Shown here in pieces: positions 1 to 64,000 of a DNA stretch of 64,000 nt. The notes under the pieces were generated by a model. That model was not told the DNA's origin. It searched no databases and was given only the letters and a program-made list of their open reading frames with translations. The stretch spans positions 1,240,001 through 1,304,000 of the forward strand of contig NZ_CP026514.1 of the NCBI RefSeq assembly GCF_002953935.1, written 5' to 3'. The stretch's first letter is position 1, and each line of letters begins with the position of its first letter. The position numbers and the translations under genes are program-made. The stretch is from Arthrobacter sp. PGP41. GTDB taxonomy: Bacteria > Actinomycetota > Actinomycetes > Actinomycetales > Micrococcaceae.

Positions 1-207
1 GAGCTTGAATTCGAAAGAGTATGACTGTTTTGTCGGCTTGGTCACCAGCGCTCCTTGGCCATGAATCCTCCACCGCCGATACAGCCTCTTGACCGGCCAA
101 TTAGACACGCCCAACAGATTAGCTGTCGCCTTATCTGCAAGGCCTTTCTCAAACCACGCTACAGCCGCCTCACGCTGAGCCTCGGACAACGAACTATCTA
201 CACGCAA
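1..207 (-). CDS. IS3-type transposase OrfA, N-terminal part (truncated by window)
   Basis: Sixty-nine codons are visible. They read LRVDSSLSEAQREAAVAWFE, then a helix-turn-helix-like stretch (KATANLLGVSNWPVKRLYRRW) followed by a second basic segment. This is the layout of the DNA-binding OrfA of IS3/IS150-type elements, which acts with an OrfB integrase normally made by frameshifting. The start is a TTG at 207. An in-frame stop at 226-228 and the absence of ATG or GTG in between leave TTG as the only good choice, preceded by GGGGAG at 215-220. OrfB would lie beyond the window. Confidence 0.72.
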   Translation of the reverse strand, partial: MRVDSSLSEAQREAAVAWFEKGLADKATANLLGVSNWPVKRLYRRWRIHGQGALVTKPTKQSYSFEFKL

Positions 208-209
208 AA

Positions 210-265
210 AACTGCTCCCCGGAAGTCAGAACTGAATTTCTCAGTCCAACTTCCAGGGAGCAGTT
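210..265. repeat. 56-bp imperfect palindrome at the IS end
   Basis: The arms AACTGCTCCCCGGAAGT (210-226) and ACTTCCAGGGAGCAGTT (249-265) pair with one mismatch, and an inner ACTGA/TCAGT pair closes most of the remainder. On the transposase strand the 3' arm contains the GGGGAG ribosome-binding site of OrfA. Confidence 0.85.
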
Positions 266-301
266 CAAACAGGACGGGGGCTCCTTTGTGTGGAGTGTGC
301 C

Positions 302-1075
302 TTACTCGACGGTGTCGGCCAGCGTCCCGAGGTAGAGCTGGATGACTTTGGGATCCTTCATCAGCTCGCGGCCGGTGCCGGTGTAGGCGTCCCGGCCCTG
401 GTCCAGGACGTAGGCGCGGTCGCAGATCTGCAGGCAGCGCCGGGCGTTCTGTTCCACCATGATCACCGAGACGCCTGCACGGTTGATCTCATGGACGCGC
501 AGGAAGGTCTCGTCCTGCTTGACGGGGGAGAGGCCCGCGGACGGCTCATCAAGCAGCAGCACGGCCGGATCCATCATCAGTGCGCGGCCCATGGCCACCA
601 TCTGGCGTTCACCGCCGGACAGCGAGCCGGCCCGCTGCGCGCGCCGCTTGCCAAGTTCCGGGAACAGGCCGGCCACGAAGTCGAACCGTTCGGCGAAATC
701 CTTGGGGCGCTGGAACATGCCCATCTGCAGGTTTTCCTCGATGGTCAGCGTAGCGAACACGTTGTTGGTTTGCGGGACGAAGCCCACCCCGCGGGTCACC
801 AGCTTGTTCGCCTTCAGCCCGGTGATGTCCTGGCCACGGACCACCACCGTGCCCGAATGGACCTTCACCAGGCCGAACATTGCTTTCAGAAGGGTGGACT
901 TGCCGGCCCCGTTGGGCCCGATGATCCCGATCAGTTCGCCTTTGCGGGCCTCGATGCTGCAGCCGTTGAGGATATTGACTCCCGGCAGGTAGCCCGCCAC
1001 AAGGTCGGTGACCTTGACCACCGAGTCCCCGTCAATGACTGGGTGTGCGGCTGGTGCCGCGCTGGTGCTGCTCAT
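302..1075 (-). CDS. livF: Branched-chain amino-acid ABC transporter ATPase LivF
   Basis: One of two cytoplasmic ATPases that drive a LIV-type importer for leucine, isoleucine, valine or related amides. The 257 residues carry Walker A GPNGAGKST at 53-61, the signature LSGGERQ at 152-158 and Walker B AVLLLDEPSA at 171-180. The VPQTNNVF Q-loop and length are normal for LivF. The ATG overlaps the livG stop by 4 bp, so translation is probably coupled. It is the last gene of livH-M-G-F. No periplasmic-type substrate-binding protein gene is in the window, so the exact substrate (amino acid, urea or amide) is open. Confidence 0.93.
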   Translation of the reverse strand: MSSTSAAPAAHPVIDGDSVVKVTDLVAGYLPGVNILNGCSIEARKGELIGIIGPNGAGKSTLLKAMFGLVKVHSGTVVVRGQDITGLKANKLVTRGVGFVPQTNNVFATLTIEENLQMGMFQRPKDFAERFDFVAGLFPELGKRRAQRAGSLSGGERQMVAMGRALMMDPAVLLLDEPSAGLSPVKQDETFLRVHEINRAGVSVIMVEQNARRCLQICDRAYVLDQGRDAYTGTGRELMKDPKVIQLYLGTLADTVE

Positions 1076-2142
1076 TGGCTGTCCTTCTCTGTGCTGCCTG
1101 TATCCGTGCTGCCATGGCGGCCCCGGGTCCGGTCGGGGCGGTCCTCGTCCGCCTCCTTGGCCACAATGTCGAGGGAGATAATGCCCGCATTTTCGGTTCC
1201 GACGATCGATTCCTCGTCCGCCACAAGTTCAGCTGCGAGCTCCTTGAGGCCTTCGGAGTCGCCGAGGTCGACGTCGTGGTGTGCACCAAGGTAGGCGTCG
1301 ATGACCGCAGGGTTCTTCATCACTTCACCGGGCGGGCCCTCCGCGACCACTTTCCCCTCGGCCATGACCACCACCCAGTCTGCGATGTGGCGGACCATGT
1401 GCATGTCGTGTTCCACGAAGAGGACGGTCATGCCTTCGGCTTTGAGGTTCTTGATGTGGTCCAGCAGCGACTGGGTCAGGGCCGGGTTGACGCCTGCCAT
1501 GGGTTCGTCAAGCATCACCAGCTTGGGCCGCACCATGAGGGACCGGGCCATCTCCAGGAGCTTGCGCTGGCCGCCGGACAGCGACGCCGCGTAGTCGTCC
1601 TTTTTGGCGTCGAGCTTGAACTTCTCCAGCAGCACGTTGGCTTCGCCGGTGATCTGTTTTTCCCGGCCGCCCCAGATGCCCTTGAACAGCGCCTTGGACA
1701 GCCGCTCGCCGGGCTGGTTTGCCGCGCCGAGGCGCATGTTCTCCATCACGGTCAGCTTGCCCATGACCTTGGTGAGCTGGAAAGTGCGCACCATGCCCAT
1801 CCGCGCCACCTTGTAGGGAGACACTCCGGCGAGGCTCTTGCCTTCGAACTGCCACTTTCCGGTATTGGGTGTATCAAAGCCGGTGAGCAGGTTGAAGAGG
1901 GTGGTCTTGCCCGCGCCGTTGGGGCCGATGAGCGCCGTGATCTTGTGGCGGGGGATTTCGAGGTATTCGACGTCCACCGCATTGATGCCTCCGAAGCTGC
2001 GGGTCACGTTCTCTGCCACCACGATGGGGTCGCGCTTTTTGCAGCCGGGCCCCACTTCTCCGGCCGCGATGGGTCGGGTGTCGGTCATGTAGTCCAACTC
2101 GCCCGGACCGGCCGGTGTTGGTTCTTCGCTGTGCATGCTCAT
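1072..2142 (-). CDS. livG: Branched-chain amino-acid ABC transporter ATPase LivG
   Basis: Partner ATPase of LivF. Walker A GPNGAGKTT is at residues 73-81, the signature LSGGQ at 188-192 and Walker B LVMLDEP at 208-214. At 356 residues it is about 100 longer than usual. The excess is an N-terminal segment of about 38 residues and an acidic C-terminal tail after the LivG-type end (PAVIDAYLG). The first ATG overlaps the livM stop by 4 bp, which favours it over an internal ATG at codon 19. The tail has no recognisable domain and may be disordered. Confidence 0.92.
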   Translation of the reverse strand: MSMHSEEPTPAGPGELDYMTDTRPIAAGEVGPGCKKRDPIVVAENVTRSFGGINAVDVEYLEIPRHKITALIGPNGAGKTTLFNLLTGFDTPNTGKWQFEGKSLAGVSPYKVARMGMVRTFQLTKVMGKLTVMENMRLGAANQPGERLSKALFKGIWGGREKQITGEANVLLEKFKLDAKKDDYAASLSGGQRKLLEMARSLMVRPKLVMLDEPMAGVNPALTQSLLDHIKNLKAEGMTVLFVEHDMHMVRHIADWVVVMAEGKVVAEGPPGEVMKNPAVIDAYLGAHHDVDLGDSEGLKELAAELVADEESIVGTENAGIISLDIVAKEADEDRPDRTRGRHGSTDTGSTEKDSQ

Positions 2143-3107
2143 GCGAACGCCAGCTCCTTCTTGTTTCCAAAGACGCCCTGGGGCCTGAAGATCATCAGCA
2201 GCATCAGCGCGACGCCAACCAGGATGTAGCGCAGCTGCCCGGCCTGGACCGTGTTCAGCCAGGTGATGGCCCCTGACTCGATCAGGCCGTACAGGATGCC
2301 TTGGGTCAGTGACAGGACAACCCAGAAGATCATCGCGCCGATGACCGGTCCGAGCACGGTGCCCAGGCCTCCCAGCAGGAGGCAGGTGTAGAGGAAGAAC
2401 GTCAGTTCCGTGCCGTAGTTGGCCGGCTGCACCGCTCCGCGGGGGAGGGTGAAGATCATGCCGGCGAGTGCGCCAAGGACGCCGCCGATAATGAGTGCCT
2501 GCATCTTGTAGGCATAGACGTTCTTGCCCAGGGACCGGACGGCGTTCTCATCTTCGCGGATCCCCTTGAGGACGCGTCCCCAGGGGCTGCGCATCAGCAG
2601 CCACACCAGGGTGCAGCAGAGGGCAACCAGTGCCCAGCCCACCACGCGGATGAAGAAGTCGCGGTTGTTCATGCCGAAGTAGGAGCCCTCGGGGAAGGGG
2701 TTCATGGCGTAGAACCCGCCTTCGAAGGCCGCCAGACCGTTGGCTGAACCGGTCACCGAGGTGAGCTGGTTGGTGGTCACGATGTACCGGACGATTTCCG
2801 CCGCTGCAATGGTCACGATGGCGAGGTAGTCTGCCCGGAGCCGCAGGGTGGGGATGCCGAGGAGCAGCGCAAAAATTGCGGAGGCAATGATGGCGATCAG
2901 CAGTCCAACGAAAAACGGTACACCGAAGGTGAGCGTGGAGATGGCGAAGCCGTAGGCTCCCACCGCCATGAAGCCGGCCTGGCCAAAGTTCAGCAGGCCG
3001 GAGTAGCCGAAGTGCACGGCGAGGCCGAGCGCAGCGAGGGCGTACGCGGCCGTCGTCGGGCTGAAAATTTCACCGGCAGCGCTGGCAAGAATGAATCCAA
3101 AGTCCAT
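2139..3107 (-). CDS. livM: Branched-chain amino-acid ABC transporter permease LivM
   Basis: Membrane permease of the LIV-type importer, 322 residues with about eight to ten hydrophobic segments. It contains the family motifs GYSGLLNFGQAGFMAVGAY near residue 35, typical of BPD_transp_2 permeases, and the cytoplasmic-loop sequence GLGTVLGPVIGA in the C-terminal third. It would form a heterodimer with LivH and dock LivG and LivF. It starts 9 bp after the livH stop and ends overlapping livG, so all four genes are one transcription unit. Confidence 0.93.
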   Translation of the reverse strand: MDFGFILASAAGEIFSPTTAAYALAALGLAVHFGYSGLLNFGQAGFMAVGAYGFAISTLTFGVPFFVGLLIAIIASAIFALLLGIPTLRLRADYLAIVTIAAAEIVRYIVTTNQLTSVTGSANGLAAFEGGFYAMNPFPEGSYFGMNNRDFFIRVVGWALVALCCTLVWLLMRSPWGRVLKGIREDENAVRSLGKNVYAYKMQALIIGGVLGALAGMIFTLPRGAVQPANYGTELTFFLYTCLLLGGLGTVLGPVIGAMIFWVVLSLTQGILYGLIESGAITWLNTVQAGQLRYILVGVALMLLMIFRPQGVFGNKKELAFA

Positions 3108-3116
3108 GGCTGTCTC

Positions 3117-4457
3117 CTAACCCACGCGCTCGCGCCGGCCCAGGATTCCCTGCGGCCGGAACAATAGGACAACGATCATGATGAACAGGGCACCTACATA
3201 CTTAAGGTCCGCGGCAAGGCCGAACACGGTGGTCAGTTCCACGAAGATGCCCACAATGACGGAACCGATCAGGGCGCCGAAGACTGTGCCGAGCCCGCCG
3301 AGGGTGACGCCGGCGAAAATCAGCAGGAGGATGGCCGAGCCCATGTCGAAGGTGACGCCGGGACGGTAGTACGCCCAGAGGATGCCGCCCAGGGAGGCCA
3401 GCATGCCGCCCGTGATCCAGACAATCCGAATGACGGAGTCGACGTCGATGCCTGAGGCGGCCGCCAGTGCCGGGTTGTCGGCTACCGCACGGGTTGCCTT
3501 GCCCAGCCTGGTCTTCAGCAGAACGATGCCGATCAGGGCGATCACCACCGCGCTGATCCCGAGGGACCAGAGGTTGTTGGGTGATATGGATACCGGGCCC
3601 AGCTGGATCTCGGGGCTCTGCGCGAACGGCAGCTGCTGGGTGGCGCCGCCGAAGTAGAACTGGATGACGTACCGGACGGCAAGCGCAAGCCCGATGCTGA
3701 CAATCATCATTGGCACCAGGCCGGTGCCGCGTCGGCGCAGCGGCCGCCACAGGCCTCGGTCCTGGGCATATCCGAACAGACCACCGCCCAACAGGGACAG
3801 GATCAGGGCCAGCCAGAAGGGGAGGCCGATGGCGTTGAAGGCAAACACCAGCACCGCCCCAAGGGTGACCATCTCGCCGTGGGCGAAGTTGGTGAGGCCG
3901 GTGGTGCCGAAAATCAGCGAAAGGCCTACTGAGGCGAGGGCAAGGAGAAGGCCGAAGCTCAGGCCGGCCACGAGCCGGTTGAGCAGGTTTTGGCCGAAGT
4001 CCTGCTGCTGCACCACGATGCCCTTGCCGAAGGCGAAGATCACCGACAGGTTTGAGGTCTGGCTGAAGGTCACCTGGCGGGGGTTTTCCTGGCCTTCAGC
4101 CAGCTTGATGCCCTCGGGAAGGGTCGATTCGTCCAGTTCCACCGTGTACGTGCCCTGATCGGGCACGCCGATGTTCCAGGATCCGTTCGCCGACGACTTG
4201 GCCGTACCGGTGAAGCCGTCCTTCTTGGCCGTGATGGACACATCCGCCAGGGGTGCGCGGGTGTCATCACGGAGAAATCCACTGATGTTGTTCTGGAATG
4301 TCTGGTTCGACGGGGATGGTGTCGGAGACGGGGAAGTGGCCTGCGATGCCGGTGCTGCCACAAGAAGGATTGCCAGGATGGACGCGCTTATAGCTCCCAT
4401 TAACCTCAGCAACCTGCGGCGTCCTTCGGCCGGCCGGCCTTGGGGTGTACTTCTCAA
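3117..4457 (-). CDS. livH: LivH permease with an added exported N-terminal domain
   Basis: The C-terminal 290 residues are a LivH permease (LSLIFGTTGLTNFAHGEM near 179-196, GLGTVFGALIG further on). The N-terminal 155 residues are extra. A basic stretch (RRRLLRL) and hydrophobic core (20-38) ending APASQA look like a signal peptide. A Ser/Thr/Pro linker follows, then residues 57-140 resemble a small beta-sandwich of the carboxypeptidase-regulatory/SdrB-like kind (ADVSITAKKDGFTGTAKSSA and similar). The domain would sit outside the membrane. The start is TTG at 4457 behind a GGAGG 9 nt upstream; ATG at 4400 is an alternative. First gene of the operon. Confidence 0.9.
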   Translation of the reverse strand: MRSTPQGRPAEGRRRLLRLMGAISASILAILLVAAPASQATSPSPTPSPSNQTFQNNISGFLRDDTRAPLADVSITAKKDGFTGTAKSSANGSWNIGVPDQGTYTVELDESTLPEGIKLAEGQENPRQVTFSQTSNLSVIFAFGKGIVVQQQDFGQNLLNRLVAGLSFGLLLALASVGLSLIFGTTGLTNFAHGEMVTLGAVLVFAFNAIGLPFWLALILSLLGGGLFGYAQDRGLWRPLRRRGTGLVPMMIVSIGLALAVRYVIQFYFGGATQQLPFAQSPEIQLGPVSISPNNLWSLGISAVVIALIGIVLLKTRLGKATRAVADNPALAAASGIDVDSVIRIVWITGGMLASLGGILWAYYRPGVTFDMGSAILLLIFAGVTLGGLGTVFGALIGSVIVGIFVELTTVFGLAADLKYVGALFIMIVVLLFRPQGILGRRERVG

Positions 4458-4759
4458 ATTGAATAACCTCCACTTGGGGGCGGTCTCGGCTGCGCCTTTG
4501 CAGCCGTTGCGAACGGATGCAGGGATAGGATGGTGCCAATCTGGCGCGGCACCGCACGTGTGTGAGTTCCGTCACCCTGCTTGGCTTATGCTACAGCGCG
4601 GATGTTGCGGGAAATGCCGCGGTTCAGGCGCCGATGGTAGCGATCGGATAACAACTCCGCTCTCGTGGCGGGGGCGGGGAACTTTCACGGGCGCACTTAC
4701 GTGAGAATTGGTACCGTAAACCTTAAGGTTTCAACACATCCCTATGGAGGAATCCAGCA
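4458..4759. promoter_or_regulatory. Divergent liv / BI-1 intergenic region
   Basis: The 302 bp hold the leftward liv promoter and the rightward promoter of the Bax-inhibitor gene. Visible items are the GGAGG ribosome-binding site of livH (about 4467-4471 on the minus strand), a palindrome at 4718-4731 and a GGAGG before 4760. No confident -35/-10 pair could be assigned for liv, and no further ORF with a ribosome-binding site was seen. Confidence 0.5.
4718..4731. promoter_or_regulatory. Perfect 14-bp palindrome over the probable -10 of the BI-1 gene
   Basis: AAACCTTAAGGTTT is a perfect palindrome. It contains TAAGGT (4724-4729), a plausible -10 box that would put the start site near 4736 and give a leader of about 24 nt. 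A dimeric repressor bound here would block the promoter. Confidence 0.5.
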
Positions 4760-5644
4760 ATGGCACTTGGCGGCAACCCGATCTTCAACGGAAAAAGCTT
4801 CCGTGGAGCCACCCAGGCACCGCCTGTCCCGCAGGCTCCCTACGGACACGCGCCCTACGGCCAGCAGCCGTACGGGCAGGCGCCCTACGGCCAGCAGCCG
4901 TACGGCCAGCCACAGAACATGACCAATGAGCAGCTGCAGCAGATGTACAACCAGCCCGCTGCGGGCCCGGCGGACACCGGCAGGATGACCTTCGACGACG
5001 TCATCGTCAAGACCACCGCCTGCCTCGGGGTGCTGCTCGCCGGTGCCGCAGTGACGCTGTTCGTCAGCATGGGCCTGGCTTCGCTCCTGATGATCGTTGG
5101 TGCGCTGGGCGGTTTCGTGCTGGCCCTGGTCAACACTTTCAAGAAGCAGCCGTCGCCGGCACTGATTCTTGCTTACGCAGGCCTTGAAGGCCTCTTCCTC
5201 GGCGGCCTCACCCGGGTCCTGGACGCCATGTACCCGGGAGTGGGGCTTCAGGCTGTCCTCGGCACGCTGTCCGTCTTCACGGTGACGCTGCTCCTGTTCA
5301 AGAGCGGCAAGGTCCGCGCCACCCCGAAGGCCATGAAGTTCTTCATGATCGCCCTGGTTGGCTACGCCCTCTTCTCTGTCGTGAACCTCGTCATGATGAT
5401 GACCGGCCTGACATCGGAACCCTTCGGGCTGCGCAGCGGCATCATCGGCGTCGCCATCGGCATCCTGGCCATCGGTCTCGCGGCATTCTCCCTGGTCATG
5501 GACTTCACCAGCATCGAGGAGGGTGTCCGCAACGGCGCCCCCCAGCGCTTCTCCTGGACGGCCGCATTCGGCCTGACGGTCACGCTGGTATGGCTCTACG
5601 TGGAAATCATCCGCCTGCTGTCCATCCTGCGCGGGGAAGAGTAG
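4760..5644 (+). CDS. Bax inhibitor-1 / YccA family membrane protein
   Basis: A 294-residue integral membrane protein with seven hydrophobic segments from about residue 85 to the end, typical of the actinobacterial BI-1/YccA family (TMBIM-like). Members are thought to act as membrane stress or ion-leak proteins, but no precise bacterial role is established. Residues 20-52 form a cytoplasmic tail of PYGQ-type repeats (PYGHAPYGQQPYGQAPYGQQ and on), probably disordered. The ATG is preceded by GGAGG at 4746-4750. It is monocistronic: a divergent liv operon lies upstream and a strong terminator downstream. Confidence 0.88.
   Translation: MALGGNPIFNGKSFRGATQAPPVPQAPYGHAPYGQQPYGQAPYGQQPYGQPQNMTNEQLQQMYNQPAAGPADTGRMTFDDVIVKTTACLGVLLAGAAVTLFVSMGLASLLMIVGALGGFVLALVNTFKKQPSPALILAYAGLEGLFLGGLTRVLDAMYPGVGLQAVLGTLSVFTVTLLLFKSGKVRATPKAMKFFMIALVGYALFSVVNLVMMMTGLTSEPFGLRSGIIGVAIGILAIGLAAFSLVMDFTSIEEGVRNGAPQRFSWTAAFGLTVTLVWLYVEIIRLLSILRGEE
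4850..4909 (+). repeat. 30-bp tandem duplication coding for PYGQ repeats
   Basis: Units 4850-4879 and 4880-4909 (starting GCGCCCTACGGCCAGCAGCC) differ at one base and each encodes a decapeptide of the type APYGQQPYGQ. Such near-identical units suggest recent expansion by slippage or unequal crossing-over. Confidence 0.9.
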
Positions 5645-5682
5645 CGCACAAGGCGGCTCCCGCCGTCGGACCTTCCCAATAG

Positions 5683-5714
5683 CTGAGGGCCCCACCATAT
5701 GGTGGGGCCCTCAG
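5683..5714. terminator. Bidirectional terminator between BI-1 gene and galK
   Basis: CTGAGGGCCCCACC, loop ATAT, GGTGGGGCCCTCAG: perfect 14-bp arms between convergent genes. No long T-run follows on either side, as is common in high-GC actinobacteria. Confidence 0.85.
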
Positions 5715-5738
5715 CAGTTAAGCGCACTGCGGCTGGCT

Positions 5739-6926
5739 CTAGGCGATCCGCCGGGCCCCCGCCGCGGGCGAGACCGCGAAGATGTCCGGCGCTTTGAAGC
5801 CGGCATCCGCGAAGGCAGTGGCGACGGCGTCACGCACCTTTTGCTCCAGGGCCACCGGGGTGAGCGCTATGGCCGCTCCGCCGAATCCGCCCCCGGTCAT
5901 CCGTGCACCGATGGCGCCGCTGGCACGGGAAGCGTCCACCGCCAGGTCCAGCTCGGGGCAGGAGATTTCGAAGTCGTCCCGCATGGACGTGTGGCTGGCG
6001 TCCAGCAGGGGACCAATGGCGCCTGGCCCTTGGCTTGCCAGGAGCTCGACGGTCTGGAGTACGCGGTCGTTTTCCGTGACCACGTGGCGGACGCGGCGGA
6101 ACGTGACTTCATCCAGGAGGCCGCTGGCTTCCGCCAGATCGCCCAGCTGCACGTCACGGAGCGCCTTGACCCCCAGCACTTCCGCGCCGAGTTCGCAGGA
6201 TGCCCGCCGGGAGGCATAGCCGCCGTCGGCATGCGAGTGCGAGACCTTGGTGTCGATCACGAGCATCACCAGGTCCGCGGGCTGCGTCTCGAAGGGAACC
6301 AGGCGCACGTTCTGGTTCCGGCAGTCCAGGAAGACCGCGTGGCCTTCCGAACCGCGGAGCGAGGCGGACTGGTCCATGATCCCTGTGGGAGCGCCGACAA
6401 AGTCATTTTCGGCACGCTGCGTGGCCAGCACCATTTCCTGGGCTTCGAGCCCGGCCCCGGTGAGATCGTTCAGTGCCGAGATGACGGCACATTCAATCGC
6501 GTGGGAGGAGGACAGTCCGGCCCCGAGGGGGACATCCGAGTCCAGCAGCAGGTCAACGCCCGGGACAGCGATGCCTCGCTGTTTCAGCGCCCACATCACG
6601 CCGAGCGGGTATTTGGTCCATCCTTTGGCGGAGCCCGGCTCCAGCGAATCCAGCCTGGTGCTTACCAGGCCTTGGTCGCCGTAGGTGGAGAGCAGGCGCA
6701 CAGAGGAACCGGGGCGGACCCTGACGGCCACCCGGGCGGTGCGGTTGATGGCGAAGGGGAGGACGAAACCCTCGTTGTAGTCCGTGTGCTCGCCGATAAG
6801 GTTTACCCGGCCCGGCGCCTGCCAGATTCCGTCCGGAGCGCTGCCGAACTCCTGTGAAAACCGTGCCGCAAGATCCTGGGTCCCTGCAGGCGCGCTTGTG
6901 GTCAGGGGATCCGGTGCGGGGTTCAC
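5739..6926 (-). CDS. galK: Galactokinase GalK
   Basis: Phosphorylates alpha-D-galactose to galactose-1-phosphate with ATP, the first committed step of the Leloir pathway. A GHMP kinase of 395 residues with the galactokinase signature GRVNLIGEHTDYNEG at 39-53, the ATP-binding loop PLGAGLSSS at 133-141 and the C-terminal motif GGGFGGAAIAL. The start overlaps the galT stop by 4 bp, so galT-galK is an operon with galT first. The gene ends at the terminator facing the BI-1 gene. Confidence 0.95.
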   Translation of the reverse strand: MNPAPDPLTTSAPAGTQDLAARFSQEFGSAPDGIWQAPGRVNLIGEHTDYNEGFVLPFAINRTARVAVRVRPGSSVRLLSTYGDQGLVSTRLDSLEPGSAKGWTKYPLGVMWALKQRGIAVPGVDLLLDSDVPLGAGLSSSHAIECAVISALNDLTGAGLEAQEMVLATQRAENDFVGAPTGIMDQSASLRGSEGHAVFLDCRNQNVRLVPFETQPADLVMLVIDTKVSHSHADGGYASRRASCELGAEVLGVKALRDVQLGDLAEASGLLDEVTFRRVRHVVTENDRVLQTVELLASQGPGAIGPLLDASHTSMRDDFEISCPELDLAVDASRASGAIGARMTGGGFGGAAIALTPVALEQKVRDAVATAFADAGFKAPDIFAVSPAAGARRIA

Positions 6927-8074
6927 GCGTGGGCTCCTTCAGGTGCGGCCGCCGCGACGGCGGGGGTGGTGGAAGGCGGAAGGGTTACCGTGCGCAGCCG
7001 CTCGGCGACGCTTTCCGGGGTGGTGTCATTGATGAAAGCGCCCATGGCTGCCTCCGACCCTGCCAGGTACTTCAGCTTATCGGCCGCCCGCCGCGGGGAG
7101 GTCAGCTGGAGGTGGAGGTAGCCGGCGGGCCGCAGAACCGGATCCAGGGGAGCCTGGTGCCAGGCGGATATGTACGGGGTGGGCGTGGGGTAGAGGCCGT
7201 CCACCCTCCGGAGCAGCTCGAGGTAGACGCAAGCGAGTTCGTCCTTCTCCTCGCCGCTCAGCGCCGCGAGGTCGGGGACCTGGCGGTGGGGCACCAGGTG
7301 GATTTCGAGCGGCCACCGGGCGGCAAAGGGAACATACGCGCTGAAGTTCTCCCCTTCCAGGACCATCCTGCTTCCGTCCTCCCGCTCGGAGCGCAGCAGT
7401 GAGCCGGTGAGGGTGTCGCCGTCCCGGGCATCGTAGAACCTTCGTGCTGCAGCGCCGAGGACGCCCGCGCGGGGAGTGATGTAAGGGTAGGCGTAGATCT
7501 GGCCGTGGGGGTGGTGGAGTGTTACCCCAATGTCCGCGCCACGGTTTTCGAAGGGGAAGACCTGCTTGATTCCGGGCAGCCCGCTCAGGGCCCGCGTTCG
7601 CTGGGCCCAGGCCTCGATGACAGTACGGGACCTCTCTTCGCCCAGTTCACTGAAGGATCCGGTGTGGGAGGGGGTGAACGCCACTACCTCGCAGCGTCCG
7701 TACGCGGGACCCTTGGTACCCCATGCTGCCTCGCCCGGTATCGGGCCCAGCGCGGGACCAAGCGAGGGGAAGCGGTTTTCAAACACCACCACGTCGTAGT
7801 CCGAAGCAGGGATCTCAGAAAGATTGCTGGGGGTGGTGGGGCAGATCGGGCACTGGTCCGCCGGCGGGAGGTGGGTCCGTGCCTGCCGGTGCGACGCGAC
7901 GGCAACCCACTCGTCCGTCAGTGCGTCGTAGCGGACCTCGCCGGGTTCCCCCCTCGGGGGGAGACCGCGATGGTCGGTGGTGAATTCGGCGGCGCGCGGC
8001 TTGGGGGTTGCGGCGTCATCGAAATAGATGAGTTCCCTGCCGTCGGAGAGCCTGGTGCTCGTGATAGCTGTCAT
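6923..8074 (-). CDS. galT: Galactose-1-phosphate uridylyltransferase GalT
   Basis: Exchanges UDP between UDP-glucose and galactose-1-phosphate. The class I active-site motif HPHGQ is at residues 188-192, His190 being the nucleophile, and the metal-site cysteines CPIC are at 75-78. The start is ATG at 8074, giving 383 residues and the family N-terminus (MTAITSTRLSDGRELIYFDD). An in-frame extension upstream of 8074 runs through AT-rich promoter DNA and is not credible. No galE is adjacent, so the epimerase must be encoded elsewhere. Confidence 0.94.
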   Translation of the reverse strand: MTAITSTRLSDGRELIYFDDAATPKPRAAEFTTDHRGLPPRGEPGEVRYDALTDEWVAVASHRQARTHLPPADQCPICPTTPSNLSEIPASDYDVVVFENRFPSLGPALGPIPGEAAWGTKGPAYGRCEVVAFTPSHTGSFSELGEERSRTVIEAWAQRTRALSGLPGIKQVFPFENRGADIGVTLHHPHGQIYAYPYITPRAGVLGAAARRFYDARDGDTLTGSLLRSEREDGSRMVLEGENFSAYVPFAARWPLEIHLVPHRQVPDLAALSGEEKDELACVYLELLRRVDGLYPTPTPYISAWHQAPLDPVLRPAGYLHLQLTSPRRAADKLKYLAGSEAAMGAFINDTTPESVAERLRTVTLPPSTTPAVAAAAPEGAHA

Positions 8075-8176
8075 GGATAAAAGTGTGACACGTTCGATCA
8101 AAAAAGAATAGTTAACAACAAAATCTAACATCCGGACTGCTGCGGGCACACGTCCTGCCGGGGTACGGTGGTGCCC
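8075..8176. promoter_or_regulatory. Divergent galT / aldose-epimerase promoter region
   Basis: AT-rich DNA (8095-8130) in a GC-rich context. The small inverted repeat GTGTGACAC (8082-8090) lies next to GTTCGATC, near the likely galT start site, and could be an operator. On the plus strand TACGGT (8164-8169) lies 7 nt before the ATG at 8177, a leaderless arrangement. No regulator gene is adjacent. Confidence 0.45.
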
Positions 8177-9136
8177 ATGACTTCCAGTTCTCCCCGTGAA
8201 TCCAACAGCGAGCCTGCCCTGCGCGGCTATGCCACCGGCAGGCAGTACGAGCTCCGCCGCGGCGACGCCCTGGCCGTGGTCACCGAACTAGCCGCTGGCC
8301 TGCGGTCTTTCAGCAGGGGAGGAACGCTCCTGACGGAAACCTACAGCGACGACCAGATCGCGCCCGGCGCTGCCGGCATCACCCTGGCGCCGTGGGCCAA
8401 CCGCGTGGAGGACGGCACGTGGTTCCTGCACGGCAAAAAGCAGCAGCTGGACATCACCGAGGTGGCCAGGAACAACGCCAGCCACGGACTGCTCCGCAAT
8501 TCCGCCTATGCCCTCGTGGACGAGTCAGAGCACTCCGTTTCCCTGGAGGCCACCATCTTTCCGCAGCACGGGTACCCCTTCCTAGTGCGGCACCGCGTGC
8601 AGTACCAGCTCGGCGACGAGCTGGGGCTGGCAGTCCGCCAGACCCTGTTCAACGATTCCAAGGAGCCGGCACCCTTCGTCCTGGGTGCCCACCCTTACCT
8701 GCGGCTGGGCGACACGCCCGTCGAGGACCTGGTGCTGACCGTTGCCGCCGACACGTGCCTGGTTGCCGACGAACGCCTCATTCCGCGCAGCACGGCAGCC
8801 GTGCAGGGGGAGACCGACTTCAGGGCAGGGCAGAACATCGCGGCCCTCGCCGTGGACGTGGCGCTGACAGGCCTGCAGTTCGAAGCAGGGAAAGCCCGCC
8901 ACACGCTCGCTGCGAAGGACGGCACGAACGTGAGCCTCTGGCAGGGCGAAGCCTGCCGATATGTCCACGTCTTCGTCAGCACCGAGTATCCGGGACGCAG
9001 CCGCGCGGTGGCCGTTGAACCCATGACCGGGCCCGCCAACGCCTTCAACTCCGGGGACGGCCTACGCTGGCTGGACCCGGGTGAGTCCTTCACCATCGAA
9101 TGGGGGATCGACTACACCCCGGGCAGCGAACGGTAG
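8177..9136 (+). CDS. Aldose 1-epimerase family protein (GalM-like)
   Basis: Probable mutarotase that interconverts alpha and beta anomers of galactose or glucose, matching its position divergent from galT-galK. The 319 residues have the galactose-mutarotase fold features: TLAPWANRVEDGTWFLHGK, NNASHGLLRN with the conserved His, LGAHPYLRLGD with the second His, and a C-terminal EPMTGPANAFNSGDGLRWL stretch. This resembles the actinobacterial YeaD/GalM-like branch. ATG 8177 is preferred over GTG at 8168 and 8171 because a -10-like TACGGT lies 7 nt upstream. A glucose-6-phosphate 1-epimerase role cannot be excluded. Confidence 0.85.
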   Translation: MTSSSPRESNSEPALRGYATGRQYELRRGDALAVVTELAAGLRSFSRGGTLLTETYSDDQIAPGAAGITLAPWANRVEDGTWFLHGKKQQLDITEVARNNASHGLLRNSAYALVDESEHSVSLEATIFPQHGYPFLVRHRVQYQLGDELGLAVRQTLFNDSKEPAPFVLGAHPYLRLGDTPVEDLVLTVAADTCLVADERLIPRSTAAVQGETDFRAGQNIAALAVDVALTGLQFEAGKARHTLAAKDGTNVSLWQGEACRYVHVFVSTEYPGRSRAVAVEPMTGPANAFNSGDGLRWLDPGESFTIEWGIDYTPGSER

Positions 9137-9175
9137 CGGTTTCCGAATAGGCCCCGGCTGGGGAAGTATTAGGCT

Positions 9176-10510
9176 ATGACGCCAGCAGAGGATGCCGTTA
9201 CCTCCCCCAACACTTCCCCAAGCCAGCAACTGCCTGCCATGAACCAGCCCCTGCGGATCCTCGCGGACCGTGAACTGGACCGCGATATACCCTACGGCGT
9301 GCGGATAGCGGCGTCCTGGGCCTGGCGCCTGGGACTGATCCTCCTGGTGGGAGGCGCGCTCGTCTGGCTGCTGAGCAGGATCAGCTTCCTTATGATTCCG
9401 GTCATGGTGGCTGCCCTGCTCGCCGGGCTCCTGAGCCCGGTGGTGGGATGGCTCAAGAAAAACAGACTGCCGTCCGGGGTGGCTGTGGCCGTCACCGTGG
9501 TCGGCTTCATCGGCCTGATCGCAGGATCCTTGGCGCTGGTGGGCAGGCAACTCGTCGCCGGTTTCGGGGAGCTCTGGTCCGAGGCGCTCGCCGGAGTCAA
9601 GCAGATCCAGGACTGGCTGGCTGACGGGCCCCTCCATGTCACGGCAGACCAGATGGACCAGTACCTGAAGGAAGCCACCACCGCCCTGCAAAACAACACC
9701 AGCAGCATTGTCAGCGGGGCCCTGTCCTTCGGCAGTACGGCGGGGCACTTTGCTGCCGGTCTCATCCTGGCCCTGTTCATACTGATTTTCTTCCTCCTGG
9801 AGGGGGACCGGATCTGGGCGTTCCTGGTCCGGTTGCTCCCCAAAAAGGCCAGGGCAGCAACGTTCGGTGCCGGGCGCAAGGGCTGGGCATCGATGGTCAG
9901 CTACGCCCGCATCCAGATGTTTGTGGCCTTCGTCGACGCGGTAGGCATTGGCGTGGGTGCCGCGATTATCGGCGTCCCGCTGGCGCTTCCCTTGAGTGTG
10001 CTCGTCTTTATCGGTTCCTTCATCCCGATCGTGGGCGCCCTCGTGACCGGCGCCGTCGCAGTCCTGCTGGCACTGGTGGCCAACGGCCCCATCAACGCCC
10101 TGATCATGCTCGGCATCGTCCTGCTTGTCCAGCAGTTGGAAAGCCACATCCTCCAGCCGCTCGTCATGGGCAAGGCCGTGGCCCTGCATCCGGTGGCAGT
10201 GATCCTGTCGGTGGCAGCCGGGTCGTACCTTGCCGGCATTCCGGGTGCCCTTTTTTCGGTGCCCATCCTCGCCGTCGCAAATACTGCCATTCGCTACATC
10301 GCCGCCAGAACGTGGGAACATGAACAAGTGCCGGCATGGACCGGAGAGCCTTTGACGGCGGGCGCCGGAGTGGACAACACCATCCGGGACGTTCAGCCGC
10401 CGGCAGTACTCAGCCGCGGCAAGGGCGCCGCCGCCGGCACGAAAGCAGAACAACCTGATGCCCCTCCCGCTGCGGAACGGGGCGCCGGGGCCGAATCCAA
10501 AGGAGAATAG
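9176..10510 (+). CDS. AI-2E (PerM/TqsA) family transporter
   Basis: An integral membrane protein of 444 residues with about eight hydrophobic segments (TMs near 50-95, 105-130, 185-215 and 245-360), a large extracytoplasmic loop, and family patterns such as SFIPIVGALVTGAVAVLLAL and ESHILQPLVMGKAVALHP. The family exports small molecules (autoinducer-2 in TqsA, Na+/H+ exchange in some members), so the substrate here is unknown. A hydrophilic C-terminal tail of about 70 residues is not part of the family domain. The ATG abuts TAGGCT (9170-9175), so the start may be misassigned; ATG 9239 is the alternative. It runs into ilvA 3 bp later. Confidence 0.85.
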   Translation: MTPAEDAVTSPNTSPSQQLPAMNQPLRILADRELDRDIPYGVRIAASWAWRLGLILLVGGALVWLLSRISFLMIPVMVAALLAGLLSPVVGWLKKNRLPSGVAVAVTVVGFIGLIAGSLALVGRQLVAGFGELWSEALAGVKQIQDWLADGPLHVTADQMDQYLKEATTALQNNTSSIVSGALSFGSTAGHFAAGLILALFILIFFLLEGDRIWAFLVRLLPKKARAATFGAGRKGWASMVSYARIQMFVAFVDAVGIGVGAAIIGVPLALPLSVLVFIGSFIPIVGALVTGAVAVLLALVANGPINALIMLGIVLLVQQLESHILQPLVMGKAVALHPVAVILSVAAGSYLAGIPGALFSVPILAVANTAIRYIAARTWEHEQVPAWTGEPLTAGAGVDNTIRDVQPPAVLSRGKGAAAGTKAEQPDAPPAAERGAGAESKGE

Positions 10511-10513
10511 TCC

Positions 10514-11752
10514 GTGAACATCCTCGAAACCCTTCCCGTCACGCTGGACGATGTCCTGGAGGCGCAGAAGCTGCTCGACGGGATTATTGCGCGGACACCG
10601 GTGGAATCATCCCGCGCCCTTGGGACCATGGTGGGCGGGGATGTCTTCTTCAAGTGCGAAAACCTCCAGCGGGCCGGATCGTTCAAGGTCCGCGGCGCGT
10701 ACGTGCGCATGGCGCGGCTTTCCCCGGAGGAAAAGAAGCGTGGAGTGGTGGCCGCTTCTGCAGGCAACCACGCCCAAGGCGTAGCCGTTGCAGCCAAGAG
10801 CCTGGGAATCAAGGCCCGCATCTACATGCCGCTGGGCGTGGCGCTGCCTAAGCTGGCGGCCACCCGCAGCCACGGTGCCGAGGTAATCCTGCATGGACAC
10901 AACGTGGACGAGGCGCTCGCCGAGGCCCAGCGCTACAGCAACGAGACGGGCACCGTTTTTGTCCACCCGTTCGACAATGTGGACGTGGTGGCGGGCCAGG
11001 GCACGCTGGGCCTGGAAATCCTCGAGCAGGTTCCCAACGTGGACACCATCCTCATGGGCGTCGGCGGCGGCGGGCTCCTGGCCGGGGTTGCCGTCGCCGT
11101 CAAGGCCAGGGCCAGGGAGCTGGGCCGGAACATCCGCATCATCGGGGTCCAGGCCGAAAACGCCGCCGCCTATCCTCCCTCCCTCGCCGCAGATGCGCTG
11201 GTGCCCCTGAAGAAGGTCTCCACCATGGCTGACGGCATTGCCGTCGGCCGGCCCGGGCAGCTTCCCTTCAGCATCATCCGTGAACTCGTCGATGACGTAG
11301 TGACGGTCAGTGAAGACTCGCTGGCCCGCGCACTGATCTTCCTGCTGGAGCGGGCCAAGATGGTGGTGGAGCCTGCGGGTGCGGTTGGCGTGGCAGCGCT
11401 GATGGACGGCAAGATCGAGAACCCGGGAACCACGGTGGCGGTCCTTTCCGGCGGCAACATCGACCCCATGCTCATGCTCAAGGTCATCCAGCGGGGCCTC
11501 TCCGCGGCAGGGCGCTACATGACGGTCCGCATGATGCTCGATGACCGCCCCGGTTCCCTGGCCACCATCGCCCGGATCATCGCCGAGAACGATGCCAACG
11601 TCACCGGCCTGGACCACACCCGCGTGGGCGGCTCCATCAGCATGGGAGACGTGTCCATCACGGTGAACCTTGAAACCAAAGGCCACGAGCACGGGGAACA
11701 GGTGCTCAGCGCCCTGCGTGCCGAAGGCTTCCAGCCCATCGTGGTGCATTAG
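10514..11752 (+). CDS. ilvA: Threonine ammonia-lyase IlvA
   Basis: PLP-dependent deamination of L-threonine to 2-oxobutanoate, the entry step to isoleucine. The Schiff-base lysine is in GSFKVRGA (Lys58), the phosphate loop is GVGGGGLLAGVAVA, and an ACT-like regulatory region (residues about 330-412, YMTVRMMLDDRPGSLATIAR) suggests feedback control. The 412 residues and single ACT-like domain are typical of the short actinobacterial enzyme. GTG start with AAAGGAG 8 nt upstream. Co-transcribed with the AI-2E-type gene before it and the rhomboid gene after it. Confidence 0.93.
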   Translation: MNILETLPVTLDDVLEAQKLLDGIIARTPVESSRALGTMVGGDVFFKCENLQRAGSFKVRGAYVRMARLSPEEKKRGVVAASAGNHAQGVAVAAKSLGIKARIYMPLGVALPKLAATRSHGAEVILHGHNVDEALAEAQRYSNETGTVFVHPFDNVDVVAGQGTLGLEILEQVPNVDTILMGVGGGGLLAGVAVAVKARARELGRNIRIIGVQAENAAAYPPSLAADALVPLKKVSTMADGIAVGRPGQLPFSIIRELVDDVVTVSEDSLARALIFLLERAKMVVEPAGAVGVAALMDGKIENPGTTVAVLSGGNIDPMLMLKVIQRGLSAAGRYMTVRMMLDDRPGSLATIARIIAENDANVTGLDHTRVGGSISMGDVSITVNLETKGHEHGEQVLSALRAEGFQPIVVH

Positions 11753-11762
11753 GACCCGCCCC

Positions 11763-12383
11763 ATGGCCGGACTGGCGGGAAACGGGAGCTTCGGGCAGCG
11801 GCGGACAGTCGCTGCCCGGGCCAAGGGCGGGCTGCTCGTGCTGGGCAGCTTCGTGGTGTTCCTCTTTGTCATCGAACTGTTCAACATGGTGATGCTGCGC
11901 TCGCTCAACGCGACGTTCGGACTCCGGCCCAGAAGCGCCGACGGGCTGCTGGACATCTTCACCTTCCCTCTCCTGCACGCCAACCTGAACCATCTCCTGT
12001 CCAACAGCCTGCCGCTGATCATCTTCGGCTTCCTGGTGTTCCTCTCGGGGCTCCGGGTATTCCTGACCGCCCTCGCCTTCAGCTGGCTGGGATCCGGCCT
12101 GACCGTTTGGCTGATTGGCGACGGCGGCATCACCGTGGGGGCGTCAGGCCTGGTGTTCGGCCTGTTTTCCTTTCTCCTGGTCCGGGGATTCATAAACCGC
12201 AGCTGGCGGCAGATCCTCCTGGCGGTGGTCCTCTTCATGGGTTACGGCAGCATCCTGCTGGGGGTCCTGCCCATCGGGGCAGGCTACATCTCGTGGCAGG
12301 CGCACCTTGGCGGGGCAGCCGGGGGAGTAGTGGCCGCACTGCTGCTTCGCCGCCGCAGCCGGGCCATGGGTTCGGCGCTCTAA
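11763..12383 (+). CDS. Rhomboid family intramembrane serine protease
   Basis: A six-segment rhomboid of 206 residues. The catalytic serine is in GASG (Ser128), the catalytic histidine in SWQAHLGG (His181), and the conserved HANLNH is at 72-77. Rhomboids cleave transmembrane segments of partner proteins within the membrane; the substrate is unknown. ATG 11763 lies 10 bp after the ilvA stop, so it is probably in the same transcript, and the gene ends at a strong terminator. A longer in-frame version starting inside ilvA is rejected because it lacks a ribosome-binding site. Confidence 0.9.
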   Translation: MAGLAGNGSFGQRRTVAARAKGGLLVLGSFVVFLFVIELFNMVMLRSLNATFGLRPRSADGLLDIFTFPLLHANLNHLLSNSLPLIIFGFLVFLSGLRVFLTALAFSWLGSGLTVWLIGDGGITVGASGLVFGLFSFLLVRGFINRSWRQILLAVVLFMGYGSILLGVLPIGAGYISWQAHLGGAAGGVVAALLLRRRSRAMGSAL

Positions 12384-12406
12384 GTTCCTGCCACTTTAAA
12401 GTGGAA

Positions 12407-12436
12407 CGCCGGCCGTCCCTTTCGGGACGGCCGGCG
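12407..12436. terminator. Bidirectional terminator between rhomboid gene and greA
   Basis: CGCCGGCCGTCCC, loop TTTC, GGGACGGCCGGCG: perfect 13-bp arms between convergent genes. Confidence 0.88.
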
Positions 12437-12454
12437 CTTCCAGGATATGGACGG

Positions 12455-12949
12455 CTATGCAGCGTAGGGCTTGGCGGAGAGGATCTCCACCTTGATGTCC
12501 TTGCCGTTGGGCGCCACGTAGCTCAGGGTTTCGCCTTCCTTGTGTCCAAGAATGGCGGCCCCAAGGGGTGACTTCTCGCTAAACACGTCAAGATCGGAAT
12601 CGCCGGCGATTTCGCGGGAACCGAGGAGGAAAGTCTCTTCGTCGCCCGCGATCCTGGCAACGACGATCATGCCGGGCTCCACAATCCCGTCGTCCGCGGG
12701 GGCCGCGCCCACATGGGCGTCACGGAGCAGCGCGGTCAGCTGGCGGATGCGGGCCTCGATCTTGCCCTGCTCCTCCTTGGCTGCGTGGTAGCCGCCGTTC
12801 TCCTTGAGGTCACCCTCTTGCCGGGCTGCTTCAATCTTCTGGACGATCTCTGCCCGGCCAGCGCCGGAAAGGTGGTCCAGCTCTGCCTTCAGGCGGTCAA
12901 AAGCTTCCTGGGTGAGCCAGGCTGCAGCTGCGCTGTTGGTGGTAGACAC
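12455..12949 (-). CDS. greA: Transcription elongation factor GreA
   Basis: Binds the RNA polymerase secondary channel and stimulates cleavage of backtracked RNA. The 164 residues have the N-terminal coiled coil (about 10-75, with the acidic tip in QEGDLKENGGYHAAKEEQGK) and the C-terminal FKBP-like domain (SPLGAAILGHKEGETLSY). The start is GTG at 12949 behind AGGAG. A longer form from 12979 would begin in the leader and lacks a ribosome-binding site. A promoter and a terminator-like hairpin lie in the 100 bp upstream. Confidence 0.94.
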   Translation of the reverse strand: MSTTNSAAAAWLTQEAFDRLKAELDHLSGAGRAEIVQKIEAARQEGDLKENGGYHAAKEEQGKIEARIRQLTALLRDAHVGAAPADDGIVEPGMIVVARIAGDEETFLLGSREIAGDSDLDVFSEKSPLGAAILGHKEGETLSYVAPNGKDIKVEILSAKPYAA

Positions 12950-12977
12950 GGACTTCTCCTCTTGTGGTCCTACATGC

Positions 12978-13029
12978 AAAAGACCCCGCCACGGTGGCCA
13001 CTTGTGGAACAGTAACCAGCTCAGCGGGG
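12978..13029 (-). terminator. Terminator-like hairpin in the greA leader
   Basis: On the greA strand, CCCCGC (13029-13024) pairs with GCGGGG (12989-12984) and is followed at once by TCTTTT (12983-12978). The intervening segment contains an inner CCAC-AA-GTGG hairpin. It lies between the probable start site near 13038 and the greA GTG at 12949. Confidence 0.6.
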
Positions 13030-13044
13030 TAAAGGTATGCCTTC

Positions 13045-13074
13045 ATTGTAGTCAATCCCTTGGAGTTAACCCAA
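13045..13074 (-). promoter_or_regulatory. greA promoter
   Basis: TTGGGT (13074-13069), an 18-bp spacer and TACAAT (13050-13045) on the minus strand. The predicted start near 13038 gives a leader of about 90 nt, long enough to hold the hairpin. Confidence 0.6.
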
Positions 13075-13141
13075 CAGCGAAGCGGCGCACGTCACATGCT
13101 CCGGCCACTTTTTCAGGCGCCGGCCCCAGGCAACACCGGAC

Positions 13142-13594
13142 TTATGTGCCAGCGGCCCAGCAGCTGTCCACTACACCGGAGACGGACAGTGATTCCGTGC
13201 GTATGGCCACCCGCTGCGCAACTGTGCGGCCGCCGTCGGCTGTTCCGTCGGCAGGTGCGGGCGGAATGTCCACAACCTTCCACCCCACCACCGCAAACTT
13301 GGAGTCCAGTGCCTTGACCGCGCACTTGACGGCGGTTCCGGGCTCGCGCGTGACCTGGAAGTCAACTTCCGCAAGCGTGGCGTCCGTGGTCCTGTAGCCA
13401 ATGTCCTTGAACGAAACGTCAGACAGTGACTGGGATGTGGAAACCCAGGCGAGGAACCCGATTCCCGCGGCCAGCGCCGCACCGCCGATGGCGCGCCTGG
13501 CTCCTGGCTTAAGCCTGCGCTTTTTAGCACCATAGCGATTGGCTAGGCTAGTGTTTGCGGGCGCGGGTTGGGCCGGCTGGTCCGGGGAAGTCAC
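13142..13594 (-). CDS. DUF4307 membrane-anchored protein
   Basis: A 150-residue actinobacterial protein of unknown function. A short Pro/Ala-rich cytoplasmic tail and a basic YGAKKRRLKPGARR stretch precede one transmembrane helix (about 35-52), and the rest is an exported domain with two cysteines (TAVKCAVKAL, DSCWAAGT) that could form a disulfide. DUF4307 genes commonly sit between greA and mca in actinobacteria, as here. GTG start; TAAACT (13601-13606, minus strand) lies exactly 6 nt before it, so the mRNA is probably leaderless. Confidence 0.85.
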   Translation of the reverse strand: MTSPDQPAQPAPANTSLANRYGAKKRRLKPGARRAIGGAALAAGIGFLAWVSTSQSLSDVSFKDIGYRTTDATLAEVDFQVTREPGTAVKCAVKALDSKFAVVGWKVVDIPPAPADGTADGGRTVAQRVAIRTESLSVSGVVDSCWAAGT

Positions 13595-13717
13595 CAGACC
13601 AGTTTAGTGCCCTTTCCGGCGGAAGCCTGTTGGTCCCGGCCAGGCCAGCGTCCGCCCCGCCCAAGTGACCCGTCCAGCGCCCAAAGGCAGCAGAAAAGAA
13701 TAAGGAGCCGTCCTTCG

Positions 13718-14623
13718 ATGACAGCGTCCAGCACCTCCCCGGCGCCGCTACGGCTGCTCGCGGTCCACGCCCATCCGGACGATGAGTCCAGCAAGGGCGC
13801 TGCGACGATGGCCAAATATGCCGCGTCAGGCGTAGACGTCATGGTGGCCACATGCACCGACGGTTCCCGGGGAGACATCCAGAACCCGGCAGTTGAGGGC
13901 GAGCCGCACCCCAAGCGGGACATGGCAGGCGCCAGGCGCCTGGAAATGGAACGGGCAGCGGCCATCCTGGGCATCAGGCAGCGGTGGCTGGGCTTCGTTG
14001 ACTCGGGCCTGCCCGAAGGTGACCCGCTTCCGCCCCTTCCCGCCGGATCCTTCGCCACCCTGCCCCTGCACCAGGCCGCTGCGCCCCTGGTGCGGCTGGT
14101 CCGGTCCTTCAAGCCGCATGTCATCCTCAGCTACGACGAAAACGGCGGCTACCCCCATCCGGACCACATCATGGCTCACCGGGTGGCAGTGGAAGCCTTC
14201 GAGTCCGCCGGTGACGGTTCGCGATATCCGGACGCCGGCGAGCCCTGGGAACCCAGCAAGCTCTACTACGACAGGGCGTTCAGTCCGGAGCGCTTCCGTG
14301 CGCTGCATTTTGCCCTGGAGGAGGCGGGCCTCCAGTCGCCGTACGCCGAACGGCTGGCAGCCTGGCTCGAAGCGGACGCGGAGGGCCATACCCCGCCTCC
14401 CGCCATCCACCCCACCACTACGCAGGTGGACTGCGGGGATTTCTTCGAAGTACGTGATGACGCACTCCGGGCCCACCGGACCCAGGTGGACCCGTTGGGG
14501 TTCTTTTTTGCCGTCTCGCCCGAGATGCAGCGCCGGGCCTGGCCGTGGGAAGACTACTCCCTGATCCACTCAAGGGTTCCTTCGGAGCTCCCCGAACGGG
14601 ATCTGTTCGCGGGGCTAAGATAG
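13718..14623 (+). CDS. mca: Mycothiol S-conjugate amidase Mca
   Basis: Zn-dependent amidase that cleaves mycothiol adducts of electrophiles and drugs into a mercapturic acid and GlcN-Ins. It is a LmbE-like fold of 301 residues with the metal motif HPDD at 19-22 and HPDH at 147-150. The length and the C-terminal FFAVSPEMQRRAWPWEDYSL favour Mca over the related deacetylase MshB. ATG 13718 is preceded by AAGGAG 10 nt upstream. The gene marks the organism as a mycothiol producer. A small membrane-protein gene follows. Confidence 0.9.
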   Translation: MTASSTSPAPLRLLAVHAHPDDESSKGAATMAKYAASGVDVMVATCTDGSRGDIQNPAVEGEPHPKRDMAGARRLEMERAAAILGIRQRWLGFVDSGLPEGDPLPPLPAGSFATLPLHQAAAPLVRLVRSFKPHVILSYDENGGYPHPDHIMAHRVAVEAFESAGDGSRYPDAGEPWEPSKLYYDRAFSPERFRALHFALEEAGLQSPYAERLAAWLEADAEGHTPPPAIHPTTTQVDCGDFFEVRDDALRAHRTQVDPLGFFFAVSPEMQRRAWPWEDYSLIHSRVPSELPERDLFAGLR

Positions 14624-14716
14624 AAGCAGCCGGCAATTTCTATGTCGCGTAGAAGATGGGGCCTGGCGCCTCGCCGGTCCCGGCCGCTGCCCCCGCACCA
14701 CAGAAGGTAAACAACC

Positions 14717-15061
14717 GTGCATCACCTGCTCCTCAGTTTGGCCACCACTCCCACGCCCCTGCCCACGCCCACGCTGCGCGAGGGGATTTCCGAGGACCAG
14801 GTCACGCCCGGCCTGCTGGGCTTCATCATGACGGCGTTTTTCGTAATTGCCACCGCACTGCTGATCGTGGACATGGTGCGGCGCATCCGGCGCGTGCGGT
14901 ACCGGGCGCAGGTGGAGGAGGACCGCATTGCTGCCGCTGCCGCGGCGGACGTCGAGGCGGCGGACGCCGCCGAGGATGCGTCCGGCAGGCAGGAGCCCGG
15001 CACCGTGCAGGGAACGGCCGACGGCGGGACAGGGCCCGCGCAGGGAGACCAGCGGCACTGA
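14717..15061 (+). CDS. Small single-pass membrane protein next to mca
   Basis: 114 residues: a short N-terminus with a TPTPLPTPT stretch, one transmembrane helix (about 33-52, LLGFIMTAFFVIATALLIVD), a basic cytoplasmic flank (RRIRRVRYRAQ), then an Ala/Asp/Glu-rich tail that may be helical. The function is unknown. A small membrane protein of this form follows mca in many actinobacteria. ATG start, with AGAAGG before it at about 14702. Confidence 0.65.
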   Translation: MHHLLLSLATTPTPLPTPTLREGISEDQVTPGLLGFIMTAFFVIATALLIVDMVRRIRRVRYRAQVEEDRIAAAAAADVEAADAAEDASGRQEPGTVQGTADGGTGPAQGDQRH

Positions 15062-15106
15062 TAAGGCGGCACCGGCACTGCGCCCGGCTCCGCCGTAGGC
15101 TGGCGG

Positions 15107-15850
15107 CTAGCTGAGGACCGCCATGGCTATGGCCGTGAAGTGTGCCGCGAAAGCCACCACGGTCAGGGCGTGGAACAGTTCGTGGAAGCCGAAGTGGTGG
15201 TAGCTGATGTTCGGTTTTTTCAGCGCATAGAACACGGCGCCCGTGATGTACAGGACGCCGCCCACGCAGATGAGGACAGCGGAGGGAATGCTGGCCTGGA
15301 AGAACTGCGGCAGGTAAACGAGAGCGCCGCAGCCCAGGGCTACATAGATGGGTACATATAGCCAGCGCGGGGCATCCGTCCACAGAAGCCGGAACAGCAC
15401 CCCGAGGATGGCCCCGGACCAGATGACCCACAGCAGGAGGACCGCCTGGGGGCGCTCCAGCAATGTCCAAGCCAGGGGCGTGTAGCTGCCGGCGATTACC
15501 AGCATGATGTTCGTGTGGTCCAGTCGCTTGAGGACGATCTTGACCCCTGGCGACCAGTTTCCCCGGTGGTACACTGCGCTGACTCCGAACAGCAGGACGC
15601 CCGTTGCCGCGTAGACAGCGGAGGTAACCTTGCGGTCCGCCGTGGGGGCCAGCATCACCAGCACGATTCCCGCCACGAGGGCGAGCGGCGCCGTAACCGT
15701 ATGGATCCAGCCCCGCCATTTCGGCTTGATCATCAGGAGTTCGGCCAGCCGGACGGCGGCCTCATCCACAGCGTTTGTTTCGTGGCCTGTTTCCGCCCTG
15801 CTGTCCTTGCGCTGCGGCGTCCGCGGGGCGTCCGGGGTGTCGCTGTTCAT
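15107..15850 (-). CDS. trhA: TrhA / hemolysin III family membrane protein
   Basis: A seven-helix membrane protein of 247 residues, PAQR-like. The conserved SAVYHRGNW, RLDHTNIMLVIAGSYTP and C-terminal HHFGFHELFHALTVVAFAAH carry the putative metal-binding His and Asp residues of the hemolysin III (YqfA/TrhA) family. Members influence membrane-lipid fluidity; true haemolysis is doubtful. The start is ATG at 15850, because TATTCT lies exactly 6 nt upstream (15857-15862, minus strand). The in-frame extension to 15967 lies upstream of that promoter. Divergent from the cis-prenyltransferase gene. Confidence 0.88.
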   Translation of the reverse strand: MNSDTPDAPRTPQRKDSRAETGHETNAVDEAAVRLAELLMIKPKWRGWIHTVTAPLALVAGIVLVMLAPTADRKVTSAVYAATGVLLFGVSAVYHRGNWSPGVKIVLKRLDHTNIMLVIAGSYTPLAWTLLERPQAVLLLWVIWSGAILGVLFRLLWTDAPRWLYVPIYVALGCGALVYLPQFFQASIPSAVLICVGGVLYITGAVFYALKKPNISYHHFGFHELFHALTVVAFAAHFTAIAMAVLS

Positions 15851-15989
15851 GCTCCCAGAATAACCTACGCCGCAGTAAGTTACTGATGAGTAGCAAGGAG
15901 CGTGAAGGGCCTTCCGGGGCTCGCCGGCAGGTCCTGGCCGCTCCGGACGGTAGCCTAGGATGTGCAAGTACGTACAGCAAGGAAGTCAG

Positions 15990-16763
15990 GTGAGTGAGCG
16001 CGTGGAGTTGCCCGGGTTCCTCTACGGCTTCTATGAGCGCAGGCTGCTCAAGGACCTCCCCCGTGACCGGATACCCCGGCATATCGGCGTCATGGTGGAC
16101 GGGAACCGCCGGTGGGCGAAGCAGTTCAATGCCCCCACCAGTCAGGGCCACCAGGCGGGCGCAGACAAGATCCACGAGTTCCTGGGCTGGTGCCAGGAGC
16201 TCGGGGTCAAAGTGGTCACCCTGTACATGCTGTCCACCGACAACATGAACAGGTCCAGTGAGGAACTGGATCTGCTGATGGGTATCATCGCCAACACCCT
16301 GGACCGCCTGGACGAGGACGCCAACATCTCCGTCCATGCGATGGGTGCCCCGGAGCTCCTGCCCGATTACCTGGCAGAACGGCTCCACAAGCTGACGGCG
16401 CGGACTCCCGTCAAGGAGAAGATCCACGTCAACGTGGCCGTGGGGTACGGCGGCCGCCGGGAGATCGTCGACGCGGTGCGGGAACTCCTCCACGATGCCG
16501 TGGCCAGGGGAGCGGACATCTCCCAACTGGCCGACGACCTTTCCGTGGACGACATTTCCAGGTTCCTTTACACCCGCGGCCAGCCGGACCCGGACCTGGT
16601 GATCCGAACGTCGGGCGAGCAGCGGCTCTCCGGCTTCCTGATGTGGCAGAGCGCCTACAGCGAGTTCTACTTCTGTGAGGCCCTGTGGCCCGCATTCCGC
16701 AAGGTGGACTTCCTGCGGGCCCTGCGCGACTACGCGGGCCGGCAGCGCCGCTTCGGCTCCTGA
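15990..16763 (+). CDS. cis-prenyltransferase (isoprenyl diphosphate synthase, UppS family)
   Basis: Condenses isopentenyl diphosphate with allylic diphosphates in Z configuration, making undecaprenyl-type or shorter (Z-farnesyl) carriers for cell-wall synthesis. The catalytic Asp is in HIGVMVDGNRRWA (Asp37). The other conserved blocks are LYMLSTDNMNRSSEEL, VNVAVGYGGRREI and DLVIRTSGEQRLSGFLMWQSAYSEFYF. The TrhA neighbour matches the M. tuberculosis Z-farnesyl synthase locus, so a short chain length is possible. GTG 15990 follows AAGGAAG by 4-5 nt, and TAGGAT at 15956-15961 would start the mRNA just upstream, ruling out the ATG at 15960. Confidence 0.88.
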   Translation: MSERVELPGFLYGFYERRLLKDLPRDRIPRHIGVMVDGNRRWAKQFNAPTSQGHQAGADKIHEFLGWCQELGVKVVTLYMLSTDNMNRSSEELDLLMGIIANTLDRLDEDANISVHAMGAPELLPDYLAERLHKLTARTPVKEKIHVNVAVGYGGRREIVDAVRELLHDAVARGADISQLADDLSVDDISRFLYTRGQPDPDLVIRTSGEQRLSGFLMWQSAYSEFYFCEALWPAFRKVDFLRALRDYAGRQRRFGS

Positions 16764-17002
16764 CATATCCGGTTAATCACGAGTTCACAGTCCCGCAACA
16801 GGAATCGCCGCGTAATGGATGCGGAAATTAGTTGGCGGGGATTTACGTTATATCCATCAGCAGGCAAAACCGCCGGCTGATCGGGGAGGCCAGTACATGG
16901 AGCGAAACATCGCACCGGTTGTATGGGAGGCCGGACCCGGCCTCGTGGCCGAGCCGCCTCACCAATAACAATTCCGGGCTGGCGCCCGGGGCTGGAGTCG
17001 AT
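16764..17002 (+). promoter_or_regulatory. phoH upstream region
   Basis: The 239 bp hold an inverted repeat ATCAGC (16856-16861)/GCTGAT (16876-16881), an AT-richer stretch TTTACGTTATAT (16842-16853) that may include the -10, and the short ORF at 16897-16968. No gene for a PhoAT-like antitoxin of normal length was found. Confidence 0.45.
16897..16968 (+). CDS. Possible 23-residue leader peptide or small protein before phoH
   Basis: ATG 16897 is preceded by a strong ribosome-binding site, GGGGAGG (16883-16889), with 7-nt spacing. The reading frame of 23 codons ([20 protein letters not shown], then PHQ) ends with TAA 34 nt before the phoH GTG. It overlaps a frame that could extend PhoH upstream, but the ribosome-binding site points to this frame. 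No known family was recognised. It could be a leader peptide, a very small antitoxin-like partner, or a chance ORF. Confidence 0.4.
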
Positions 17003-18418
17003 GTGGCTACTTCTGAACAACTGCCCGAGGTCCTTTCCGACCAGGGAGAGAAAGCTACCTCTCGCGCCACGCGAGCCACCATACAAACCGGTGCGGCAGA
17101 AGATGCTGCGGCCGGTTTTGCTGTCTCCGGAAGGGAAGCCGACATTAACACCTTCGTCATTGACACCTCCGTCCTGCTCTCCGACCCCCGTGCGCTGCTC
17201 CGCTTTGCGGAACACGAGGTGATTGTGCCGGTGGTGGTCATCACGGAACTGGAAGCAAAACGGCACGATCCCGAGCTTGGCTACTTCGCCCGGAAGGCGC
17301 TTCGGCTCCTGGACGACCTTCGGGTCAAACACGGCGGACTCAACCAGCCAATCCCCATCGGCGACGGCGGCTCCCTGATGGTGGAGCTGAACCACATCTC
17401 CTCGGACGTACTTCCGTTGGGATTCCGCAGCGGCGACAACGACAGCCGGATCCTCGCCGTGGCGAAGAACCTCGCCAATGAGGGCCGCAACGTCACCGTG
17501 GTGTCCAAGGACCTACCGATGCGTGTCAAAGCCTCCGCCATGGGCCTCACCGCCGACGAATACCGCAACGAGCTGGTGAAGGATTCAGGCTGGACCGGAA
17601 TTGCCGAAGTTGAGGTCGGCGAACAGGAGATCTCCACGCTGTACGGCCACGAGCCCGTCTTCATCCCCGCGGCCGCCGAGATGCCGGTCAATACCGGGCT
17701 CGTGCTGCTCTCCAACCGCGGTTCCGCCCTGGGCCGGGTGGGCGCAGACAAGCAGGTCCGGCTCGTCAAAGGCGACCGTGATGTGTTCGGGCTCCACGGA
17801 CGGTCCGCGGAGCAGCGGCTGGCCATCGACATGTTGATGGATCCCGCCGTCGGCATCGTCTCCATCGGCGGCAGGGCGGGCACCGGCAAGTCCGCCCTTG
17901 CCTTGTGCGCGGGCCTGGAAGCGGTGCTGGAACGCCGCGAGCACCGCAAGGTCATCGTGTTCCGGCCCCTCTTCGCGGTGGGCGGCCAGGAACTGGGCTA
18001 CCTGCCCGGCTCCGAGTCCGAAAAAATGAACCCTTGGGCGCAGGCCGTGTTCGACACCCTCGGCGCGCTGGTCAGCCAGGAAGTAGTGGAGGAAGTCATG
18101 GACCGCGGCATGCTCGAGGTCATGCCGCTCACCCACATCCGCGGACGCTCCCTCCACGACGCCTTCGTGATCGTCGACGAGGCCCAGTCCCTCGAGAAGA
18201 ACGTCTTGCTCACCGTCATGAGCCGCATGGGCCAGAACTCAAAGGTCGTCCTGACCCACGACGTCGCCCAGCGGGACAACCTCCGCGTCGGACGCCACGA
18301 CGGCATCGCCGCCGTCGTCGAAACCCTGAAAGGACACCCGCTCTTCGGCCACATCACCCTGACCCGCTCCGAACGGTCCCCGATCGCAGCCCTGGTCACC
18401 GAACTCCTCGAAGGCTAA
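17003..18418 (+). CDS. phoH: PIN-PhoH fusion (PhoH2-type RNase/helicase)
   Basis: An N-terminal PIN nuclease domain (acidic residues in [12 protein letters not shown] with Asp54, [19 protein letters not shown]) fused to a PhoH ATPase domain (Walker A GRAGTGKS at 290-297, Walker B FVIVDEAQ). Mycobacterial PhoH2 proteins of this build are ATP-driven RNA-unwinding ribonucleases and act as toxins with PhoAT. At 471 residues this is a full-length PhoH2. GTG 17003 is chosen because a GGAG motif lies 6 nt upstream and the family N-terminus ([13 protein letters not shown]) begins there. The gene ends at repeat element A. Confidence 0.9.
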
Positions 18419-18423
18419 GCGGG

Positions 18424-18504
18424 GGTGCCCGGGTGCCCCTTCCTCTGCGTGCTGGCTCCTTCGTCGCCTTTGACGCAGGCTGCCGGAAGGCGCACCCGGG
18501 CACC
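18424..18504. repeat. Structured intergenic repeat, copy A
   Basis: Outer arms GGTGCCCGGGTGC (18424-18436) and GCACCCGGGCACC (18492-18504) are perfect inverse complements. They continue inward through CCTTCC (18438-18443)/GGAAGG (18485-18490) and CTGCGT/ACGCAG. The core 18444-18484 (TCTGCGTGCTGGCTCCTTCG and on) recurs in inverse orientation at 63949-63987. It lies between the convergent phoH and GNAT genes, 5 bp after the phoH stop, and may serve as a bidirectional terminator. Confidence 0.85.
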
Positions 18505-18515
18505 AAGTCCCGGCA

Positions 18516-19163
18516 CTAGCTGATGTTCAAGTACTTCGCTGCTGCCTCGTGGCCTTCTACCCTGAGGGTCCAGTCGGGGCGTTTGAAGGAGTCCGGGGTG
18601 AGGCGGACGTGCTGGACTGTCTCGACCTGCGTCCCCCAGGCCTTACGCGTGATGCCGTTGGGTTCGTAGCCGAGGGAGCGGGATACGCCGAGGGAGGCTT
18701 CGTTCCAGCCGGCGGCCTCGGACTCGGCTACTTCTGCGCCCAGCCAGTCAAACGCGTAAAGGGCGACGGCGGCACGCATCTCCTTGCCAAAGCCGCGGCC
18801 CTGCATTGACTGCGTGAGCCACGATCCTGTGGTGACCGTCTTGAGCGCCGCAAAATCCTTGGCCCCGACGTCCTGGCAGCCGATGAACTCACCGGCGTGC
18901 CAGATGCCCAGCAGGAGGGTCCACGACTCGGGGGTGCACTCCGCGCGGCAGCGCCAGTGCCATTGCGCCATTCTGGGGCCGAGCTCATGTTCCGGAGCTT
19001 CCGCCCAGGCGGTGCTGAACGGGTTCCTGCCGGGCTCGTGGATGCCGCTGCGGGCGGCGGCCACGGCAGCCGGAAGGTCCTGGTCGAGGACAGGGCGGAG
19101 CTCCAACCGCGGAGTTCTGAGGGTCAGGCCGAAGAGCGGCCATACGGCGTCCAGCGTAGTCAT
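18516..19163 (-). CDS. GNAT family N-acetyltransferase
   Basis: A 215-residue RimJ/RimL-type acetyltransferase: LRTPRLELRPVLDQDLPA near the N-terminus, FIGCQDVGAKDF in the central strand, and the acetyl-CoA loop SMQGRGFGKEMRAAVALYAF, followed by SLGVSRSLGYEPNG. The acceptor is unknown and could be a ribosomal protein or a small amine. ATG 19163, with TAGGCT (19170-19175, minus strand) 6 nt before it, suggests a leaderless mRNA. Confidence 0.85.
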   Translation of the reverse strand: MTTLDAVWPLFGLTLRTPRLELRPVLDQDLPAAVAAARSGIHEPGRNPFSTAWAEAPEHELGPRMAQWHWRCRAECTPESWTLLLGIWHAGEFIGCQDVGAKDFAALKTVTTGSWLTQSMQGRGFGKEMRAAVALYAFDWLGAEVAESEAAGWNEASLGVSRSLGYEPNGITRKAWGTQVETVQHVRLTPDSFKRPDWTLRVEGHEAAAKYLNIS

Positions 19164-19206
19164 CCGCGAAGCCTAGCCGATGAGCCTGCGTGGCGGCCTG
19201 TCACGG

Positions 19207-20001
19207 TCAGGCGGGGACGTCCCAGCTGATGTGGCGGCGGACGTCGGTAAGGTTCATGGACTGGGCAAGGAACAGGTCGTCCAGCATATATTCGTCGACG
19301 GCGATGATCCGCAGCCAGTGCCCGTACTGGTCAGTGCCGGATTCTAGGGAGCGGCTGGAGACGCACACTCCCGTTCCAAGGTCCACCCGGATCCGGGTGC
19401 GGCCCGGCAGGCACAGGGGAGCGGCAGGATCCACGGGGCGATAGGCGGCGGTGGGGGAGACGACGGCCTCGAGCGCGGGCCGGCCCTCATGCTCCCGGCG
19501 GCTGACCTCGTGCACTTCCACGGCGTTGCTGCCGGGGAACTCGAGGGGCACGGGCGCGTTGCCTGCGAGTTCCACCGGGTCCAGGGCGGCGGAGAAGCGT
19601 CCGTTGCCGAAGCCCGGCTCGCCGTAGGCTGCTTCCGGGCGGCGCCGCACCAGGCCCAGGTCGTCGTAGACGGGCGTCACCAGATGGGGCGGGAGGAGCC
19701 AGGATTTCCGGGTGGAGCTGGTGTAAAGGCCGTCTTTGGAATCGTTGATTCCCGTGGTGCTGTGGAGGACCAGTCCTTCCGGGCTTTCGAGGCGGAGTGC
19801 CCCGGGGCGGCGCAGCCAGGCGCGGACAAGCGGAGCAGCAGGACTGGGAGCCTCCGGGAACGGCTCATCCCAGTATTCAAAGCGCAGCGACTGCCACTTC
19901 CAAGGAGAGGACCGGCAGAGGTCCCGGAACATGGCTGCGAGGTCCGTGGAGGCAGCACCACTGTCCGGATCCGGCCGGTGCCGGGATTCCCACGTCGCCA
20001 T
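19207..20001 (-). CDS. Uncharacterised actinobacterial protein
   Basis: 264 residues with no signal peptide or membrane segment and no motif I recognise. It is rich in Trp, Arg and Pro at the N-terminus (FRDLCRSSPWKWQSLRFEYW), with mixed alpha/beta character and a C-terminal acidic stretch (IIAVDEYMLDDLFLAQSM). The composition fits a soluble lipoprotein-like or START-type beta-rich fold, but that is speculation. ATG 20001 is preferred over GTG 20007 because TAAACT (20008-20013, minus strand) lies exactly 6 nt upstream. Divergent from the prepilin-type peptidase gene. Confidence 0.6.
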   Translation of the reverse strand: MATWESRHRPDPDSGAASTDLAAMFRDLCRSSPWKWQSLRFEYWDEPFPEAPSPAAPLVRAWLRRPGALRLESPEGLVLHSTTGINDSKDGLYTSSTRKSWLLPPHLVTPVYDDLGLVRRRPEAAYGEPGFGNGRFSAALDPVELAGNAPVPLEFPGSNAVEVHEVSRREHEGRPALEAVVSPTAAYRPVDPAAPLCLPGRTRIRVDLGTGVCVSSRSLESGTDQYGHWLRIIAVDEYMLDDLFLAQSMNLTDVRRHISWDVPA

Positions 20002-20007
20002 ATCCAC

Positions 20008-20054
20008 AGTTTACGCGCGGCCAGTACTGCCGGAGAGTGGAAATCCAGTAGCAT
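20008..20054. promoter_or_regulatory. Back-to-back leaderless -10 boxes
   Basis: TAAACT on the minus strand (20013-20008) serves the gene starting at 20001. TAGCAT on the plus strand (20049-20054) serves the gene starting at 20061. Each is 6 nt from its start codon. Confidence 0.55.
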
Positions 20055-20060
20055 CCGAGG

Positions 20061-20615
20061 GTGATCCAACGACTGGGCGAACTGTGGCAGCACACCCCGC
20101 TGGCCTTCTGGCTGGTGCTGGCTGCCTGCGCCTACTTCGCAGTGATGGCCGTGCGGCTCACAGTGATTGACGTCCGCCACCACCTCCTGCCAAACCGGAT
20201 TATCTTTCCGTCCTACGCCGTTGCCGGTGTGCTCCTCCTCGCGGCGTCGGCCTTTCCCGGTGCCGGCGCCGGCGGGGCCCCCGATGCCCCCGGATTCGCG
20301 GCAGGCTTGATGGCCCTTCCGCTGCTTCGGGTAGTGGCCGGAGCCGCCATACTGTGGCTCTTCTACTTCGTTCTCCGGGCGGCCTATCCGCCCGGAATGG
20401 GCTTTGGCGACGTGAAACTGGCAGGAGTCCTGGGAATGTACCTCGGCTACCTCGGCTGGGGCCACCTGTTTGCCGGTACCTTCCTGGCCTTCCTGCTGGG
20501 CGGCGTGTGGTCCATCGTGCTCCTGGCTGCACGCAGGGGGACATTGAAATCCTCCATCCCCTTCGGGCCGTTTATGCTCGCCGGAGCTGCTGCGGCCATG
20601 CTGCTTCCGGCCTGA
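20061..20615 (+). CDS. A24 family prepilin-type peptidase
   Basis: An aspartyl membrane peptidase of 184 residues with about five hydrophobic segments. The two catalytic aspartates lie in TVIDVRHHLLPNRI (first) and GMGFGDVKLAG (second, the GxGD motif). There is no N-terminal methylase domain, so it is of the short TadV/CpaA-like class that processes type IV or Tad pilins. No pilus genes are in the window. GTG start, 6 nt after TAGCAT (20049-20054). Confidence 0.88.
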   Translation: MIQRLGELWQHTPLAFWLVLAACAYFAVMAVRLTVIDVRHHLLPNRIIFPSYAVAGVLLLAASAFPGAGAGGAPDAPGFAAGLMALPLLRVVAGAAILWLFYFVLRAAYPPGMGFGDVKLAGVLGMYLGYLGWGHLFAGTFLAFLLGGVWSIVLLAARRGTLKSSIPFGPFMLAGAAAAMLLPA

Positions 20616-20687
20616 TCCCCCCGCAGCGGGGGACCGGGGACTGCTTCCGGCAGGCAAACGGGGAAAGCACTTCGGTAGGCTGGCGGC

Positions 20688-21158
20688 ATGCCAGCGCCTG
20701 ACTACGTCCTGAAGCTCCGTAAGAAAATCGGCAATGATCCGCTGTGGGTTCCGGGCGTCCGCGGCGTGGTGGTGGACGCACTGGGGCGCGTCCTGCTCGC
20801 GCAGCGGGCGGACAACAGGCAATGGGCTTTGGTCAGCGGGATGCTGGAACCCGGGGAGCAGCCGGCACATGGCCTGGTGCGGGGGATCTTTGAGGAAACG
20901 GCAGTTGTGGCCGAACCCGAGCGAGTGGTCTCCGTGGGGGCTGTTGGGCCCTTCACCTACCCGAACGGTGACGTGTGCGAGTTCCTTGATGTGGTGTTCC
21001 TCTGCCGCTACGTTTCAAGAACTGCCCGGGTGAATGACGACGAATCCCTGGCCGTCGGGTGGTTCGGCGTTGATGAGTTGCCTGAGCTCATGGCCGGCCA
21101 CCTCACCAGCATCCACCGTGCCCTGGCTCCGGCCGAAGCAGCCCACTTCGAACCCTGA
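20688..21158 (+). CDS. Nudix hydrolase
   Basis: A 156-residue Nudix domain protein that should hydrolyse a nucleoside diphosphate linked to another moiety. The Nudix box reads GMLEPGEQPAHGLVRGIFEE. Compared with GX5EX7REUXEEXGU, the glutamate after Arg is replaced by Gly and the final Gly by Ala, while the metal-binding EE is kept. The DNADD substrate class cannot be told from sequence. ATG start, 6 nt after TAGGCT (20676-20681), so probably leaderless. Ends at a terminator facing fumC. Confidence 0.85.
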   Translation: MPAPDYVLKLRKKIGNDPLWVPGVRGVVVDALGRVLLAQRADNRQWALVSGMLEPGEQPAHGLVRGIFEETAVVAEPERVVSVGAVGPFTYPNGDVCEFLDVVFLCRYVSRTARVNDDESLAVGWFGVDELPELMAGHLTSIHRALAPAEAAHFEP

Positions 21159-21210
21159 GCCCTGCCCCCTGCGCCTTCGCGGGAAATCCCAGCGCCCGCA
21201 GAGGAGCTTA

Positions 21211-21259
21211 ACGACGCCGGCCGCCCGCCTTCGCAGGGAAGGTGGGCGGCCGCCGTCGT
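21211..21259. terminator. Bidirectional terminator between Nudix gene and fumC
   Basis: Arms 21211-21231 (ACGACGCCGGCCGCCCGCCT...) and 21239-21259 pair at 19 of 21 positions around a 7-nt loop. Confidence 0.82.
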
Positions 21260-21298
21260 GCTTGTCCCTTGCCAGGCGGGCCTGGCTGGGAAGGGGAC

Positions 21299-22726
21299 CT
21301 ACGCCTTGTGGGCCGGAGCCGTCATGGTGGTGACGTCCAGTGCCCTGTCAAGGTCCGCTTCGGAGACCTTGCCCTCGCCGTCACCGACGAAGCCGAGCTT
21401 CTCGGTGGCCTGGCGTACGGTCAGGCCCTCAGCCACGGCCGTCTTGGCGATCTTGGCGGCGTTCTCGTAGCCGATGTACTTGTTCAGCGGGGTCACGATG
21501 GACGGGGACGCCTCGGCCAGGAAGCGGGCCCGCTCCACGTTCGCGGTGATGCCGTCAATCATCTTGTCCGCCATGACGCGGCTGGTGTTTGCGAGCAGGC
21601 GGATGGATTCCAGCAGGTTGGACGCCATGACCGGGATGCCGACGTTAAGCTCGAAGGCGCCGTTGGTGCCGGACCAGGCGATGGCGGTGTCGTTGCCGAT
21701 GACCTGTGCGGCCACCATGATGGATGCCTCGCAGATGACCGGGTTGACCTTGCCCGGCATGATCGAGGAACCCGGCTGCAGGTCGGGGATGGCGATTTCG
21801 CCAAGGCCTGTGTTGGGGCCCGAGCCCATCCAGCGGAGATCGTTGTTGATCTTCATGAACGAGATGGCGATGTTGCGCAGCTGGCTGGACGCCTCGATGA
21901 GGCCGTCGCGGTTGGCCTGGGCCTCGAAGTGGTCGCGGGCCTCAGTCAGGGGAAGCCCCGTGTCGGTTGCCAGCAGTTCGATGACGCGCTCCGGGAACCC
22001 GGCCGGGGTGTTGATGCCGGTGCCCACCGCTGTGCCGCCGAGCGGAACCTCGGCGACGCGGGGGAGGGACGCGTTGATGCGTTCGATGCCGTAGCGGACC
22101 TGCGCGGCGTAGCCGCCGAACTCCTGGCCGAGCATCACCGGGGTGGCGTCCATCAGGTGGGTGCGGCCGGACTTGACCACGTCCTTGAACTCAACAGCCT
22201 TGCGCTCCAGCGACTCCGCCAGGTAGCCGAGGGCCGGGATGAGGTCGTTGATCAGGGCCGAGGTGGCAGCAACGTGGACCGATGTGGGGAAGACGTCGTT
22301 GGAGGACTGGGAGGCGTTGACGTGGTCGTTCGGGTGGACAACCTTGTCGCTGCCGGCGGCCTTGAGGGCACGCGAGGCAAGCTCGGCGATGACCTCGTTG
22401 GTGTTCATGTTCGAGGACGTGCCGGAGCCCGTCTGGAAGACGTCGATGGGGAAGTCGCCGTCATACTTGCCGGCGGCCACCTCATCGGCTGCATCTGCGA
22501 TCGCCTTGGCCAGCTCGCCGTCGAGCACACCCAGCTCAGCGTTGGCCTGGGCGGCAGCCTTCTTGACCCGGGCCAGTGCTTCAATGTGCGCACGTTCCAG
22601 GGTCTTGCCGGAAATGGGGAAGTTCTCCACTGCCCGCTGCGTCTGCGCGCGGTACAGTGCGTTCACGGGGACGCGGACTTCGCCCATCGTGTCATGTTCA
22701 ATGCGGAACTCTTCAGTGGAAGTCAT
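21299..22726 (-). CDS. fumC: Class II fumarate hydratase FumC
   Basis: Interconverts fumarate and L-malate in the TCA cycle without an iron-sulfur cluster. The 475 residues include [51 protein letters not shown] with the catalytic His, and the superfamily signature [14 protein letters not shown] 22726, with TAAGCT (22733-22738, minus strand) 6 nt upstream, indicates a leaderless transcript. Followed upstream by a separately promoted carbonic anhydrase. A fum gene near glpX is also found in mycobacteria. Confidence 0.95.
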
Positions 22727-22813
22727 GGGGCTAGCTTAGGACGCACGGGCGCCGCACCGAAAACCGTGAACTGCTTGCTACAGGCCTACGGCCGCGGCAG
22801 TTTTGGGAAGCTC

Positions 22814-23428
22814 CTAGTGCTCGCCGATTCCGGAAACAAGGTTGGCGCGGCCTTCGGCCAGGCTGTACGAGAGGCCGATCACCGCGGTCTTGCCGGAGCC
22901 GATTGCGTCGGAAATCACACGGGAGCTGTCCACGAGGCGCTGCGACGTCTGCTTGACGTGTTCCACCACCATGTCATTGACTTCGGTTTCCTCATTGCGG
23001 AGGGAGGTGAGGACCGACGGCGTAATCCGTTCCACCAGGTCCCGGATGAAACCTGTCGGCATCTCTCCGGTTTCCACTGCGGATTTGGTGGCGCTGACGG
23101 CGCCGCAGCTGTCGTGCCCCAGGATCACGATCAAGGGCACCCCCAGCACTGCCACGCTGTATTCCAGCGAGCCCAGGACGGCGTCGTCAATGACCTGGCC
23201 GGCCGTCCTGACGACAAAGACGTCGCCGAGGCCCACATCGAAGATGATCTCTGCGGCGAGCCGCGAGTCGGAGCAACCGAAGATGACGGCGAAGGGGTGC
23301 TGGTTCTCCACGAGGGATGACCGGCGTGACGCATCCTGGTTGGGGTGCGAGGTCTCACCGTTAACGAATCGTTCATTGCCTTCGCGCAGACGGCGCCAGG
23401 CGAGTGCAGGAGTCAGGTAGGTAGCCAC
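22814..23428 (-). CDS. Beta-class carbonic anhydrase
   Basis: Hydrates CO2 to bicarbonate. The zinc ligands are visible: Cys52 and the Asp54/Arg56 dyad in CSDSR (52-56), His105 and Cys108 in GHDSCGA. The 204 residues are normal for the family. GTG start at 23428, with TAAGGT (23435-23440, minus strand) 6 nt upstream. It could supply bicarbonate for carboxylases; no partner transporter is adjacent. Confidence 0.92.
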   Translation of the reverse strand: MATYLTPALAWRRLREGNERFVNGETSHPNQDASRRSSLVENQHPFAVIFGCSDSRLAAEIIFDVGLGDVFVVRTAGQVIDDAVLGSLEYSVAVLGVPLIVILGHDSCGAVSATKSAVETGEMPTGFIRDLVERITPSVLTSLRNEETEVNDMVVEHVKQTSQRLVDSSRVISDAIGSGKTAVIGLSYSLAEGRANLVSGIGEH

Positions 23429-23437
23429 GCGCCTACC

Positions 23438-24127
23438 TTACGGCGCGGCGGGCGCAGAGGGTGAAACTGTGACAGCCGGGTTGCTTTCCATGGATCTGAC
23501 GACGGCGTCCGCCAGCGCGGCGATCTCGTCCAGTTGGGCCTCCCCGGACAGGACAACGGTGGTGCCGCGGTAGTCCAGCACCAGGGACTTACCGCCCTTG
23601 CCGGTGTCCCGAAGCTGCCATTCCTGCCCGCCGGCGTTCCGGGAGCCGGTGACCGGCGCGTTCCTGGTTTGCTGAAGAAGCCAGGTGGGGTTGGCGCTCC
23701 TGGTCTGGACCAGGCTGATGAAGGACTCCCTGGGCGTCAGGTAGCCGACTTCCCAGGTGGGGACGCCGCTGCCGGTTCCGGCTTCCCACCGGGCGTAGTT
23801 CGGCCGGAAAGTGTTGCCGGTGTCCGGGGCTGCAGGTGTGAATCCCGCCACATCCGCGGCGTTGCGTGCGGTGGCTCCCACATCGATGTTCGGACGGTAG
23901 CCCTCGCTTTTGGGCAGCGGATTCATGAGGATGATGGGCAGGAACGCCGCGATGCTCACCACCAGGGCGATGACCATTCCAATCACCGAGGCGTTGGCGC
24001 GCTTGGCGGCTGCCGCCGGAATGACAGGCTTAACCTGCCCCTGTCCTGCCGTGGCGCCGGGTCCGTTGCTGCCTCCGGATCCGTGCGGCTCGGGACTGGG
24101 AGTGGTCTTTTCCTGCATGTCATTCAC
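23438..24127 (-). CDS. DUF4245 membrane-anchored protein
   Basis: 229 residues: a Gly/Pro/Ser-rich cytoplasmic tail, one transmembrane helix (about residues 48-68, VIGMVIALVVSIAAFLPIIL), then an exported domain with the DUF4245 pattern (GYRPNIDVGATARNAADVAG, WEVGYLTPRESFISLVQT, LRDTGKGGKSLVLDYRGTTV). The function is unknown. DUF4245 genes typically flank glpX in actinobacteria, as here. GTG 24127 is chosen because a GACTAT box lies 6 nt upstream (24134-24139, minus strand); ATG 24118 is an alternative. Confidence 0.8.
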   Translation of the reverse strand: MNDMQEKTTPSPEPHGSGGSNGPGATAGQGQVKPVIPAAAAKRANASVIGMVIALVVSIAAFLPIILMNPLPKSEGYRPNIDVGATARNAADVAGFTPAAPDTGNTFRPNYARWEAGTGSGVPTWEVGYLTPRESFISLVQTRSANPTWLLQQTRNAPVTGSRNAGGQEWQLRDTGKGGKSLVLDYRGTTVVLSGEAQLDEIAALADAVVRSMESNPAVTVSPSAPAAP

Positions 24128-24327
24128 ACCTCTATAGTCGCCCATGCCGGCGGTCAACTTCCATTTGGCCGGCGCCGGCTCCGCGGCGCAGCTCCCGGCA
24201 CATTGCGGTGTTGCGTCATCCGCCGCCCCGTGGGCGGTGCCGCGACTATGATCGGTAGCAGAGGAATCACCGCCCTGCCGCACCGGCCGGGCGGGTTCAA
24301 TGATCGCCACTCGAAGAAGAGGTTCAC

Positions 24328-25365
24328 GTGTCACCAGCGTCCATGACCCAGAAGTACTCCACGCTCTCCCCGTCCCTTGCAGTGGGTAACGATGAGCCGG
24401 ACCGCAACCTTGCCCTCGAGCTTGTCCGCGTCACCGAGGCGGCAGCCATCGCCGGCGGTCACTGGGTTGGTTTCGGCGACAAGAACAAGGCTGACGGCGC
24501 TGCCGTTGACGCCATGCGCTCCTTCCTGCAGACCGTCCACTTCAACGGTGTCGTGGTCATCGGTGAAGGCGAAAAAGACGAAGCCCCCATGCTGTTCAAC
24601 GGCGAACGCGTCGGCGACGGTACGGGGCCCGAATGCGATGTTGCCGTCGATCCCATCGATGGAACCAGGCTGACTGCACTGGGCATCAACAACGCCCTTG
24701 CCGTCCTGGCAGTAGCCGAGCGCGGCTCCATGTTCGACCCCTCCGCCGTGTTCTACATGGAGAAGCTCGTCACGGGTCCGGAAGCCGCTGACATGGTGGA
24801 CCTCCGCCTCCCGGTCAAGCAGAACCTGCACCTGATCGCGAAGGCCAAGGGCGTCAAGGTCAACCAGCTCAACGTCATGATCCTCGACCGTGACCGCCAC
24901 AAGCCGCTGGTGGAGGAAATCCGCGAGGCAGGCGCGCGCACCAAGTTCATCATGGACGGCGATGTGGCAGGCGCCATCGCAGCTGCCCGCTCGGGAACCG
25001 GCGTCGACGCGCTGATGGGCATTGGCGGCACCCCGGAGGGCATCGTTGCGGCCTGCGCCATCAAGTCCCTCGGCGGCGTGATCCAGGGCCGCCTGTGGCC
25101 CACCAGCGACGAAGAAAAGCAGAAGGCCATCGATGCCGGCCACGACCTCGAACGGGTCCTGTCCACCAACGACCTCGTCTCCAGTGACAACTGCTACTTT
25201 GCCGCCACCGGCATCACCGACGGCGACCTCCTCAAGGGAGTGCGCTATTCCAAGGACAAGGTCCTTACCCAGTCCATCGTGATGCGTTCCAAATCCGGCA
25301 CCATCCGCTTCGTTGACGGCGAGCACCGGGCCGACAAGTGGGAAGGTTACGCCCGCAAGAGCTGA
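24328..25365 (+). CDS. glpX: Class II fructose-1,6-bisphosphatase GlpX
   Basis: Dephosphorylates fructose-1,6-bisphosphate, the key step of gluconeogenesis. The 345 residues carry the GlpX metal site (VVVIGEGEKDEAPMLFNGE and DPIDGTRLTALG) and GIGGTPEGIVAACAIK. In most actinobacteria GlpX is the only such phosphatase, so it is probably essential for growth on non-sugar carbon. GTG 24328 follows AAGAGG by 6 nt; ATG 24343 is a weaker choice. A TATGAT at 24247-24252 may be its -10. Divergent from the DUF4245 gene and closed by a terminator. Confidence 0.94.
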   Translation: MSPASMTQKYSTLSPSLAVGNDEPDRNLALELVRVTEAAAIAGGHWVGFGDKNKADGAAVDAMRSFLQTVHFNGVVVIGEGEKDEAPMLFNGERVGDGTGPECDVAVDPIDGTRLTALGINNALAVLAVAERGSMFDPSAVFYMEKLVTGPEAADMVDLRLPVKQNLHLIAKAKGVKVNQLNVMILDRDRHKPLVEEIREAGARTKFIMDGDVAGAIAAARSGTGVDALMGIGGTPEGIVAACAIKSLGGVIQGRLWPTSDEEKQKAIDAGHDLERVLSTNDLVSSDNCYFAATGITDGDLLKGVRYSKDKVLTQSIVMRSKSGTIRFVDGEHRADKWEGYARKS

Positions 25366-25383
25366 CCCGGCCGCGTTGAGATT

Positions 25384-25422
25384 CCAGGCCCCCGGAGCGC
25401 GCACCGCGTTCCGGGGGCCTGG
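25384..25422 (+). terminator. Terminator after glpX
   Basis: CCAGGCCCCCGGA (25384-25396) and TCCGGGGGCCTGG (25410-25422) pair perfectly, followed by CGTTTT. Confidence 0.88.
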
Positions 25423-25453
25423 CGTTTTAAGCCGTTGGTATAGGGTTGAAGCC

Positions 25454-26509
25454 ATGATTCCTGCTGTTGTGCCCTGTACTGACCGCGCCCTCTGGGACGA
25501 CCATGTTGACCGGTTCCAGGGACATCCGCAACAGCTCTGGGGGTGGGGCGAGACCAAAGCAATGCACGGCTGGTCCGTGGACCGTGTGCTCATCAATGAC
25601 GGCGGGAACACCATTGGCTGCGCCCAGTTGCTGGTCCGGCGCCTTCCCCTTCCGTTCCGTGCGCTGGTGTATATTCCCCGCGGCCCCATGTGTGCTCCGG
25701 AAAATGCGCAGGCGGTCCTCAACAGCCTGGCCGGCCACGCCGCCGTCCGGCACAGGGGCGTGGCCCTGAGCATCGAACCCGACTGGGACCGGGATTCAGT
25801 CTTCGCCGGTGAAGTGGCGGCCGCCGGGTTCCGGTCATCCAGCAATACGGTGCTGATCCCGCGGACCCTGATCCTTGACCTCACCAGGACCGATGACGAG
25901 CTCATGGCGGACATGTCCAAGTCCACCCGCGCCAACATCCGCAAGGCCATGCGCAGCGAAGTGGAGTTCCGCAAGGTGAAGAACGACGCCGAACTTGAGC
26001 AGGTACTGGCCGTCTACCACGAGACCGCGGACCGCGCCGGGTTCGGGATCCACGAGGACCAGTACTACCGGGACATCTTCAAGAACATGGGCGACGGCTC
26101 GCCGATCATCGGGGCGTTCGACGGCGAGCAGTTACTGGCGTTTGTCTGGCTCGCGAGGAGCGGCTCCACCGCCTTCGAGCTCTACGGCGGCGTGTCTGCC
26201 GAGGGGCAGAGGCAGCGCGTCAACTACGGCGTTAAATGGGCGGCGCTGCAGGCGATGCGCGAGGACGGCTGCTCCCGCTACGACTTCAACGGCCTGCTCA
26301 ACGACGGCATCTCGGACTTCAAAAAGCAGTTTGCCAAGCACGAGAACATGCTGCTGGGCACCTGGGAAAAGCCGCTCTCGCCGTTCTACCCGGCATATGC
26401 CCAGGCCATGCCGCTGGCGCGGCGCGGGCTGCAGACCGGCCGGCGGCTGCTGAAGGCTGCCGCCGGCAGGGTCCGCCCTGTGCTCCAGAAGCTGCGCCCG
26501 GGCAGCTAG
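25454..26509 (+). CDS. FemAB/FemX-like peptidoglycan bridge aminoacyltransferase
   Basis: 351 residues of the GNAT-like FemAB family: LWGWGETKAMHGW near the N-terminus, SKSTRANIRKAMRSEVEFRK, then LYGGVSAEGQRQRVNYGVKWAALQAMREDGCSRYDFNG and SDFKKQFAKHENMLLG. Such enzymes use aminoacyl-tRNA to add amino acids to the lipid II stem peptide. Arthrobacter peptidoglycan has interpeptide bridges, so a bridge-building role is likely, but the residue and position are not predictable. ATG 25454 lies 7 nt after TAGGGT (25441-25446). Longer in-frame starts overlap the glpX terminator. Confidence 0.85.
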   Translation: MIPAVVPCTDRALWDDHVDRFQGHPQQLWGWGETKAMHGWSVDRVLINDGGNTIGCAQLLVRRLPLPFRALVYIPRGPMCAPENAQAVLNSLAGHAAVRHRGVALSIEPDWDRDSVFAGEVAAAGFRSSSNTVLIPRTLILDLTRTDDELMADMSKSTRANIRKAMRSEVEFRKVKNDAELEQVLAVYHETADRAGFGIHEDQYYRDIFKNMGDGSPIIGAFDGEQLLAFVWLARSGSTAFELYGGVSAEGQRQRVNYGVKWAALQAMREDGCSRYDFNGLLNDGISDFKKQFAKHENMLLGTWEKPLSPFYPAYAQAMPLARRGLQTGRRLLKAAAGRVRPVLQKLRPGS

Positions 26510-26519
26510 CCCCGGCAAG

Positions 26520-26565
26520 CAAAGGGCGACGGCGGCACCCGCCCGGGTGCCGCCGTCGCCCTTTG
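26520..26565. terminator. Strong bidirectional terminator between femX-like gene and manA
   Basis: Perfect 21-bp arms (26520-26540, beginning CAAAGGGCGACGGCGGCACC, and 26545-26565) around the loop GCCC. The A-rich and T-rich ends serve both directions. Confidence 0.93.
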
Positions 26566-26600
26566 CTGTTGCTGCCTGGAGAGCCGTGGGGCGCGGCCTG

Positions 26601-27851
26601 CTACAGGCCCGTGGTCACGGCGAAAGCTAGCGCAGGCTCCGTGCTCCCCGCCACCGGGTGAACGTTGACTGGAGCCTCGGCGGCGGCCAGGAAAGCGCTG
26701 CCGCCCCGGGCGAGCTGCAGGTCGCCCTTGGGCGAATCGAGGTAGATGTTGCCGGCCACAACAATCACCACGGCCGCGCCGGACTGTGCCAGCGGTACCG
26801 GTCCGGCGTCGGGTGAGAGCTCGATGCGCTGCAGCTGGAATTCCGCGAACGGCGGGCGGAACAGTTCCTGGTCCAGGACAGTCCTTTCGGCCGCGAGCAT
26901 GGGCACCGCCACAGGCTGGAAGTCAACCGTCCGCAGGAGCTCGGGCACATCCACGAACTTGGGGGTGAGGCCGCCGCGCAGGACGTTGTCGGAGGATGCC
27001 ATGACCTCCACGCCCAGCCCGTGCAGGTAGGCATGGACGTTTCCGGCGGGCAGGTAGACCGCCTCGCCGGGTGCCAGCGAGATGCGGTTCAGCAGCAGGG
27101 AGATCAGGACCCCGGGATCGCCGGGGTACTTTTCGTTCAGGCTGACCACAGTGTTGAGTTCGGCCTCGTAAGGTGCAACGGGCGCTCCGGAGCGGAGCGC
27201 GGCCACCACCAGCGCAGTAGCATCAGCCACTGACTGGCCGCCGCTGATCAGGCGCTCGAAGGCTTTCCGCAGGCCCGTGCTTTCGTCGGCGGACTGGAGG
27301 TCCCCAAGCAGCCCATCGATCAGCGCGGGAGCCCCGCCGTCCACGGAGTCGAAGGCGGCGGCAACGTGCCGCAGGATTTCCACGGTCCGGGCAGCCGGAC
27401 GGAAACCGCACAGCGCCTCAAACGGCGTCAGGGCGAGAATCATCTCCGGCTTGTGGTTGTCGTCCCGGTAGTTCCGGTTGGGTGCCTCCGGGGCCAGGCC
27501 CGCCGCGTTTTCCCGCGCAAATCCCGCCCGTGCCTGCTCCAGGCTCGGATGGACCTGCAGGGACAGTGGCTGGGCTGCCGCCAGGATCTTGGCCAGGAAC
27601 GGCAGCCGCGGACCAAAGCGGGCAACGGAGTCCGCGCCGAGGAAATGCTCCGGATCGCGCGAGATCAGGGCGTCCAAGGGCGTGGTGGCCGAACCGTCCT
27701 CGGGAACGCGGGCGACAGACGGGGAGTCGGGGTGCGCGCCGATCCACAGTTCCGCTTCGGGCCCGCCGGACTCCGGGCGTCCCAGGAGGGCGGCGATGGC
27801 CGTCGTCGAACCCCAGGCGTAATCCCGGAGGACGTTGTCAATCTGGTACAA
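26601..27851 (-). CDS. manA: Mannose-6-phosphate isomerase ManA (class I)
   Basis: Interconverts fructose-6-phosphate and mannose-6-phosphate, supplying mannose for GDP-mannose and polyprenyl-phosphomannose. It is a cupin metalloenzyme with zinc ligands in SLQVHPSLEQA and HKPEMILAL, then PGEAVYLPAGNVHAYLHGLGVEVMASSDNVLRGGLTPK in the conserved core (residues cited discontinuously). The start is probably TTG 27851, where the family N-terminus (YQIDNVLRDYAWGSTTAI) begins 28 nt after the LCP stop. Its ribosome-binding site is weak and an in-frame ATG at 27935 lies inside the LCP gene. Last gene of purK-purE-LCP-manA. Confidence 0.9.
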   Translation of the reverse strand: MYQIDNVLRDYAWGSTTAIAALLGRPESGGPEAELWIGAHPDSPSVARVPEDGSATTPLDALISRDPEHFLGADSVARFGPRLPFLAKILAAAQPLSLQVHPSLEQARAGFARENAAGLAPEAPNRNYRDDNHKPEMILALTPFEALCGFRPAARTVEILRHVAAAFDSVDGGAPALIDGLLGDLQSADESTGLRKAFERLISGGQSVADATALVVAALRSGAPVAPYEAELNTVVSLNEKYPGDPGVLISLLLNRISLAPGEAVYLPAGNVHAYLHGLGVEVMASSDNVLRGGLTPKFVDVPELLRTVDFQPVAVPMLAAERTVLDQELFRPPFAEFQLQRIELSPDAGPVPLAQSGAAVVIVVAGNIYLDSPKGDLQLARGGSAFLAAAEAPVNVHPVAGSTEPALAFAVTTGL

Positions 27852-27879
27852 AACCGTTCCGTTCGTTGGTGGGTTGGCT

Positions 27880-29526
27880 CTAGAGCGGGGCGCACTGGCC
27901 GTTGGTGGCCACGAGCTGGCGGATGGCTTCTTCATCGCCATCGCGCTTGAGCTGGTTCAGCATCTCTGCGGTGATCGGCTCGCCGTCGGGGGTTGTGGTC
28001 ACCGGCGTGAAGTCCGACGGCGTGGGCTGCTGTGCGGCGCCGCCGCCGGCCAGCAGGCCAGCGGGGGAGGCCCCGGCCGCCTGGATGCGCCCGGAACCCG
28101 CCTTCGGGACGGCGATGGCGTCGTCTGCAATTCCTGCCGACTGGGCGCCCTTGGCGGAGGCCGATGCCAGCAACTGGGCCACCCGCTCATGGAGCCGGCC
28201 GAAGTCCGGGACGGTGGAGAAGGAAGCGTCGAAGTCAGGGGGGCCGATGGTAAGCCGCTTGACCTCCTGGCCTTTCGCCTTGATGGCGAGGTCCAAAAAG
28301 CTGCCAAGCTGGGAAGAGGAGATATTGGATTCCACAACCCGCGTGCCCGCGTTGGCGATGTCCTCGAACTTGGCCAGCAGCGTGGCCGGGTCCAGTTGCT
28401 TCAGCATGGCTTGCTGGACGCATTGCTGGCGCTGGATACGGGCGTAGTCGTCCACATACTCGCGTGACCGTCCGTACCAGAGCGCCTGGTTGCCGTCGAG
28501 CGTCTGCTCTCCGGCGGGGATCCACCCGAGGGGCATGCCGTGGGTTTGGCTGTAATCGTCGAAGTAGCCGCTCATGGGTACCCAGCCGCCGGCCTTGATC
28601 CTAATGCCGCCCATGGCGTCGATGAGGGTGGAAAAGCCTTCCATGTCCACCAGAACATAGGCCTGGATTGTCATTCCCAGAGTTCCGGAGACGGCCTCCA
28701 TGGTTGCCTGCGCGCCGGGATCGGCCACCCCCGGGTAAAGGTCCGCGTATTGGTTGGTTACTTCGGTGTTGATGGCATTGATGAGGCATTCGTCGCCGCA
28801 GTTGTAGCCGTCGGGATAGATGGCCCGCATCGGCGAGTCTTCGCTGAACTGCGCGTTCTGGAAGTTGCGGGGGACGGAAATGATGGCGGTCTGGCCGGTT
28901 TCGGCGTCAACGCTCAGCACGGAGAGGCTGTCCGGACGCCGTCCCGTACGGTCCTCACCGGCGTCGCCGCCCATCATCAGGAAGTTATAGCGCCCGTCCA
29001 CGGGGTCGATGGCGGGCCCGGAGGAAAAGATATTGCCGATAGCGTTACGGCCCACGTTGAGGAGGTAGGCGGCATAGCCGAGCGACCCGCTCCCGAGGAC
29101 CAGAGCCAGTACCAAAGCAATCCCGACGGCGGGCCGTACCGAGGGCTCCAGCAACACGGGGCGGATCAGCCGCAGGGTGTTGATGAACAGCGCCGCCCAG
29201 CCGACGGCCAGCGCCACCAGCAGGATCACGATCGCCAGGGAGGCGAAGGGATTGGTGATGATGTTGATCAGGAGGGGGCGGTTGAGGAGCAGCAGGAGCA
29301 GGGTGAGCGCGAGTACCGTCCAGACGCAGAGCGTTACGGCCAGTGCGGCGCGGCCCAGCTTCCGGTCGCCGGCCACAATCTGGGCGCTGCCCGGTACCAG
29401 GAGGGTCAGGAGGACAAGCACGAAAGCGCGCTTGGTGCGGACGGGCGGGGAGGCGCTGACCGGGTACCGGACGGGATCTGTCATTGCGCCGCCGGGAGCG
29501 GAGTCATGCAGCTTGCTGCTGGACAT
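27880..29526 (-). CDS. LytR-CpsA-Psr (LCP) family glycopolymer transferase
   Basis: Attaches polyprenyl-linked glycopolymers (teichoic acid- or arabinogalactan-type) to peptidoglycan outside the membrane. The 548 residues comprise a short cytoplasmic tail, about four hydrophobic segments (30-160), then the LCP domain: NFLMMGGDAGEDRTGRRPDS, ISVPRNFQN, AINTEVTNQYADLYPG, VLVDMEGFSTLIDAMGGI and YGRSREYVDDYARIQRQQ with the catalytic arginines. The C-terminal 100 residues are low complexity. ATG 29526 starts 10 bp after the purE stop; ATG 29484 is an alternative. Confidence 0.9.
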   Translation of the reverse strand: MSSSKLHDSAPGGAMTDPVRYPVSASPPVRTKRAFVLVLLTLLVPGSAQIVAGDRKLGRAALAVTLCVWTVLALTLLLLLLNRPLLINIITNPFASLAIVILLVALAVGWAALFINTLRLIRPVLLEPSVRPAVGIALVLALVLGSGSLGYAAYLLNVGRNAIGNIFSSGPAIDPVDGRYNFLMMGGDAGEDRTGRRPDSLSVLSVDAETGQTAIISVPRNFQNAQFSEDSPMRAIYPDGYNCGDECLINAINTEVTNQYADLYPGVADPGAQATMEAVSGTLGMTIQAYVLVDMEGFSTLIDAMGGIRIKAGGWVPMSGYFDDYSQTHGMPLGWIPAGEQTLDGNQALWYGRSREYVDDYARIQRQQCVQQAMLKQLDPATLLAKFEDIANAGTRVVESNISSSQLGSFLDLAIKAKGQEVKRLTIGPPDFDASFSTVPDFGRLHERVAQLLASASAKGAQSAGIADDAIAVPKAGSGRIQAAGASPAGLLAGGGAAQQPTPSDFTPVTTTPDGEPITAEMLNQLKRDGDEEAIRQLVATNGQCAPL

Positions 29527-29536
29527 ACGCGCCGCC

Positions 29537-30121
29537 CTAGCGGCTGCCCCGCAGGGCGCCGTTGCCTTCGGCAAAGACCTCGCTGACCTTTTGCCGCAGG
29601 TTCGCACCCTTGCGGGTAGCGACGGCGTTGAGGTCCGCGGCGAAATCAAGGAGGTCTGCGCGAAGCGATGCGGCAAGCCCGTCCGTCCCGGCCGCCAGTA
29701 TCCGCACGGTCAGGAGGCCCGCGTTGCGTGCCCCGGCGATGGAAACGGTAGCCACCGGAACGCCCGCCGGCATCTGGACGATGGACAGGAGTGAATCCAT
29801 GCCATCCAGGGTCTTCAGGGGGACAGGCACGCCGATGACCGGAAGCGGCGTAACGCTGGCCAGCATGCCCGGCAGGTGGGCCGCGCCGCCGGCGCCGGCA
29901 ATGATGACCCTCAAACCGCGCTCATGGGCGGTCTGCCCGTAGCGGATCATTTCCGTCGGCATCCGGTGGGCGGACACGACGTCGGCCTCGAACGGAATGC
30001 CGAACTCCGCCAGCGCGTCCGCCGCGGCTTCCATCACGGGCCAGTCCGAGTCGGAACCCATGACCAGGCCTACCAAGGGCGCTGTCTCCGACGCGGTGGC
30101 AGGTGTGGTTTGGGCGCTCAT
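29537..30121 (-). CDS. purE: N5-carboxyaminoimidazole ribonucleotide mutase PurE
   Basis: Converts N5-CAIR to CAIR in purine synthesis. The active-site motif GSDSDWP is at residues 22-28, with the conserved SAHRMP and [14 protein letters not shown] loops, all of the class I bacterial form. At 194 residues it is slightly long because of an N-terminal TTPATASET leader. ATG 30121 overlaps the purK stop by 4 bp, so the two enzymes are translated together. Confidence 0.95.
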
Positions 30122-31314
30122 GCGTTCTCCTCGAAAGTGCTTGGCGTTTCCTCCGCCGCTACCCGCCCGTCGCGGATGATGTTAGCCACCATGGTGGCAC
30201 GGCGGCGAACGGACTCAACGTCCGTGGTTGATGAACCCACCAGGTTCACATGGCCGATCTTGCGGCCGGGCCGGACGGACTTGCCGTAGCAATGCACCTT
30301 CGCGGCAGGTTCGCTGGCAAGCGCCAGCGGGAAGGCGGAATACAGGTCCTGGTTCTCGCCGCCCAGGAAGTTCTTCATCACCACCACCGGGGCAAGGGTG
30401 TCCGTGGCGCCAAGTGGAAGGTTCAGTACCGCCCGGAGGTGCTGCTCGAACTGGCTGGTCACCGAGCCGTCCTGCGTCCAGTGGCCGGTGTTGTGGGGGC
30501 GCATGGCAAGTTCGTTGATCAGGAACCCTGCCCCCGAACCCGGCGTCTCGAAGAGTTCAACGGCCAGCACGCCCGTCACTCCCAGCTCGCCGGCAATCCG
30601 CAGGGCGGCGTCTTCCGCTGCCGCTGCAACCTCCACGGGGATATCCAGCGCGGGCGCTATGACCTCGTCACACACGCCGTCCACCTGGATGGTGTGCACC
30701 ACGGGCCATGCCCGGGCCTCGCCGTCCGGCGTCCGTGCCACCAATGCGGACAGTTCCCGCGTGAACTCGACCTTGGCCTCGGCCAGGAGGGGACTCATGG
30801 CGTCAAACCATTCTTCTGTGTCCGCAGCCTCTTCCGCCGAGCCCACAATGCGGACACCCTTGCCGTCGTACCCGCCACGCGGCATCTTCAGCACAACCGG
30901 CCAGCCAGTCCGTTCCCCGAAACTGACGAGGCCTGCCACGTCCTCAACCGAGGCCCAGGCGGGATTGGGAAGTTCCAGCCGGTCGATGGCTGCACGCATC
31001 ACCAGCTTGTCCTGGGCGTTAACGAGCGCGTCGGGTCCGGGCTGGATGTTGACTCCGGCGTCCTGCAGGGCACGAAGGTGGGCCGTTGGGACGTGCTCGT
31101 GGTCAAAGGTCATGACGTCCAGGCCTTCTGCGAAGTCCAGGAGGGTCTGCAGGTCCTTGTAGTCACCCACAGGCGAGGACGGCACCGCCGATACAGCGGA
31201 GACATCGTCACCTTCGGCAAGGACGCGGAGTTCAAAGCCAAGTGCGGTTGCGGCCGGGGCCATCATGCGGGCAAGCTGGCCGCCGCCCACCACGCCTATT
31301 ACTGGAAAAGTCAC
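30118..31314 (-). CDS. purK: N5-carboxyaminoimidazole ribonucleotide synthase PurK
   Basis: ATP- and bicarbonate-dependent carboxylation of AIR, the step before PurE. An ATP-grasp enzyme of 398 residues: [14 protein letters not shown] at the N-terminus, [13 protein letters not shown] in the ATP loop, and [16 protein letters not shown] in the metal/ATP site. GTG 31314 is chosen because the protein then begins at the first beta strand and TAGGCT lies 7 nt upstream (31322-31327, minus strand). The longer in-frame version would start upstream of that promoter. First gene of the purK-purE-LCP-manA run. Confidence 0.94.
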
Positions 31315-31486
31315 ATTTGCCAGCCTACCGAAGACCGACCGGTATCCCACGTTCCGGTCCGCGGCGGGCAGGAGTGTTTCGGGCGCCGAAAGCCCCAGGC
31401 GCAGGTTAGGGAGGCTGCCACGCAGGTTTGGGGGCTAAAATGGCCTCTGGCCCGATGGCCCACAGTTCAGACAGCCATGGAGGGCC

Positions 31487-32044
31487 ATGTTTACCGCACT
31501 TGCAGACCGCATCCGGGGACTCGCGTCCCTTTTTTGGCGCGAAGTCGCCAAATTCGGAGCTGTGGGCGGTGTTGCGTTCGTCATCGACAACGGCCTCACC
31601 TACTACCTCATGCACGGCCCCATGACCGACAGCGAGGCCAAGGCAAGGTTTGTGGGCGCCTCGGTGGCCACGGTGTTCTCCTGGATTGCCAACCGGCTCT
31701 GGACCTTCCGGCACCGCCGGCAGGCAAACGTGCTCCGGGAATTCCTGATGTTCGTCCTCATCAATGGGATCGGCATCGGCATCTCCACCGGCTTCACCGC
31801 CCTCGCGAAGTACGGTCTGGGCGTGACTGACAAGAATATGCTGTTCTTCGCGGGAATACTTGGCATCCTGGTAGCCACCGTTGTCCGCTTCTTCGCCTAC
31901 CGGTTCCTGGTGTTCAACCAGGAACTGGACCAGGAACCGGAGTTCTCCCACGACCACGAGCTCATCGAGCTGCACCACCACGCCAAGGAGCGCACCGTCC
32001 CCGTCGAGAGGGAAACCTCGGCCGAAAGCCAGGGCAAGGGCTAG
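31487..32044 (+). CDS. GtrA family membrane protein
   Basis: A four-helix membrane protein of 185 residues with GtrA-type features: FGAVGGVAFVIDNGLTYYL, an AtVFSWIANRLWTF segment, and a final VVRFFAYRFLVF. GtrA proteins help move or load polyprenyl-phosphate-linked sugars across the membrane for surface glycan modification. The C-terminal tail is acidic, with a His cluster (LIELHHHAKER). The ATG lies 4 nt after a GGAGGG motif; TAAAAT at 31436-31441 may be the -10. It lies beside the purK operon, as in mycobacteria. Confidence 0.87.
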   Translation: MFTALADRIRGLASLFWREVAKFGAVGGVAFVIDNGLTYYLMHGPMTDSEAKARFVGASVATVFSWIANRLWTFRHRRQANVLREFLMFVLINGIGIGISTGFTALAKYGLGVTDKNMLFFAGILGILVATVVRFFAYRFLVFNQELDQEPEFSHDHELIELHHHAKERTVPVERETSAESQGKG

Positions 32045-32057
32045 CCGGCACGGCAGC

Positions 32058-32756
32058 TCAACTTCCGTGGATGCGTTCCGCTGCGAGCAGGTTGTCCGTC
32101 AGCTGCACATCCGGGTGGGTTACCACCACCGAGCCGTCGCGCCGCCAGGCGCCGAGGGCATTTGACAGGGCCGCCTCGAGGCCGTTCCCGGCCGGGATGT
32201 GCAGCCGCACGCCCTCTTCATGAGGTACCGCGAAGCCGTCGAGCAGGTCCTGGTGAAGGTAGCTCCGGCCGTCGCCGGCCACGATCGCGCAGCCTGCGGG
32301 ATCAGCTTCGGCATGGGCCATGAACACGTCCCCGTGGGAGCGCACTTCCGCTGCATAGTCGAGGTAGCCGGCGCCCAGCTCACCGGGCCAGCGCATGGCC
32401 AGCGCAGGCAGCGCAACGGCGATGACGGCGTCGTACTTTCCCTCCACCGTTTCCGGATCAGCAGTAACCAGGTAATCCGCCGGGCTGCGGTCAAGGACGG
32501 TCTGCATGCCGAGCTGCCAGGCGGCAAGTGCCCAGACCATGGACTTCCAGTGCGCCGGCAGTTCCAGGCCCAGCCGCATGCCGGGGGTCGCGTCCAGTTC
32601 GTCCTGGAGCAGGTTGCTGGTCTTGGCAACCCAGTTGTCCAGCACCCGGCCGGATAACTCAACGCGTTCGCCGTCGGGGCCGTACCAGGTGAGGCGCGGG
32701 GCAGTGGAGTTGCCTGAACGAAGGGTTGCCATGAGGTCAGCTGCCGGGTTGGTCAT
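32058..32756 (-). CDS. TIGR03089 family protein (AMP-ligase-like, truncated)
   Basis: 232 residues resembling only the N-terminal part of acyl-CoA synthetases (LSGRVLDNWVAKTSNLLQDEL, GMRLGLELPAHWKSMVWALAAWQLGMQTVL) and lacking the adenylation motif and C-terminal domain. This is the normal form of the actinobacterial TIGR03089 family, whose function is unknown. ATG 32756, with CAGGAT (32763-32768, minus strand) 6 nt upstream. It lies between gtrA and whiB, a neighbourhood shared with mycobacteria. Confidence 0.82.
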   Translation of the reverse strand: MTNPAADLMATLRSGNSTAPRLTWYGPDGERVELSGRVLDNWVAKTSNLLQDELDATPGMRLGLELPAHWKSMVWALAAWQLGMQTVLDRSPADYLVTADPETVEGKYDAVIAVALPALAMRWPGELGAGYLDYAAEVRSHGDVFMAHAEADPAGCAIVAGDGRSYLHQDLLDGFAVPHEEGVRLHIPAGNGLEAALSNALGAWRRDGSVVVTHPDVQLTDNLLAAERIHGS

Positions 32757-32858
32757 GGCTACATCCTGCCACCGGGGGCGCTCCTTGGACTACGGTTGGC
32801 CGGGCACTGCCGGCGCAGCACGCTGGAGTTGCACCCGCCACCCCGACGTGACATATCT

Positions 32859-32879
32859 CACACTGAGTTGCTCAGTGTG
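32859..32879. promoter_or_regulatory. Palindrome upstream of whiB
   Basis: CACACTGAG, loop TTG, CTCAGTGTG: perfect 9-bp arms, about 300 bp before whiB and about 100 bp from the divergent TIGR03089 start. Candidate operator or factor-independent stop. Confidence 0.5.
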
Positions 32880-32895
32880 CTTGCTATTTACTGTC

Positions 32896-32917
32896 TTTGC
32901 GGGTATTTTCCCGCAAA
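32896..32917. promoter_or_regulatory. Second inverted repeat upstream of whiB
   Basis: TTTGCGGG, loop TATTTT, CCCGCAAA: perfect 8-bp arms. Role unknown. Confidence 0.5.
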
Positions 32918-32975
32918 CGGCGGCGAATTTGACGGTTCGCGGCCGTCAGTTCGGACTGCTGGACCATGGCGCCGC

Positions 32976-33010
32976 ACGCCCGTAATAAATTACCGGGCGT
33001 GGCGTACGCC
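32976..33010. promoter_or_regulatory. Adjacent inverted repeats upstream of whiB
   Basis: ACGCCCG-TAA...TTA-CCGGGCGT (32976-33000, one bulge) is followed directly by the palindrome GGCGTACGCC (33001-33010). Together with the two repeats before and the one over the -10, this makes five symmetrical sites in 220 bp. Confidence 0.45.
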
Positions 33011-33048
33011 TTATTCGTGATCGAGAGTGATTATTATCCGGCGGCGGC

Positions 33049-33077
33049 TTGACTCGCCCTAGTTACACGCGTGTAAT
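33049..33077 (+). promoter_or_regulatory. whiB promoter with overlapping operator-like palindrome
   Basis: TTGACT (33049-33054), a 17-bp spacer and TGTAAT (33072-33077) form a good sigma-70-type promoter. The perfect 14-bp palindrome TTACACGCGTGTAA (33063-33076) covers most of the -10. The predicted leader is about 80 nt. Confidence 0.65.
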
Positions 33078-33164
33078 TAGATAACTAAAGGCAACTGCGT
33101 AAATGCCGGCACACAACCGAGTGCCACGTATCCAGGCAGGGGCTGCAACATCAGGAGGGTCGCC

Positions 33165-33698
33165 ATGGGGCAAGCAGAGCGTATCCAGGAAGATGCCGTC
33201 GTGGCCGGCCAGGCAACGGCAAAATACCGGGCACGGGGGGTGCCGAGCGACTGGTACGTGGACCCGGCCGACCCCCATGCCGCCGAGCGGTACAACAGGA
33301 ACGCGGGTGGCGCCCTTGAGGACCAGGCCACTGCCTTCCTCGCCGCGCACGAGGCCCTGCTGGACGGCGGCGCCGAGCCGGAGGATGAACTCGACCCTCC
33401 CATGGAGCTGGCCGCACCAAGCGCCATCCAGCCCGTATGGATCGGACTGCCTTTCCAGCAGGATTTCGACGACGAAGGCGAACTGGGCTGGCAAACGGAC
33501 GCCTTGTGCGCCCAAACCGACCCCGAGGCATTCTTCCCTGAGAAGGGCGGCTCCACCCGCGACGCGAAAAAGGTATGCGGGGCATGCAACGTGCGTTCGC
33601 AATGCCTGGAGTACGCGTTGGCGAACGATGAACGGTTTGGCATCTGGGGAGGCCTTTCCGAGCGCGAGCGCCGGCGCCTTAGGAAGCGAGCAATCTAA
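33165..33698 (+). CDS. WhiB family iron-sulfur transcription factor (WhiB2-like)
   Basis: Binds a [4Fe-4S] cluster and acts with the principal sigma factor. The four cysteines are Cys115, Cys138, Cys141 and Cys147 (C-X22-C-X2-C-X5-C), followed by GIWGG (159-163) and a basic C-terminus RERRRLRKR. This pattern and the locus match WhiB2/WhmD, linked to division and septation. At 177 residues it is about 70-80 longer than usual. The extra N-terminus is acidic and unrecognised. AGGAGG sits 6 nt before ATG 33165, so the long form is favoured. ATG 33402 would give the classical short protein. Confidence 0.9.
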   Translation: MGQAERIQEDAVVAGQATAKYRARGVPSDWYVDPADPHAAERYNRNAGGALEDQATAFLAAHEALLDGGAEPEDELDPPMELAAPSAIQPVWIGLPFQQDFDDEGELGWQTDALCAQTDPEAFFPEKGGSTRDAKKVCGACNVRSQCLEYALANDERFGIWGGLSERERRRLRKRAI

Positions 33699-33715
33699 TT
33701 CACCAGGATGTCCAT

Positions 33716-33751
33716 GTCACTGCCGTTGTGGTCGCCCACAACGGCAGTGAC
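33716..33751. terminator. Perfect 16-bp-arm hairpin between whiB and the glycosyltransferase
   Basis: GTCACTGCCGTTGTGG (33716-33731), loop TCGC, CCACAACGGCAGTGAC (33736-33751). It starts 17 nt after the whiB stop and lies within the N-terminal codons of the glycosyltransferase. There is no T-run, so it could end whiB transcription or mask translation of the next gene. Confidence 0.75.
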
Positions 33752-36700
33752 TATCTGCCCAGAACCCTCGCAGCCCTAGCGGACCAGGCCCGGCCCGTGG
33801 ACTACGCCATTGGCGTCGACACCGGCTCCCGGGATGATTCCAAGGCCCTTCTCCAGCAGGCCCTGGGCCCGGCCCACGTCGTCAGCCAGCAGCGGGGTAA
33901 AGGCGGCATGGGGGCGGCGGTGCTGGCCGGCCTGGCGGAACTGGCACCATGGCGCGGAAGCTCTGCAGGCGGCAGGACTGAGTGGATCTGGCTGCTGCAT
34001 GATGATGCGGCACCCGCGCCGCAAGCCCTCGCCGAGCTGCTCAGCGCCGTCGAACGCGCGCCTTCCGTCACCGTGGCCGGCTGCAAGCAGCTGGACTGGG
34101 ACGGCGGACGGAAGTTGATCGACGTCGGCCTGTCCACCAGCCGGTGGGCCGAACGACTCACCCTGATCGACGCCGATGAACTGGACCAGGGGCAGTACGA
34201 CGGGCGCAGCGACACGTTTGCGGTCAATTCCGCCGGCATGCTGGTTCGCCGCGACATCTGGGAGCAGCTGGGCGGTTTCGATCCCGCCCTGCCCGGCAGC
34301 GGCGACGACGTCGACTTCTGCTGGCGCAACCGGCTGGCAGGGCACCGGGTTGTGGTGGTGCCCTCGGCCGGGATGTTCCACGTAGCGCACCGGCCGCACG
34401 CGCTGGGCAACGCCGCAGCCGCCCGGAAAGCCCAGGTCCATCTGCGCCTGAAACACTCGCCGCTGTGGATGGTACCCATCCATGGAGCCGGGGCCCTCCT
34501 GGGCAGCCTGTTCAAGCTGGTACTCAGTATCCTGGTAAAAGATCCCGGCCACGGCTTGTCCCAGCTGGTTGCCACCTGCGCCGCCCTCGGCCGGCCGCGC
34601 GCCGTGGCCCAGGCCCGCCGCAGCGCCCGCCGAACCCGCCGGATCCGCAGGTCTGTGATCCGCAAGCTTCAGACGCCCAGGCGCGAGGTCTGGAGCCACC
34701 GCCGGTCGTTAATGGAAGCGCTCGGCTCGGACAATTCACCTGCCGATGACCTGGAGCATGATCCACTGGCAAACCAACCCACGGGGGACGCGTCTGACGA
34801 CTTCGCGGCACTTGCCACCTCAAAGCGCGGCTGGGTGGGCAACGGCGCCCTGGCCACCGTCATCATCGCATCCGTCGCGTCGATGCTGGCCCTTACGGGA
34901 CTTTTCCGTGCCGACGCCGTTACAGGTGGCGCCCTCATTCCCGTTTCCGGCGACCTCGGCGATCTGTGGAACCACGCCTCAAGCTGGTGGATCACGCTGG
35001 GTGCAGGATTGCCCGGGCGGGGAGACCCCTTTGGATACGTCCTGTGGATCCTTGGCGTATTTGGCGGAGGCGACGCCAACGCCGCCATCGCCTGGCTGCT
35101 GCTGCTGGCAACTCCGCTGTCCGGGCTGACCGCGTGGTTCGCTGTGGGAGGACTGACTGTCCGCCGCCGGCTGCGGCTGGCCGCGGCTGTCTTCTGGGCT
35201 GCCGCCCCTGCCCTCCAGGTGGCGCTTAATCAGGGCCGGGCCGGCGCCCTGGTTGCGCACATCATGCTTCCCTTGCTGGTCCTTGCGCTGCTGCGGGCCA
35301 CCGGCTCTGCAGTAGGGCACGGCCGCTTCACGCTGCCTGCCCTTTCCAGCGACCGCCTTGGCGACAGGCCGCCGGCCAGGCCAGGCATCAACGGCACGCC
35401 GTCCTGGACCGCCGCCGCGGCCGCGGGGCTTGCACTGGCGGTTGTTGTCGCGTCTGCACCGTCGCTCCTGGTTCCGGCCGCGGTGGTCATCGTGCTCTGC
35501 GGCCTCCTGCTCGGCCGCCGCGGCCGCACGGTCTGGTGGGCCCTGCTGCCCACTGCGGCCCTTTTCATTCCCTTCGGCATCTCCGTGCTCGACAGGCCGA
35601 GGGCGTTGCTGGCGGATCCCGGTCTGCCGCTGGCTTTTGATGCTGCACCTTTGTGGCAGCAGCTCTTGGGACAGCCGTTGCAGTTTGATCCGGAGGGCGG
35701 CCTGGAGGGGCTTCCCTACTTCACGGGCGGCGCAATTCCGTGGGCCTTGCTGCTGGCACTCCTTGTGGCGGTCCCGGTGCTCGCCCTGGCCGTTGCCGGG
35801 CTGCTGATCCCCGGACGCCGGGCCAGGACAGTGAGGTGTTTCTGGGTGGCCGCCATCATTGCCCTGACCGGCGGCTGGCTGGCCGGCCACGTGGCCACCG
35901 GACTAAACGCGGAAACGCTGGTGACCCCCTTTACTGGCCCGCCAGTCTCGGCCGCGGCCTTCGCACTCCTGGCGGCAGGCATTCTGGGTGCGGAACAACT
36001 CCTGGCCATGAGCGACAAAGCTGTGGCCAGCAGCACCACCAGGCACAGGACTGCCCTGCGGTCAGTCGCTGCCATCAGCATGGCCGTCCTGCTGATCGGC
36101 CCCCTCGCGGGGATGGCGGCGTGGTCCGCCCAGAACCTGCTTCGCCCTGCGACTGCCGCCGGGACGGTCCCGGCGGGCGCCGGTGCCACGGAATCGGGCG
36201 TTGCCGGCGACGCCGGCGCGCTCGGAGTCCCCCGCCTGGTGGAGCCCGCCAACCCGCGGACCCTCCCGGCGACCGCGATCGACCGCGGTACCGGCCCCGA
36301 GCAGACCCGCACCCTGCTGATCAGTACACGGGACAACGGCATTTTCGATGCAACCCTGATGCGGGGCTCCGGCACCACGTTGGACAGTTTTTCCGCCATA
36401 GCGTCCGCACGCAACATCATCGGTGCGCCGGGGGTGGAGTCGGTACGCGACGACGATGACGTCGCCGCCGCCGTCCGCCGCGTAGTGGCCATCCTTGTTG
36501 CCGGCCAGGGCGTGGACCCGCGGATCGACCTCGAACAGTTGGGCGTCGGGTTCATTGTGCTGCGCTCAGCGGACACTGCGGCGCAACTGACAGCAAGCAG
36601 GATGGATGCCGTACCCGGACTTGTGGCCGTCGGCCAGACAGACGTGGGATGGCTCTGGCGGATCACCCCGCTGAACCAGCCGGTACTGCAGGCTGCCGAT

Positions 36701-37093
36701 GTTGCCCACCGGGTACGGATCGTGGACGCAAACGGTGCTGCCATAGGGCTGGTTCCCTCCGCCTACACCGACGTCGACGCCCCCGTGGATGCGGGCCCGG
36801 AAGGGCGCCTTGTGGTCCTGGCAGAACGTGCGGATCCCGGCTGGAGCGCCTGGATCGATGGCCGCAGGCTCACGGCAACTACCTCGGGCTGGGCCCAGGC
36901 CTTCACGCTCCCCGCCTCCGGAGGACAGCTGACCATCCGCTATGAGAACCCTTGGGCACTGTGGACGGCCATAGCGCAGGTCACGGTAATTGGCCTGACG
37001 GTCCTGCTCGCCATCCCGATGCCCGCCCGAAGGACACGGACCGGCCTTTCACGGGACGAGGGCTCCCTGCGTAAGGAACACCAGAATGCATGA
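33728..37093 (+). CDS. Large membrane glycosyltransferase (GT2 domain plus multi-helix region)
   Basis: A 1121-residue protein. The N-terminal GT2 domain (residues 1 to about 300) shows the nucleotide-sugar motif VDTGSRDDS (30-38), WIWLLHDDAAP and a GGFDPALPGSGDDVDFCWRN acceptor-site block. A linker follows, then about twelve to fourteen hydrophobic segments (about 375-830) and a C-terminal exported domain (about 850-1095). It probably builds a polyprenyl-linked surface glycan. The GTG at 33728 cuts into the first beta strand (in-frame codons upstream read VHVTAVV). The only other in-frame candidate is ATT at 33698, overlapping the whiB stop. The 3' end overlaps the next gene by 8 bp. Confidence 0.85.
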   Translation: MVAHNGSDYLPRTLAALADQARPVDYAIGVDTGSRDDSKALLQQALGPAHVVSQQRGKGGMGAAVLAGLAELAPWRGSSAGGRTEWIWLLHDDAAPAPQALAELLSAVERAPSVTVAGCKQLDWDGGRKLIDVGLSTSRWAERLTLIDADELDQGQYDGRSDTFAVNSAGMLVRRDIWEQLGGFDPALPGSGDDVDFCWRNRLAGHRVVVVPSAGMFHVAHRPHALGNAAAARKAQVHLRLKHSPLWMVPIHGAGALLGSLFKLVLSILVKDPGHGLSQLVATCAALGRPRAVAQARRSARRTRRIRRSVIRKLQTPRREVWSHRRSLMEALGSDNSPADDLEHDPLANQPTGDASDDFAALATSKRGWVGNGALATVIIASVASMLALTGLFRADAVTGGALIPVSGDLGDLWNHASSWWITLGAGLPGRGDPFGYVLWILGVFGGGDANAAIAWLLLLATPLSGLTAWFAVGGLTVRRRLRLAAAVFWAAAPALQVALNQGRAGALVAHIMLPLLVLALLRATGSAVGHGRFTLPALSSDRLGDRPPARPGINGTPSWTAAAAAGLALAVVVASAPSLLVPAAVVIVLCGLLLGRRGRTVWWALLPTAALFIPFGISVLDRPRALLADPGLPLAFDAAPLWQQLLGQPLQFDPEGGLEGLPYFTGGAIPWALLLALLVAVPVLALAVAGLLIPGRRARTVRCFWVAAIIALTGGWLAGHVATGLNAETLVTPFTGPPVSAAAFALLAAGILGAEQLLAMSDKAVASSTTRHRTALRSVAAISMAVLLIGPLAGMAAWSAQNLLRPATAAGTVPAGAGATESGVAGDAGALGVPRLVEPANPRTLPATAIDRGTGPEQTRTLLISTRDNGIFDATLMRGSGTTLDSFSAIASARNIIGAPGVESVRDDDDVAAAVRRVVAILVAGQGVDPRIDLEQLGVGFIVLRSADTAAQLTASRMDAVPGLVAVGQTDVGWLWRITPLNQPVLQAADVAHRVRIVDANGAAIGLVPSAYTDVDAPVDAGPEGRLVVLAERADPGWSAWIDGRRLTATTSGWAQAFTLPASGGQLTIRYENPWALWTAIAQVTVIGLTVLLAIPMPARRTRTGLSRDEGSLRKEHQNA

Positions 37094-38774
37094 GCACACC
37101 GCGGCCGCCGAAGAGCCGGAAGCCAAGGCCCCCGGCGGGACGCACAGCGTAACGGGCGCCCAAGATACCCCGGACACTGATCAGCGTTCTTCCCAGCCGG
37201 TTTCAGTACAGGGGCGCAAAGCGAGGCTGATGGGGTTCGCCTCGGCGGCGGTGATCCTCGCCGGAGCGGGGGCCGTGGTGGTGGGCGGATCCCTCCTGCC
37301 ACAGGCGGATTCCAGCCGTGCGGTGGCGGCCCCGGCAGTAGCTGTCCCCGCCGGGACGAGCCTGGGCGTGTGCCCGGGACCGGCCCGGCTACTGGAAGGC
37401 ACCGAAACAGGAACGGATCCCCAGTTCAGTCCGGTGTCAGCTACGGCGGCCAGTTCTGTCACAGGGGCGGTGCTCGGCTCGGCGGGCGTGCTGCCGGCTA
37501 GCCGGCTGTCGCAGCTGGACGGGACAACCGCCGTCGAGATCTCCAAGGAACCCGGCCAGGCTGCCTCTGCCGGTTCGCCCCAGGAACTCCTGGCCGGAGT
37601 GGTGGACGCCCGTCCTGTAGAACAGGCCAGCGTACTGACCGCCGACGCCTTGGCGAACCAGAAGGCATCGGCCGCAGCGGTGATGAAGTTCACTGCCTCT
37701 GACGGAGACCTCCAAGGCACCGCAACATCCAACTGCCAGCCGCCGTCCAACGACCAGTGGCTTGCAGGAGCCAGCACAACCGTGGGCCGGGCCTCCGTGC
37801 TGGTGCTGACAAATGCTTCCACCACGCCGGCCACCGTCAGCCTGGAACTTTTTGGCGCCCAAGGGCAGATCCAGGCGCCTGGCAGCCGCGGCCTGCTTGT
37901 CGCTCCGGGCACCTCCCGATCCGTGGTCCTCGCAGGCTTGGCGCCGGGGGAGCGGCAACTCAGCGTCCACGTCCGCAGCGCCGGCGGCCCCGTCGCGGCG
38001 GTGATCCAGCAGGGCGTCCTGCGCGGCCTCACCCCCGGGGGAGTGGACTTCATTGCGCCGGGAGCAGCTCCCGCAGCGCGCCAGGTCATGACGGGCGTGG
38101 ACATCCAGGACCCTGCCGGACTGGCCCAGCTGACCGGGAAGTCCGGATATGAGGATGCCGGCCCGGCCCTTCAGCTGACGGTTCCGGGGCCGTCGGACGC
38201 AGTGGTGGAGGTCAAGCTCTACGGCCGGGACGGCCAAGAGGCCCTGCCCTCCGGCGGCGTCGTTACGGCAAAGGCAGGCGCCGTCACTGAAGTTTCGCTC
38301 GCGGGTGTCCCCGCCGGGCAGTACACGGTGGCAGCGTCCTCGGATGTCTCGTTTGTCGCGGCCACGCGGATCACCCGCGGGCTCCAGGAAGGCGAGGCGT
38401 CGGACGTCGCCTGGGCAGCGTCCGGGGTGAGGCTGGGCAGCCAGCACGTGGTTCCGGTTCCCCAGGGCGGCAGCCGCAGCCTGATTTTCGGCGCCTTGGA
38501 CGCCAGGGCCACCATCACCTATTCGGCGATCACATCGGACGGCAAAGTCCGGCCGCCGTCCACCGCCGACATTGCCGGCGGAACCACGTCTTCCATAGCG
38601 GTGCCGGACAAGGTTGAGGACGTGGGCGTCGTGGGCTACGTAGTTTCCGCGTCCGGCGATGCCGCTTACGGCGCTGTGCTGGTCCAGCAGGACGGCAGGA
38701 ACGACGTCTCGACGCTGGCGTTCCTGGCAGCAGCCGCCGGCCAGGAAACAGTGCCCGTGACGCTCAGCCACTAG
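37086..38774 (+). CDS. DUF5719 exported protein
   Basis: 562 residues: a cytoplasmic tail, one N-terminal membrane helix (about 50-70, LMGFASAAVILAGAGAVVVG), then an exported all-beta region rich in Ala, Gly, Ser and Val, with repeated blocks of the kind VEVKLYGRDGQEALPSGG. DUF5719 is an actinobacterial family found next to large GT2 proteins; its function is unknown. The 8-bp overlap with the glycosyltransferase implies translational coupling and a shared complex at the membrane surface. Its stop faces the stop of the metallopeptidase-like gene. Confidence 0.82.
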   Translation: MHEHTAAAEEPEAKAPGGTHSVTGAQDTPDTDQRSSQPVSVQGRKARLMGFASAAVILAGAGAVVVGGSLLPQADSSRAVAAPAVAVPAGTSLGVCPGPARLLEGTETGTDPQFSPVSATAASSVTGAVLGSAGVLPASRLSQLDGTTAVEISKEPGQAASAGSPQELLAGVVDARPVEQASVLTADALANQKASAAAVMKFTASDGDLQGTATSNCQPPSNDQWLAGASTTVGRASVLVLTNASTTPATVSLELFGAQGQIQAPGSRGLLVAPGTSRSVVLAGLAPGERQLSVHVRSAGGPVAAVIQQGVLRGLTPGGVDFIAPGAAPAARQVMTGVDIQDPAGLAQLTGKSGYEDAGPALQLTVPGPSDAVVEVKLYGRDGQEALPSGGVVTAKAGAVTEVSLAGVPAGQYTVAASSDVSFVAATRITRGLQEGEASDVAWAASGVRLGSQHVVPVPQGGSRSLIFGALDARATITYSAITSDGKVRPPSTADIAGGTTSSIAVPDKVEDVGVVGYVVSASGDAAYGAVLVQQDGRNDVSTLAFLAAAAGQETVPVTLSH

Positions 38775-38801
38775 GCTGGCCGGACAGCTGCAGCGGCAGG
38801 C

Positions 38802-39314
38802 TCAGTACCGGCGGCGGTACACCGGGTCCAGCGTCTCCGGAGCCACTCCGAGCATTTCGGCGGTGTGCTCCACAACGACGTCGTGGATCAGGTCCTGGAG
38901 CTCTTCCGGGCCGGGGCTCGCCTGTTCCACCACGCGCCGGTACACGGTAATCATGGGTCCTTCCCCGTCCGCAGCGGGAGCATAGGAGCCCAAGGGAGCG
39001 GGGGAAGTGCCGGCCGCCAACTGCTCCAGGTCCGGCGGGATCTCGTCCACGCCGAACCGGACCCCGTCCAGGGTCTTGCCCCAGATGTCGTGAAGCCGCT
39101 GGGCGGAATCCATCACCATGTCATCAAAGCGGTCCGAGCGGGTCCGGTAGCCGGGATGGGTTGGGAGCATCACTTCCCCGCGCAGCCCGCGTCCGTGCCG
39201 GTTGCGGCGGCGCATAGCGAAGCTCTTGCCCGGTGAGCCGGTCCCTGGATCCCTGCGGGCATCCGGATCAGCCAACCGGACCGTGAAACCTGATTTCTGG
39301 TTCGATGACTGCAT
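38802..39314 (-). CDS. Metallopeptidase-family (zincin-like) protein with altered active site
   Basis: 170 residues. The C-terminal half matches the short bacterial zincin family found beside whiB2 in actinobacteria. In place of the usual HExxHH helix it reads LIHDVVVEHTAEMLGVAPET, so the histidine and glutamate positions appear exchanged and classical zinc hydrolysis is doubtful. The basic N-terminus (RRRNRHGRGLRG) is unlike an enzyme domain. ATG 39314, with TACAGT (39321-39326, minus strand) 6 nt upstream, indicates a leaderless mRNA. Divergent from the DUF3499 gene. Confidence 0.78.
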   Translation of the reverse strand: MQSSNQKSGFTVRLADPDARRDPGTGSPGKSFAMRRRNRHGRGLRGEVMLPTHPGYRTRSDRFDDMVMDSAQRLHDIWGKTLDGVRFGVDEIPPDLEQLAAGTSPAPLGSYAPAADGEGPMITVYRRVVEQASPGPEELQDLIHDVVVEHTAEMLGVAPETLDPVYRRRY

Positions 39315-39432
39315 ACATTGACTGTAAACCCGGGGGAACTTTTATGCGATACATTCTGCCCGGGGCACGGACGCGGCGGCCCGGGGCGGCAATGCGCTGT
39401 TTTCGCGGCGATACGGAGTAGTCTGGGATGTC

Positions 39433-39822
39433 GTGGGAGCTATCCGTCAGTGTTCAAGATCTGCCTGCCGCCAGTCGGCGGTGGCCACCCTGACGTACGT
39501 CTATGCGGACTCCACAGCAGTCCTCGGTCCCCTGGCCACATACGCCGAGCCGCATTGTTACGATTTGTGCGAGCAGCATGCCGGCTCCCTGACGGTCCCG
39601 CGGGGCTGGGAGGTCCTGCGACTCGCCATGCCGTCGACTCCCCAGCAGCCCGGCCCTGACGACCTGCTCGCCCTTGCCAATGCCGTCCGGGATGCTGCGG
39701 CCCTGCCCAGCCAGGCGAAGCAGCCGCCGCTGCAGCGCGGCCCCCATTCAGCCCTTGAGGCGCCGGCCGGGGCCGAGGGCACCCGCAGGGGACACTTGCG
39801 CGTCCTGCGTGAACCCTCCTGA
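39433..39822 (+). CDS. DUF3499 zinc-ribbon-like protein
   Basis: 129 residues with two cysteine pairs at the N-terminus: QCSRSACRQSA, then HCYDLCEQHAGSL. A zinc-ribbon is likely. The DUF3499 core includes ATLTYVYADSTAVLGPLAT and PRGWEVLRL; the C-terminal third is low complexity. The function is unknown. Conserved near whiB2 and phosphomannomutase genes in actinobacteria. GTG start 8 nt after TAGTCT (39419-39424). Confidence 0.82.
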   Translation: MGAIRQCSRSACRQSAVATLTYVYADSTAVLGPLATYAEPHCYDLCEQHAGSLTVPRGWEVLRLAMPSTPQQPGPDDLLALANAVRDAAALPSQAKQPPLQRGPHSALEAPAGAEGTRRGHLRVLREPS

Positions 39823-39900
39823 CATCCATGTGGCGGTAGGCTGGAAGCTGCACATCAGTCCGCTACCGGCGCGAGCGCGCCCGCCAGGGAGCACCAATAA

Positions 39901-40128
39901 ATGCCCAAGATCAGTCCCGAACTGCTGTCCGTCCTGCGTTGTCCCGTGACCGGTTCTCCCCTGGTGCAGGAAGGCGAGGAACTGGTTGCCGCCGTCGCTG
40001 CGGAATCCGGGGTCAAGCCGCGTTACGCCATCGAGGACGGCATACCGCTGCTCCTGCCCCCCGAGCTGCTGGCAGCAGCCTCCGCGGCAGGATCAGACCA
40101 ACATGACTCTGCCTCCGGAACGAATTAA
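39901..40128 (+). CDS. Trm112/UPF0434 family protein
   Basis: A 75-residue small zinc-ribbon-like protein of the Trm112 family (ELLSVLRCPVTGSPLVQEGE, YAIEDGIPLLLP). Trm112 proteins activate methyltransferases in eukaryotes and archaea; the bacterial role is not clear. Only one cysteine of the usual four remains, as in many actinobacterial members, so metal binding is unlikely. ATG with AGGGAG 10 nt upstream; TAGGCT at 39836-39841 may be the promoter. It precedes ahcY by 9 bp. Confidence 0.85.
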   Translation: MPKISPELLSVLRCPVTGSPLVQEGEELVAAVAAESGVKPRYAIEDGIPLLLPPELLAAASAAGSDQHDSASGTN

Positions 40129-40137
40129 GGACCATCC

Positions 40138-41625
40138 ATGACTTTTGACTACAAGGTTGCCGACATCACCCTGGCAGAAGCCGGCCGCCACCAGATCCGC
40201 CTTGCCGAGCACGAAATGCCCGGGCTCATGTCGCTGCGCGAGGAGTTCGGGCCCACCCAGCCGCTCCAGGGCGCCAGGATCGCAGGATCACTGCACATGA
40301 CAGTGCAGACAGCCGTGTTGATTGAAACCCTCACCGCCCTGGGCGCGGAGGTCCGCTGGGCTTCCTGCAACATCTTCTCCACCCAGGACGAAGCCGCCGC
40401 CGCCGTGGTGGTTGGCAAGGGCACCGTGGAGGACCCGCAGGGTGTGCCGGTGTTCGCCTGGAAAGGCGAAACCCTCGAAGAGTACTGGTGGACAGCCGAG
40501 CAGATCCTCACCTGGCCGGGCGCGGAATCCGACCCCGAACTGGGACCCAACATGATCCTGGACGACGGCGGCGACGCCACCATGCTGGTGCACAAGGGCG
40601 TGGAGTTCGAGGCAGCGGGCAACGTGCCGTCCGCTGATCCCACTGATTCCGAAGAGTACGGAATCTTCCTTGAGGTCCTGCGCCGCTCCCTGGCCCGGGA
40701 CCCGAAGAAGTGGACGCGGACGGCAGCCACGATCAAGGGCGTCAGCGAGGAAACCACCACGGGCGTCCACCGCCTGTACCAGCTCGCCGAACAGGGCAAG
40801 CTGCTGTTCCCGGCCATCAACGTCAACGACTCCGTCACCAAGAGCAAGTTCGACAACAAGTACGGGATCCGCCACTCGCTCCCGGACGGCATCAACCGCG
40901 CAACGGATGTGCTCATGGGCGGCAAGGTCGCCGTCGTCTGCGGCTACGGCGACGTCGGCAAGGGCGCCGCGGAAGCGCTGCGAGGCCAGGGTTCACGGGT
41001 CATCGTTACCGAGATCGATCCCATCTGCGCGTTGCAGGCCGCGATGGACGGCTACCAGGTGGCCAAGCTGGAGTCTGTCCTCGCGCAGGGCGACATCTTC
41101 ATCACCACCACGGGCAACAAGGACGTCATCATGGCGGAGCACATGGCCGGCATGAAGAACAAGGCGATCGTGGGGAACATCGGCCACTTCGACAACGAGA
41201 TCGACATGGCAGGGCTTGCGAGGGTCCCCGGCATCAAGAAGGTCGAAATCAAGCCGCAGGTCCACGAATGGGTTTTCGAGGAGGATCCTGCCACTGGCGA
41301 GGCCAGCCGGTCCATCATTGTCCTTTCCGAGGGCCGCCTGCTGAACCTGGGCAACGCCACCGGCCACCCGTCCTTCGTCATGAGCAACTCGTTCGCCAAC
41401 CAGACCATTGCGCAGATCGAGCTGTGGACCAAGAAGGACCAGCCCGAAGGCGAACGCGAATACGAGAACCAGGTCTACGTGCTGCCCAAGGTCCTGGACG
41501 AAAAGGTGGCCCGCCTGCACCTGGATGCCCTGGGCGTTGAGCTGACAGAGCTAAGCAAGGACCAGGCCGAGTACTTGGACATTGACGTCGCCGGCCCTTA
41601 CAAGCCCGAGCATTATCGTTACTAA
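40138..41625 (+). CDS. ahcY: Adenosylhomocysteinase AhcY
   Basis: Hydrolyses S-adenosylhomocysteine to adenosine and homocysteine, clearing the inhibitory product of methyltransferases. The 495 residues have the NAD+ Rossmann motif [13 protein letters not shown], the substrate-domain blocks [14 protein letters not shown] and [14 protein letters not shown], and the C-terminal tail PYKPEHYRY with the NAD-binding Lys/Tyr. The actinobacterial insert (about residues 130-170) explains the length. ATG start with AAGGA 7 nt upstream. A terminator follows. Confidence 0.96.
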
Positions 41626-41635
41626 GAAGTAAAGC

Positions 41636-41660
41636 GCCCGGGCGCCCACTGCGCCCGGGC
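41636..41660 (+). terminator. Terminator after ahcY
   Basis: GCCCGGGCGC, loop CCACT, GCGCCCGGGC; an outer AAGTAA/TTACTT pair extends the stem. Followed by TTTC. Confidence 0.85.
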
Positions 41661-41688
41661 CGTTACTTTCTGCCCCTAGGATCAACAT

Positions 41689-42927
41689 ATGGAGCCCGAA
41701 GTCCAGTCCCGCCGTCCGGGGACCCTCAAGAAAATCCTCCTCGTGGTGGCTGTCTGCGTCCTTGCCGCCATGGGCGGCGTTTTCGCGGCGGTTGCGCCGG
41801 GCATCGCCCGGGGCGCCATCGAATCCGAAGCGGGATCCGCAGTCCGGACTTCCCCTGGCATTGCCTCGCCGGTTATTGCTCCCGTCAAGTCCGACGCCGC
41901 GCCGGCCAACGGTGCTAAGCAGGTGAATCCGGCGGCCCCGGTGTCGCTGAAGGTAACCAACGGCACCATCGAGCGCGTCACCTTGACCAGCACCTCAGGT
42001 GAAATCATCGAGGGCCGCATTGACGCTGCGGGCACCGGCTGGTCCGCAGCCGGGCCGCTCAAGTTCAACACCGACTACAGCTATACGTATGTCGTCAAGG
42101 ACGAAGCGGGCCGCGAAACAAGCACCACGCAGTCCTTCAGCACCGTATCCAGCACGCACGAGGCGGACGCCGCCATCTACCCGCTTGATGGCATGAAAGT
42201 CGGCGTCGGACAGCCGTTGCAGGTCATCTTCAGCGAGCCGGTGGTCAACCGCGAAGCCGTGGAAAAGGCCATCACCATCACCAGCAGCGCCGGCCAGCCG
42301 GGCGCGTTCCACTGGTACAGCGACACCATGGTCCGGTACCGGCCGGAGAACTTCTGGGCCGCCAACTCCACCATCAGCATGGACATGAAACTCTTCGGTG
42401 TGGACCTGGGCAACGGCCAGATTGCCAACTTCAACAAGAAGGTGAACATCTCCATCGGCGACAAGAAGGTGGCCGTTGCCGACGCCGCTGCACACACCTT
42501 CACGCTGAGCGTCAACGACCAGGTGGTCAAGACCCTGCCGGTAAGCATGGGGGACAAGCGCTTCCCGTCGGCCCGTGGCTACGGCGTGCTGATGGAAAAG
42601 AAGCGGCATGACCACTTCCGGGCCTCAAGCATCGGCCTGAAACCCGACGATCCGGCCTACTACGGTGACGTCGACGTGGAATACACCATCCGCCTCACCC
42701 TCAGCGGCGCCTACATCCATCAGGCCCTTGAGTCGGCCTATCCGTTCATCGGCAACACGAACGTCTCGCATGGCTGCATCGGGTTTGCTCCCGACGGTGC
42801 TGCCTGGGTCTTCGACAACATGGGCACCGGGGATGTGGTGCAGATCGTCAACACCGAGGGCGACTACGCCGCCCACGACGACGGGTTCGGCGACTGGAAC
42901 ATTCCCTGGAGTGAGTACGACAACTAG
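41689..42927 (+). CDS. L,D-transpeptidase (YkuD, LdtMt2-like)
   Basis: Makes 3-3 peptidoglycan cross-links or anchors proteins outside the membrane. An N-terminal helix (15-37) acts as an uncleaved anchor, two Ig-like domains span about 75-270, and the YkuD domain is about 275-400. The nucleophile is in SHGCIG (360-365, Cys363), preceded by GAYIHQALES with the second His. The usual Asn after the hydrophobic residue is replaced by Gly365. The end FGDWNIPWSEYDN matches LdtMt2-type enzymes. ATG 41689 lies 6 nt after TAGGAT (41677-41682). Confidence 0.9.
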   Translation: MEPEVQSRRPGTLKKILLVVAVCVLAAMGGVFAAVAPGIARGAIESEAGSAVRTSPGIASPVIAPVKSDAAPANGAKQVNPAAPVSLKVTNGTIERVTLTSTSGEIIEGRIDAAGTGWSAAGPLKFNTDYSYTYVVKDEAGRETSTTQSFSTVSSTHEADAAIYPLDGMKVGVGQPLQVIFSEPVVNREAVEKAITITSSAGQPGAFHWYSDTMVRYRPENFWAANSTISMDMKLFGVDLGNGQIANFNKKVNISIGDKKVAVADAAAHTFTLSVNDQVVKTLPVSMGDKRFPSARGYGVLMEKKRHDHFRASSIGLKPDDPAYYGDVDVEYTIRLTLSGAYIHQALESAYPFIGNTNVSHGCIGFAPDGAAWVFDNMGTGDVVQIVNTEGDYAAHDDGFGDWNIPWSEYDN

Positions 42928-42930
42928 CGG

Positions 42931-43731
42931 TCAGCTGCCGAAAGGCAGCCGCTGCAGCCGCTCGCCCGTCCCGGTGTTGCGCCGGCGCGATTGGGCCAGC
43001 CGGGTCAGCTCACGGTTGCGGCGTTCAGCCACGACGGCGGCAAGGTAGTCGTCCGGCCCGGTACCGGGGGGAGGGGGCGGAGCCACGTGGGCGGACAGTT
43101 CGGTGGCGATGGACAAGGCCATTTCCGAACGGGACAGGGGGGCCATCCGCGCTGCCTGGCGGAGGAACTGGGTAGCCCTGCGGGCCGTCGCATCGGGGAT
43201 CCTTCCGATATCGGCGGCGGCAGCCCACGCCTTCAGCCGCTGCGGAACGAACACCGGAACCGGCTGCTCAACGGGGACCCGCGTACGGACTGCGTAGGTT
43301 CCGGCCATGAGGTCACCCAGCCTGCGCGACTTGTCATTGAACAGCGCAACGGTCAGCGCAATCCCCCCAAAGGTCAGGTAGATCTCCAGGAATCCGGTCA
43401 GGCCGCGGATGACCGCATGCCGGAACCGGATGGCGCCGCCGTCCTCCCGAACCACCCGGAGGCCGGTGGCCAGCTTGCCCAGGGACAGGCCGCGGCTCAG
43501 CGTCTCCACCCCTACAGGAACAATCACCAGGCAAAAGACCACGCCCACCAGGATCAGGGCACGCGTAGCCGCCTCGTCGAGGCCCTCACCGGCAGCTGAC
43601 AGGCCAAACAGGATCGCCACCAGCAGGATGACGCTGAAGGCAACATCAAGGAGCAGGCCAAGGGCGCGGGTGGCAAAGGACGCCGGCCGCAGTTCCAGCA
43701 CCACGGCCTCGCCGGTGACAATCGAACTCAC
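42931..43731 (-). CDS. RDD family membrane protein
   Basis: 266 residues with the RDD domain: PASFATRALGLLLDV with the Arg-Asp pattern, further helices, and GDLMAGTYAVRTR. The C-terminal 90 residues are soluble (ATARRATQFLRQAARMAPL and on). RDD proteins may be ion or solute channels; the function here is unknown. The start is GTG 43731, because the only upstream alternative, GTG 43773, directly abuts a TAGACT -10 (43774-43779, minus strand) and would lie before the start of the mRNA. Confidence 0.8.
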   Translation of the reverse strand: MSSIVTGEAVVLELRPASFATRALGLLLDVAFSVILLVAILFGLSAAGEGLDEAATRALILVGVVFCLVIVPVGVETLSRGLSLGKLATGLRVVREDGGAIRFRHAVIRGLTGFLEIYLTFGGIALTVALFNDKSRRLGDLMAGTYAVRTRVPVEQPVPVFVPQRLKAWAAAADIGRIPDATARRATQFLRQAARMAPLSRSEMALSIATELSAHVAPPPPPGTGPDDYLAAVVAERRNRELTRLAQSRRRNTGTGERLQRLPFGS

Positions 43732-43773
43732 AGTTCTTTCCCGCTCCTCAAGGCTTTCGGTGTGGTCGCTCAC

Positions 43774-43797
43774 AGTCTAGTGCGGTAGCGCTAGGCT
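43774..43797. promoter_or_regulatory. Closely packed divergent promoters for RDD and SpoIIM-like genes
   Basis: TAGACT on the minus strand (43779-43774) and TAGGCT on the plus strand (43792-43797) are 12 bp apart. The polymerase footprints would overlap, so the two promoters should compete. Confidence 0.55.
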
Positions 43798-43803
43798 GGT
43801 CCC

Positions 43804-44796
43804 GTGGATATGGACGCCTTTTCCGCCGTCAACGCGGACAAGTGGGCACGGCTGCATGAGCTTGCCTCCAAGGGCAGGCTCAGCGGCCGCGAGGCCGATG
43901 AACTGCTGGCGCTGTACCAGTCCACGTCGGCGCACCTGTCCCTGATCCGCTCGGTCGCCCCCGAAAGCGGGCTCTCCGCCTCCCTGTCCGCCACCCTCGC
44001 GCAGGCGAGGACCCGGTTCACCGGCGCGCGGTCCAACCCCATGGCGGACCTGGCACGGTTCTTCGTGGTGGCACTTCCGGCGGCGTTCTACCGCCTGACC
44101 TGGCTCACGCTTGCCTGCGGCGCGGCCTTCACCCTCATCGGTGCGGCGTACGCACTCTGGATTGGCACGTCCCCGGAAGCGCTGCGGGCAGTGGCGTCCG
44201 AGGCCGCGGCCCGGCAGTACGTCGAGGAAGACTTCATCAACTACTATTCCGAAAACCCGGCTGCGTCCTTCGCAGGCGCCGTGTGGACCAACAACGCCTG
44301 GATCAGTGCGCAGGCTGTCGCGTTGGGGATTACGGGCTTCTGGGTTCCGATGATCCTCTTCAGCAATGCCCAGGGCGTGGGGGTCGCCGCCGGTATTTTT
44401 GCCGCCGCAGGCAAAACCGACGTTTTCTTCAGCTATATCCTGCCGCACGGCCTGATGGAACTCACCGCAGTCTTCATCGCCTGTGCCGCCGGCCTGCGGA
44501 TCTTCTGGGCGATGGTTTCACCAGGCGCGAGGACCAGGGGCAGGGCGGTGGCCGAGGAGGGCAGGTCCCTGATCACCGTGGCCCTTGGCCTGGTCCTGGT
44601 GTTGTTTGTCTCCGGGCTGGTGGAAGGATTTGTCACTCCCAGCGCGCTGCCGGTGTGGGCCAAGATTGCCATCGGCGCCGCAGTTTTGGCTGCCTACTGG
44701 CTCTACGTGCTGAAGTGCGGCAGGCCGGCGTACCTGGCCGGAGAACGCGGGGACCTCCGGCGTGAGGACGCGGGCTACCCGGAAATCGCTGCCTGA
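43804..44796 (+). CDS. Stage II sporulation protein M-like membrane protein
   Basis: 330 residues of the SpoIIM/DUF95 family, with about six membrane segments: the N-terminal soluble part, YRLTWLTLACGAAFTLIGAAY, WVPMILFSNAQGVGVAAGIFA, and a FFSYILPHGLMELTAVFIACAAG stretch characteristic of the family. In spore formers SpoIIM aids septal peptidoglycan hydrolysis; non-sporulating actinobacteria keep such proteins, often beside RDD and MoxR/DUF58 genes. GTG start 6 nt after TAGGCT. Divergent from the RDD gene, a common pairing. Confidence 0.85.
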   Translation: MDMDAFSAVNADKWARLHELASKGRLSGREADELLALYQSTSAHLSLIRSVAPESGLSASLSATLAQARTRFTGARSNPMADLARFFVVALPAAFYRLTWLTLACGAAFTLIGAAYALWIGTSPEALRAVASEAAARQYVEEDFINYYSENPAASFAGAVWTNNAWISAQAVALGITGFWVPMILFSNAQGVGVAAGIFAAAGKTDVFFSYILPHGLMELTAVFIACAAGLRIFWAMVSPGARTRGRAVAEEGRSLITVALGLVLVLFVSGLVEGFVTPSALPVWAKIAIGAAVLAAYWLYVLKCGRPAYLAGERGDLRREDAGYPEIAA

Positions 44797-44920
44797 ATCG
44801 TTGTAATCCGACCGGGGTGGTTCCTCGCCCAGCCGAAGGCGCGGACGGTAGGCTCGTCAACAGGTAAAGCGCGCCTGCTGACCCCGGCCCGGCGCGGACA
44901 TTCGACGGAAGTGACCTGCT

Positions 44921-46090
44921 GTGAAAGACGAAACACCGGCCCGCGCCAAAAGCCCGGAGCCGCAGCCGGAACCGCTCCTGGATACCTCCCGGGACTCCGA
45001 CGAGCCTGCGTTTTCCTGGCTGACCCAGGGTAGCGGCTCCAATGCAGCCAGCGATTCCAACGGAACATCCGGGTCCTCGCCCGCCCCGGCCTCCGCGGCC
45101 CCCGTCCCATCCACAGCTGACGGTTCCGCCGCTCCCGCCGCCACCGCTGGGACAAAGGGCACCGGTTCCGCAGGCGATGAACAAGCCAAGCCAAGGGTCC
45201 CGGAAGGCGCCGGCCGGCCTGAGACCCGGGCGGACCGGAAAGCAGCCGAAGCTGCCGCCGACCCCGACGGCGGGGGCAGTTCCCCGGTATTCAGGGAGCC
45301 CCTTGCCACATCCGCTCTGCAGGTCCGCCCGCCGGAGGAGGAAGTGGAGCGCCGCAATGCCCAGCGGGAAAGTGCCGCGAACGCCAAGCCGGTGGCGCCG
45401 CGCGTCATTCAGGTGTTGCTTGCGATATTCTTCCCGGTGATCCTGCTGATCCTGGCTGTCCGGGCGGTGACCAGTCCGCTGTTCCTATGGGTTGAATACA
45501 ACCGCCCCGGATTCCCCGGCGACGGGTACGGGTTCAGCACGGACGACCGGATGACCTACGGCTCCTATGCAGTGGATTACCTCAGCAACTGGTCCGGCCC
45601 GCGCTACCTGGGAGACCTGGTGCACCGCGGCGGCGAGAAGCTTTTCAAGGACGGCGAAGTCAGCCACATGGCGGACGTCAAACTGGTGATCCTCTCAACC
45701 TTCGGCGCAGGTGCCCTGCTGCTCCTGCTGGGCCTCATCGCCGTCCTCTACCTCCGCAAGCGAAGCACCGGGGGCGTCCGGCGGGGACTTTTCGCCGGTT
45801 CCCTTGTCACCCTGGTCCTCATTCTGGGCCTCGGGACGCTGGCGTTCCTGGGCTGGCAGCAGTTCTTTACCGAGTTCCACCGGATCTTCTTCGCCGATGG
45901 GACTTGGACCTTCAGCATGGATGACACCCTGATCCGGCTGTTCCCGGGCCAGTTCTGGATAGATGCCGGCATGGTGATCGCCGCCCTGGTCCTGCTGACG
46001 TCGCTCCTGACGCTCATCCTCACCTGGCCCACCCGCCGGCGGCGTGGACTGGTGAAGGACGAACCGGCTCCGGCGGCAGGCCAGGAGTAG
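44921..46090 (+). CDS. DUF1461 (TIGR01906) integral membrane protein
   Basis: 389 residues. A low-complexity cytoplasmic N-terminus of about 160 residues (Ser/Ala/Pro/Gly-rich) precedes the TIGR01906 domain: helix 1 near 163, then the exported segment EYNRPGFPGDGYGFSTDDR and ELSHM-like GEVSHMADVKLV, and four more helices. The function is unknown. In relatives this domain is a compact membrane protein, so the long disordered tail is unusual. GTG start with GGAAG 8 nt upstream; TAGGCT at 44849-44854 gives a leader of about 60 nt. Confidence 0.8.
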   Translation: MKDETPARAKSPEPQPEPLLDTSRDSDEPAFSWLTQGSGSNAASDSNGTSGSSPAPASAAPVPSTADGSAAPAATAGTKGTGSAGDEQAKPRVPEGAGRPETRADRKAAEAAADPDGGGSSPVFREPLATSALQVRPPEEEVERRNAQRESAANAKPVAPRVIQVLLAIFFPVILLILAVRAVTSPLFLWVEYNRPGFPGDGYGFSTDDRMTYGSYAVDYLSNWSGPRYLGDLVHRGGEKLFKDGEVSHMADVKLVILSTFGAGALLLLLGLIAVLYLRKRSTGGVRRGLFAGSLVTLVLILGLGTLAFLGWQQFFTEFHRIFFADGTWTFSMDDTLIRLFPGQFWIDAGMVIAALVLLTSLLTLILTWPTRRRRGLVKDEPAPAAGQE

Positions 46091-46144
46091 GCAGGACAGG
46101 ATCGCCGTCCGGGCAACCGGCTCCACGCAGCCGGGCCGGCGGGC

Positions 46145-47974
46145 TCAGGCGTACAGCCTGGCGATTTCGTCGCCGTAGTCACGAACAACCGCGGCACGCT
46201 TCAGTTTGAGGGAGGGGGTCAGGTGCCCCGACTCCACGGTAAACCGGGCGTCGAGGAGCGAGAAGCTCCGGATGGACTCGGCTTTGGATACCAGCAGGTT
46301 CGCCTGGTCCACCGCATCCTGGACTGCCGCGAGGACGTCCGGGTCCTTGGTCGCGTCGCTGGCCGCCAGGGCGGGCAGGCCCCGTTCCGAGCGCCAGTTG
46401 TCCACGCCCTCGGGGTCGAGGGTGACCAGCGCGGAGACGAAGGGTTTCCCATCGCCCACCACCACGGCATGCGCCACCAGCGGATGCGAACGGATCTTTT
46501 CCTCCAGCGGGCCCGGCGCCACATTCTTGCCGCCCGCTGTGACCAGGAGGTCCTTCTTACGGCCCGTCACGGTGAGGAATCCCTGCGGATCCAGTTCCCC
46601 GAGGTCGCCGGTCCGGAAAAACCCGTCAACGAAAGCCTCGGCATTCGCGGCCTGGTTGGCATGGTAGCCCTTGAAGACGCCAATCCCCTTGACCAGGATT
46701 TCACCGTCTTGCGCTACACGGATGGTGGTGCCGGGGATGGGTATTCCCACTGAGCCCACCCGGGTGCGCGAGGGAGTGTTGGCGGTGCACGGCGCCGTGG
46801 TTTCGGTCAGCCCGTAGCCTTCCAGTACCGGGATGCCGGCACCCCGGAAGAAGTGGGCGTCCTCAAGGGCCAGCGGACTTGCCCCGGATACCGTATACCC
46901 CACCTGCCCGCCCAGGGCCTGTCGAAGGCGGGGATACAGCAGCCGGTCAAAGATTCCACGGCGGACCCGGCACAGCAGCCCGGGACCGCTGCCCTTCCCG
47001 CGGTTCCGCTTATCCTCCTCCTGCGAGAATTCGATGGCCGCGGCCGAGGCGGCCCGGAAGAGCCAGGCCTTGCCCGCCAGGGCAGCCTTGTGGGCGGCGC
47101 TGGCCCTGACTTTTTCGAAGATCCGCGGCACCACCAGCAGGAAAGTGGGCCGGTAGCTGCGCAGGTCCTCGAGGAGCTGGGCGGCTCCCGGTGTATGGCC
47201 CAGGGTGGCCCCGGCGGAGAGGCACACCACCTGCACGGCACGGGCAAGGACATGGGCCAGCGGCAGGAACATCAGGGTGCGGGCCTGGTCCTGCAGCAGC
47301 AGTTCCGGAAGGAACGCCACGATGTTCTTCGCCACCAGGGCGAAGTTTCCGTGCGTGATCTCGCAGCCCTTGGGATTTCCCGTGGTGCCTGAGGTGTACA
47401 CCAGGGACGCGACGTCGTCCAGGCCGGCGCGGCTGCGGTGCCGCTCGAGCTCCGCGTCGGTAACCCCGGCGCCGGCAGCGGCGAGGCTGGCAAGGTCCGG
47501 CGCTTCGCCGTCGTAATCCATCCGCACGACGTTGACCAGCCGGTCCCGGAGCAGGGAGGAGCCGGCGAGCACATTGGTGACAAGGTCCACCGTGGCCCGG
47601 TCCCCGGCAAAAACGCGGCGCACGCCGGCGTCCTGCATGATCCACTCCACCTGGCGTGCGGAGGATGTCTCGTAGATGGGGACCGTCACGCCGCCGGCAA
47701 ACCAGATGGCGAAATCGACCAGGGTCCATTCGTAGGAGGTGGGGGACATCACGGCCACGGCGTCGCCCGGCTCGATGCCGCCGGCGATCAGGCCCTTGGC
47801 CAGGGCACTGACATCCTGCAGGAACTTGTGTGCTGTGACGTCAACCCACCCGTTGGGTCCCTTCCTGCGGTACAGGGCGTGGGCAGGGTTGGCCGCATGC
47901 TGCTCCAGCAGCAGGTCAGTGACGTTGCTGGCGGCGTCAAGCTCAACCAGCAGTTCGGTGCTCGCTTCTCTCAC
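46145..47974 (-). CDS. Long-chain fatty acid-CoA ligase
   Basis: Activates fatty acids to acyl-CoA through an acyl-adenylate. The 609 residues contain the AMP-binding motif YTSGTTGNPKG at 193-203, VLEGYGLTETTAP, GDLGELDPQGFLTVTGRKKD, and a C-terminal lysine region (LTPSLKLKRAAVV), all of FadD15-like actinobacterial ligases. GTG 47974 follows GGAGA by about 6 nt. The longer in-frame version has no ribosome-binding site. It may feed beta-oxidation or membrane-lipid remodelling. Confidence 0.92.
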   Translation of the reverse strand: MREASTELLVELDAASNVTDLLLEQHAANPAHALYRRKGPNGWVDVTAHKFLQDVSALAKGLIAGGIEPGDAVAVMSPTSYEWTLVDFAIWFAGGVTVPIYETSSARQVEWIMQDAGVRRVFAGDRATVDLVTNVLAGSSLLRDRLVNVVRMDYDGEAPDLASLAAAGAGVTDAELERHRSRAGLDDVASLVYTSGTTGNPKGCEITHGNFALVAKNIVAFLPELLLQDQARTLMFLPLAHVLARAVQVVCLSAGATLGHTPGAAQLLEDLRSYRPTFLLVVPRIFEKVRASAAHKAALAGKAWLFRAASAAAIEFSQEEDKRNRGKGSGPGLLCRVRRGIFDRLLYPRLRQALGGQVGYTVSGASPLALEDAHFFRGAGIPVLEGYGLTETTAPCTANTPSRTRVGSVGIPIPGTTIRVAQDGEILVKGIGVFKGYHANQAANAEAFVDGFFRTGDLGELDPQGFLTVTGRKKDLLVTAGGKNVAPGPLEEKIRSHPLVAHAVVVGDGKPFVSALVTLDPEGVDNWRSERGLPALAASDATKDPDVLAAVQDAVDQANLLVSKAESIRSFSLLDARFTVESGHLTPSLKLKRAAVVRDYGDEIARLYA

Positions 47975-48041
47975 AACAGGTCTCCGTTTCCGCTGCCACG
48001 CCGCGGCAGCGGCTCCGTTGGGGGTCTGATGCCATCCTGCC

Positions 48042-49760
48042 CTAGATCCAGGACGGCATCCACATCCGGACTTTCCAGTCCTCGTACGGAATGGTTTCGG
48101 CAGCCCAGACAGGATAGAAGAAGGCCGACAGGAGGACTGCGGCAGCGACAAAAAGGGCAACCAGGTAGAGCCCCGAACGGCGGCGCCAGGGCGGGTCGGC
48201 TGCCCTGCCCAGGACGAGCCCCAGGCAGTACGTCAGGGCCAGGATGAGGAACGGTTCAAAGGACACCGCGTAGAAGTAGAACATGGTCCGTTCGGGGTAC
48301 AGGAACCACGGCAGGTATCCCGCGGCCACGCCGGCCAGCACCGCACCGGCGCGCCAGTCCCGGCGCCCGGCCCACCAGAACAGGAGGACCACCAGGGATA
48401 CGGCTGCACCCCACCAGATCAGGGGGTTTCCCACGGACAGGATCGCGGAAGTGCATTTTTCCACAGCACAGCCGGGCGTGCCCTGTTGGGGCGATTCGTA
48501 AAAGAACGACGTCGGCCTGCCGAGCACCAGCCAGCTCCAGGCAGATGCCTCGTACGGGTGCTCCGAACCCAGGCCCTGGTGGAACGTGTAGGCCTCCCGG
48601 TGATAGTGGGCCAGCGAGCGGACAGAGTCTGGCAGCCAGCCCCACTCGGCGGAGGGGTTGCCCTCGGCCCACCGGCGGAAGTACGCATTTTCGGACCGGA
48701 ACCAGCCTGTCCACGCGGCCGCGTAGACGACACCGGCCACTGGAACCGTGCTGAGGAATGCCGGGATGCCGTCCTTGATGACGCCCCCGCTGATCCAGCC
48801 GCGGATGCCTGCCACCCGCCGGGCGTTTAGGTCCCACAGGACGGTGAGGAGTCCAAACCCGGCCAGGAAAAACAGGCCGGACCATTTGGTCCCGACGGCG
48901 AGCCCCAGGCAGGCTCCTGCCGTTACCCGCCACCAGCGGACGCCCAGCCAGGGGCCGGAGAGCAGGTGGTCCGCCGTGGGGATGCCTCCGTTTCCTGCGG
49001 CAGCCCGGGCCAGCCGGACCGCGAGCCGGCGCCGGCCGTCATCCCGGTCAAGCAGCAGGGCGCCAAACGCGGCGAGAACCCAGAACATAAGGAAGATGTC
49101 CAGGAGCGAGGTCCGGGACATCACCAGGTGGTGGCCGTCCACGGCCAGCAGGAGTCCTGCGGCTCCCGCCAGCGAAAGGGAGCGGAACAGCTTCAGGGCG
49201 ATCAGCGACAGCAGCAGGATGGACAAGGTGCCGGTCAGTGCGGCGGAGAAGCGCCACCCAAACGGGTTGTCAGGGCCGAAAAGCCACATACCTGCCGTGA
49301 TCATCCACTTGCCCACGGGCGGATGGACCACGTACTCGGGGGAGTCCAGCAGCACTCCGGGGTTTCCGGAGTTGAATGCGTCATTGGCCTTGTCCGGCCA
49401 GCTGCGTTCGTAGCCGCTGACCAGGTAGGAATACGCGTCCTTCACGTAGTACGTTTCGTCAAAGACCAGCTTGGGCGGGGCCTCGAGCCGGACAAAGCGC
49501 AGGATCCCGCCGACGAGGGCAGTCAGGACGGGAACCAGCAGGAGCCACAGCCGGAGCGACGGCGGGTAGTCGCGCCACGTTTGGACGCTTCCGAGGAGCC
49601 TGGCTGTGAGGGATTCCGCCGTGAACGCCTCCGCCGGGCGGCTGACCCACGGCCGTTGTGCGGTACTCCCCGGACTGCCTGGTGTCCCCCCTGCTTCCCT
49701 GCCTGCTGCAGTGGGGGCGGCGTGTCCGGTCCCGCCCGGCCGCGTCGAGGTCTGCGTCAC
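48042..49760 (-). CDS. pmt: Protein O-mannosyltransferase (PMT, GT39)
   Basis: Transfers mannose from polyprenyl-phosphomannose to exported proteins. The 572 residues have about ten membrane segments and the PMT motifs: KLVFDETYYVKDAYSYL (catalytic Asp-Glu in the first loop), VVHPPVGKWMI, SRTSLLDIFLMFW and YPERTMFYFYAVSFEPFL. The start is GTG 49760, 7 nt after TAGCAT (49768-49773, minus strand); ATG 49769 overlaps that box. Divergent from rsmI, as in M. tuberculosis. ManA in this window could supply its mannose. Confidence 0.9.
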   Translation of the reverse strand: MTQTSTRPGGTGHAAPTAAGREAGGTPGSPGSTAQRPWVSRPAEAFTAESLTARLLGSVQTWRDYPPSLRLWLLLVPVLTALVGGILRFVRLEAPPKLVFDETYYVKDAYSYLVSGYERSWPDKANDAFNSGNPGVLLDSPEYVVHPPVGKWMITAGMWLFGPDNPFGWRFSAALTGTLSILLLSLIALKLFRSLSLAGAAGLLLAVDGHHLVMSRTSLLDIFLMFWVLAAFGALLLDRDDGRRRLAVRLARAAAGNGGIPTADHLLSGPWLGVRWWRVTAGACLGLAVGTKWSGLFFLAGFGLLTVLWDLNARRVAGIRGWISGGVIKDGIPAFLSTVPVAGVVYAAAWTGWFRSENAYFRRWAEGNPSAEWGWLPDSVRSLAHYHREAYTFHQGLGSEHPYEASAWSWLVLGRPTSFFYESPQQGTPGCAVEKCTSAILSVGNPLIWWGAAVSLVVLLFWWAGRRDWRAGAVLAGVAAGYLPWFLYPERTMFYFYAVSFEPFLILALTYCLGLVLGRAADPPWRRRSGLYLVALFVAAAVLLSAFFYPVWAAETIPYEDWKVRMWMPSWI

Positions 49761-49767
49761 GAGCCCC

Positions 49768-49809
49768 ATGCTACCGTTTGCGGCCGGTAGTCCTCCGCAG
49801 CAGTAGGCT
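49768..49809. promoter_or_regulatory. Divergent leaderless promoters of pmt and rsmI
   Basis: TAGCAT on the minus strand (49773-49768, 7 nt from the pmt GTG) and TAGGCT on the plus strand (49804-49809, 6 nt from the rsmI GTG). Confidence 0.6.
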
Positions 49810-49815
49810 GGTGGC

Positions 49816-50691
49816 GTGGACCCTAACCCCAGCACCATTCCAGATTCCGGCCCGGCAACTCCCGGGCGCATCGTGCTTGCCGCCACTCCAATCGGCAACA
49901 CCGGGGACGCTTCCGCAAGGCTGGTGGAACTGCTGGGAACCGCTGACATCGTGGCCGCCGAGGACACCCGCCGGCTGCACCGCCTGGTCCAGAGCCTGGG
50001 CGTGACCGTGGCCGGACGGATTATCAGCTACCACGAGCACAACGAGGCCACCAAGACCGCCGAGCTGCTGGCGCAGGTGCAGGCAGGAAGCACCCTGGTC
50101 ATGGTTACGGACGCCGGGATGCCCTCGGTCTCGGACCCTGGTTTCCGACTGGTTGAAGGGGCGGTCGCTGCAGGCCTCACCGTGACGGCGGTTCCGGGGC
50201 CGTCGGCGGTACTCACCGCCCTGGCATTGTCCGGCCTGCCCACGGACCGCTTCTGCTTTGAGGGGTTCCTTCCGCGGAAGGCCGGTGAGAGGGCGTCGCG
50301 GCTGGCCGAACTTGCGGGGGAGCGCAGGACCATGGTGTTCTTCGAGGCACCGCACCGGCTGGAGGTGATGCTCCGGGCGGTGCGCGAACGGTTCGGACCG
50401 GACCGTCCCGTCGCCGTCTGCCGTGAACTGACCAAAACATATGAAGAGGTCATCCGCGGCACGCTCAGTGAACTATTGGTGTGGGCGGAAAGCACGGAGA
50501 TCAGGGGCGAGATCGCCGTTGTCCTGGGCGGGGCGCCGGAAAAGGCTCCCGGCACGCCGGAGGACCATGTGGCCGCCGTGAACGAACTCGTGGCCCAGGG
50601 CATCCGGCTCAAGGAAGCGGTGGCAGCGGTGGCCGAGGACGTCCGGGTGAGCAAGCGGGAACTGTACTCCGCCGTGCTGGCGGCCCGCTGA
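49816..50691 (+). CDS. rsmI: 16S rRNA (cytidine-1402-2'-O)-methyltransferase RsmI
   Basis: Methylates the ribose of C1402 in the decoding centre, using SAM. The 291 residues belong to the tetrapyrrole-methylase fold: LAATPIGNTGDASARLVELL with the ATPIGN motif, AEDTRRLHRLVQ, YHEHNE, MVTDAGMPSVSDPGFRLVE and PGPSAVLTALALSGLP. GTG start 6 nt after TAGGCT, which marks a leaderless transcript. In mycobacteria it is followed by metG and tatD; here other genes intervene. Confidence 0.94.
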   Translation: MDPNPSTIPDSGPATPGRIVLAATPIGNTGDASARLVELLGTADIVAAEDTRRLHRLVQSLGVTVAGRIISYHEHNEATKTAELLAQVQAGSTLVMVTDAGMPSVSDPGFRLVEGAVAAGLTVTAVPGPSAVLTALALSGLPTDRFCFEGFLPRKAGERASRLAELAGERRTMVFFEAPHRLEVMLRAVRERFGPDRPVAVCRELTKTYEEVIRGTLSELLVWAESTEIRGEIAVVLGGAPEKAPGTPEDHVAAVNELVAQGIRLKEAVAAVAEDVRVSKRELYSAVLAAR

Positions 50692-50717
50692 CGGTCCCCG
50701 CAAACGATGCCTGGTCC

Positions 50718-50735
50718 GCTGTGCAGCTGCACAGC
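50718..50735. promoter_or_regulatory. Perfect 18-bp palindrome upstream of the SSADH gene
   Basis: GCTGTGCAGCTGCACAGC is an uninterrupted palindrome, 27 bp after the rsmI stop and 142 bp before the dehydrogenase GTG. Size and symmetry fit a homodimeric repressor site. A weak TAGTCT (50792-50797) further downstream could be the -10. Confidence 0.5.
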
Positions 50736-50877
50736 AGCGCCATGATGCGGCAGTGCGCAACGGCGTAGACCAGCCGGAAGCCGCCGCAGTAGTCTGGCAG
50801 TAATCCAGCCTGTATGGGCCGGTCACTCCGGCCGCTGCCGATCGGGCTGCACCAACCCAACTGACGAGGGAGTCATC

Positions 50878-52377
50878 GTGACTGTCACTGCACAGCCGGC
50901 CGTTTCCGCAGACCGCGAAAGCGCCCTTCTGGCCTCTGTCCCCACTGGCCTGCTCATCAACGGCGAATGGCGCGATGCCATGTCCGGGAAGACCTTCGAC
51001 GTCGAAGATCCCGCCACCGGCAAGGTGCTGCTGAGCCTTGCCGACGCCGGACCCGAGGACGGTGCCGCAGCCCTGGATGCCGCCGCCGCCGCGCAGGAGT
51101 CCTGGGCTAAGGTGCCCCCGCGCGAACGGGGCGAGATCCTCCGCCGCGCGTTCGAGCTCGTCACCGAACGCGCCGAGGACTTCGCGCTGCTGATGACCAT
51201 GGAGATGGGCAAGCCGCTGGCGGAAGCGCGCGGCGAGGTCACCTACGGCGCAGAGTTCCTGCGCTGGTTCTCGGAGGAAGCTGTCCGGGCCTTCGGCCGC
51301 TACTCGGTGTCTCCGGACGGCAAGTCGCGCCTGCTGGTGACCAAGAAGCCGGTGGGCCCGTGCCTGCTGATCACGCCGTGGAACTTCCCGCTGGCCATGG
51401 CAACCCGCAAGATCGCCCCGGCCGTCGCTGCAGGCTGCACCATGGTCCTGAAGTCTGCGAACCTTACCCCGCTGACCTCCCAGCTGTTCGCCGCCGTCAT
51501 GATGGAAGCCGGCCTGCCCGCCGGTGTCCTGAACGTCATTCCCACCTCGACCGCTGGTGCCACTACCGGCCCCCTGATCAAGGATTCCCGGCTCCGGAAG
51601 CTCTCCTTCACCGGGTCCACCGAGGTGGGCCGCCGCCTGCTCTCCGATGCCTCCGGAACCGTCCTGCGCACCTCCATGGAACTCGGCGGCAACGCCCCGT
51701 TCCTGGTCTTCGAGGACGCTGACCTGGATGCCGCCGTTGCCGGGGCGATGCTCGCCAAGCTCCGCAACATGGGCGAGGCCTGCACTGCAGCGAACCGCTT
51801 TATCGTGCATGAGTCCATCGCCGCCGCGTTCGCGGAAAAGTTCGCGGCGAAAATGAAGGACATGACCACCGCCCGCGGGACCGAGCCGGAGTCCAAGGTG
51901 GGCCCGCTGATTGACGCCAAGAGCCGGGACAAGGTCCATGAACTCGTCTCCGATGCTGTTGCCTCAGGCGCCAAAGCCATCCTGGGCGGCGGGCCGGTGG
52001 AGGGTCCGGGCTACTTCTACCAGCCCACCATCCTTTCCGGGGTTACCGAGGGCACGCGCATCCTGTCCGAGGAAATCTTCGGCCCCGTGGCCCCGATCAT
52101 CACATTCAGCAGCGAGGACGACGCCGTGCGCCTGGCCAACAACACCGAATACGGGCTGGTGGCCTACGTCTTCACCAAGGACCTGAACCGCGGCATCCGG
52201 ATGGGCGAGCGCCTTGAGACCGGCATGCTTGGCCTGAACGCCGGCGTCATTTCAAACGCGGCTGCCCCGTTCGGCGGTGTCAAGCAGTCCGGCCTGGGAC
52301 GCGAGGGCGGCCTTGAAGGCATCGAGGAGTACCTCTACACGCAGTACATCGGCATCGCCGACCCCTACGCCGGATAA
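50878..52377 (+). CDS. gabD: Succinate-semialdehyde dehydrogenase (NAD(P)+)
   Basis: Oxidises succinic semialdehyde to succinate, closing the GABA shunt or bypassing 2-oxoglutarate dehydrogenase. An aldehyde dehydrogenase of 499 residues: cofactor motif ITPWNFPLAMATRKIAPA, FTGSTEVGR, the catalytic Glu in MELGGNAP and the catalytic Cys in GEACTAANR (usually GQxC). C-terminal FGGVKQSGLGREGG. Substrate assignment rests on similarity to actinobacterial GabD enzymes. GTG start behind GAGGGAG (50864-50870). No GABA transaminase gene is adjacent. Confidence 0.88.
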   Translation: MTVTAQPAVSADRESALLASVPTGLLINGEWRDAMSGKTFDVEDPATGKVLLSLADAGPEDGAAALDAAAAAQESWAKVPPRERGEILRRAFELVTERAEDFALLMTMEMGKPLAEARGEVTYGAEFLRWFSEEAVRAFGRYSVSPDGKSRLLVTKKPVGPCLLITPWNFPLAMATRKIAPAVAAGCTMVLKSANLTPLTSQLFAAVMMEAGLPAGVLNVIPTSTAGATTGPLIKDSRLRKLSFTGSTEVGRRLLSDASGTVLRTSMELGGNAPFLVFEDADLDAAVAGAMLAKLRNMGEACTAANRFIVHESIAAAFAEKFAAKMKDMTTARGTEPESKVGPLIDAKSRDKVHELVSDAVASGAKAILGGGPVEGPGYFYQPTILSGVTEGTRILSEEIFGPVAPIITFSSEDDAVRLANNTEYGLVAYVFTKDLNRGIRMGERLETGMLGLNAGVISNAAAPFGGVKQSGLGREGGLEGIEEYLYTQYIGIADPYAG

Positions 52378-52397
52378 CACTTTCGGCTGGCGGCCGG

Positions 52398-54923
52398 TCA
52401 GCCCCCGCTTCGCCGGTGGACGCCGTCGCGCGGTCCAGGCCTGGAAGGACCAGGCCAGGAACGGGCGGCGGCTTTTGCCGTCCTGGCCAGGACGCGGCCA
52501 GTGGCGCGGAACGGGGCGGCGAGAAAGCGCCCCAGCCCGCCCATGACCGACGGCGGGATCCAGGTGGCCTGCAGCCGCCGCCTGAGCGGGGCATTGGCGC
52601 GCAGTGTTTCTTCCAGGGCCGCAACGTCGGCCGCCATGGCGGTTGCCCTGTCCCGGGCGGCCCGTGACTTTGCGTCGTCGGTTTCCTGTTCCGGGATGGT
52701 GCGGGGCGGGCGGCCATAGCTGTGGCGTTCGAAGTTTTCCGTGAGGGCAGCGGCTGCCGCATGCGCGGGCCGGTCCAAGCCTTCCCGGTCGCCCAGCAGG
52801 GCGCCACGGAACCGCGCCGAATAGGCCCGGGGTGTCTCGCTGGCGCCTGGCGGCAGTCCGTAGTCGGTGCCGAGGTCCAGCAGTTCGCGCCATCCCATGG
52901 GCACGGCCTTGCCGGGGTCCTGCGGCCGGAGCCGCCGTGCCCGGAGTCCCGCCCGAACCATCCTCGGGGCGGCCGCAAGGAGCGCCATCGCCAGGATGCC
53001 ACCGGCGCCCAGGAGCCACGGCAGGAGCTGGACGCCGCCGTCAGCCCTTCCGCCGCCACCGCCGGGGGCGGGCAGCGGGGTGGTGCCGGGTGCCGGAACG
53101 GGAGCGGGTGTGGCGCCGGGCACCAGGTCCTGGTTGTTGTCCAGTGCGTCGGGGGCGGCAGATACCGATGATTGTGTGGCGTACTCGGGGACCACGCCGC
53201 GGGACGGGGTGGGCTCGAAGGGCACCCAGCCAAGCCCCTGGAAGTAAAGTTCCGGCCACGCGTGGGCATCACGCGCATCCACCTCGTATTCGGGCAGGGC
53301 CCCCTGACCGGCCACGGAAACGGTGGCGCCGGTGAGCCTGCCGGGGGCGTAGCCTACGGCGATCCGGCTGGGAATACCTTCCAGCCTTGCCATAACGGCC
53401 ATTGCGGACGCGTAATGGATGCAGTATCCGCTCTTCTGCTCCAGGAAGTCAGCCAGCACCGAGAGCCCGTTGCCGTCATAGCCGCCCTGCACCGGAGACT
53501 GCAGCGAGTAGGTGAACTCGGCGGAACGCAGGTACTTCTGGATGGCCATCGCCTTCTGGTACGGCGTGCCAGTCCCGGCCACGGTATCGGCGGTGGCGCG
53601 CACAACGTCGGGAACATTGCCGGGGATCCGGGTGAAGTCCTCGGGGATGCCCTGGACTGCTGCCGAGGACTGATCCAAGAGCGCAGCCGTCAGTTTGGGC
53701 ACGGAGGACGTCACCAGGTACTCCTGCCTTCGTGTGGTCGTGGTGCCCGATCCCTTGATGCTCAAGGTCGCCGGGTCCCAGGTCCAGCGGCCGCTCAGCC
53801 CGCGGACCGTTTCGGGAGCATACGGTGCGGGAAGGTAGGGGCTGTTGAAGCTGCCGGCGTCGATGGCCGTGACCAGCCTTAGCTGTTCGTCGGCAAGCAC
53901 CGGATAGCCAGGGTCGATCCGGCCGCCCATCGGCAGCCGGGAAGCGTCACGGTCGTCCGGGCCCCAGGATTCGCCGTCGAAATTGTCCACGGTGACGGAG
54001 CGCAGGTACAGCGGGGCGGATGCATTGGTGGCGTAGGTGATCCGCCCGCTTCCGTCAGGGGTGCGCAGGCTGTTGCCCAGGGTGATCATGGGGTTCAGTC
54101 CGGTCGACGTGCCCCACGGATTAAGGCGGGATCCTTGCGGGAACGTGCCCTGGTCAAACCCGGGAATGGCCAGGGGCACCACCAGGGTTGCGGCAAGTGC
54201 AACCGACCCCGTGAGCACGGCGCGCCGCAAGTGGCCCGGACTCCGGACGGCCTCGGTCTGAAGCCGGGCGTCGGGGGCGAAATACTGGCTGCAGGCAAGG
54301 ATCATCAGGTATCCGGCAACTGTGGCGGCGAACCCCCAGAAGCCTACGCTCTGCGGCTTGATCATCGCTGGCACCACCAGGATGGCCAGCAGCCCCACCC
54401 CGGTAGCGGCCGGCATGCCGAGTGGCAGCGCAAGTGCATCCACCAGGATCACCGCGAGGCCCAGGACCGCGCAGACAACCATGACGATGCCAACATTGGG
54501 CGCCACGGGCGCGGTCTCGGAGAGAACAGTCTCGCTGGCCCGCCGGACCAGGCGGTCCAGCTCGGCGAAGCTGCCTCCGGTGGGAATAAGTCCGGCAAAG
54601 CTCGAGCTTCGGAAAAACGTCAGCGTCAGGATGGCACCAAGGGAAAGGAAACCGCCGGCTGTCACCAGCAGGGGCTGCGCGCGCAGGGACCGGAGGGCGG
54701 CCAGGGTGAAACTGACCACCAGGACGGAGGTCAGCACCGGCCAGTACCAGCCCCAGCCCCGGAGCACGCCGTTCAGCGACAGGCCGGCACCGCAGACAGC
54801 CACGGCGATCGCGCCGGCCATGGCCCAGGGATAGGCGCCAACCGGCGGCCTGGCGGCGGGCTGCTCGCCCGGCGTCCCGGACGGCAGGCCCGTCCCGTGT
54901 TTGCGCGCTGGTGCCATGGTCAC
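52398..54923 (-). CDS. Transglutaminase-like TgpA/DUF3488 membrane protein
   Basis: 841 residues: about seven helices up to residue 255, an exported domain with the transglutaminase core (Cys501 in QKSGYCIHYASAM, His554 in DARDAHAWPEL, then WVPFEPTP as third member), a Pro/Gly linker, a helix near 640, and a cytoplasmic DUF4129-like tail. TgpA-type proteins pair with MoxR and DUF58 and may be envelope proteases or transglutaminases. The natural substrate is unknown. GTG 54923 overlaps the DUF58 stop by 4 bp. Third gene of the operon; its stop is 20 bp from that of the dehydrogenase. Confidence 0.88.
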   Translation of the reverse strand: MTMAPARKHGTGLPSGTPGEQPAARPPVGAYPWAMAGAIAVAVCGAGLSLNGVLRGWGWYWPVLTSVLVVSFTLAALRSLRAQPLLVTAGGFLSLGAILTLTFFRSSSFAGLIPTGGSFAELDRLVRRASETVLSETAPVAPNVGIVMVVCAVLGLAVILVDALALPLGMPAATGVGLLAILVVPAMIKPQSVGFWGFAATVAGYLMILACSQYFAPDARLQTEAVRSPGHLRRAVLTGSVALAATLVVPLAIPGFDQGTFPQGSRLNPWGTSTGLNPMITLGNSLRTPDGSGRITYATNASAPLYLRSVTVDNFDGESWGPDDRDASRLPMGGRIDPGYPVLADEQLRLVTAIDAGSFNSPYLPAPYAPETVRGLSGRWTWDPATLSIKGSGTTTTRRQEYLVTSSVPKLTAALLDQSSAAVQGIPEDFTRIPGNVPDVVRATADTVAGTGTPYQKAMAIQKYLRSAEFTYSLQSPVQGGYDGNGLSVLADFLEQKSGYCIHYASAMAVMARLEGIPSRIAVGYAPGRLTGATVSVAGQGALPEYEVDARDAHAWPELYFQGLGWVPFEPTPSRGVVPEYATQSSVSAAPDALDNNQDLVPGATPAPVPAPGTTPLPAPGGGGGRADGGVQLLPWLLGAGGILAMALLAAAPRMVRAGLRARRLRPQDPGKAVPMGWRELLDLGTDYGLPPGASETPRAYSARFRGALLGDREGLDRPAHAAAAALTENFERHSYGRPPRTIPEQETDDAKSRAARDRATAMAADVAALEETLRANAPLRRRLQATWIPPSVMGGLGRFLAAPFRATGRVLARTAKAAARSWPGPSRPGPRDGVHRRSGG

Positions 54924-56368
54924 AGGGACACCCCCGTTCCGCGGCGGACGTCGGCGGTGGGGGTGGGTATGGCCAGATCCTGGTCGAACTGGCTCCAGGC
55001 TGCCGCCACGGGAACCGAGGGGGCGATTGCCACTGCCCGCCAGCCTCCCTGGCGGAGCACCTCCAGGACGTCCGCATACTCTGCGGGCCTGTCAGCAGCG
55101 ATAATTGCAAAGGCATTGGTGGCGTAGTTTGCCGCCGGGGCAAGGGCAAGGGCCTCCATGCGCGAAATGGTTCCGAGCACCGCGATGACGGGACCCCGCA
55201 TGCGGTGTGCGGACAGCTTATCCATGAGGAGGTCGTCGAAGGCTTCCGGCCCCGGATCATGGGACGCGCGGTCGCCGCCCCCCGCCCGGGCCGCCCACTC
55301 GTGAAGGACATTGTCACGCCGGGCGTGATGGGATCCGGTCAACTGGATGGCAGCAAGGCTTTCCCCAATGGACTGGAGCCCGGCACCACCGCTGTACTCC
55401 TCAACCTCAGGTTCGGGCGCGGACGGCGAGTGCAGGAAGGCGGGCCCGCCGCCGGTGTCCAGCAGGCGCAGCGCGTAGTTTCGCTCCGCCAGATGGGCGC
55501 TGATCGACATGACCGCCACAACGCTCCATTCGAAGGTCGCGCAGCTGGCCATGGGGTGCCCGTCCTGGCCGGCTTGTCCGGCCGGACCGTTACCGGAGCC
55601 CCCGGAAAACGCGCTGTACCGGTGGTCCATGATGATTGTTGCCTCGGGGGTGGTTACCGACTCCTCCTGCCGCACCATGAGGTCGCCATGGCGTGCAGTG
55701 GCAGCCCAGTGCACCCGCCGCATGGGATCCCCATGCCGGTACTCGCGGGTCATGACGTCGTCGTCGCTGGGATTGGCCCGGATCCTGGTGGCCGTGACGC
55801 CATCGTTGCCCCGGGCACCGGCCAGCCCGGTCAGGGGAAGCACGACGGCGGCTGGCGTCACGGTGAGGACGTCGCCGTCGTCAATCGCCTGGCGGTGCAG
55901 CGAAAGGCCGAACGGGTCCGTGAACTCGGCCGTCACCGGGCCAATGAGGTACTGCCCCCGCCGGGCTGAGCGCAGGTGGTACTCGTACCGGCTGGTGCCG
56001 CCGGTGGCGGAACGGGAGGGGAAACGGAACGCCGGCGACTCGCCCAGGCGGGCAGGCAGCCGCTCTTCCATGGTCGCCCTGCCGCTGCCGCTGCCGATTC
56101 CCGTCCGGGCCACCGCGAGCCGGACGGTGGTGGGCGCGGAGGTTTCCACGGGGGAGGGGTTGAACTCCCGGTACACCTGGAACCTGGGCTTTACCAGCCG
56201 GATCCCGGCAAGCGAAACCAAAGGAAGGACCATGAGCAGCACACTCAACGTCAACAGGTCCCTGCGGCCCATGATGTACGCCGCTCCGAGGGCGATGCCA
56301 CCGGCAGAAATCATGCCCCAGCCACGTGTTGTGAAGAGGTGCCGGGGCACCCTGTCCAGCAGGGCCAT
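54920..56368 (-). CDS. DUF58 domain protein
   Basis: 482 residues with two N-terminal helices (about 18-60) and the DUF58 motif REYRHGDPMRRVHWAATARH near residues 205-225, a vWA-like fold found beside MoxR ATPases. It is thought to be the MoxR client or adaptor. ATG 56368 starts 10 bp after the moxR stop and lies where the family N-terminus begins (MALLDRVPRHLF). The extension to 56674 lies inside moxR and is rejected. Confidence 0.87.
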   Translation of the reverse strand: MALLDRVPRHLFTTRGWGMISAGGIALGAAYIMGRRDLLTLSVLLMVLPLVSLAGIRLVKPRFQVYREFNPSPVETSAPTTVRLAVARTGIGSGSGRATMEERLPARLGESPAFRFPSRSATGGTSRYEYHLRSARRGQYLIGPVTAEFTDPFGLSLHRQAIDDGDVLTVTPAAVVLPLTGLAGARGNDGVTATRIRANPSDDDVMTREYRHGDPMRRVHWAATARHGDLMVRQEESVTTPEATIIMDHRYSAFSGGSGNGPAGQAGQDGHPMASCATFEWSVVAVMSISAHLAERNYALRLLDTGGGPAFLHSPSAPEPEVEEYSGGAGLQSIGESLAAIQLTGSHHARRDNVLHEWAARAGGGDRASHDPGPEAFDDLLMDKLSAHRMRGPVIAVLGTISRMEALALAPAANYATNAFAIIAADRPAEYADVLEVLRQGGWRAVAIAPSVPVAAAWSQFDQDLAIPTPTADVRRGTGVSL

Positions 56369-56378
56369 GGGTAGCCGC

Positions 56379-57506
56379 CTAGTGGTTCCTGCCCAGGCCG
56401 GTGACCGGGGCAGCAGTCCGGCCGGCAGATACAGGAGCCCTGGTGCCGGCTCCAGTGGTCCCGGAAGTGACGGGCAAGCGTGACAGGATGCCCCGCAGGA
56501 CACTGTGCGGGGTCTCCCCGGCACCAGCAGCCTTCCGGTCCAGGATGATCCTGTGTGCCAGCACGGCCTCGGCGACGTGGACGACGTCATCCGGCAGCAC
56601 GAAGTCGCGCCCGTCCAGGGCAGCTGTGGCTTTCGCCGCGCGCAGCAGCTGCAGCATTGACCGGGGGCTGGCACCCAGCCGAAGCAACGGGCTTTCCCTC
56701 GTGGCCCTGCCCACGGACACTGTGTACTCCTTGACAGCCTGGGACACGTAAACCTGCTGGACGGTGGTGATCATGGCTGCCACCTCTGCGGCAGTGACGA
56801 CCGCGGAAACCTTGGCCAGGGGCGAGGTTGCCTGGTGCGTCTCGAGCATCTCGATCTCGGCGTCCTTGTCCGGGTATCCCATGGAAATCCTGGCCATGAA
56901 ACGGTCCCGCTGCGCCTCGGGCAGCGGGTACGTTCCCTCCATTTCGATGGGGTTCTGGGTAGCGACCACCATGAACGGCTCGTCGAGCCGGTACGAGTTG
57001 CCGTCCACTGTCACCTGGTGCTCTTCCATGCATTCGAGCAGCGCGGACTGGGTCTTGGCCGAGGCGCGGTTGATTTCGTCGCCGATGACGATGTTGGCGA
57101 AGACAGCCCCCGGACGGAACTCAAACAGCCGGGAGGACTGGTTGTAGATGGACACGCCGGTCACATCGGACGGCAAAAGGTCCGGGGTGAACTGGATGCG
57201 GTTGACAGTGCAGTCGATAGTACGTGCCAGCGTCTTGGCGAGGAGTGTCTTCCCTACGCCCGGGACATCTTCAAGCAGCAGGTGTCCCTGGGCCAGCAGT
57301 ACGGTCAGCGCCAGTCTGGCGGCGTCGGATTTCCCATCGATGACTGTATTGACGGATGTGAGGATGCGCTGGCTCGCCGCGTGGAAGGAAGCAGCGTCCA
57401 TGGCTGCGGGGCGGTGACCGTTCAAATGGCTGACAGGATCAGCGATCCCCGCCAGGTTGCGGTTCACAGCGCTCACATCGTTGGCAGTGCGTCGGTGGGG
57501 TTCCAT
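56379..57506 (-). CDS. MoxR family AAA+ ATPase
   Basis: A chaperone-like AAA+ ATPase of 375 residues: Walker A EDVPGVGKTLLAKT, Walker B VIGDEINRASAKTQSALLE, sensor 1 VVATQNPIEMEGTYPLPEAQ, and arginine-finger/sensor 2 region GASPRSMLQLLRAAKA. It leads moxR-DUF58-TgpA; in other bacteria such operons assemble or activate protein complexes of the envelope. ATG 57506 lies 6 nt after AAAGG. TAGTCT on the minus strand at about 57591-57596 is a likely -10. Divergent from tatD. Confidence 0.92.
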   Translation of the reverse strand: MEPHRRTANDVSAVNRNLAGIADPVSHLNGHRPAAMDAASFHAASQRILTSVNTVIDGKSDAARLALTVLLAQGHLLLEDVPGVGKTLLAKTLARTIDCTVNRIQFTPDLLPSDVTGVSIYNQSSRLFEFRPGAVFANIVIGDEINRASAKTQSALLECMEEHQVTVDGNSYRLDEPFMVVATQNPIEMEGTYPLPEAQRDRFMARISMGYPDKDAEIEMLETHQATSPLAKVSAVVTAAEVAAMITTVQQVYVSQAVKEYTVSVGRATRESPLLRLGASPRSMLQLLRAAKATAALDGRDFVLPDDVVHVAEAVLAHRIILDRKAAGAGETPHSVLRGILSRLPVTSGTTGAGTRAPVSAGRTAAPVTGLGRNH

Positions 57507-57668
57507 CGGCAACCTTTCAGCGCTGGTTCACCTGGACGGGACAGCAGGCCTGCCTTCGCCCGTCGGGTGGGCGTTCGCATGTGTTCGTACCAGACTACTA
57601 ACACAACTGCCGCAGCAGACAGAGAGTTCCGACAAATATCCGGGACCATCCGCGGCTAGGCTGGACGG

Positions 57669-58574
57669 ATGTGCAATTCGCTTCCTCCCGCTGCCTACCA
57701 GGACCCCGCAACGGCAGGCGCACCGGAGCCGGGGAGTTCACGGCCAAAGGCGTTTCCGCCCGCTCCGGAACCCCTTCCGGTGCCCGTGATGGACAACCAC
57801 ACGCACCTTGACTTCCCGGACGGGCAGGCCCCTGTCGGAGTGAAGGCGGCTTTGGATGCCGCCGCCGCCGTGGGTGTCCGGGGAGCAGTCCAGGTGGGCT
57901 GCGACCTTGAATCGTCCCGGTTCACGGTCCGGGCGGTGGACCTGGACGAGCGGCTGCTGGGTGCGGTGGCGCTGCACCCCAACGATGCCCCCCGTTACGC
58001 CGCCCGCGGCCAACTGGAAGAAGCGCTCGCAGAGATTGAGCAGCTCGCCGCCCACCCCCGTATCCGGGCCATCGGGGAGACCGGGCTCGATTTCTACCGC
58101 ACCGAGGGGGAAGGGCTGGCGCATCAGAGGTACTCCTTCCGGCGCCACATCGACATGGCCAGGCGCCTGGACCTTACGCTCCAGATCCACGACCGGGACG
58201 CCCATGACGACGTCGTCCAGGTGCTGAGGGAGGAAGGCGCGCCGGGGCGGGTGGTTTTCCACTGTTTCTCCGGCGACGACGGGCTGGCGAGGATCTGCAA
58301 CGAGGAAGGGTGGTGGATGTCCTTTGCAGGTACGCTGACCTTTCGGAATGCAGCGAATCTGCGCCGGGCCCTGGCAGTTGCGGACCCCGGGTTGGTCCTG
58401 GTGGAAACCGATGCGCCGTTCCTGACTCCGCACCCCCATCGCGGGCGGCCGAACGCCAGCTATATGGTTCCTTACACCGTCCGGGCCATGGCCGAATTGA
58501 CAGGAACCGACCTTGCAGAAATGTGCGCAGGAATAAGCGCAAATACCGTACGGGCCTACGGATCCTGGGACTAG
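57669..58574 (+). CDS. tatD: TatD family metal-dependent hydrolase
   Basis: A TIM-barrel deoxyribonuclease or hydrolase of 301 residues. The metal site is HTHLDFP (His44, His46), IGETGLDFYR with the bridging Glu, HDRDAHDD, HCFSGD and VETDAPFLTPHPHRGRPN. TatD proteins have 3'-5' exonuclease activity and roles in DNA repair or protein quality control. The first 40 residues (Pro/Ala-rich) are an extension, but TAGGCT (57657-57662) lies 6 nt before ATG 57669, so the long form is probably real. Confidence 0.9.
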   Translation: MCNSLPPAAYQDPATAGAPEPGSSRPKAFPPAPEPLPVPVMDNHTHLDFPDGQAPVGVKAALDAAAAVGVRGAVQVGCDLESSRFTVRAVDLDERLLGAVALHPNDAPRYAARGQLEEALAEIEQLAAHPRIRAIGETGLDFYRTEGEGLAHQRYSFRRHIDMARRLDLTLQIHDRDAHDDVVQVLREEGAPGRVVFHCFSGDDGLARICNEEGWWMSFAGTLTFRNAANLRRALAVADPGLVLVETDAPFLTPHPHRGRPNASYMVPYTVRAMAELTGTDLAEMCAGISANTVRAYGSWD

Positions 58575-58852
58575 GAAGCCGTTTCCCCCGTGTTATCAAA
58601 TAAATACCCGGTATGCAGAATTGTTGGTTGCTTTATAACGCTACGGTTACAGTGGTCAGATATTAGCCGGGGTCGGGGAAGGCCAGCGGGTAATTCACTT
58701 CTTTCTGCAGCAGGCTGCCGGGCGCTGCCCCGGCCTGCCGATTGAGCGGAGTTTAGGCGGTGCAACGGTGCCCGGATTGCCCTTTGCGGCGGTGCCGGGC
58801 ATTTTATTGCGCGATTCCCCGTGCCCGGATGGACCTAAAGTTACGGGCAATC
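58575..58852 (+). promoter_or_regulatory. rpf promoter and attenuator-like leader
   Basis: The promoter is TTGGTT (58624-58629), an 18-bp spacer and TACAGT (58648-58653). The leader begins near 58660. The octamer TGCCGGGC occurs at 58716-58723 and again at 58793-58800. Both can pair with GCCCGG at 58770-58775, giving alternative antiterminator and terminator folds. A partial resemblance to c-di-AMP riboswitches (GGGGAAGG, GGGTAATTC) is noted but the conserved core is incomplete. Confidence 0.6.
58769..58808 (+). terminator. Intrinsic terminator in the rpf leader
   Basis: TGCCCGG (58769-58775) and CCGGGCA (58795-58801) pair perfectly, followed by TTTTATT (58802-58808). It lies 44 nt before the rpf GTG, so it would stop transcription before the gene. 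Confidence 0.72.
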
Positions 58853-60022
58853 GTGATCAAGTTCTTTACGTCGGACGGCAAGTTCAGCTTTATCAAGGTT
58901 GGCGCGCAGCTGCTGGTGCTCTGCGCACTCGTGGTGGGCCTCGTAGCCTTCGTCGGCAATAACAAGACCGTCACACTCAATGTTGACGGCAAGGTCTCGT
59001 CCGTGCAGACGTTCGGCGGAACTGTTGGCCAGGTGGTCAAGAGCGCCAACCTGGAACTGAACCCTGCAGACCGCGTGTCCCCGTCCATTGATGCGTCGGT
59101 CCAGAACGGCACGGTCATCAACGTCAACAAGGCCAAAGAGGTCAAGGTAAGCCTCGACGGTGCCGAGACGACGGTGAACACCACCGCGCAGGACGTCGCG
59201 GGGCTGGTTACTGAACTCGGCGTCGCGAGCGCGTCCTCGGTTTCCGTGCCCAAGGATGCCCAGCTTTCCGTAGCCGGATCCTACGTTTCCATTTCCACGC
59301 CCAAGTCCGTCAGCATTGTTGCCGACGGCAAGGTGGACACCGCCACCACCACCGCGGCCACCGTTGGCAAGGTCCTCGAGGACGCGGGCCTTATCCTCGG
59401 TGCCAACGACCGCACTTCGCAGCCGGCCAACGCGCACGTGGTGAACAACATGGTCATCAAGGTCTCGCGCGTTGACAACGGCCAGACGGCGGTTACCACC
59501 GAGGACGTCCCCTTCGAGACTGTCACCAGTGAGAGCGCCAAACTGCTGAAGGGCGAAAAAGAAGTTACCCAGGAAGGCGTCGCAGGCAAGCTGGAGAAGA
59601 CCTTCAAGCTGGTGCTGGTGGACGGCCGCGAAGCGTCCCGGACCCTTGTGTCGGAGACTGTTGCCGTCCAGCCCGTACCTGAGAAGGTCACTGTGGGCAC
59701 CAAGCCCAAGCCCGCTGCGCAGGCTGCTGCCGCGGCATCCGCAGGAACCAACACCGGAGCTGCCGCTCCCGCAATGATGAACGAAGCCATGTGGGACAAG
59801 ATTGCCCAGTGTGAGTCCGGTGGAAACTGGAGCATCAACTCCGGGAACGGTTACTACGGCGGCCTTCAGTTCGATATCCGGACCTGGATCGGCGCCGGCG
59901 GCGGAGCGTACGCCCCCAACGCCAGCCTTGCCACCAAGGCCCAGCAGATCGACATTGCCAACCGCGTCTACGCACAGCGCGGCCTGCAGCCATGGGGTTG
60001 CGGCTGGGCTGCCACCAGCTGA
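58853..60022 (+). CDS. rpfB: Resuscitation-promoting factor (RpfB-type)
   Basis: A muralytic growth factor that cleaves peptidoglycan glycan strands. The 389 residues have a membrane anchor or signal helix (14-35), three DUF348 repeats (about 36-200: VTLNVDGKVSSVQTFGGTV, EVKVSLDGAETTVNTTA, SVSIVADGKVDTATTTAA), a G5 domain (about 205-285), an Ala/Gly linker and the Rpf catalytic domain (314-389) with Glu321 in AQCESGGNW and YYGGLQF. GTG 58853 is chosen from the family N-terminus (IKFFTSDGKFSF); ATG 58829 is the alternative, and neither has a strong ribosome-binding site. Followed by ksgA and ispE. Confidence 0.9.
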   Translation: MIKFFTSDGKFSFIKVGAQLLVLCALVVGLVAFVGNNKTVTLNVDGKVSSVQTFGGTVGQVVKSANLELNPADRVSPSIDASVQNGTVINVNKAKEVKVSLDGAETTVNTTAQDVAGLVTELGVASASSVSVPKDAQLSVAGSYVSISTPKSVSIVADGKVDTATTTAATVGKVLEDAGLILGANDRTSQPANAHVVNNMVIKVSRVDNGQTAVTTEDVPFETVTSESAKLLKGEKEVTQEGVAGKLEKTFKLVLVDGREASRTLVSETVAVQPVPEKVTVGTKPKPAAQAAAAASAGTNTGAAAPAMMNEAMWDKIAQCESGGNWSINSGNGYYGGLQFDIRTWIGAGGGAYAPNASLATKAQQIDIANRVYAQRGLQPWGCGWAATS

Positions 60023-60056
60023 CCTTGCAGATTCCCCGCCCGTGAGGGCGCGCGGT

Positions 60057-60084
60057 GGCCGGTCCCGGATGCCCGGGGCCGGCC
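60057..60084 (+). terminator. Hairpin after rpf
   Basis: GGCCGGTCCCGG, loop ATGC, CCGGGGCCGGCC, with one G-U pair. It could end or reduce rpf transcription before ksgA, which has its own -10. Confidence 0.6.
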
Positions 60085-60188
60085 GCTGCCGTTTACGGGG
60101 GTTGCTTTCTACCGGCCGCCGGCACTTCTGTTTTTCCGTGCTGATTGTCCCGGTGGGGCGCCCGTACCGTGCGGGATAGGATACCTAG

Positions 60189-61058
60189 GTGACTGAACCA
60201 ATCCCCGCGCCCGCACCATTGTTTGGTGCATCCGACATACGCCGGCTCGCGGAGGAGATCGGTGTCCGCCCCACCAAGACCCTCGGCCAGAACTTTGTCA
60301 TTGACGGCAACACCATCCGCAGGATCGTGGCCGCCGCAGATGTTGGCCCGGAAGAGACAGTGCTGGAGGTGGGGCCGGGGCTGGGATCCCTGACCCTCGG
60401 ACTGCTCGATGCTGCGGCGTCGGTAGTGGCAGTGGAAATTGATCCGGTGCTGGCCGCCAAACTGCCGGAAACCGTCAGGGAATGGCGTCCTGCGGCCGCG
60501 GGGGCCTTCCACCTGGTGCATGCCGATGCCATGAAAGTCACGGAGCTGCCGGTGCAGCCCACGGCACTGGTGGCCAACTTGCCCTACAATGTCGCCGTTC
60601 CCGTGGTGCTGCACCTCCTTCAGCACTTCCCCAGCCTCCAGCACGGACTGGTGATGGTCCAGGATGAGGTTGCGGACCGGCTGGCCGCGGGTCCGGGATC
60701 CAAAACCTATGGGGTGCCGTCGGTAAAGGCGGCCTGGTACAGCCAGATGCGCAAAGCGGGGGTGATCGGCATGAACGTCTTCTGGCCGGCGCCCAAAATC
60801 CATTCGGGGCTGGTGGCCTTTACCCGGCGCGAGCCTCCGGCCACAACAGCAACCAGGGAACAGGTCTTCGCCGTGGTGGACGCCGCTTTTGCCCAGCGGC
60901 GCAAGACCCTAAGGGCCGCCTTGGCCGGTTGGGCCGGCGGGGCGCCGGAAGCCGAGCGCTGCCTCGTTGCTGCCGGCGTCGACCCCACCGCCAGGGGCGA
61001 GGTCATCGGGATCGAAGCCTTCGCGAGAATCGCGGAAGCCAAGCAGGCACTGGCATGA
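60189..61058 (+). CDS. rsmA: 16S rRNA dimethyladenosine transferase KsgA/RsmA
   Basis: Dimethylates two adjacent adenines near the 3' end of 16S rRNA during small-subunit maturation. The 289 residues carry [21 protein letters not shown] motif [15 protein letters not shown], the acidic [16 protein letters not shown], and the catalytic [18 protein letters not shown] 60189 lies 6 nt after TAGGAT (60177-60182), so it can be made without the rpf leader. Overlaps ispE by 4 bp. Confidence 0.95.
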
Positions 61059-62014
61059 GCGCCCCGGGACGGTTCACCGCCAGGACAGTCCGCGTCAAGG
61101 CCCCCGGCAAGGTGAACGTTTCGCTGGAAGTGGGGCCACTGCGCCCGGACGGCTACCACTCCGTTGCCAGCGTCTACCTGGCCGTATCCCTCTACGAGGA
61201 AGTCGCGGCCACCAGCACGGAGACGCCCGGGATCACCATCAGCCTCAGCCCGGCCAGCTCGGTCGACCTTGACGCGGCAGACATCCCGCTCGACGGAAAC
61301 AACCTGGCCCACAAGGCCGCGGCGATCATGGCGGATGTCTCCGAGCACGCCACCGGGGTCCACCTGGAAATTACCAAACGAGTGCCGGTGGCCGGAGGCA
61401 TGGGCGGAGGATCGGCAGATGCTGCCGCAACCCTGCTGGCCTGCGACGCGCTCTGGAACAGTGGCCTGTCGCGGGAAGAGTTGGCGCACCTCGCCGCCGA
61501 ACTGGGTGCCGACGTCCCCTTTTCCCTCCTTGGCGGCACAGCGGTTGGCCTGGGCGTGGGCGACGAGCTCTCGCCGGCGCTGGCTAAGGCGCAGACCCAC
61601 TGGGTACTGGTAACCGCGGACTACGGGCTCCCCACTCCTGAGGTGTACCGCACCCTTGACCGCCTTCGGGAAGCGGCCGGCGTCATGGCCGCCGAACCCA
61701 CCGGGGTGGACCCGCAGATCCTTACAGCCTTGCGCAGCGGTGACGCCGAAGCGTTGAGCCGGGTCCTGGTCAATGATCTCCAGCGGGCATCCATTGAACT
61801 GGCGCCCGCCCTGCGCGATACGCTGGGTATCGGAGAGTCGCACGGAGCAATTGCGGGCATCGTCTCCGGCTCGGGGCCAACTGTGGCCCTGCTGACTGAT
61901 GATTCGGTGGCCGCTGAAGGCCTGGCCACGGATCTGCGGCGTTACGGCTTGACAGCCCTCGCCGTCCACGGCCCGGTCCCCGGCGCGCGCATCATTTCCG
62001 ACACCCTCCTCTAA
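61055..62014 (+). CDS. ispE: 4-diphosphocytidyl-2-C-methyl-D-erythritol kinase IspE
   Basis: ATP-dependent kinase of the MEP pathway to isoprenoids, which feeds the cis-prenyltransferase and polyprenyl carriers. A GHMP kinase of 319 residues: [14 protein letters not shown], the ATP loop [19 protein letters not shown], and the C-terminal [13 protein letters not shown] 61055 overlaps the ksgA stop (ATGA). The ksgA-ispE pair couples ribosome maturation with isoprenoid supply, an order also seen in mycobacteria. Confidence 0.94.
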
Positions 62015-62049
62015 ACCTCCAGTTTTACCTGAAGCAGAAAGCAGTTCCT

Positions 62050-63879
62050 TTGGCACACCTTCTTGGCGGCGAGAACCTGACGGTCTCCTACGCGACCCGT
62101 ACCGTCCTGGACGGCATAACCCTGGGGCTTGAGGAGGGTGACAGGATCGGCATGGTGGGGCGCAACGGCGACGGCAAATCCACCCTGATGCGGCTGCTCG
62201 CCTTGCGCTCCACGCCGGATTCGGGCCGGGTCACCAAGCGCGGCGACGTGAACGTGGGCTACCTGGACCAGAGCGACGTGCTCGACGGCGACCTGACGGT
62301 GGGCGCCGCGATCGTGGGGGACCAGGCGGATTACGAGTGGGCGCGGAATCCGCAGATCCGCGAGGTCATGGGCGGGTTGGTGTCCGACGTCGATTGGCAC
62401 GCCAATGTCCATGCACTCTCCGGCGGCCAGAAGCGGCGCGTGGCACTTGCCAAACTGCTGATCGAGGACCACGACGTCATCATGCTGGACGAGCCCACCA
62501 ACCACCTCGACGTGGAGGGTGTGGCCTGGCTGTCGCGCCACCTGAGGACGCGCTGGCGGGCCAACCAGGGTGCGTTCCTGGTGGTGACCCACGACCGGTG
62601 GTTCCTCGATGAGGTCTGCAACAAGACCTGGGAAGTCCACGACGGCATCGTCGACCCCTTTGAAGGCGGATATGCCGCCTACGTGCTGGCCCGTGCCGAG
62701 CGGGACCGGATGGCGTCCGTCGTCGAGGGCAAGCGCCAGCAGCTGGTCAAGAAGGAACTCGCCTGGCTCCGCCGCGGGGCACCCGCGCGGACGGCAAAAC
62801 CCAAGTTCAGGATCGAGGCCGCCAACGCCCTCATCGCCGATGTGCCTGAGCCGCGGGACTCCATGGCCCTCAGCAAAATGGCAACCGCCCGCCAGGGCAA
62901 GGACGTGCTGGACCTGGAGAACGTCTCCCTCAACTTCCAGGGCAGCGATGACGGGCGGAAGCTCTTCGACAACATCACCCTGCGTCTTGCCCCCGGCGAA
63001 CGCCTGGGACTGGTGGGCGTCAACGGCGCCGGCAAGACCACGCTCCTGAAGCTTCTCAATGGAGAGATCCTTCCCGACGCCGGAAAGGTCAAGCGGGGCA
63101 AGACCGTGGTCACCGCTGTCCTGACCCAGGAGGTCAAGGAACTTGACGACGTCAAGGACCTGCGAGTCATCGAGGTGATTGAGCGGGAAAAGCGGTCCTT
63201 CAACGTGGGCGGCAAGGAATTCAGTGCCGGCCAGTTGGTGGAGCAGCTGGGTTTCACCAACGAGAAGCAGTGGACCCCGGTCAAGGACCTGTCCGGTGGC
63301 GAACGCCGCCGGCTCCAGCTTCTGCGCCTGCTTGTCGGCGAACCCAACGTCCTGATGCTGGATGAGCCCACCAACGACCTCGACACCGATACCCTCGCGG
63401 CTGTTGAGGATGTCCTGGATGGCTGGCCCGGAACCCTGGTGGTGGTCAGCCACGACCGCTACCTGCTGGAAAGGGTCACCGACCACCAGATGGCACTCCT
63501 CGGCGACGGCAAGCTCCGCGGCCTGCCCGGCGGCGTGGACCAGTACCTCGAGCTGCGCGAGTCTGCGCTGGCAGGCTCCACGGTCACCGGCGGCGGGAAC
63601 CCCGTCACCAGCGCCGGCAGCAGCACCGCCGCTCCAGCTCCTTCAGGCGCCTCGGAAGCCGAGAAGCGCGACGCACGCAAAGCCAAGAACCGCATCGAGC
63701 GACAGCTGGGCAAGCTCGAACAGCAGGAAAAGAAAGTCCACGACCAGATGGTGAAGAGCACCGAACAATCGGACTTCGACGCCCTGGCTGAACAAAACAA
63801 GAAGCTCAAGGAACTCGCAGCAGAACGCGAAGCCCTCGAACTGGAATGGCTGGAGGCACTCGAGGTCCTCGGCGAGTAA
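62050..63879 (+). CDS. ABC-F family ATPase (Uup/EttA-type)
   Basis: A cytoplasmic twin-ABC protein of 609 residues without membrane domains. The first ATPase has GRNGDGKST (37-45), LSGGQKRRVALA and VIMLDEPTNHLD; the second has GVNGAGKTT, LSGGERRRLQLLRLL and LMLDEPTNDLD. A C-terminal coiled coil (about 530-609, KRDARKAKNRIERQLGKLEQ) favours Uup. ABC-F proteins act on the ribosome, in translation or antibiotic protection. TTG 62050 begins the family N-terminus (AHLLGGENLTVSY). 35 bp after ispE, so probably co-transcribed. Confidence 0.9.
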   Translation: MAHLLGGENLTVSYATRTVLDGITLGLEEGDRIGMVGRNGDGKSTLMRLLALRSTPDSGRVTKRGDVNVGYLDQSDVLDGDLTVGAAIVGDQADYEWARNPQIREVMGGLVSDVDWHANVHALSGGQKRRVALAKLLIEDHDVIMLDEPTNHLDVEGVAWLSRHLRTRWRANQGAFLVVTHDRWFLDEVCNKTWEVHDGIVDPFEGGYAAYVLARAERDRMASVVEGKRQQLVKKELAWLRRGAPARTAKPKFRIEAANALIADVPEPRDSMALSKMATARQGKDVLDLENVSLNFQGSDDGRKLFDNITLRLAPGERLGLVGVNGAGKTTLLKLLNGEILPDAGKVKRGKTVVTAVLTQEVKELDDVKDLRVIEVIEREKRSFNVGGKEFSAGQLVEQLGFTNEKQWTPVKDLSGGERRRLQLLRLLVGEPNVLMLDEPTNDLDTDTLAAVEDVLDGWPGTLVVVSHDRYLLERVTDHQMALLGDGKLRGLPGGVDQYLELRESALAGSTVTGGGNPVTSAGSSTAAPAPSGASEAEKRDARKAKNRIERQLGKLEQQEKKVHDQMVKSTEQSDFDALAEQNKKLKELAAEREALELEWLEALEVLGE

Positions 63880-63935
63880 GTCCGCCTTGGGTACCGGCCC
63901 GTGGCCCGGCCGTGGTGCCGGCGGCACGCGGGAGT

Positions 63936-64000
63936 GGGGCGGCTGTCCGGCAGCGTGCGTCAAAGCGACGAAGGAGCAGCACGCAGAGGACAGGTGCCCC
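63936..64000. repeat. Structured intergenic repeat, copy B (may continue past window)
   Basis: Arms GGGGCGGCTGTCC (63936-63948) and GGACAGGTGCCCC (63988-64000) pair at 11 of 13 positions. The core 63949-63987 (inverse complement beginning TCTGCGTGCTGCTCCTTCGT) matches the core of copy A at about 90%, in the opposite orientation. Inside, GCGTGC/GCACGC and CGTC/GACG form nested stems. It lies 56 bp after the ABC-F stop. Confidence 0.82.

Follow-up and report, generated by a model that had tools for sequence, protein, structure and literature searches.

Two intergenic stretches of DNA in the 64-kb window (the whole stretch that was analysed, 64,000 nucleotides) carry nearly the same core between arms of different sequence. 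This raises the question of what kind of element the core and the arms form together, and of whether their pairing is kept by selection on a folded structure. A sequence-only reading had noted that the 41-nt core at 18444-18484 (copy A) reappears inverted at 63949-63987 (copy B). Comparison of the core with the reverse complement of the second site gave what had been claimed, i.e., two one-base gaps and one substitution. The arms differ yet pair in both copies, also as claimed: CCTTCC/GGAAGG plus 13 bp in copy A, and CTGTCC/GGACAG plus other arms in copy B. The features of the two loci are listed below, where the GA strand is the purine-rich strand of the element, P1 to P4 are its stems from the outside to the tip and the ORFs were named from their translations.

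16832..18418, plus strand: PhoH-like ATPase ORF, which stops 5 bases before copy A
18424..18504, GA strand on the minus strand: copy A, whole element (94 bits, E 4.9e-21)
18424..18436: one arm (13 nt) of the copy A outer stem P1, partner 18492-18504
18437/18491: 1x1 mismatch of copy A, G·G on the GA strand
18438..18443: one arm of the copy A stem P2, partner 18485-18490
18444..18446, minus strand: AGA side of the copy A P2/P3 internal loop, GGCA side at 18481-18484
18447..18452: copy A stem P3, partner 18475-18480, with one C·C mismatch on the GA strand
18454..18468, minus strand: apical hairpin P4 of copy A, where the GA strand has a GAA triloop and tandem G·A pairs
18469..18474, minus strand: GTCAAA side of the copy A P3/P4 internal loop, partner A at 18453
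18485..18490: second arm of the copy A stem P2, from the window reading and folding
18492..18504: second arm of the copy A outer stem P1, from the window reading and folding
18516..19163, minus strand: acetyltransferase-like ORF, convergent, downstream of copy A
63001..63879, plus strand: ABC-F-like ATPase ORF (3' part, the start being further left), upstream of copy B
63932..64000, GA strand on the plus strand: in-window part of copy B, which extends beyond the window end
G000:C1:1303925-1304005, plus strand: model match of copy B (E 6.3e-21)
63943..63948: copy B stem P2, partner 63988-63993; its G·G mismatch is at 63942/63994
63949..63987, plus strand: copy B core, with GGCA loop, P3, GTCAAA loop, P4 with GAA triloop, A, second side of P3 and AGA loop

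Copy A lies directly after a stop codon, 5 bases behind that of the PhoH-like gene (18418). The same had been stated for copy B; this element starts some 50 bases after the stop codon of the ABC-F gene (63879), so that this part of the statement did not hold. On its other side copy B is flanked by a convergent gene, TetR-like by its translation. Ahead of copy B, after the ABC-F stop codon, there is a small separate hairpin at 63915-63927.

Folding z-scores were -4.2 and -4.7 for the two strands of copy A and -2.6 and -2.9 for copy B, the outer arm of which is clipped by the window end. A search of the window with a 22-nt core pattern, allowing up to 3 mismatches, yielded a single match, copy A, and no match in 100 shuffles; copy B was not caught because of its gaps.

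Members of the family and their fold

A covariance model built from 32 copies found by BLAST identified 7 copies in the genome to which the window belongs, every one with E below 1e-8 and with both strands represented. Besides copies A and B, these are located behind a DUF885-like gene (copy C), between ABC-F-like and YbaK-like genes, inside nadB, and, as a head-to-head pair, between clpC- and S9-peptidase-like genes. A second covariance model recovered 6 of the 7, missing one member of the clpC pair, and gave one additional weightless match (E 0.1). The clpC pair (G000:C1:296849-297031, L072) has a spacing of 21 bp and was seen again in further genomes (L074, L078, L079 and L134).

By BLAST, copy A has matches in 115 of the 150 genus genomes, so that the core is not confined to two copies in one genome. 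At the level of the taxonomic family, matches were obtained in 29 of 295 genomes and in 3 of 32 genera; 23 of the 29 were from the same genus as the window, and among the genomes itemised in that search, which leave aside 246 without a match, one genome of this genus (G091) had none. Matching genomes carry from 1 to 12 copies. In the GTDB contig collection, 98 stretches contain the exact core of the short form, an element of about 80 bp; the 80 of these with titles listed come from Arthrobacter, Pseudarthrobacter or Paenarthrobacter.

Beyond the family, the second model matched 7 of 394 genomes of the class, 4 of them in one family of another order. In that family 6 of 22 genomes matched, two of the six weakly (E 5e-4 and 0.01). 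To judge from their sequences, these matches are likely to be distant members of the element family: by eye, 5 of the 9 copies (L337, L338, L339, L349 and L352) keep both loops, with unrelated arms, P3 and P4, and the remaining 4 have altered loops. One of the distant copies is located between rpmE- and prfA-like genes and one at gltB/gltD-like genes. Three elements of this distant family (L353, L350 and L351) have long arms and other P2/P3 loops, yet share the GCGAGGAACGAGCGAG tip seen in Arthrobacter.

Read along the GA strand, the element consists of a variable P1, often a G·G mismatch (at arm position 7 in 31 of 129 copies), P2, a GGCA/AGA loop, a 6-bp P3, a GTCAAA/A loop and P4. This strand would fold into one stacked hairpin, with P1, P2, the outer loop, P3, the P3/P4 loop and the apical P4 in succession; the outer loop occurs in the versions GGCA/AGA, GGAA/GGA, RTGTA/GGN and GAAA/GT, and the P3/P4 loop GTCAAA/A or GTCYAA/GA. 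In a MAFFT alignment of the 32 BLAST-found copies, pairing was observed in 93.5% of the cells, so that arms which do not pair are not a feature of the family, and two-sided changes were found in 17 of 25 pairs, a number reached in 0 of 500 shuffles. Pairing fell below 48% when the partners were slid by 1-3 columns as a control. Together with the 7 copies of this genome and the 115 matching genomes of the genus, the 17 covarying pairs bear out the original proposal of a repeat family with a constant core inside covarying arms.

The two sides of each internal loop change together. Loops and arms could be parsed in 129 of the 150 copies described below, 21 being unparsable. In the P3/P4 loop, a single A stands opposite GTC or GTA with A-type letters behind it (89 copies), and GA stands opposite GTCTAA or GTCCAA (38), leaving 2 exceptions. 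In the P2/P3 loop, GGCA is found with AGA or CGA in 62 copies (with other partners in 5) and GGAA with GGA in 29 (with other partners in 2); RTGTA with GGN and GAAA with GT also occur. P4 is longer in some copies. Of the 102 short copies, 98 have a GNA triloop at the tip. The closing pair of the tip exchanges between G-C (51), C-G (50) and G-T (1), and the flanks are tandem G·A pairs in 98 copies and GG/GA in 4. The whole window gave 0 Rfam matches at the gathering threshold, and the region of copy A gave 7 sub-threshold matches only, to microRNA families and one lncRNA family.

Positions relative to genes and copies in reading frames

The location of the element was analysed for 150 copies, i.e., the 154 matches minus those with identical flanks, against gene calls from a Markov model, for which long ORFs of the loci and of the window had served as the training set. 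Convergent genes surround 61 copies and codirectional genes another 61 (39 CTCC-sense and 22 GA-sense); 22 overlap an ORF, 2 are between divergent genes and 4 could not be assigned. Chance may explain the weakest of these matches (L132 at 1658 and L128 at 1638, E about 0.005). Single-linkage clustering on flanking sequence yielded 31 locus groups, which may merge neighbouring sites and are not perfectly independent units; the two largest codirectional groups do merge such sites (e.g., both sides of one gene), so that 31 is a lower bound. By majority, 16 groups are convergent, 9 codirectional, 4 in-gene, 1 divergent and 1 unassigned, the divergent group (L070, L071) consisting of weak matches. 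The codirectional groups include 4 that are CTCC-sense, 3 that are GA-sense and 2 with both.

Most convergent copies (55 of 61) are located within 30 bases of a gene 3' end, with a median of 14. For the codirectional copies the corresponding number, relative to the 3' end of the upstream gene, is 27 of 61, with a median of 52, and 14 copies are more than 150 bases away. Copies less than 500 bp apart were always arranged head to head, with the 5' ends of their GA strands facing each other (14 of 14 pairs, in 5 locus groups, one pair, at L132, depending on a weak match).

The predominance of convergent sites, with a single divergent group, and the proximity to gene 3' ends are in agreement with the suggestion that the elements are bidirectional transcription terminators. 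The long P1/P2 stem, a strong hairpin between convergent genes as in bidirectional intrinsic terminators, would stop the polymerase for both genes, and the core would be a protein-binding or stabilising loop. By eye, a plain hairpin or a different palindromic repeat takes this position at many phoH 3' ends of other species, which also favours this explanation. As the basic function of the element, however, termination was not borne out: full-length copies with paired arms are located in frame inside nadB, copA-like, DmpA-like and DUF4194 genes, and further copies separate a gcvT- from a gcvH-like gene, and a glyA-like gene from the one that follows it on the same strand (names from translations). 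The fixed asymmetric loops are unnecessary for termination and, by eye, the copies read show no regular T run: there is none behind either arm of copies A and B, as far as the window shows, and copy C has TTTT behind one arm. We consider termination an unlikely explanation of the element.

The copies are not inside genes as often as at 3' ends, since in-gene groups account for 4 of the 31. Two of the 22 in-gene calls stand apart, L107 (probably due to a wrong start codon) and L013 (at the end of an IS481-like ORF), and the 4 in-gene groups comprise the remaining 20 copies. These copies keep open frames in the genes of NadB, a copper-ATPase (CopA)-like protein, a DmpA-like peptidase and a DUF4194 protein, NadB being named by database sources and DUF4194 by Pfam. 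Identification of the DUF4194 protein as ScpA, made from sequence reading, was ruled out by the Pfam assignment. Inside genes the arms are still paired, with 186 of 224 positions Watson-Crick in the 16 copies parsed. Fuzzy matching of the element-encoded peptide against the best 120 relatives of each protein, which are nearest relatives and not a random sample, detected it in 108 NadB and 64 DUF4194 proteins. Such inserts in NadB, copper-ATPase-like and DUF4194 proteins could be mistaken for protein features; the element is an example of coding palindromes in high-GC actinobacteria.

At the DUF4194 gene the element is present at 6 of the 30 nearest loci. A filled and an empty site (L354 and L357) differ, by eye, by 69 nt in frame, both arms included, and the difference is bounded by a 4-bp direct repeat; judged from the sequences, it may represent a gain or, as well, a deletion. 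The C-terminal tail of DUF4194 proteins (L354-L383) is a hot spot where palindromic inserts of several kinds occur in frame. One arm pair is common to L381 and L373, with and without a central part, and the DUF4194 protein P0128 has a tandem duplication within the element-encoded peptide.

G·T and A·C mismatches on the GA strand

If the arms were kept only as duplex palindromes, or by template switching, G·T and A·C mismatches should be equally frequent on the GA strand. In a first count, 152 G·T and 34 A·C were found, in copies obtained partly with the model. Because the model favours G·U on the GA strand, the count was repeated on copies identified by the exact core alone (sequences from 80 loci of the 98 stretches, with 5 of 81 exact-core copies unparsable). 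In this core-only set, with 64 G·T and 23 A·C mismatches in total, G·T exceeded A·C in 9 of 13 locus groups and the reverse was found in 0, with 4 ties (sign test p 0.004); one of the 13 groups contributes 36 of the 76 copies. At arm positions 8-18 the numbers were 53 and 20, and with one copy per arm cluster 19 and 9 (p 0.087). Among 28 locus groups, G·T exceeded A·C in 20 and the reverse was seen in 4, with 4 ties; the largest group is one of the four reversed ones (10 to 11). Predicted energies favoured the GA strand in 26 of the 28 groups, with RNA and DNA parameters alike, but they are not independent evidence because the fixed core takes part in the fold.

The possibility that template switching during replication keeps the palindromes paired, without any selection on the arms, was considered in this connection. 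The process can create and repair hairpin stems (PMC8794818, in the parts considered here), and the arms do change fast within a locus group while remaining paired: the seven largest groups, which are all intergenic, have compensated changes at 7 to 14 of the 14 arm positions. By reasoning, however, template switching is strand-symmetric, so that the G·T excess (9 groups against 0, and 20 against 4) is unpredicted, and it leaves the fixed loops and their coupling unexplained. As a full account of the arms it is rather improbable. For the first part of the claim that the element reflects selection on a fold and not just shared ancestry, the strand-specific wobble is an argument; its second part has to be qualified, since the copies are largely inherited in place and template switching can preserve pairing without selection. 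The GA strand, as RNA or as single-stranded DNA, appears to be the selected form.

Structured loops, covariation, wobble of the G·U type and location at 3' ends would all be compatible with a folded, protein-binding RNA in 3' untranslated regions that has a role in protecting or processing the mRNA. Such an RNA also agrees with the G·T to A·C ratio on the GA strand of 6 to 1 in the purely GA-sense codirectional groups (n=3, small numbers) and of 6 to 7 in the purely CTCC-sense groups (n=4). The orientation of the element relative to its host gene is mixed, however, as seen in the 9 codirectional groups above, and when the codirectional copies are counted in the sense of the host mRNA, 42 G·U are found against 43 A·C. 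In nadB, where the GA strand is antisense, this strand nevertheless has 9 G·T and 0 A·C, although codons may cause the skew, and there is no Rfam family match. An RNA function of this kind seems doubtful. Our leading inference is that the GA strand may act as single-stranded DNA rather than as mRNA, although the small ratios from the purely GA-sense and purely CTCC-sense groups speak against it. The GNA triloop is typical of stable DNA minihairpins.

Inheritance, known repeat kinds and a putative enzyme

Orthologous sites that hold the element in some species lack it in others. For the DUF885-like gene, the 30 nearest loci include 8 with the short form (by automatic flag), 3 with a long or truncated form and 6 that were read as empty (by eye). 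At the phoH 3' end, where all assignments were made by eye, 7 of 30 loci carry the element, two of them in rearranged form. The copy at the phoH 3' end of L163 (G009) has about 60 extra bases in the apical loop, and that of L162 (G007) has lost half of P3/P4.

The copies are largely inherited in place, the 150 falling into 31 or somewhat more locus groups, and their staying at these loci throughout the genus would be in keeping with a host function as well. Between locus groups the arms are for the most part unrelated, with a median identity of 44% over 36 bases, the less variable P2 included. A few pairs reach 89% over the 36 bases, for example the CopA-like and the DUF4194 copy, indicating that arms can travel with the core. 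No movement event was seen in the comparison of filled and empty sites. Insertion of the core into existing plain hairpins was not supported by the empty DUF885-like sites: six empty sites corresponding to copy C (L209, L210, L215, L218, L219 and L228) have no leftover palindrome of those arms. An unrelated plain hairpin occupies the corresponding position in L226. In L212 one arm only is present, and in L203, at the copy B locus, the right half; from their sequences both look like deletions.

The likeness to REP-like repeats had been suggested from the window and was supported, the element being palindromic, located behind genes, arranged in head-to-head pairs and also present within genes. 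These properties, which compare with those given for REPs in PMC3733652 (in the parts considered here), would suit a REP moved by a RAYT, a Y1 transposase of the IS200/IS605 type. A RAYT-like enzyme in its usual Y1_Tnp form, the other suggestion made from the window, was not supported by the search: the Y1_Tnp profile (PF01797) found nothing in the genome carrying the window and matched in only 1 of the 61 genus genomes searched, although 5 of 14 genomes of a control set were positive, so that the search works. With this profile, no mobilising gene was found for the element in the 61 genomes. By eye, no conserved tetranucleotide is present at the outer end in the 82 nt aligned. Mobilisation by a RAYT is thus highly improbable. 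The single genome with Y1_Tnp, G032 (L084, L085), contains two such matches and has no BLAST match to copy A.

Among known repeats, the closest comparison is with the CGTC-tagged REPs, for which PMC3733652 (Di Nocera et al. 2013) was considered in part. These have an 8-9 bp stem starting with A/T pairs, a 4-5 nt loop and a CCA-like tail, with CGTC changing to TGTC or CCTC; they form mostly head-to-head dimers with spacers mostly of 20-100 bp, behind and inside genes, lack a known transposase and include the Rickettsia RPE-4 and RPE-6. Our element shares with them the location behind genes, between convergent or codirectional genes, the copies in genes and the predominance of head-to-head dimers, and no dedicated transposase was found for it either. 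It has CGTC at the P3/P4 junction, and CCTC in some distant copies. In contrast to these REPs, its CGTC is inside a longer hairpin, with the first C paired in P3; tandem G·A pairs interrupt P4, and the loop is a GNA of 3 nt (98 of the 102 short copies). Stem and loop depart from the definition of the CGTC REPs, and for this reason the element was not filed as one of them. It differs further in its long variable outer arms, its few copies per genome and its actinobacterial hosts; the main text of PMC3733652 makes no mention of Actinobacteria or Arthrobacter. Low copy numbers also distinguish the element from classical REPs.

Like the RPEs of Rickettsia described in PMC2229807 (in the parts considered here), the element is a stem-loop repeat found between genes and in frame inside conserved protein genes, where the frames stay open. 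The RPEs are 105-146 bp long, whereas the short form has about 80 bp and two fixed internal loops and occurs in actinobacteria of the Arthrobacter type; this comparison was made by description. With the GTAG REPs that have a RAYT (PMC3733652, likewise in part) the element has in common its size class, the dimers and the 3' location. Its type II loop, RTGTA, is followed by a P3 starting with G and hence contains GTAG, but Y1_Tnp was not found in its own genome or in 60 of the 61 genus genomes, and no tag was seen at the outer end.

We conclude, with a probability of about 0.6, that these dispersed palindromes belong with the REP/RPE elements, as a new actinobacterial kind that a putative trans-acting enzyme would mobilise. 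The folded GA strand, probably as single-stranded DNA rather than as mRNA, would be read by the putative enzyme in trans while the element is copied to a new place. Copies would then persist for a long time behind genes, where a hairpin may be harmless or useful, or in protein linkers and tails that may tolerate an in-frame insert. More tentatively, it is possible that the element represents a new class of actinobacterial mobile elements, in which a single-stranded DNA fold of the GA strand, with its d(GNA) minihairpin, tandem G·A pairs and two fixed internal loops, would be recognised by a non-Y1 enzyme, with insertion in frame into proteins and with self-complementary arms evolving freely around constant loops.

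How REPs and RPEs without a transposase move is left open in PMC3733652 and PMC2229807, in the parts of both considered here. The element offers a handle on their movement and on whether they act as RNA or as DNA: its arms keep a strand-specific record of the folding strand, its loops are exactly defined, it occurs in many named strains of Arthrobacter, Pseudarthrobacter and Paenarthrobacter, and filled and empty sites can be compared within one protein. In the literature on such repeats, with few subscription journals covered, no description of this element was found. A table of RepRanger (PMC12306157, considered in part) gives counts for Arthrobacter livingstonensis.

A second, longer palindromic repeat of about 150 nt, often with GTCGCTTAGACAC, occurs in many other species at the same phoH-like and ABC-F-like 3' ends (L147, L150, L177, L178, L180 and others). 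Its motif GTCTAAGCGACG is similar to the region of the P3/P4 loop in the present element.
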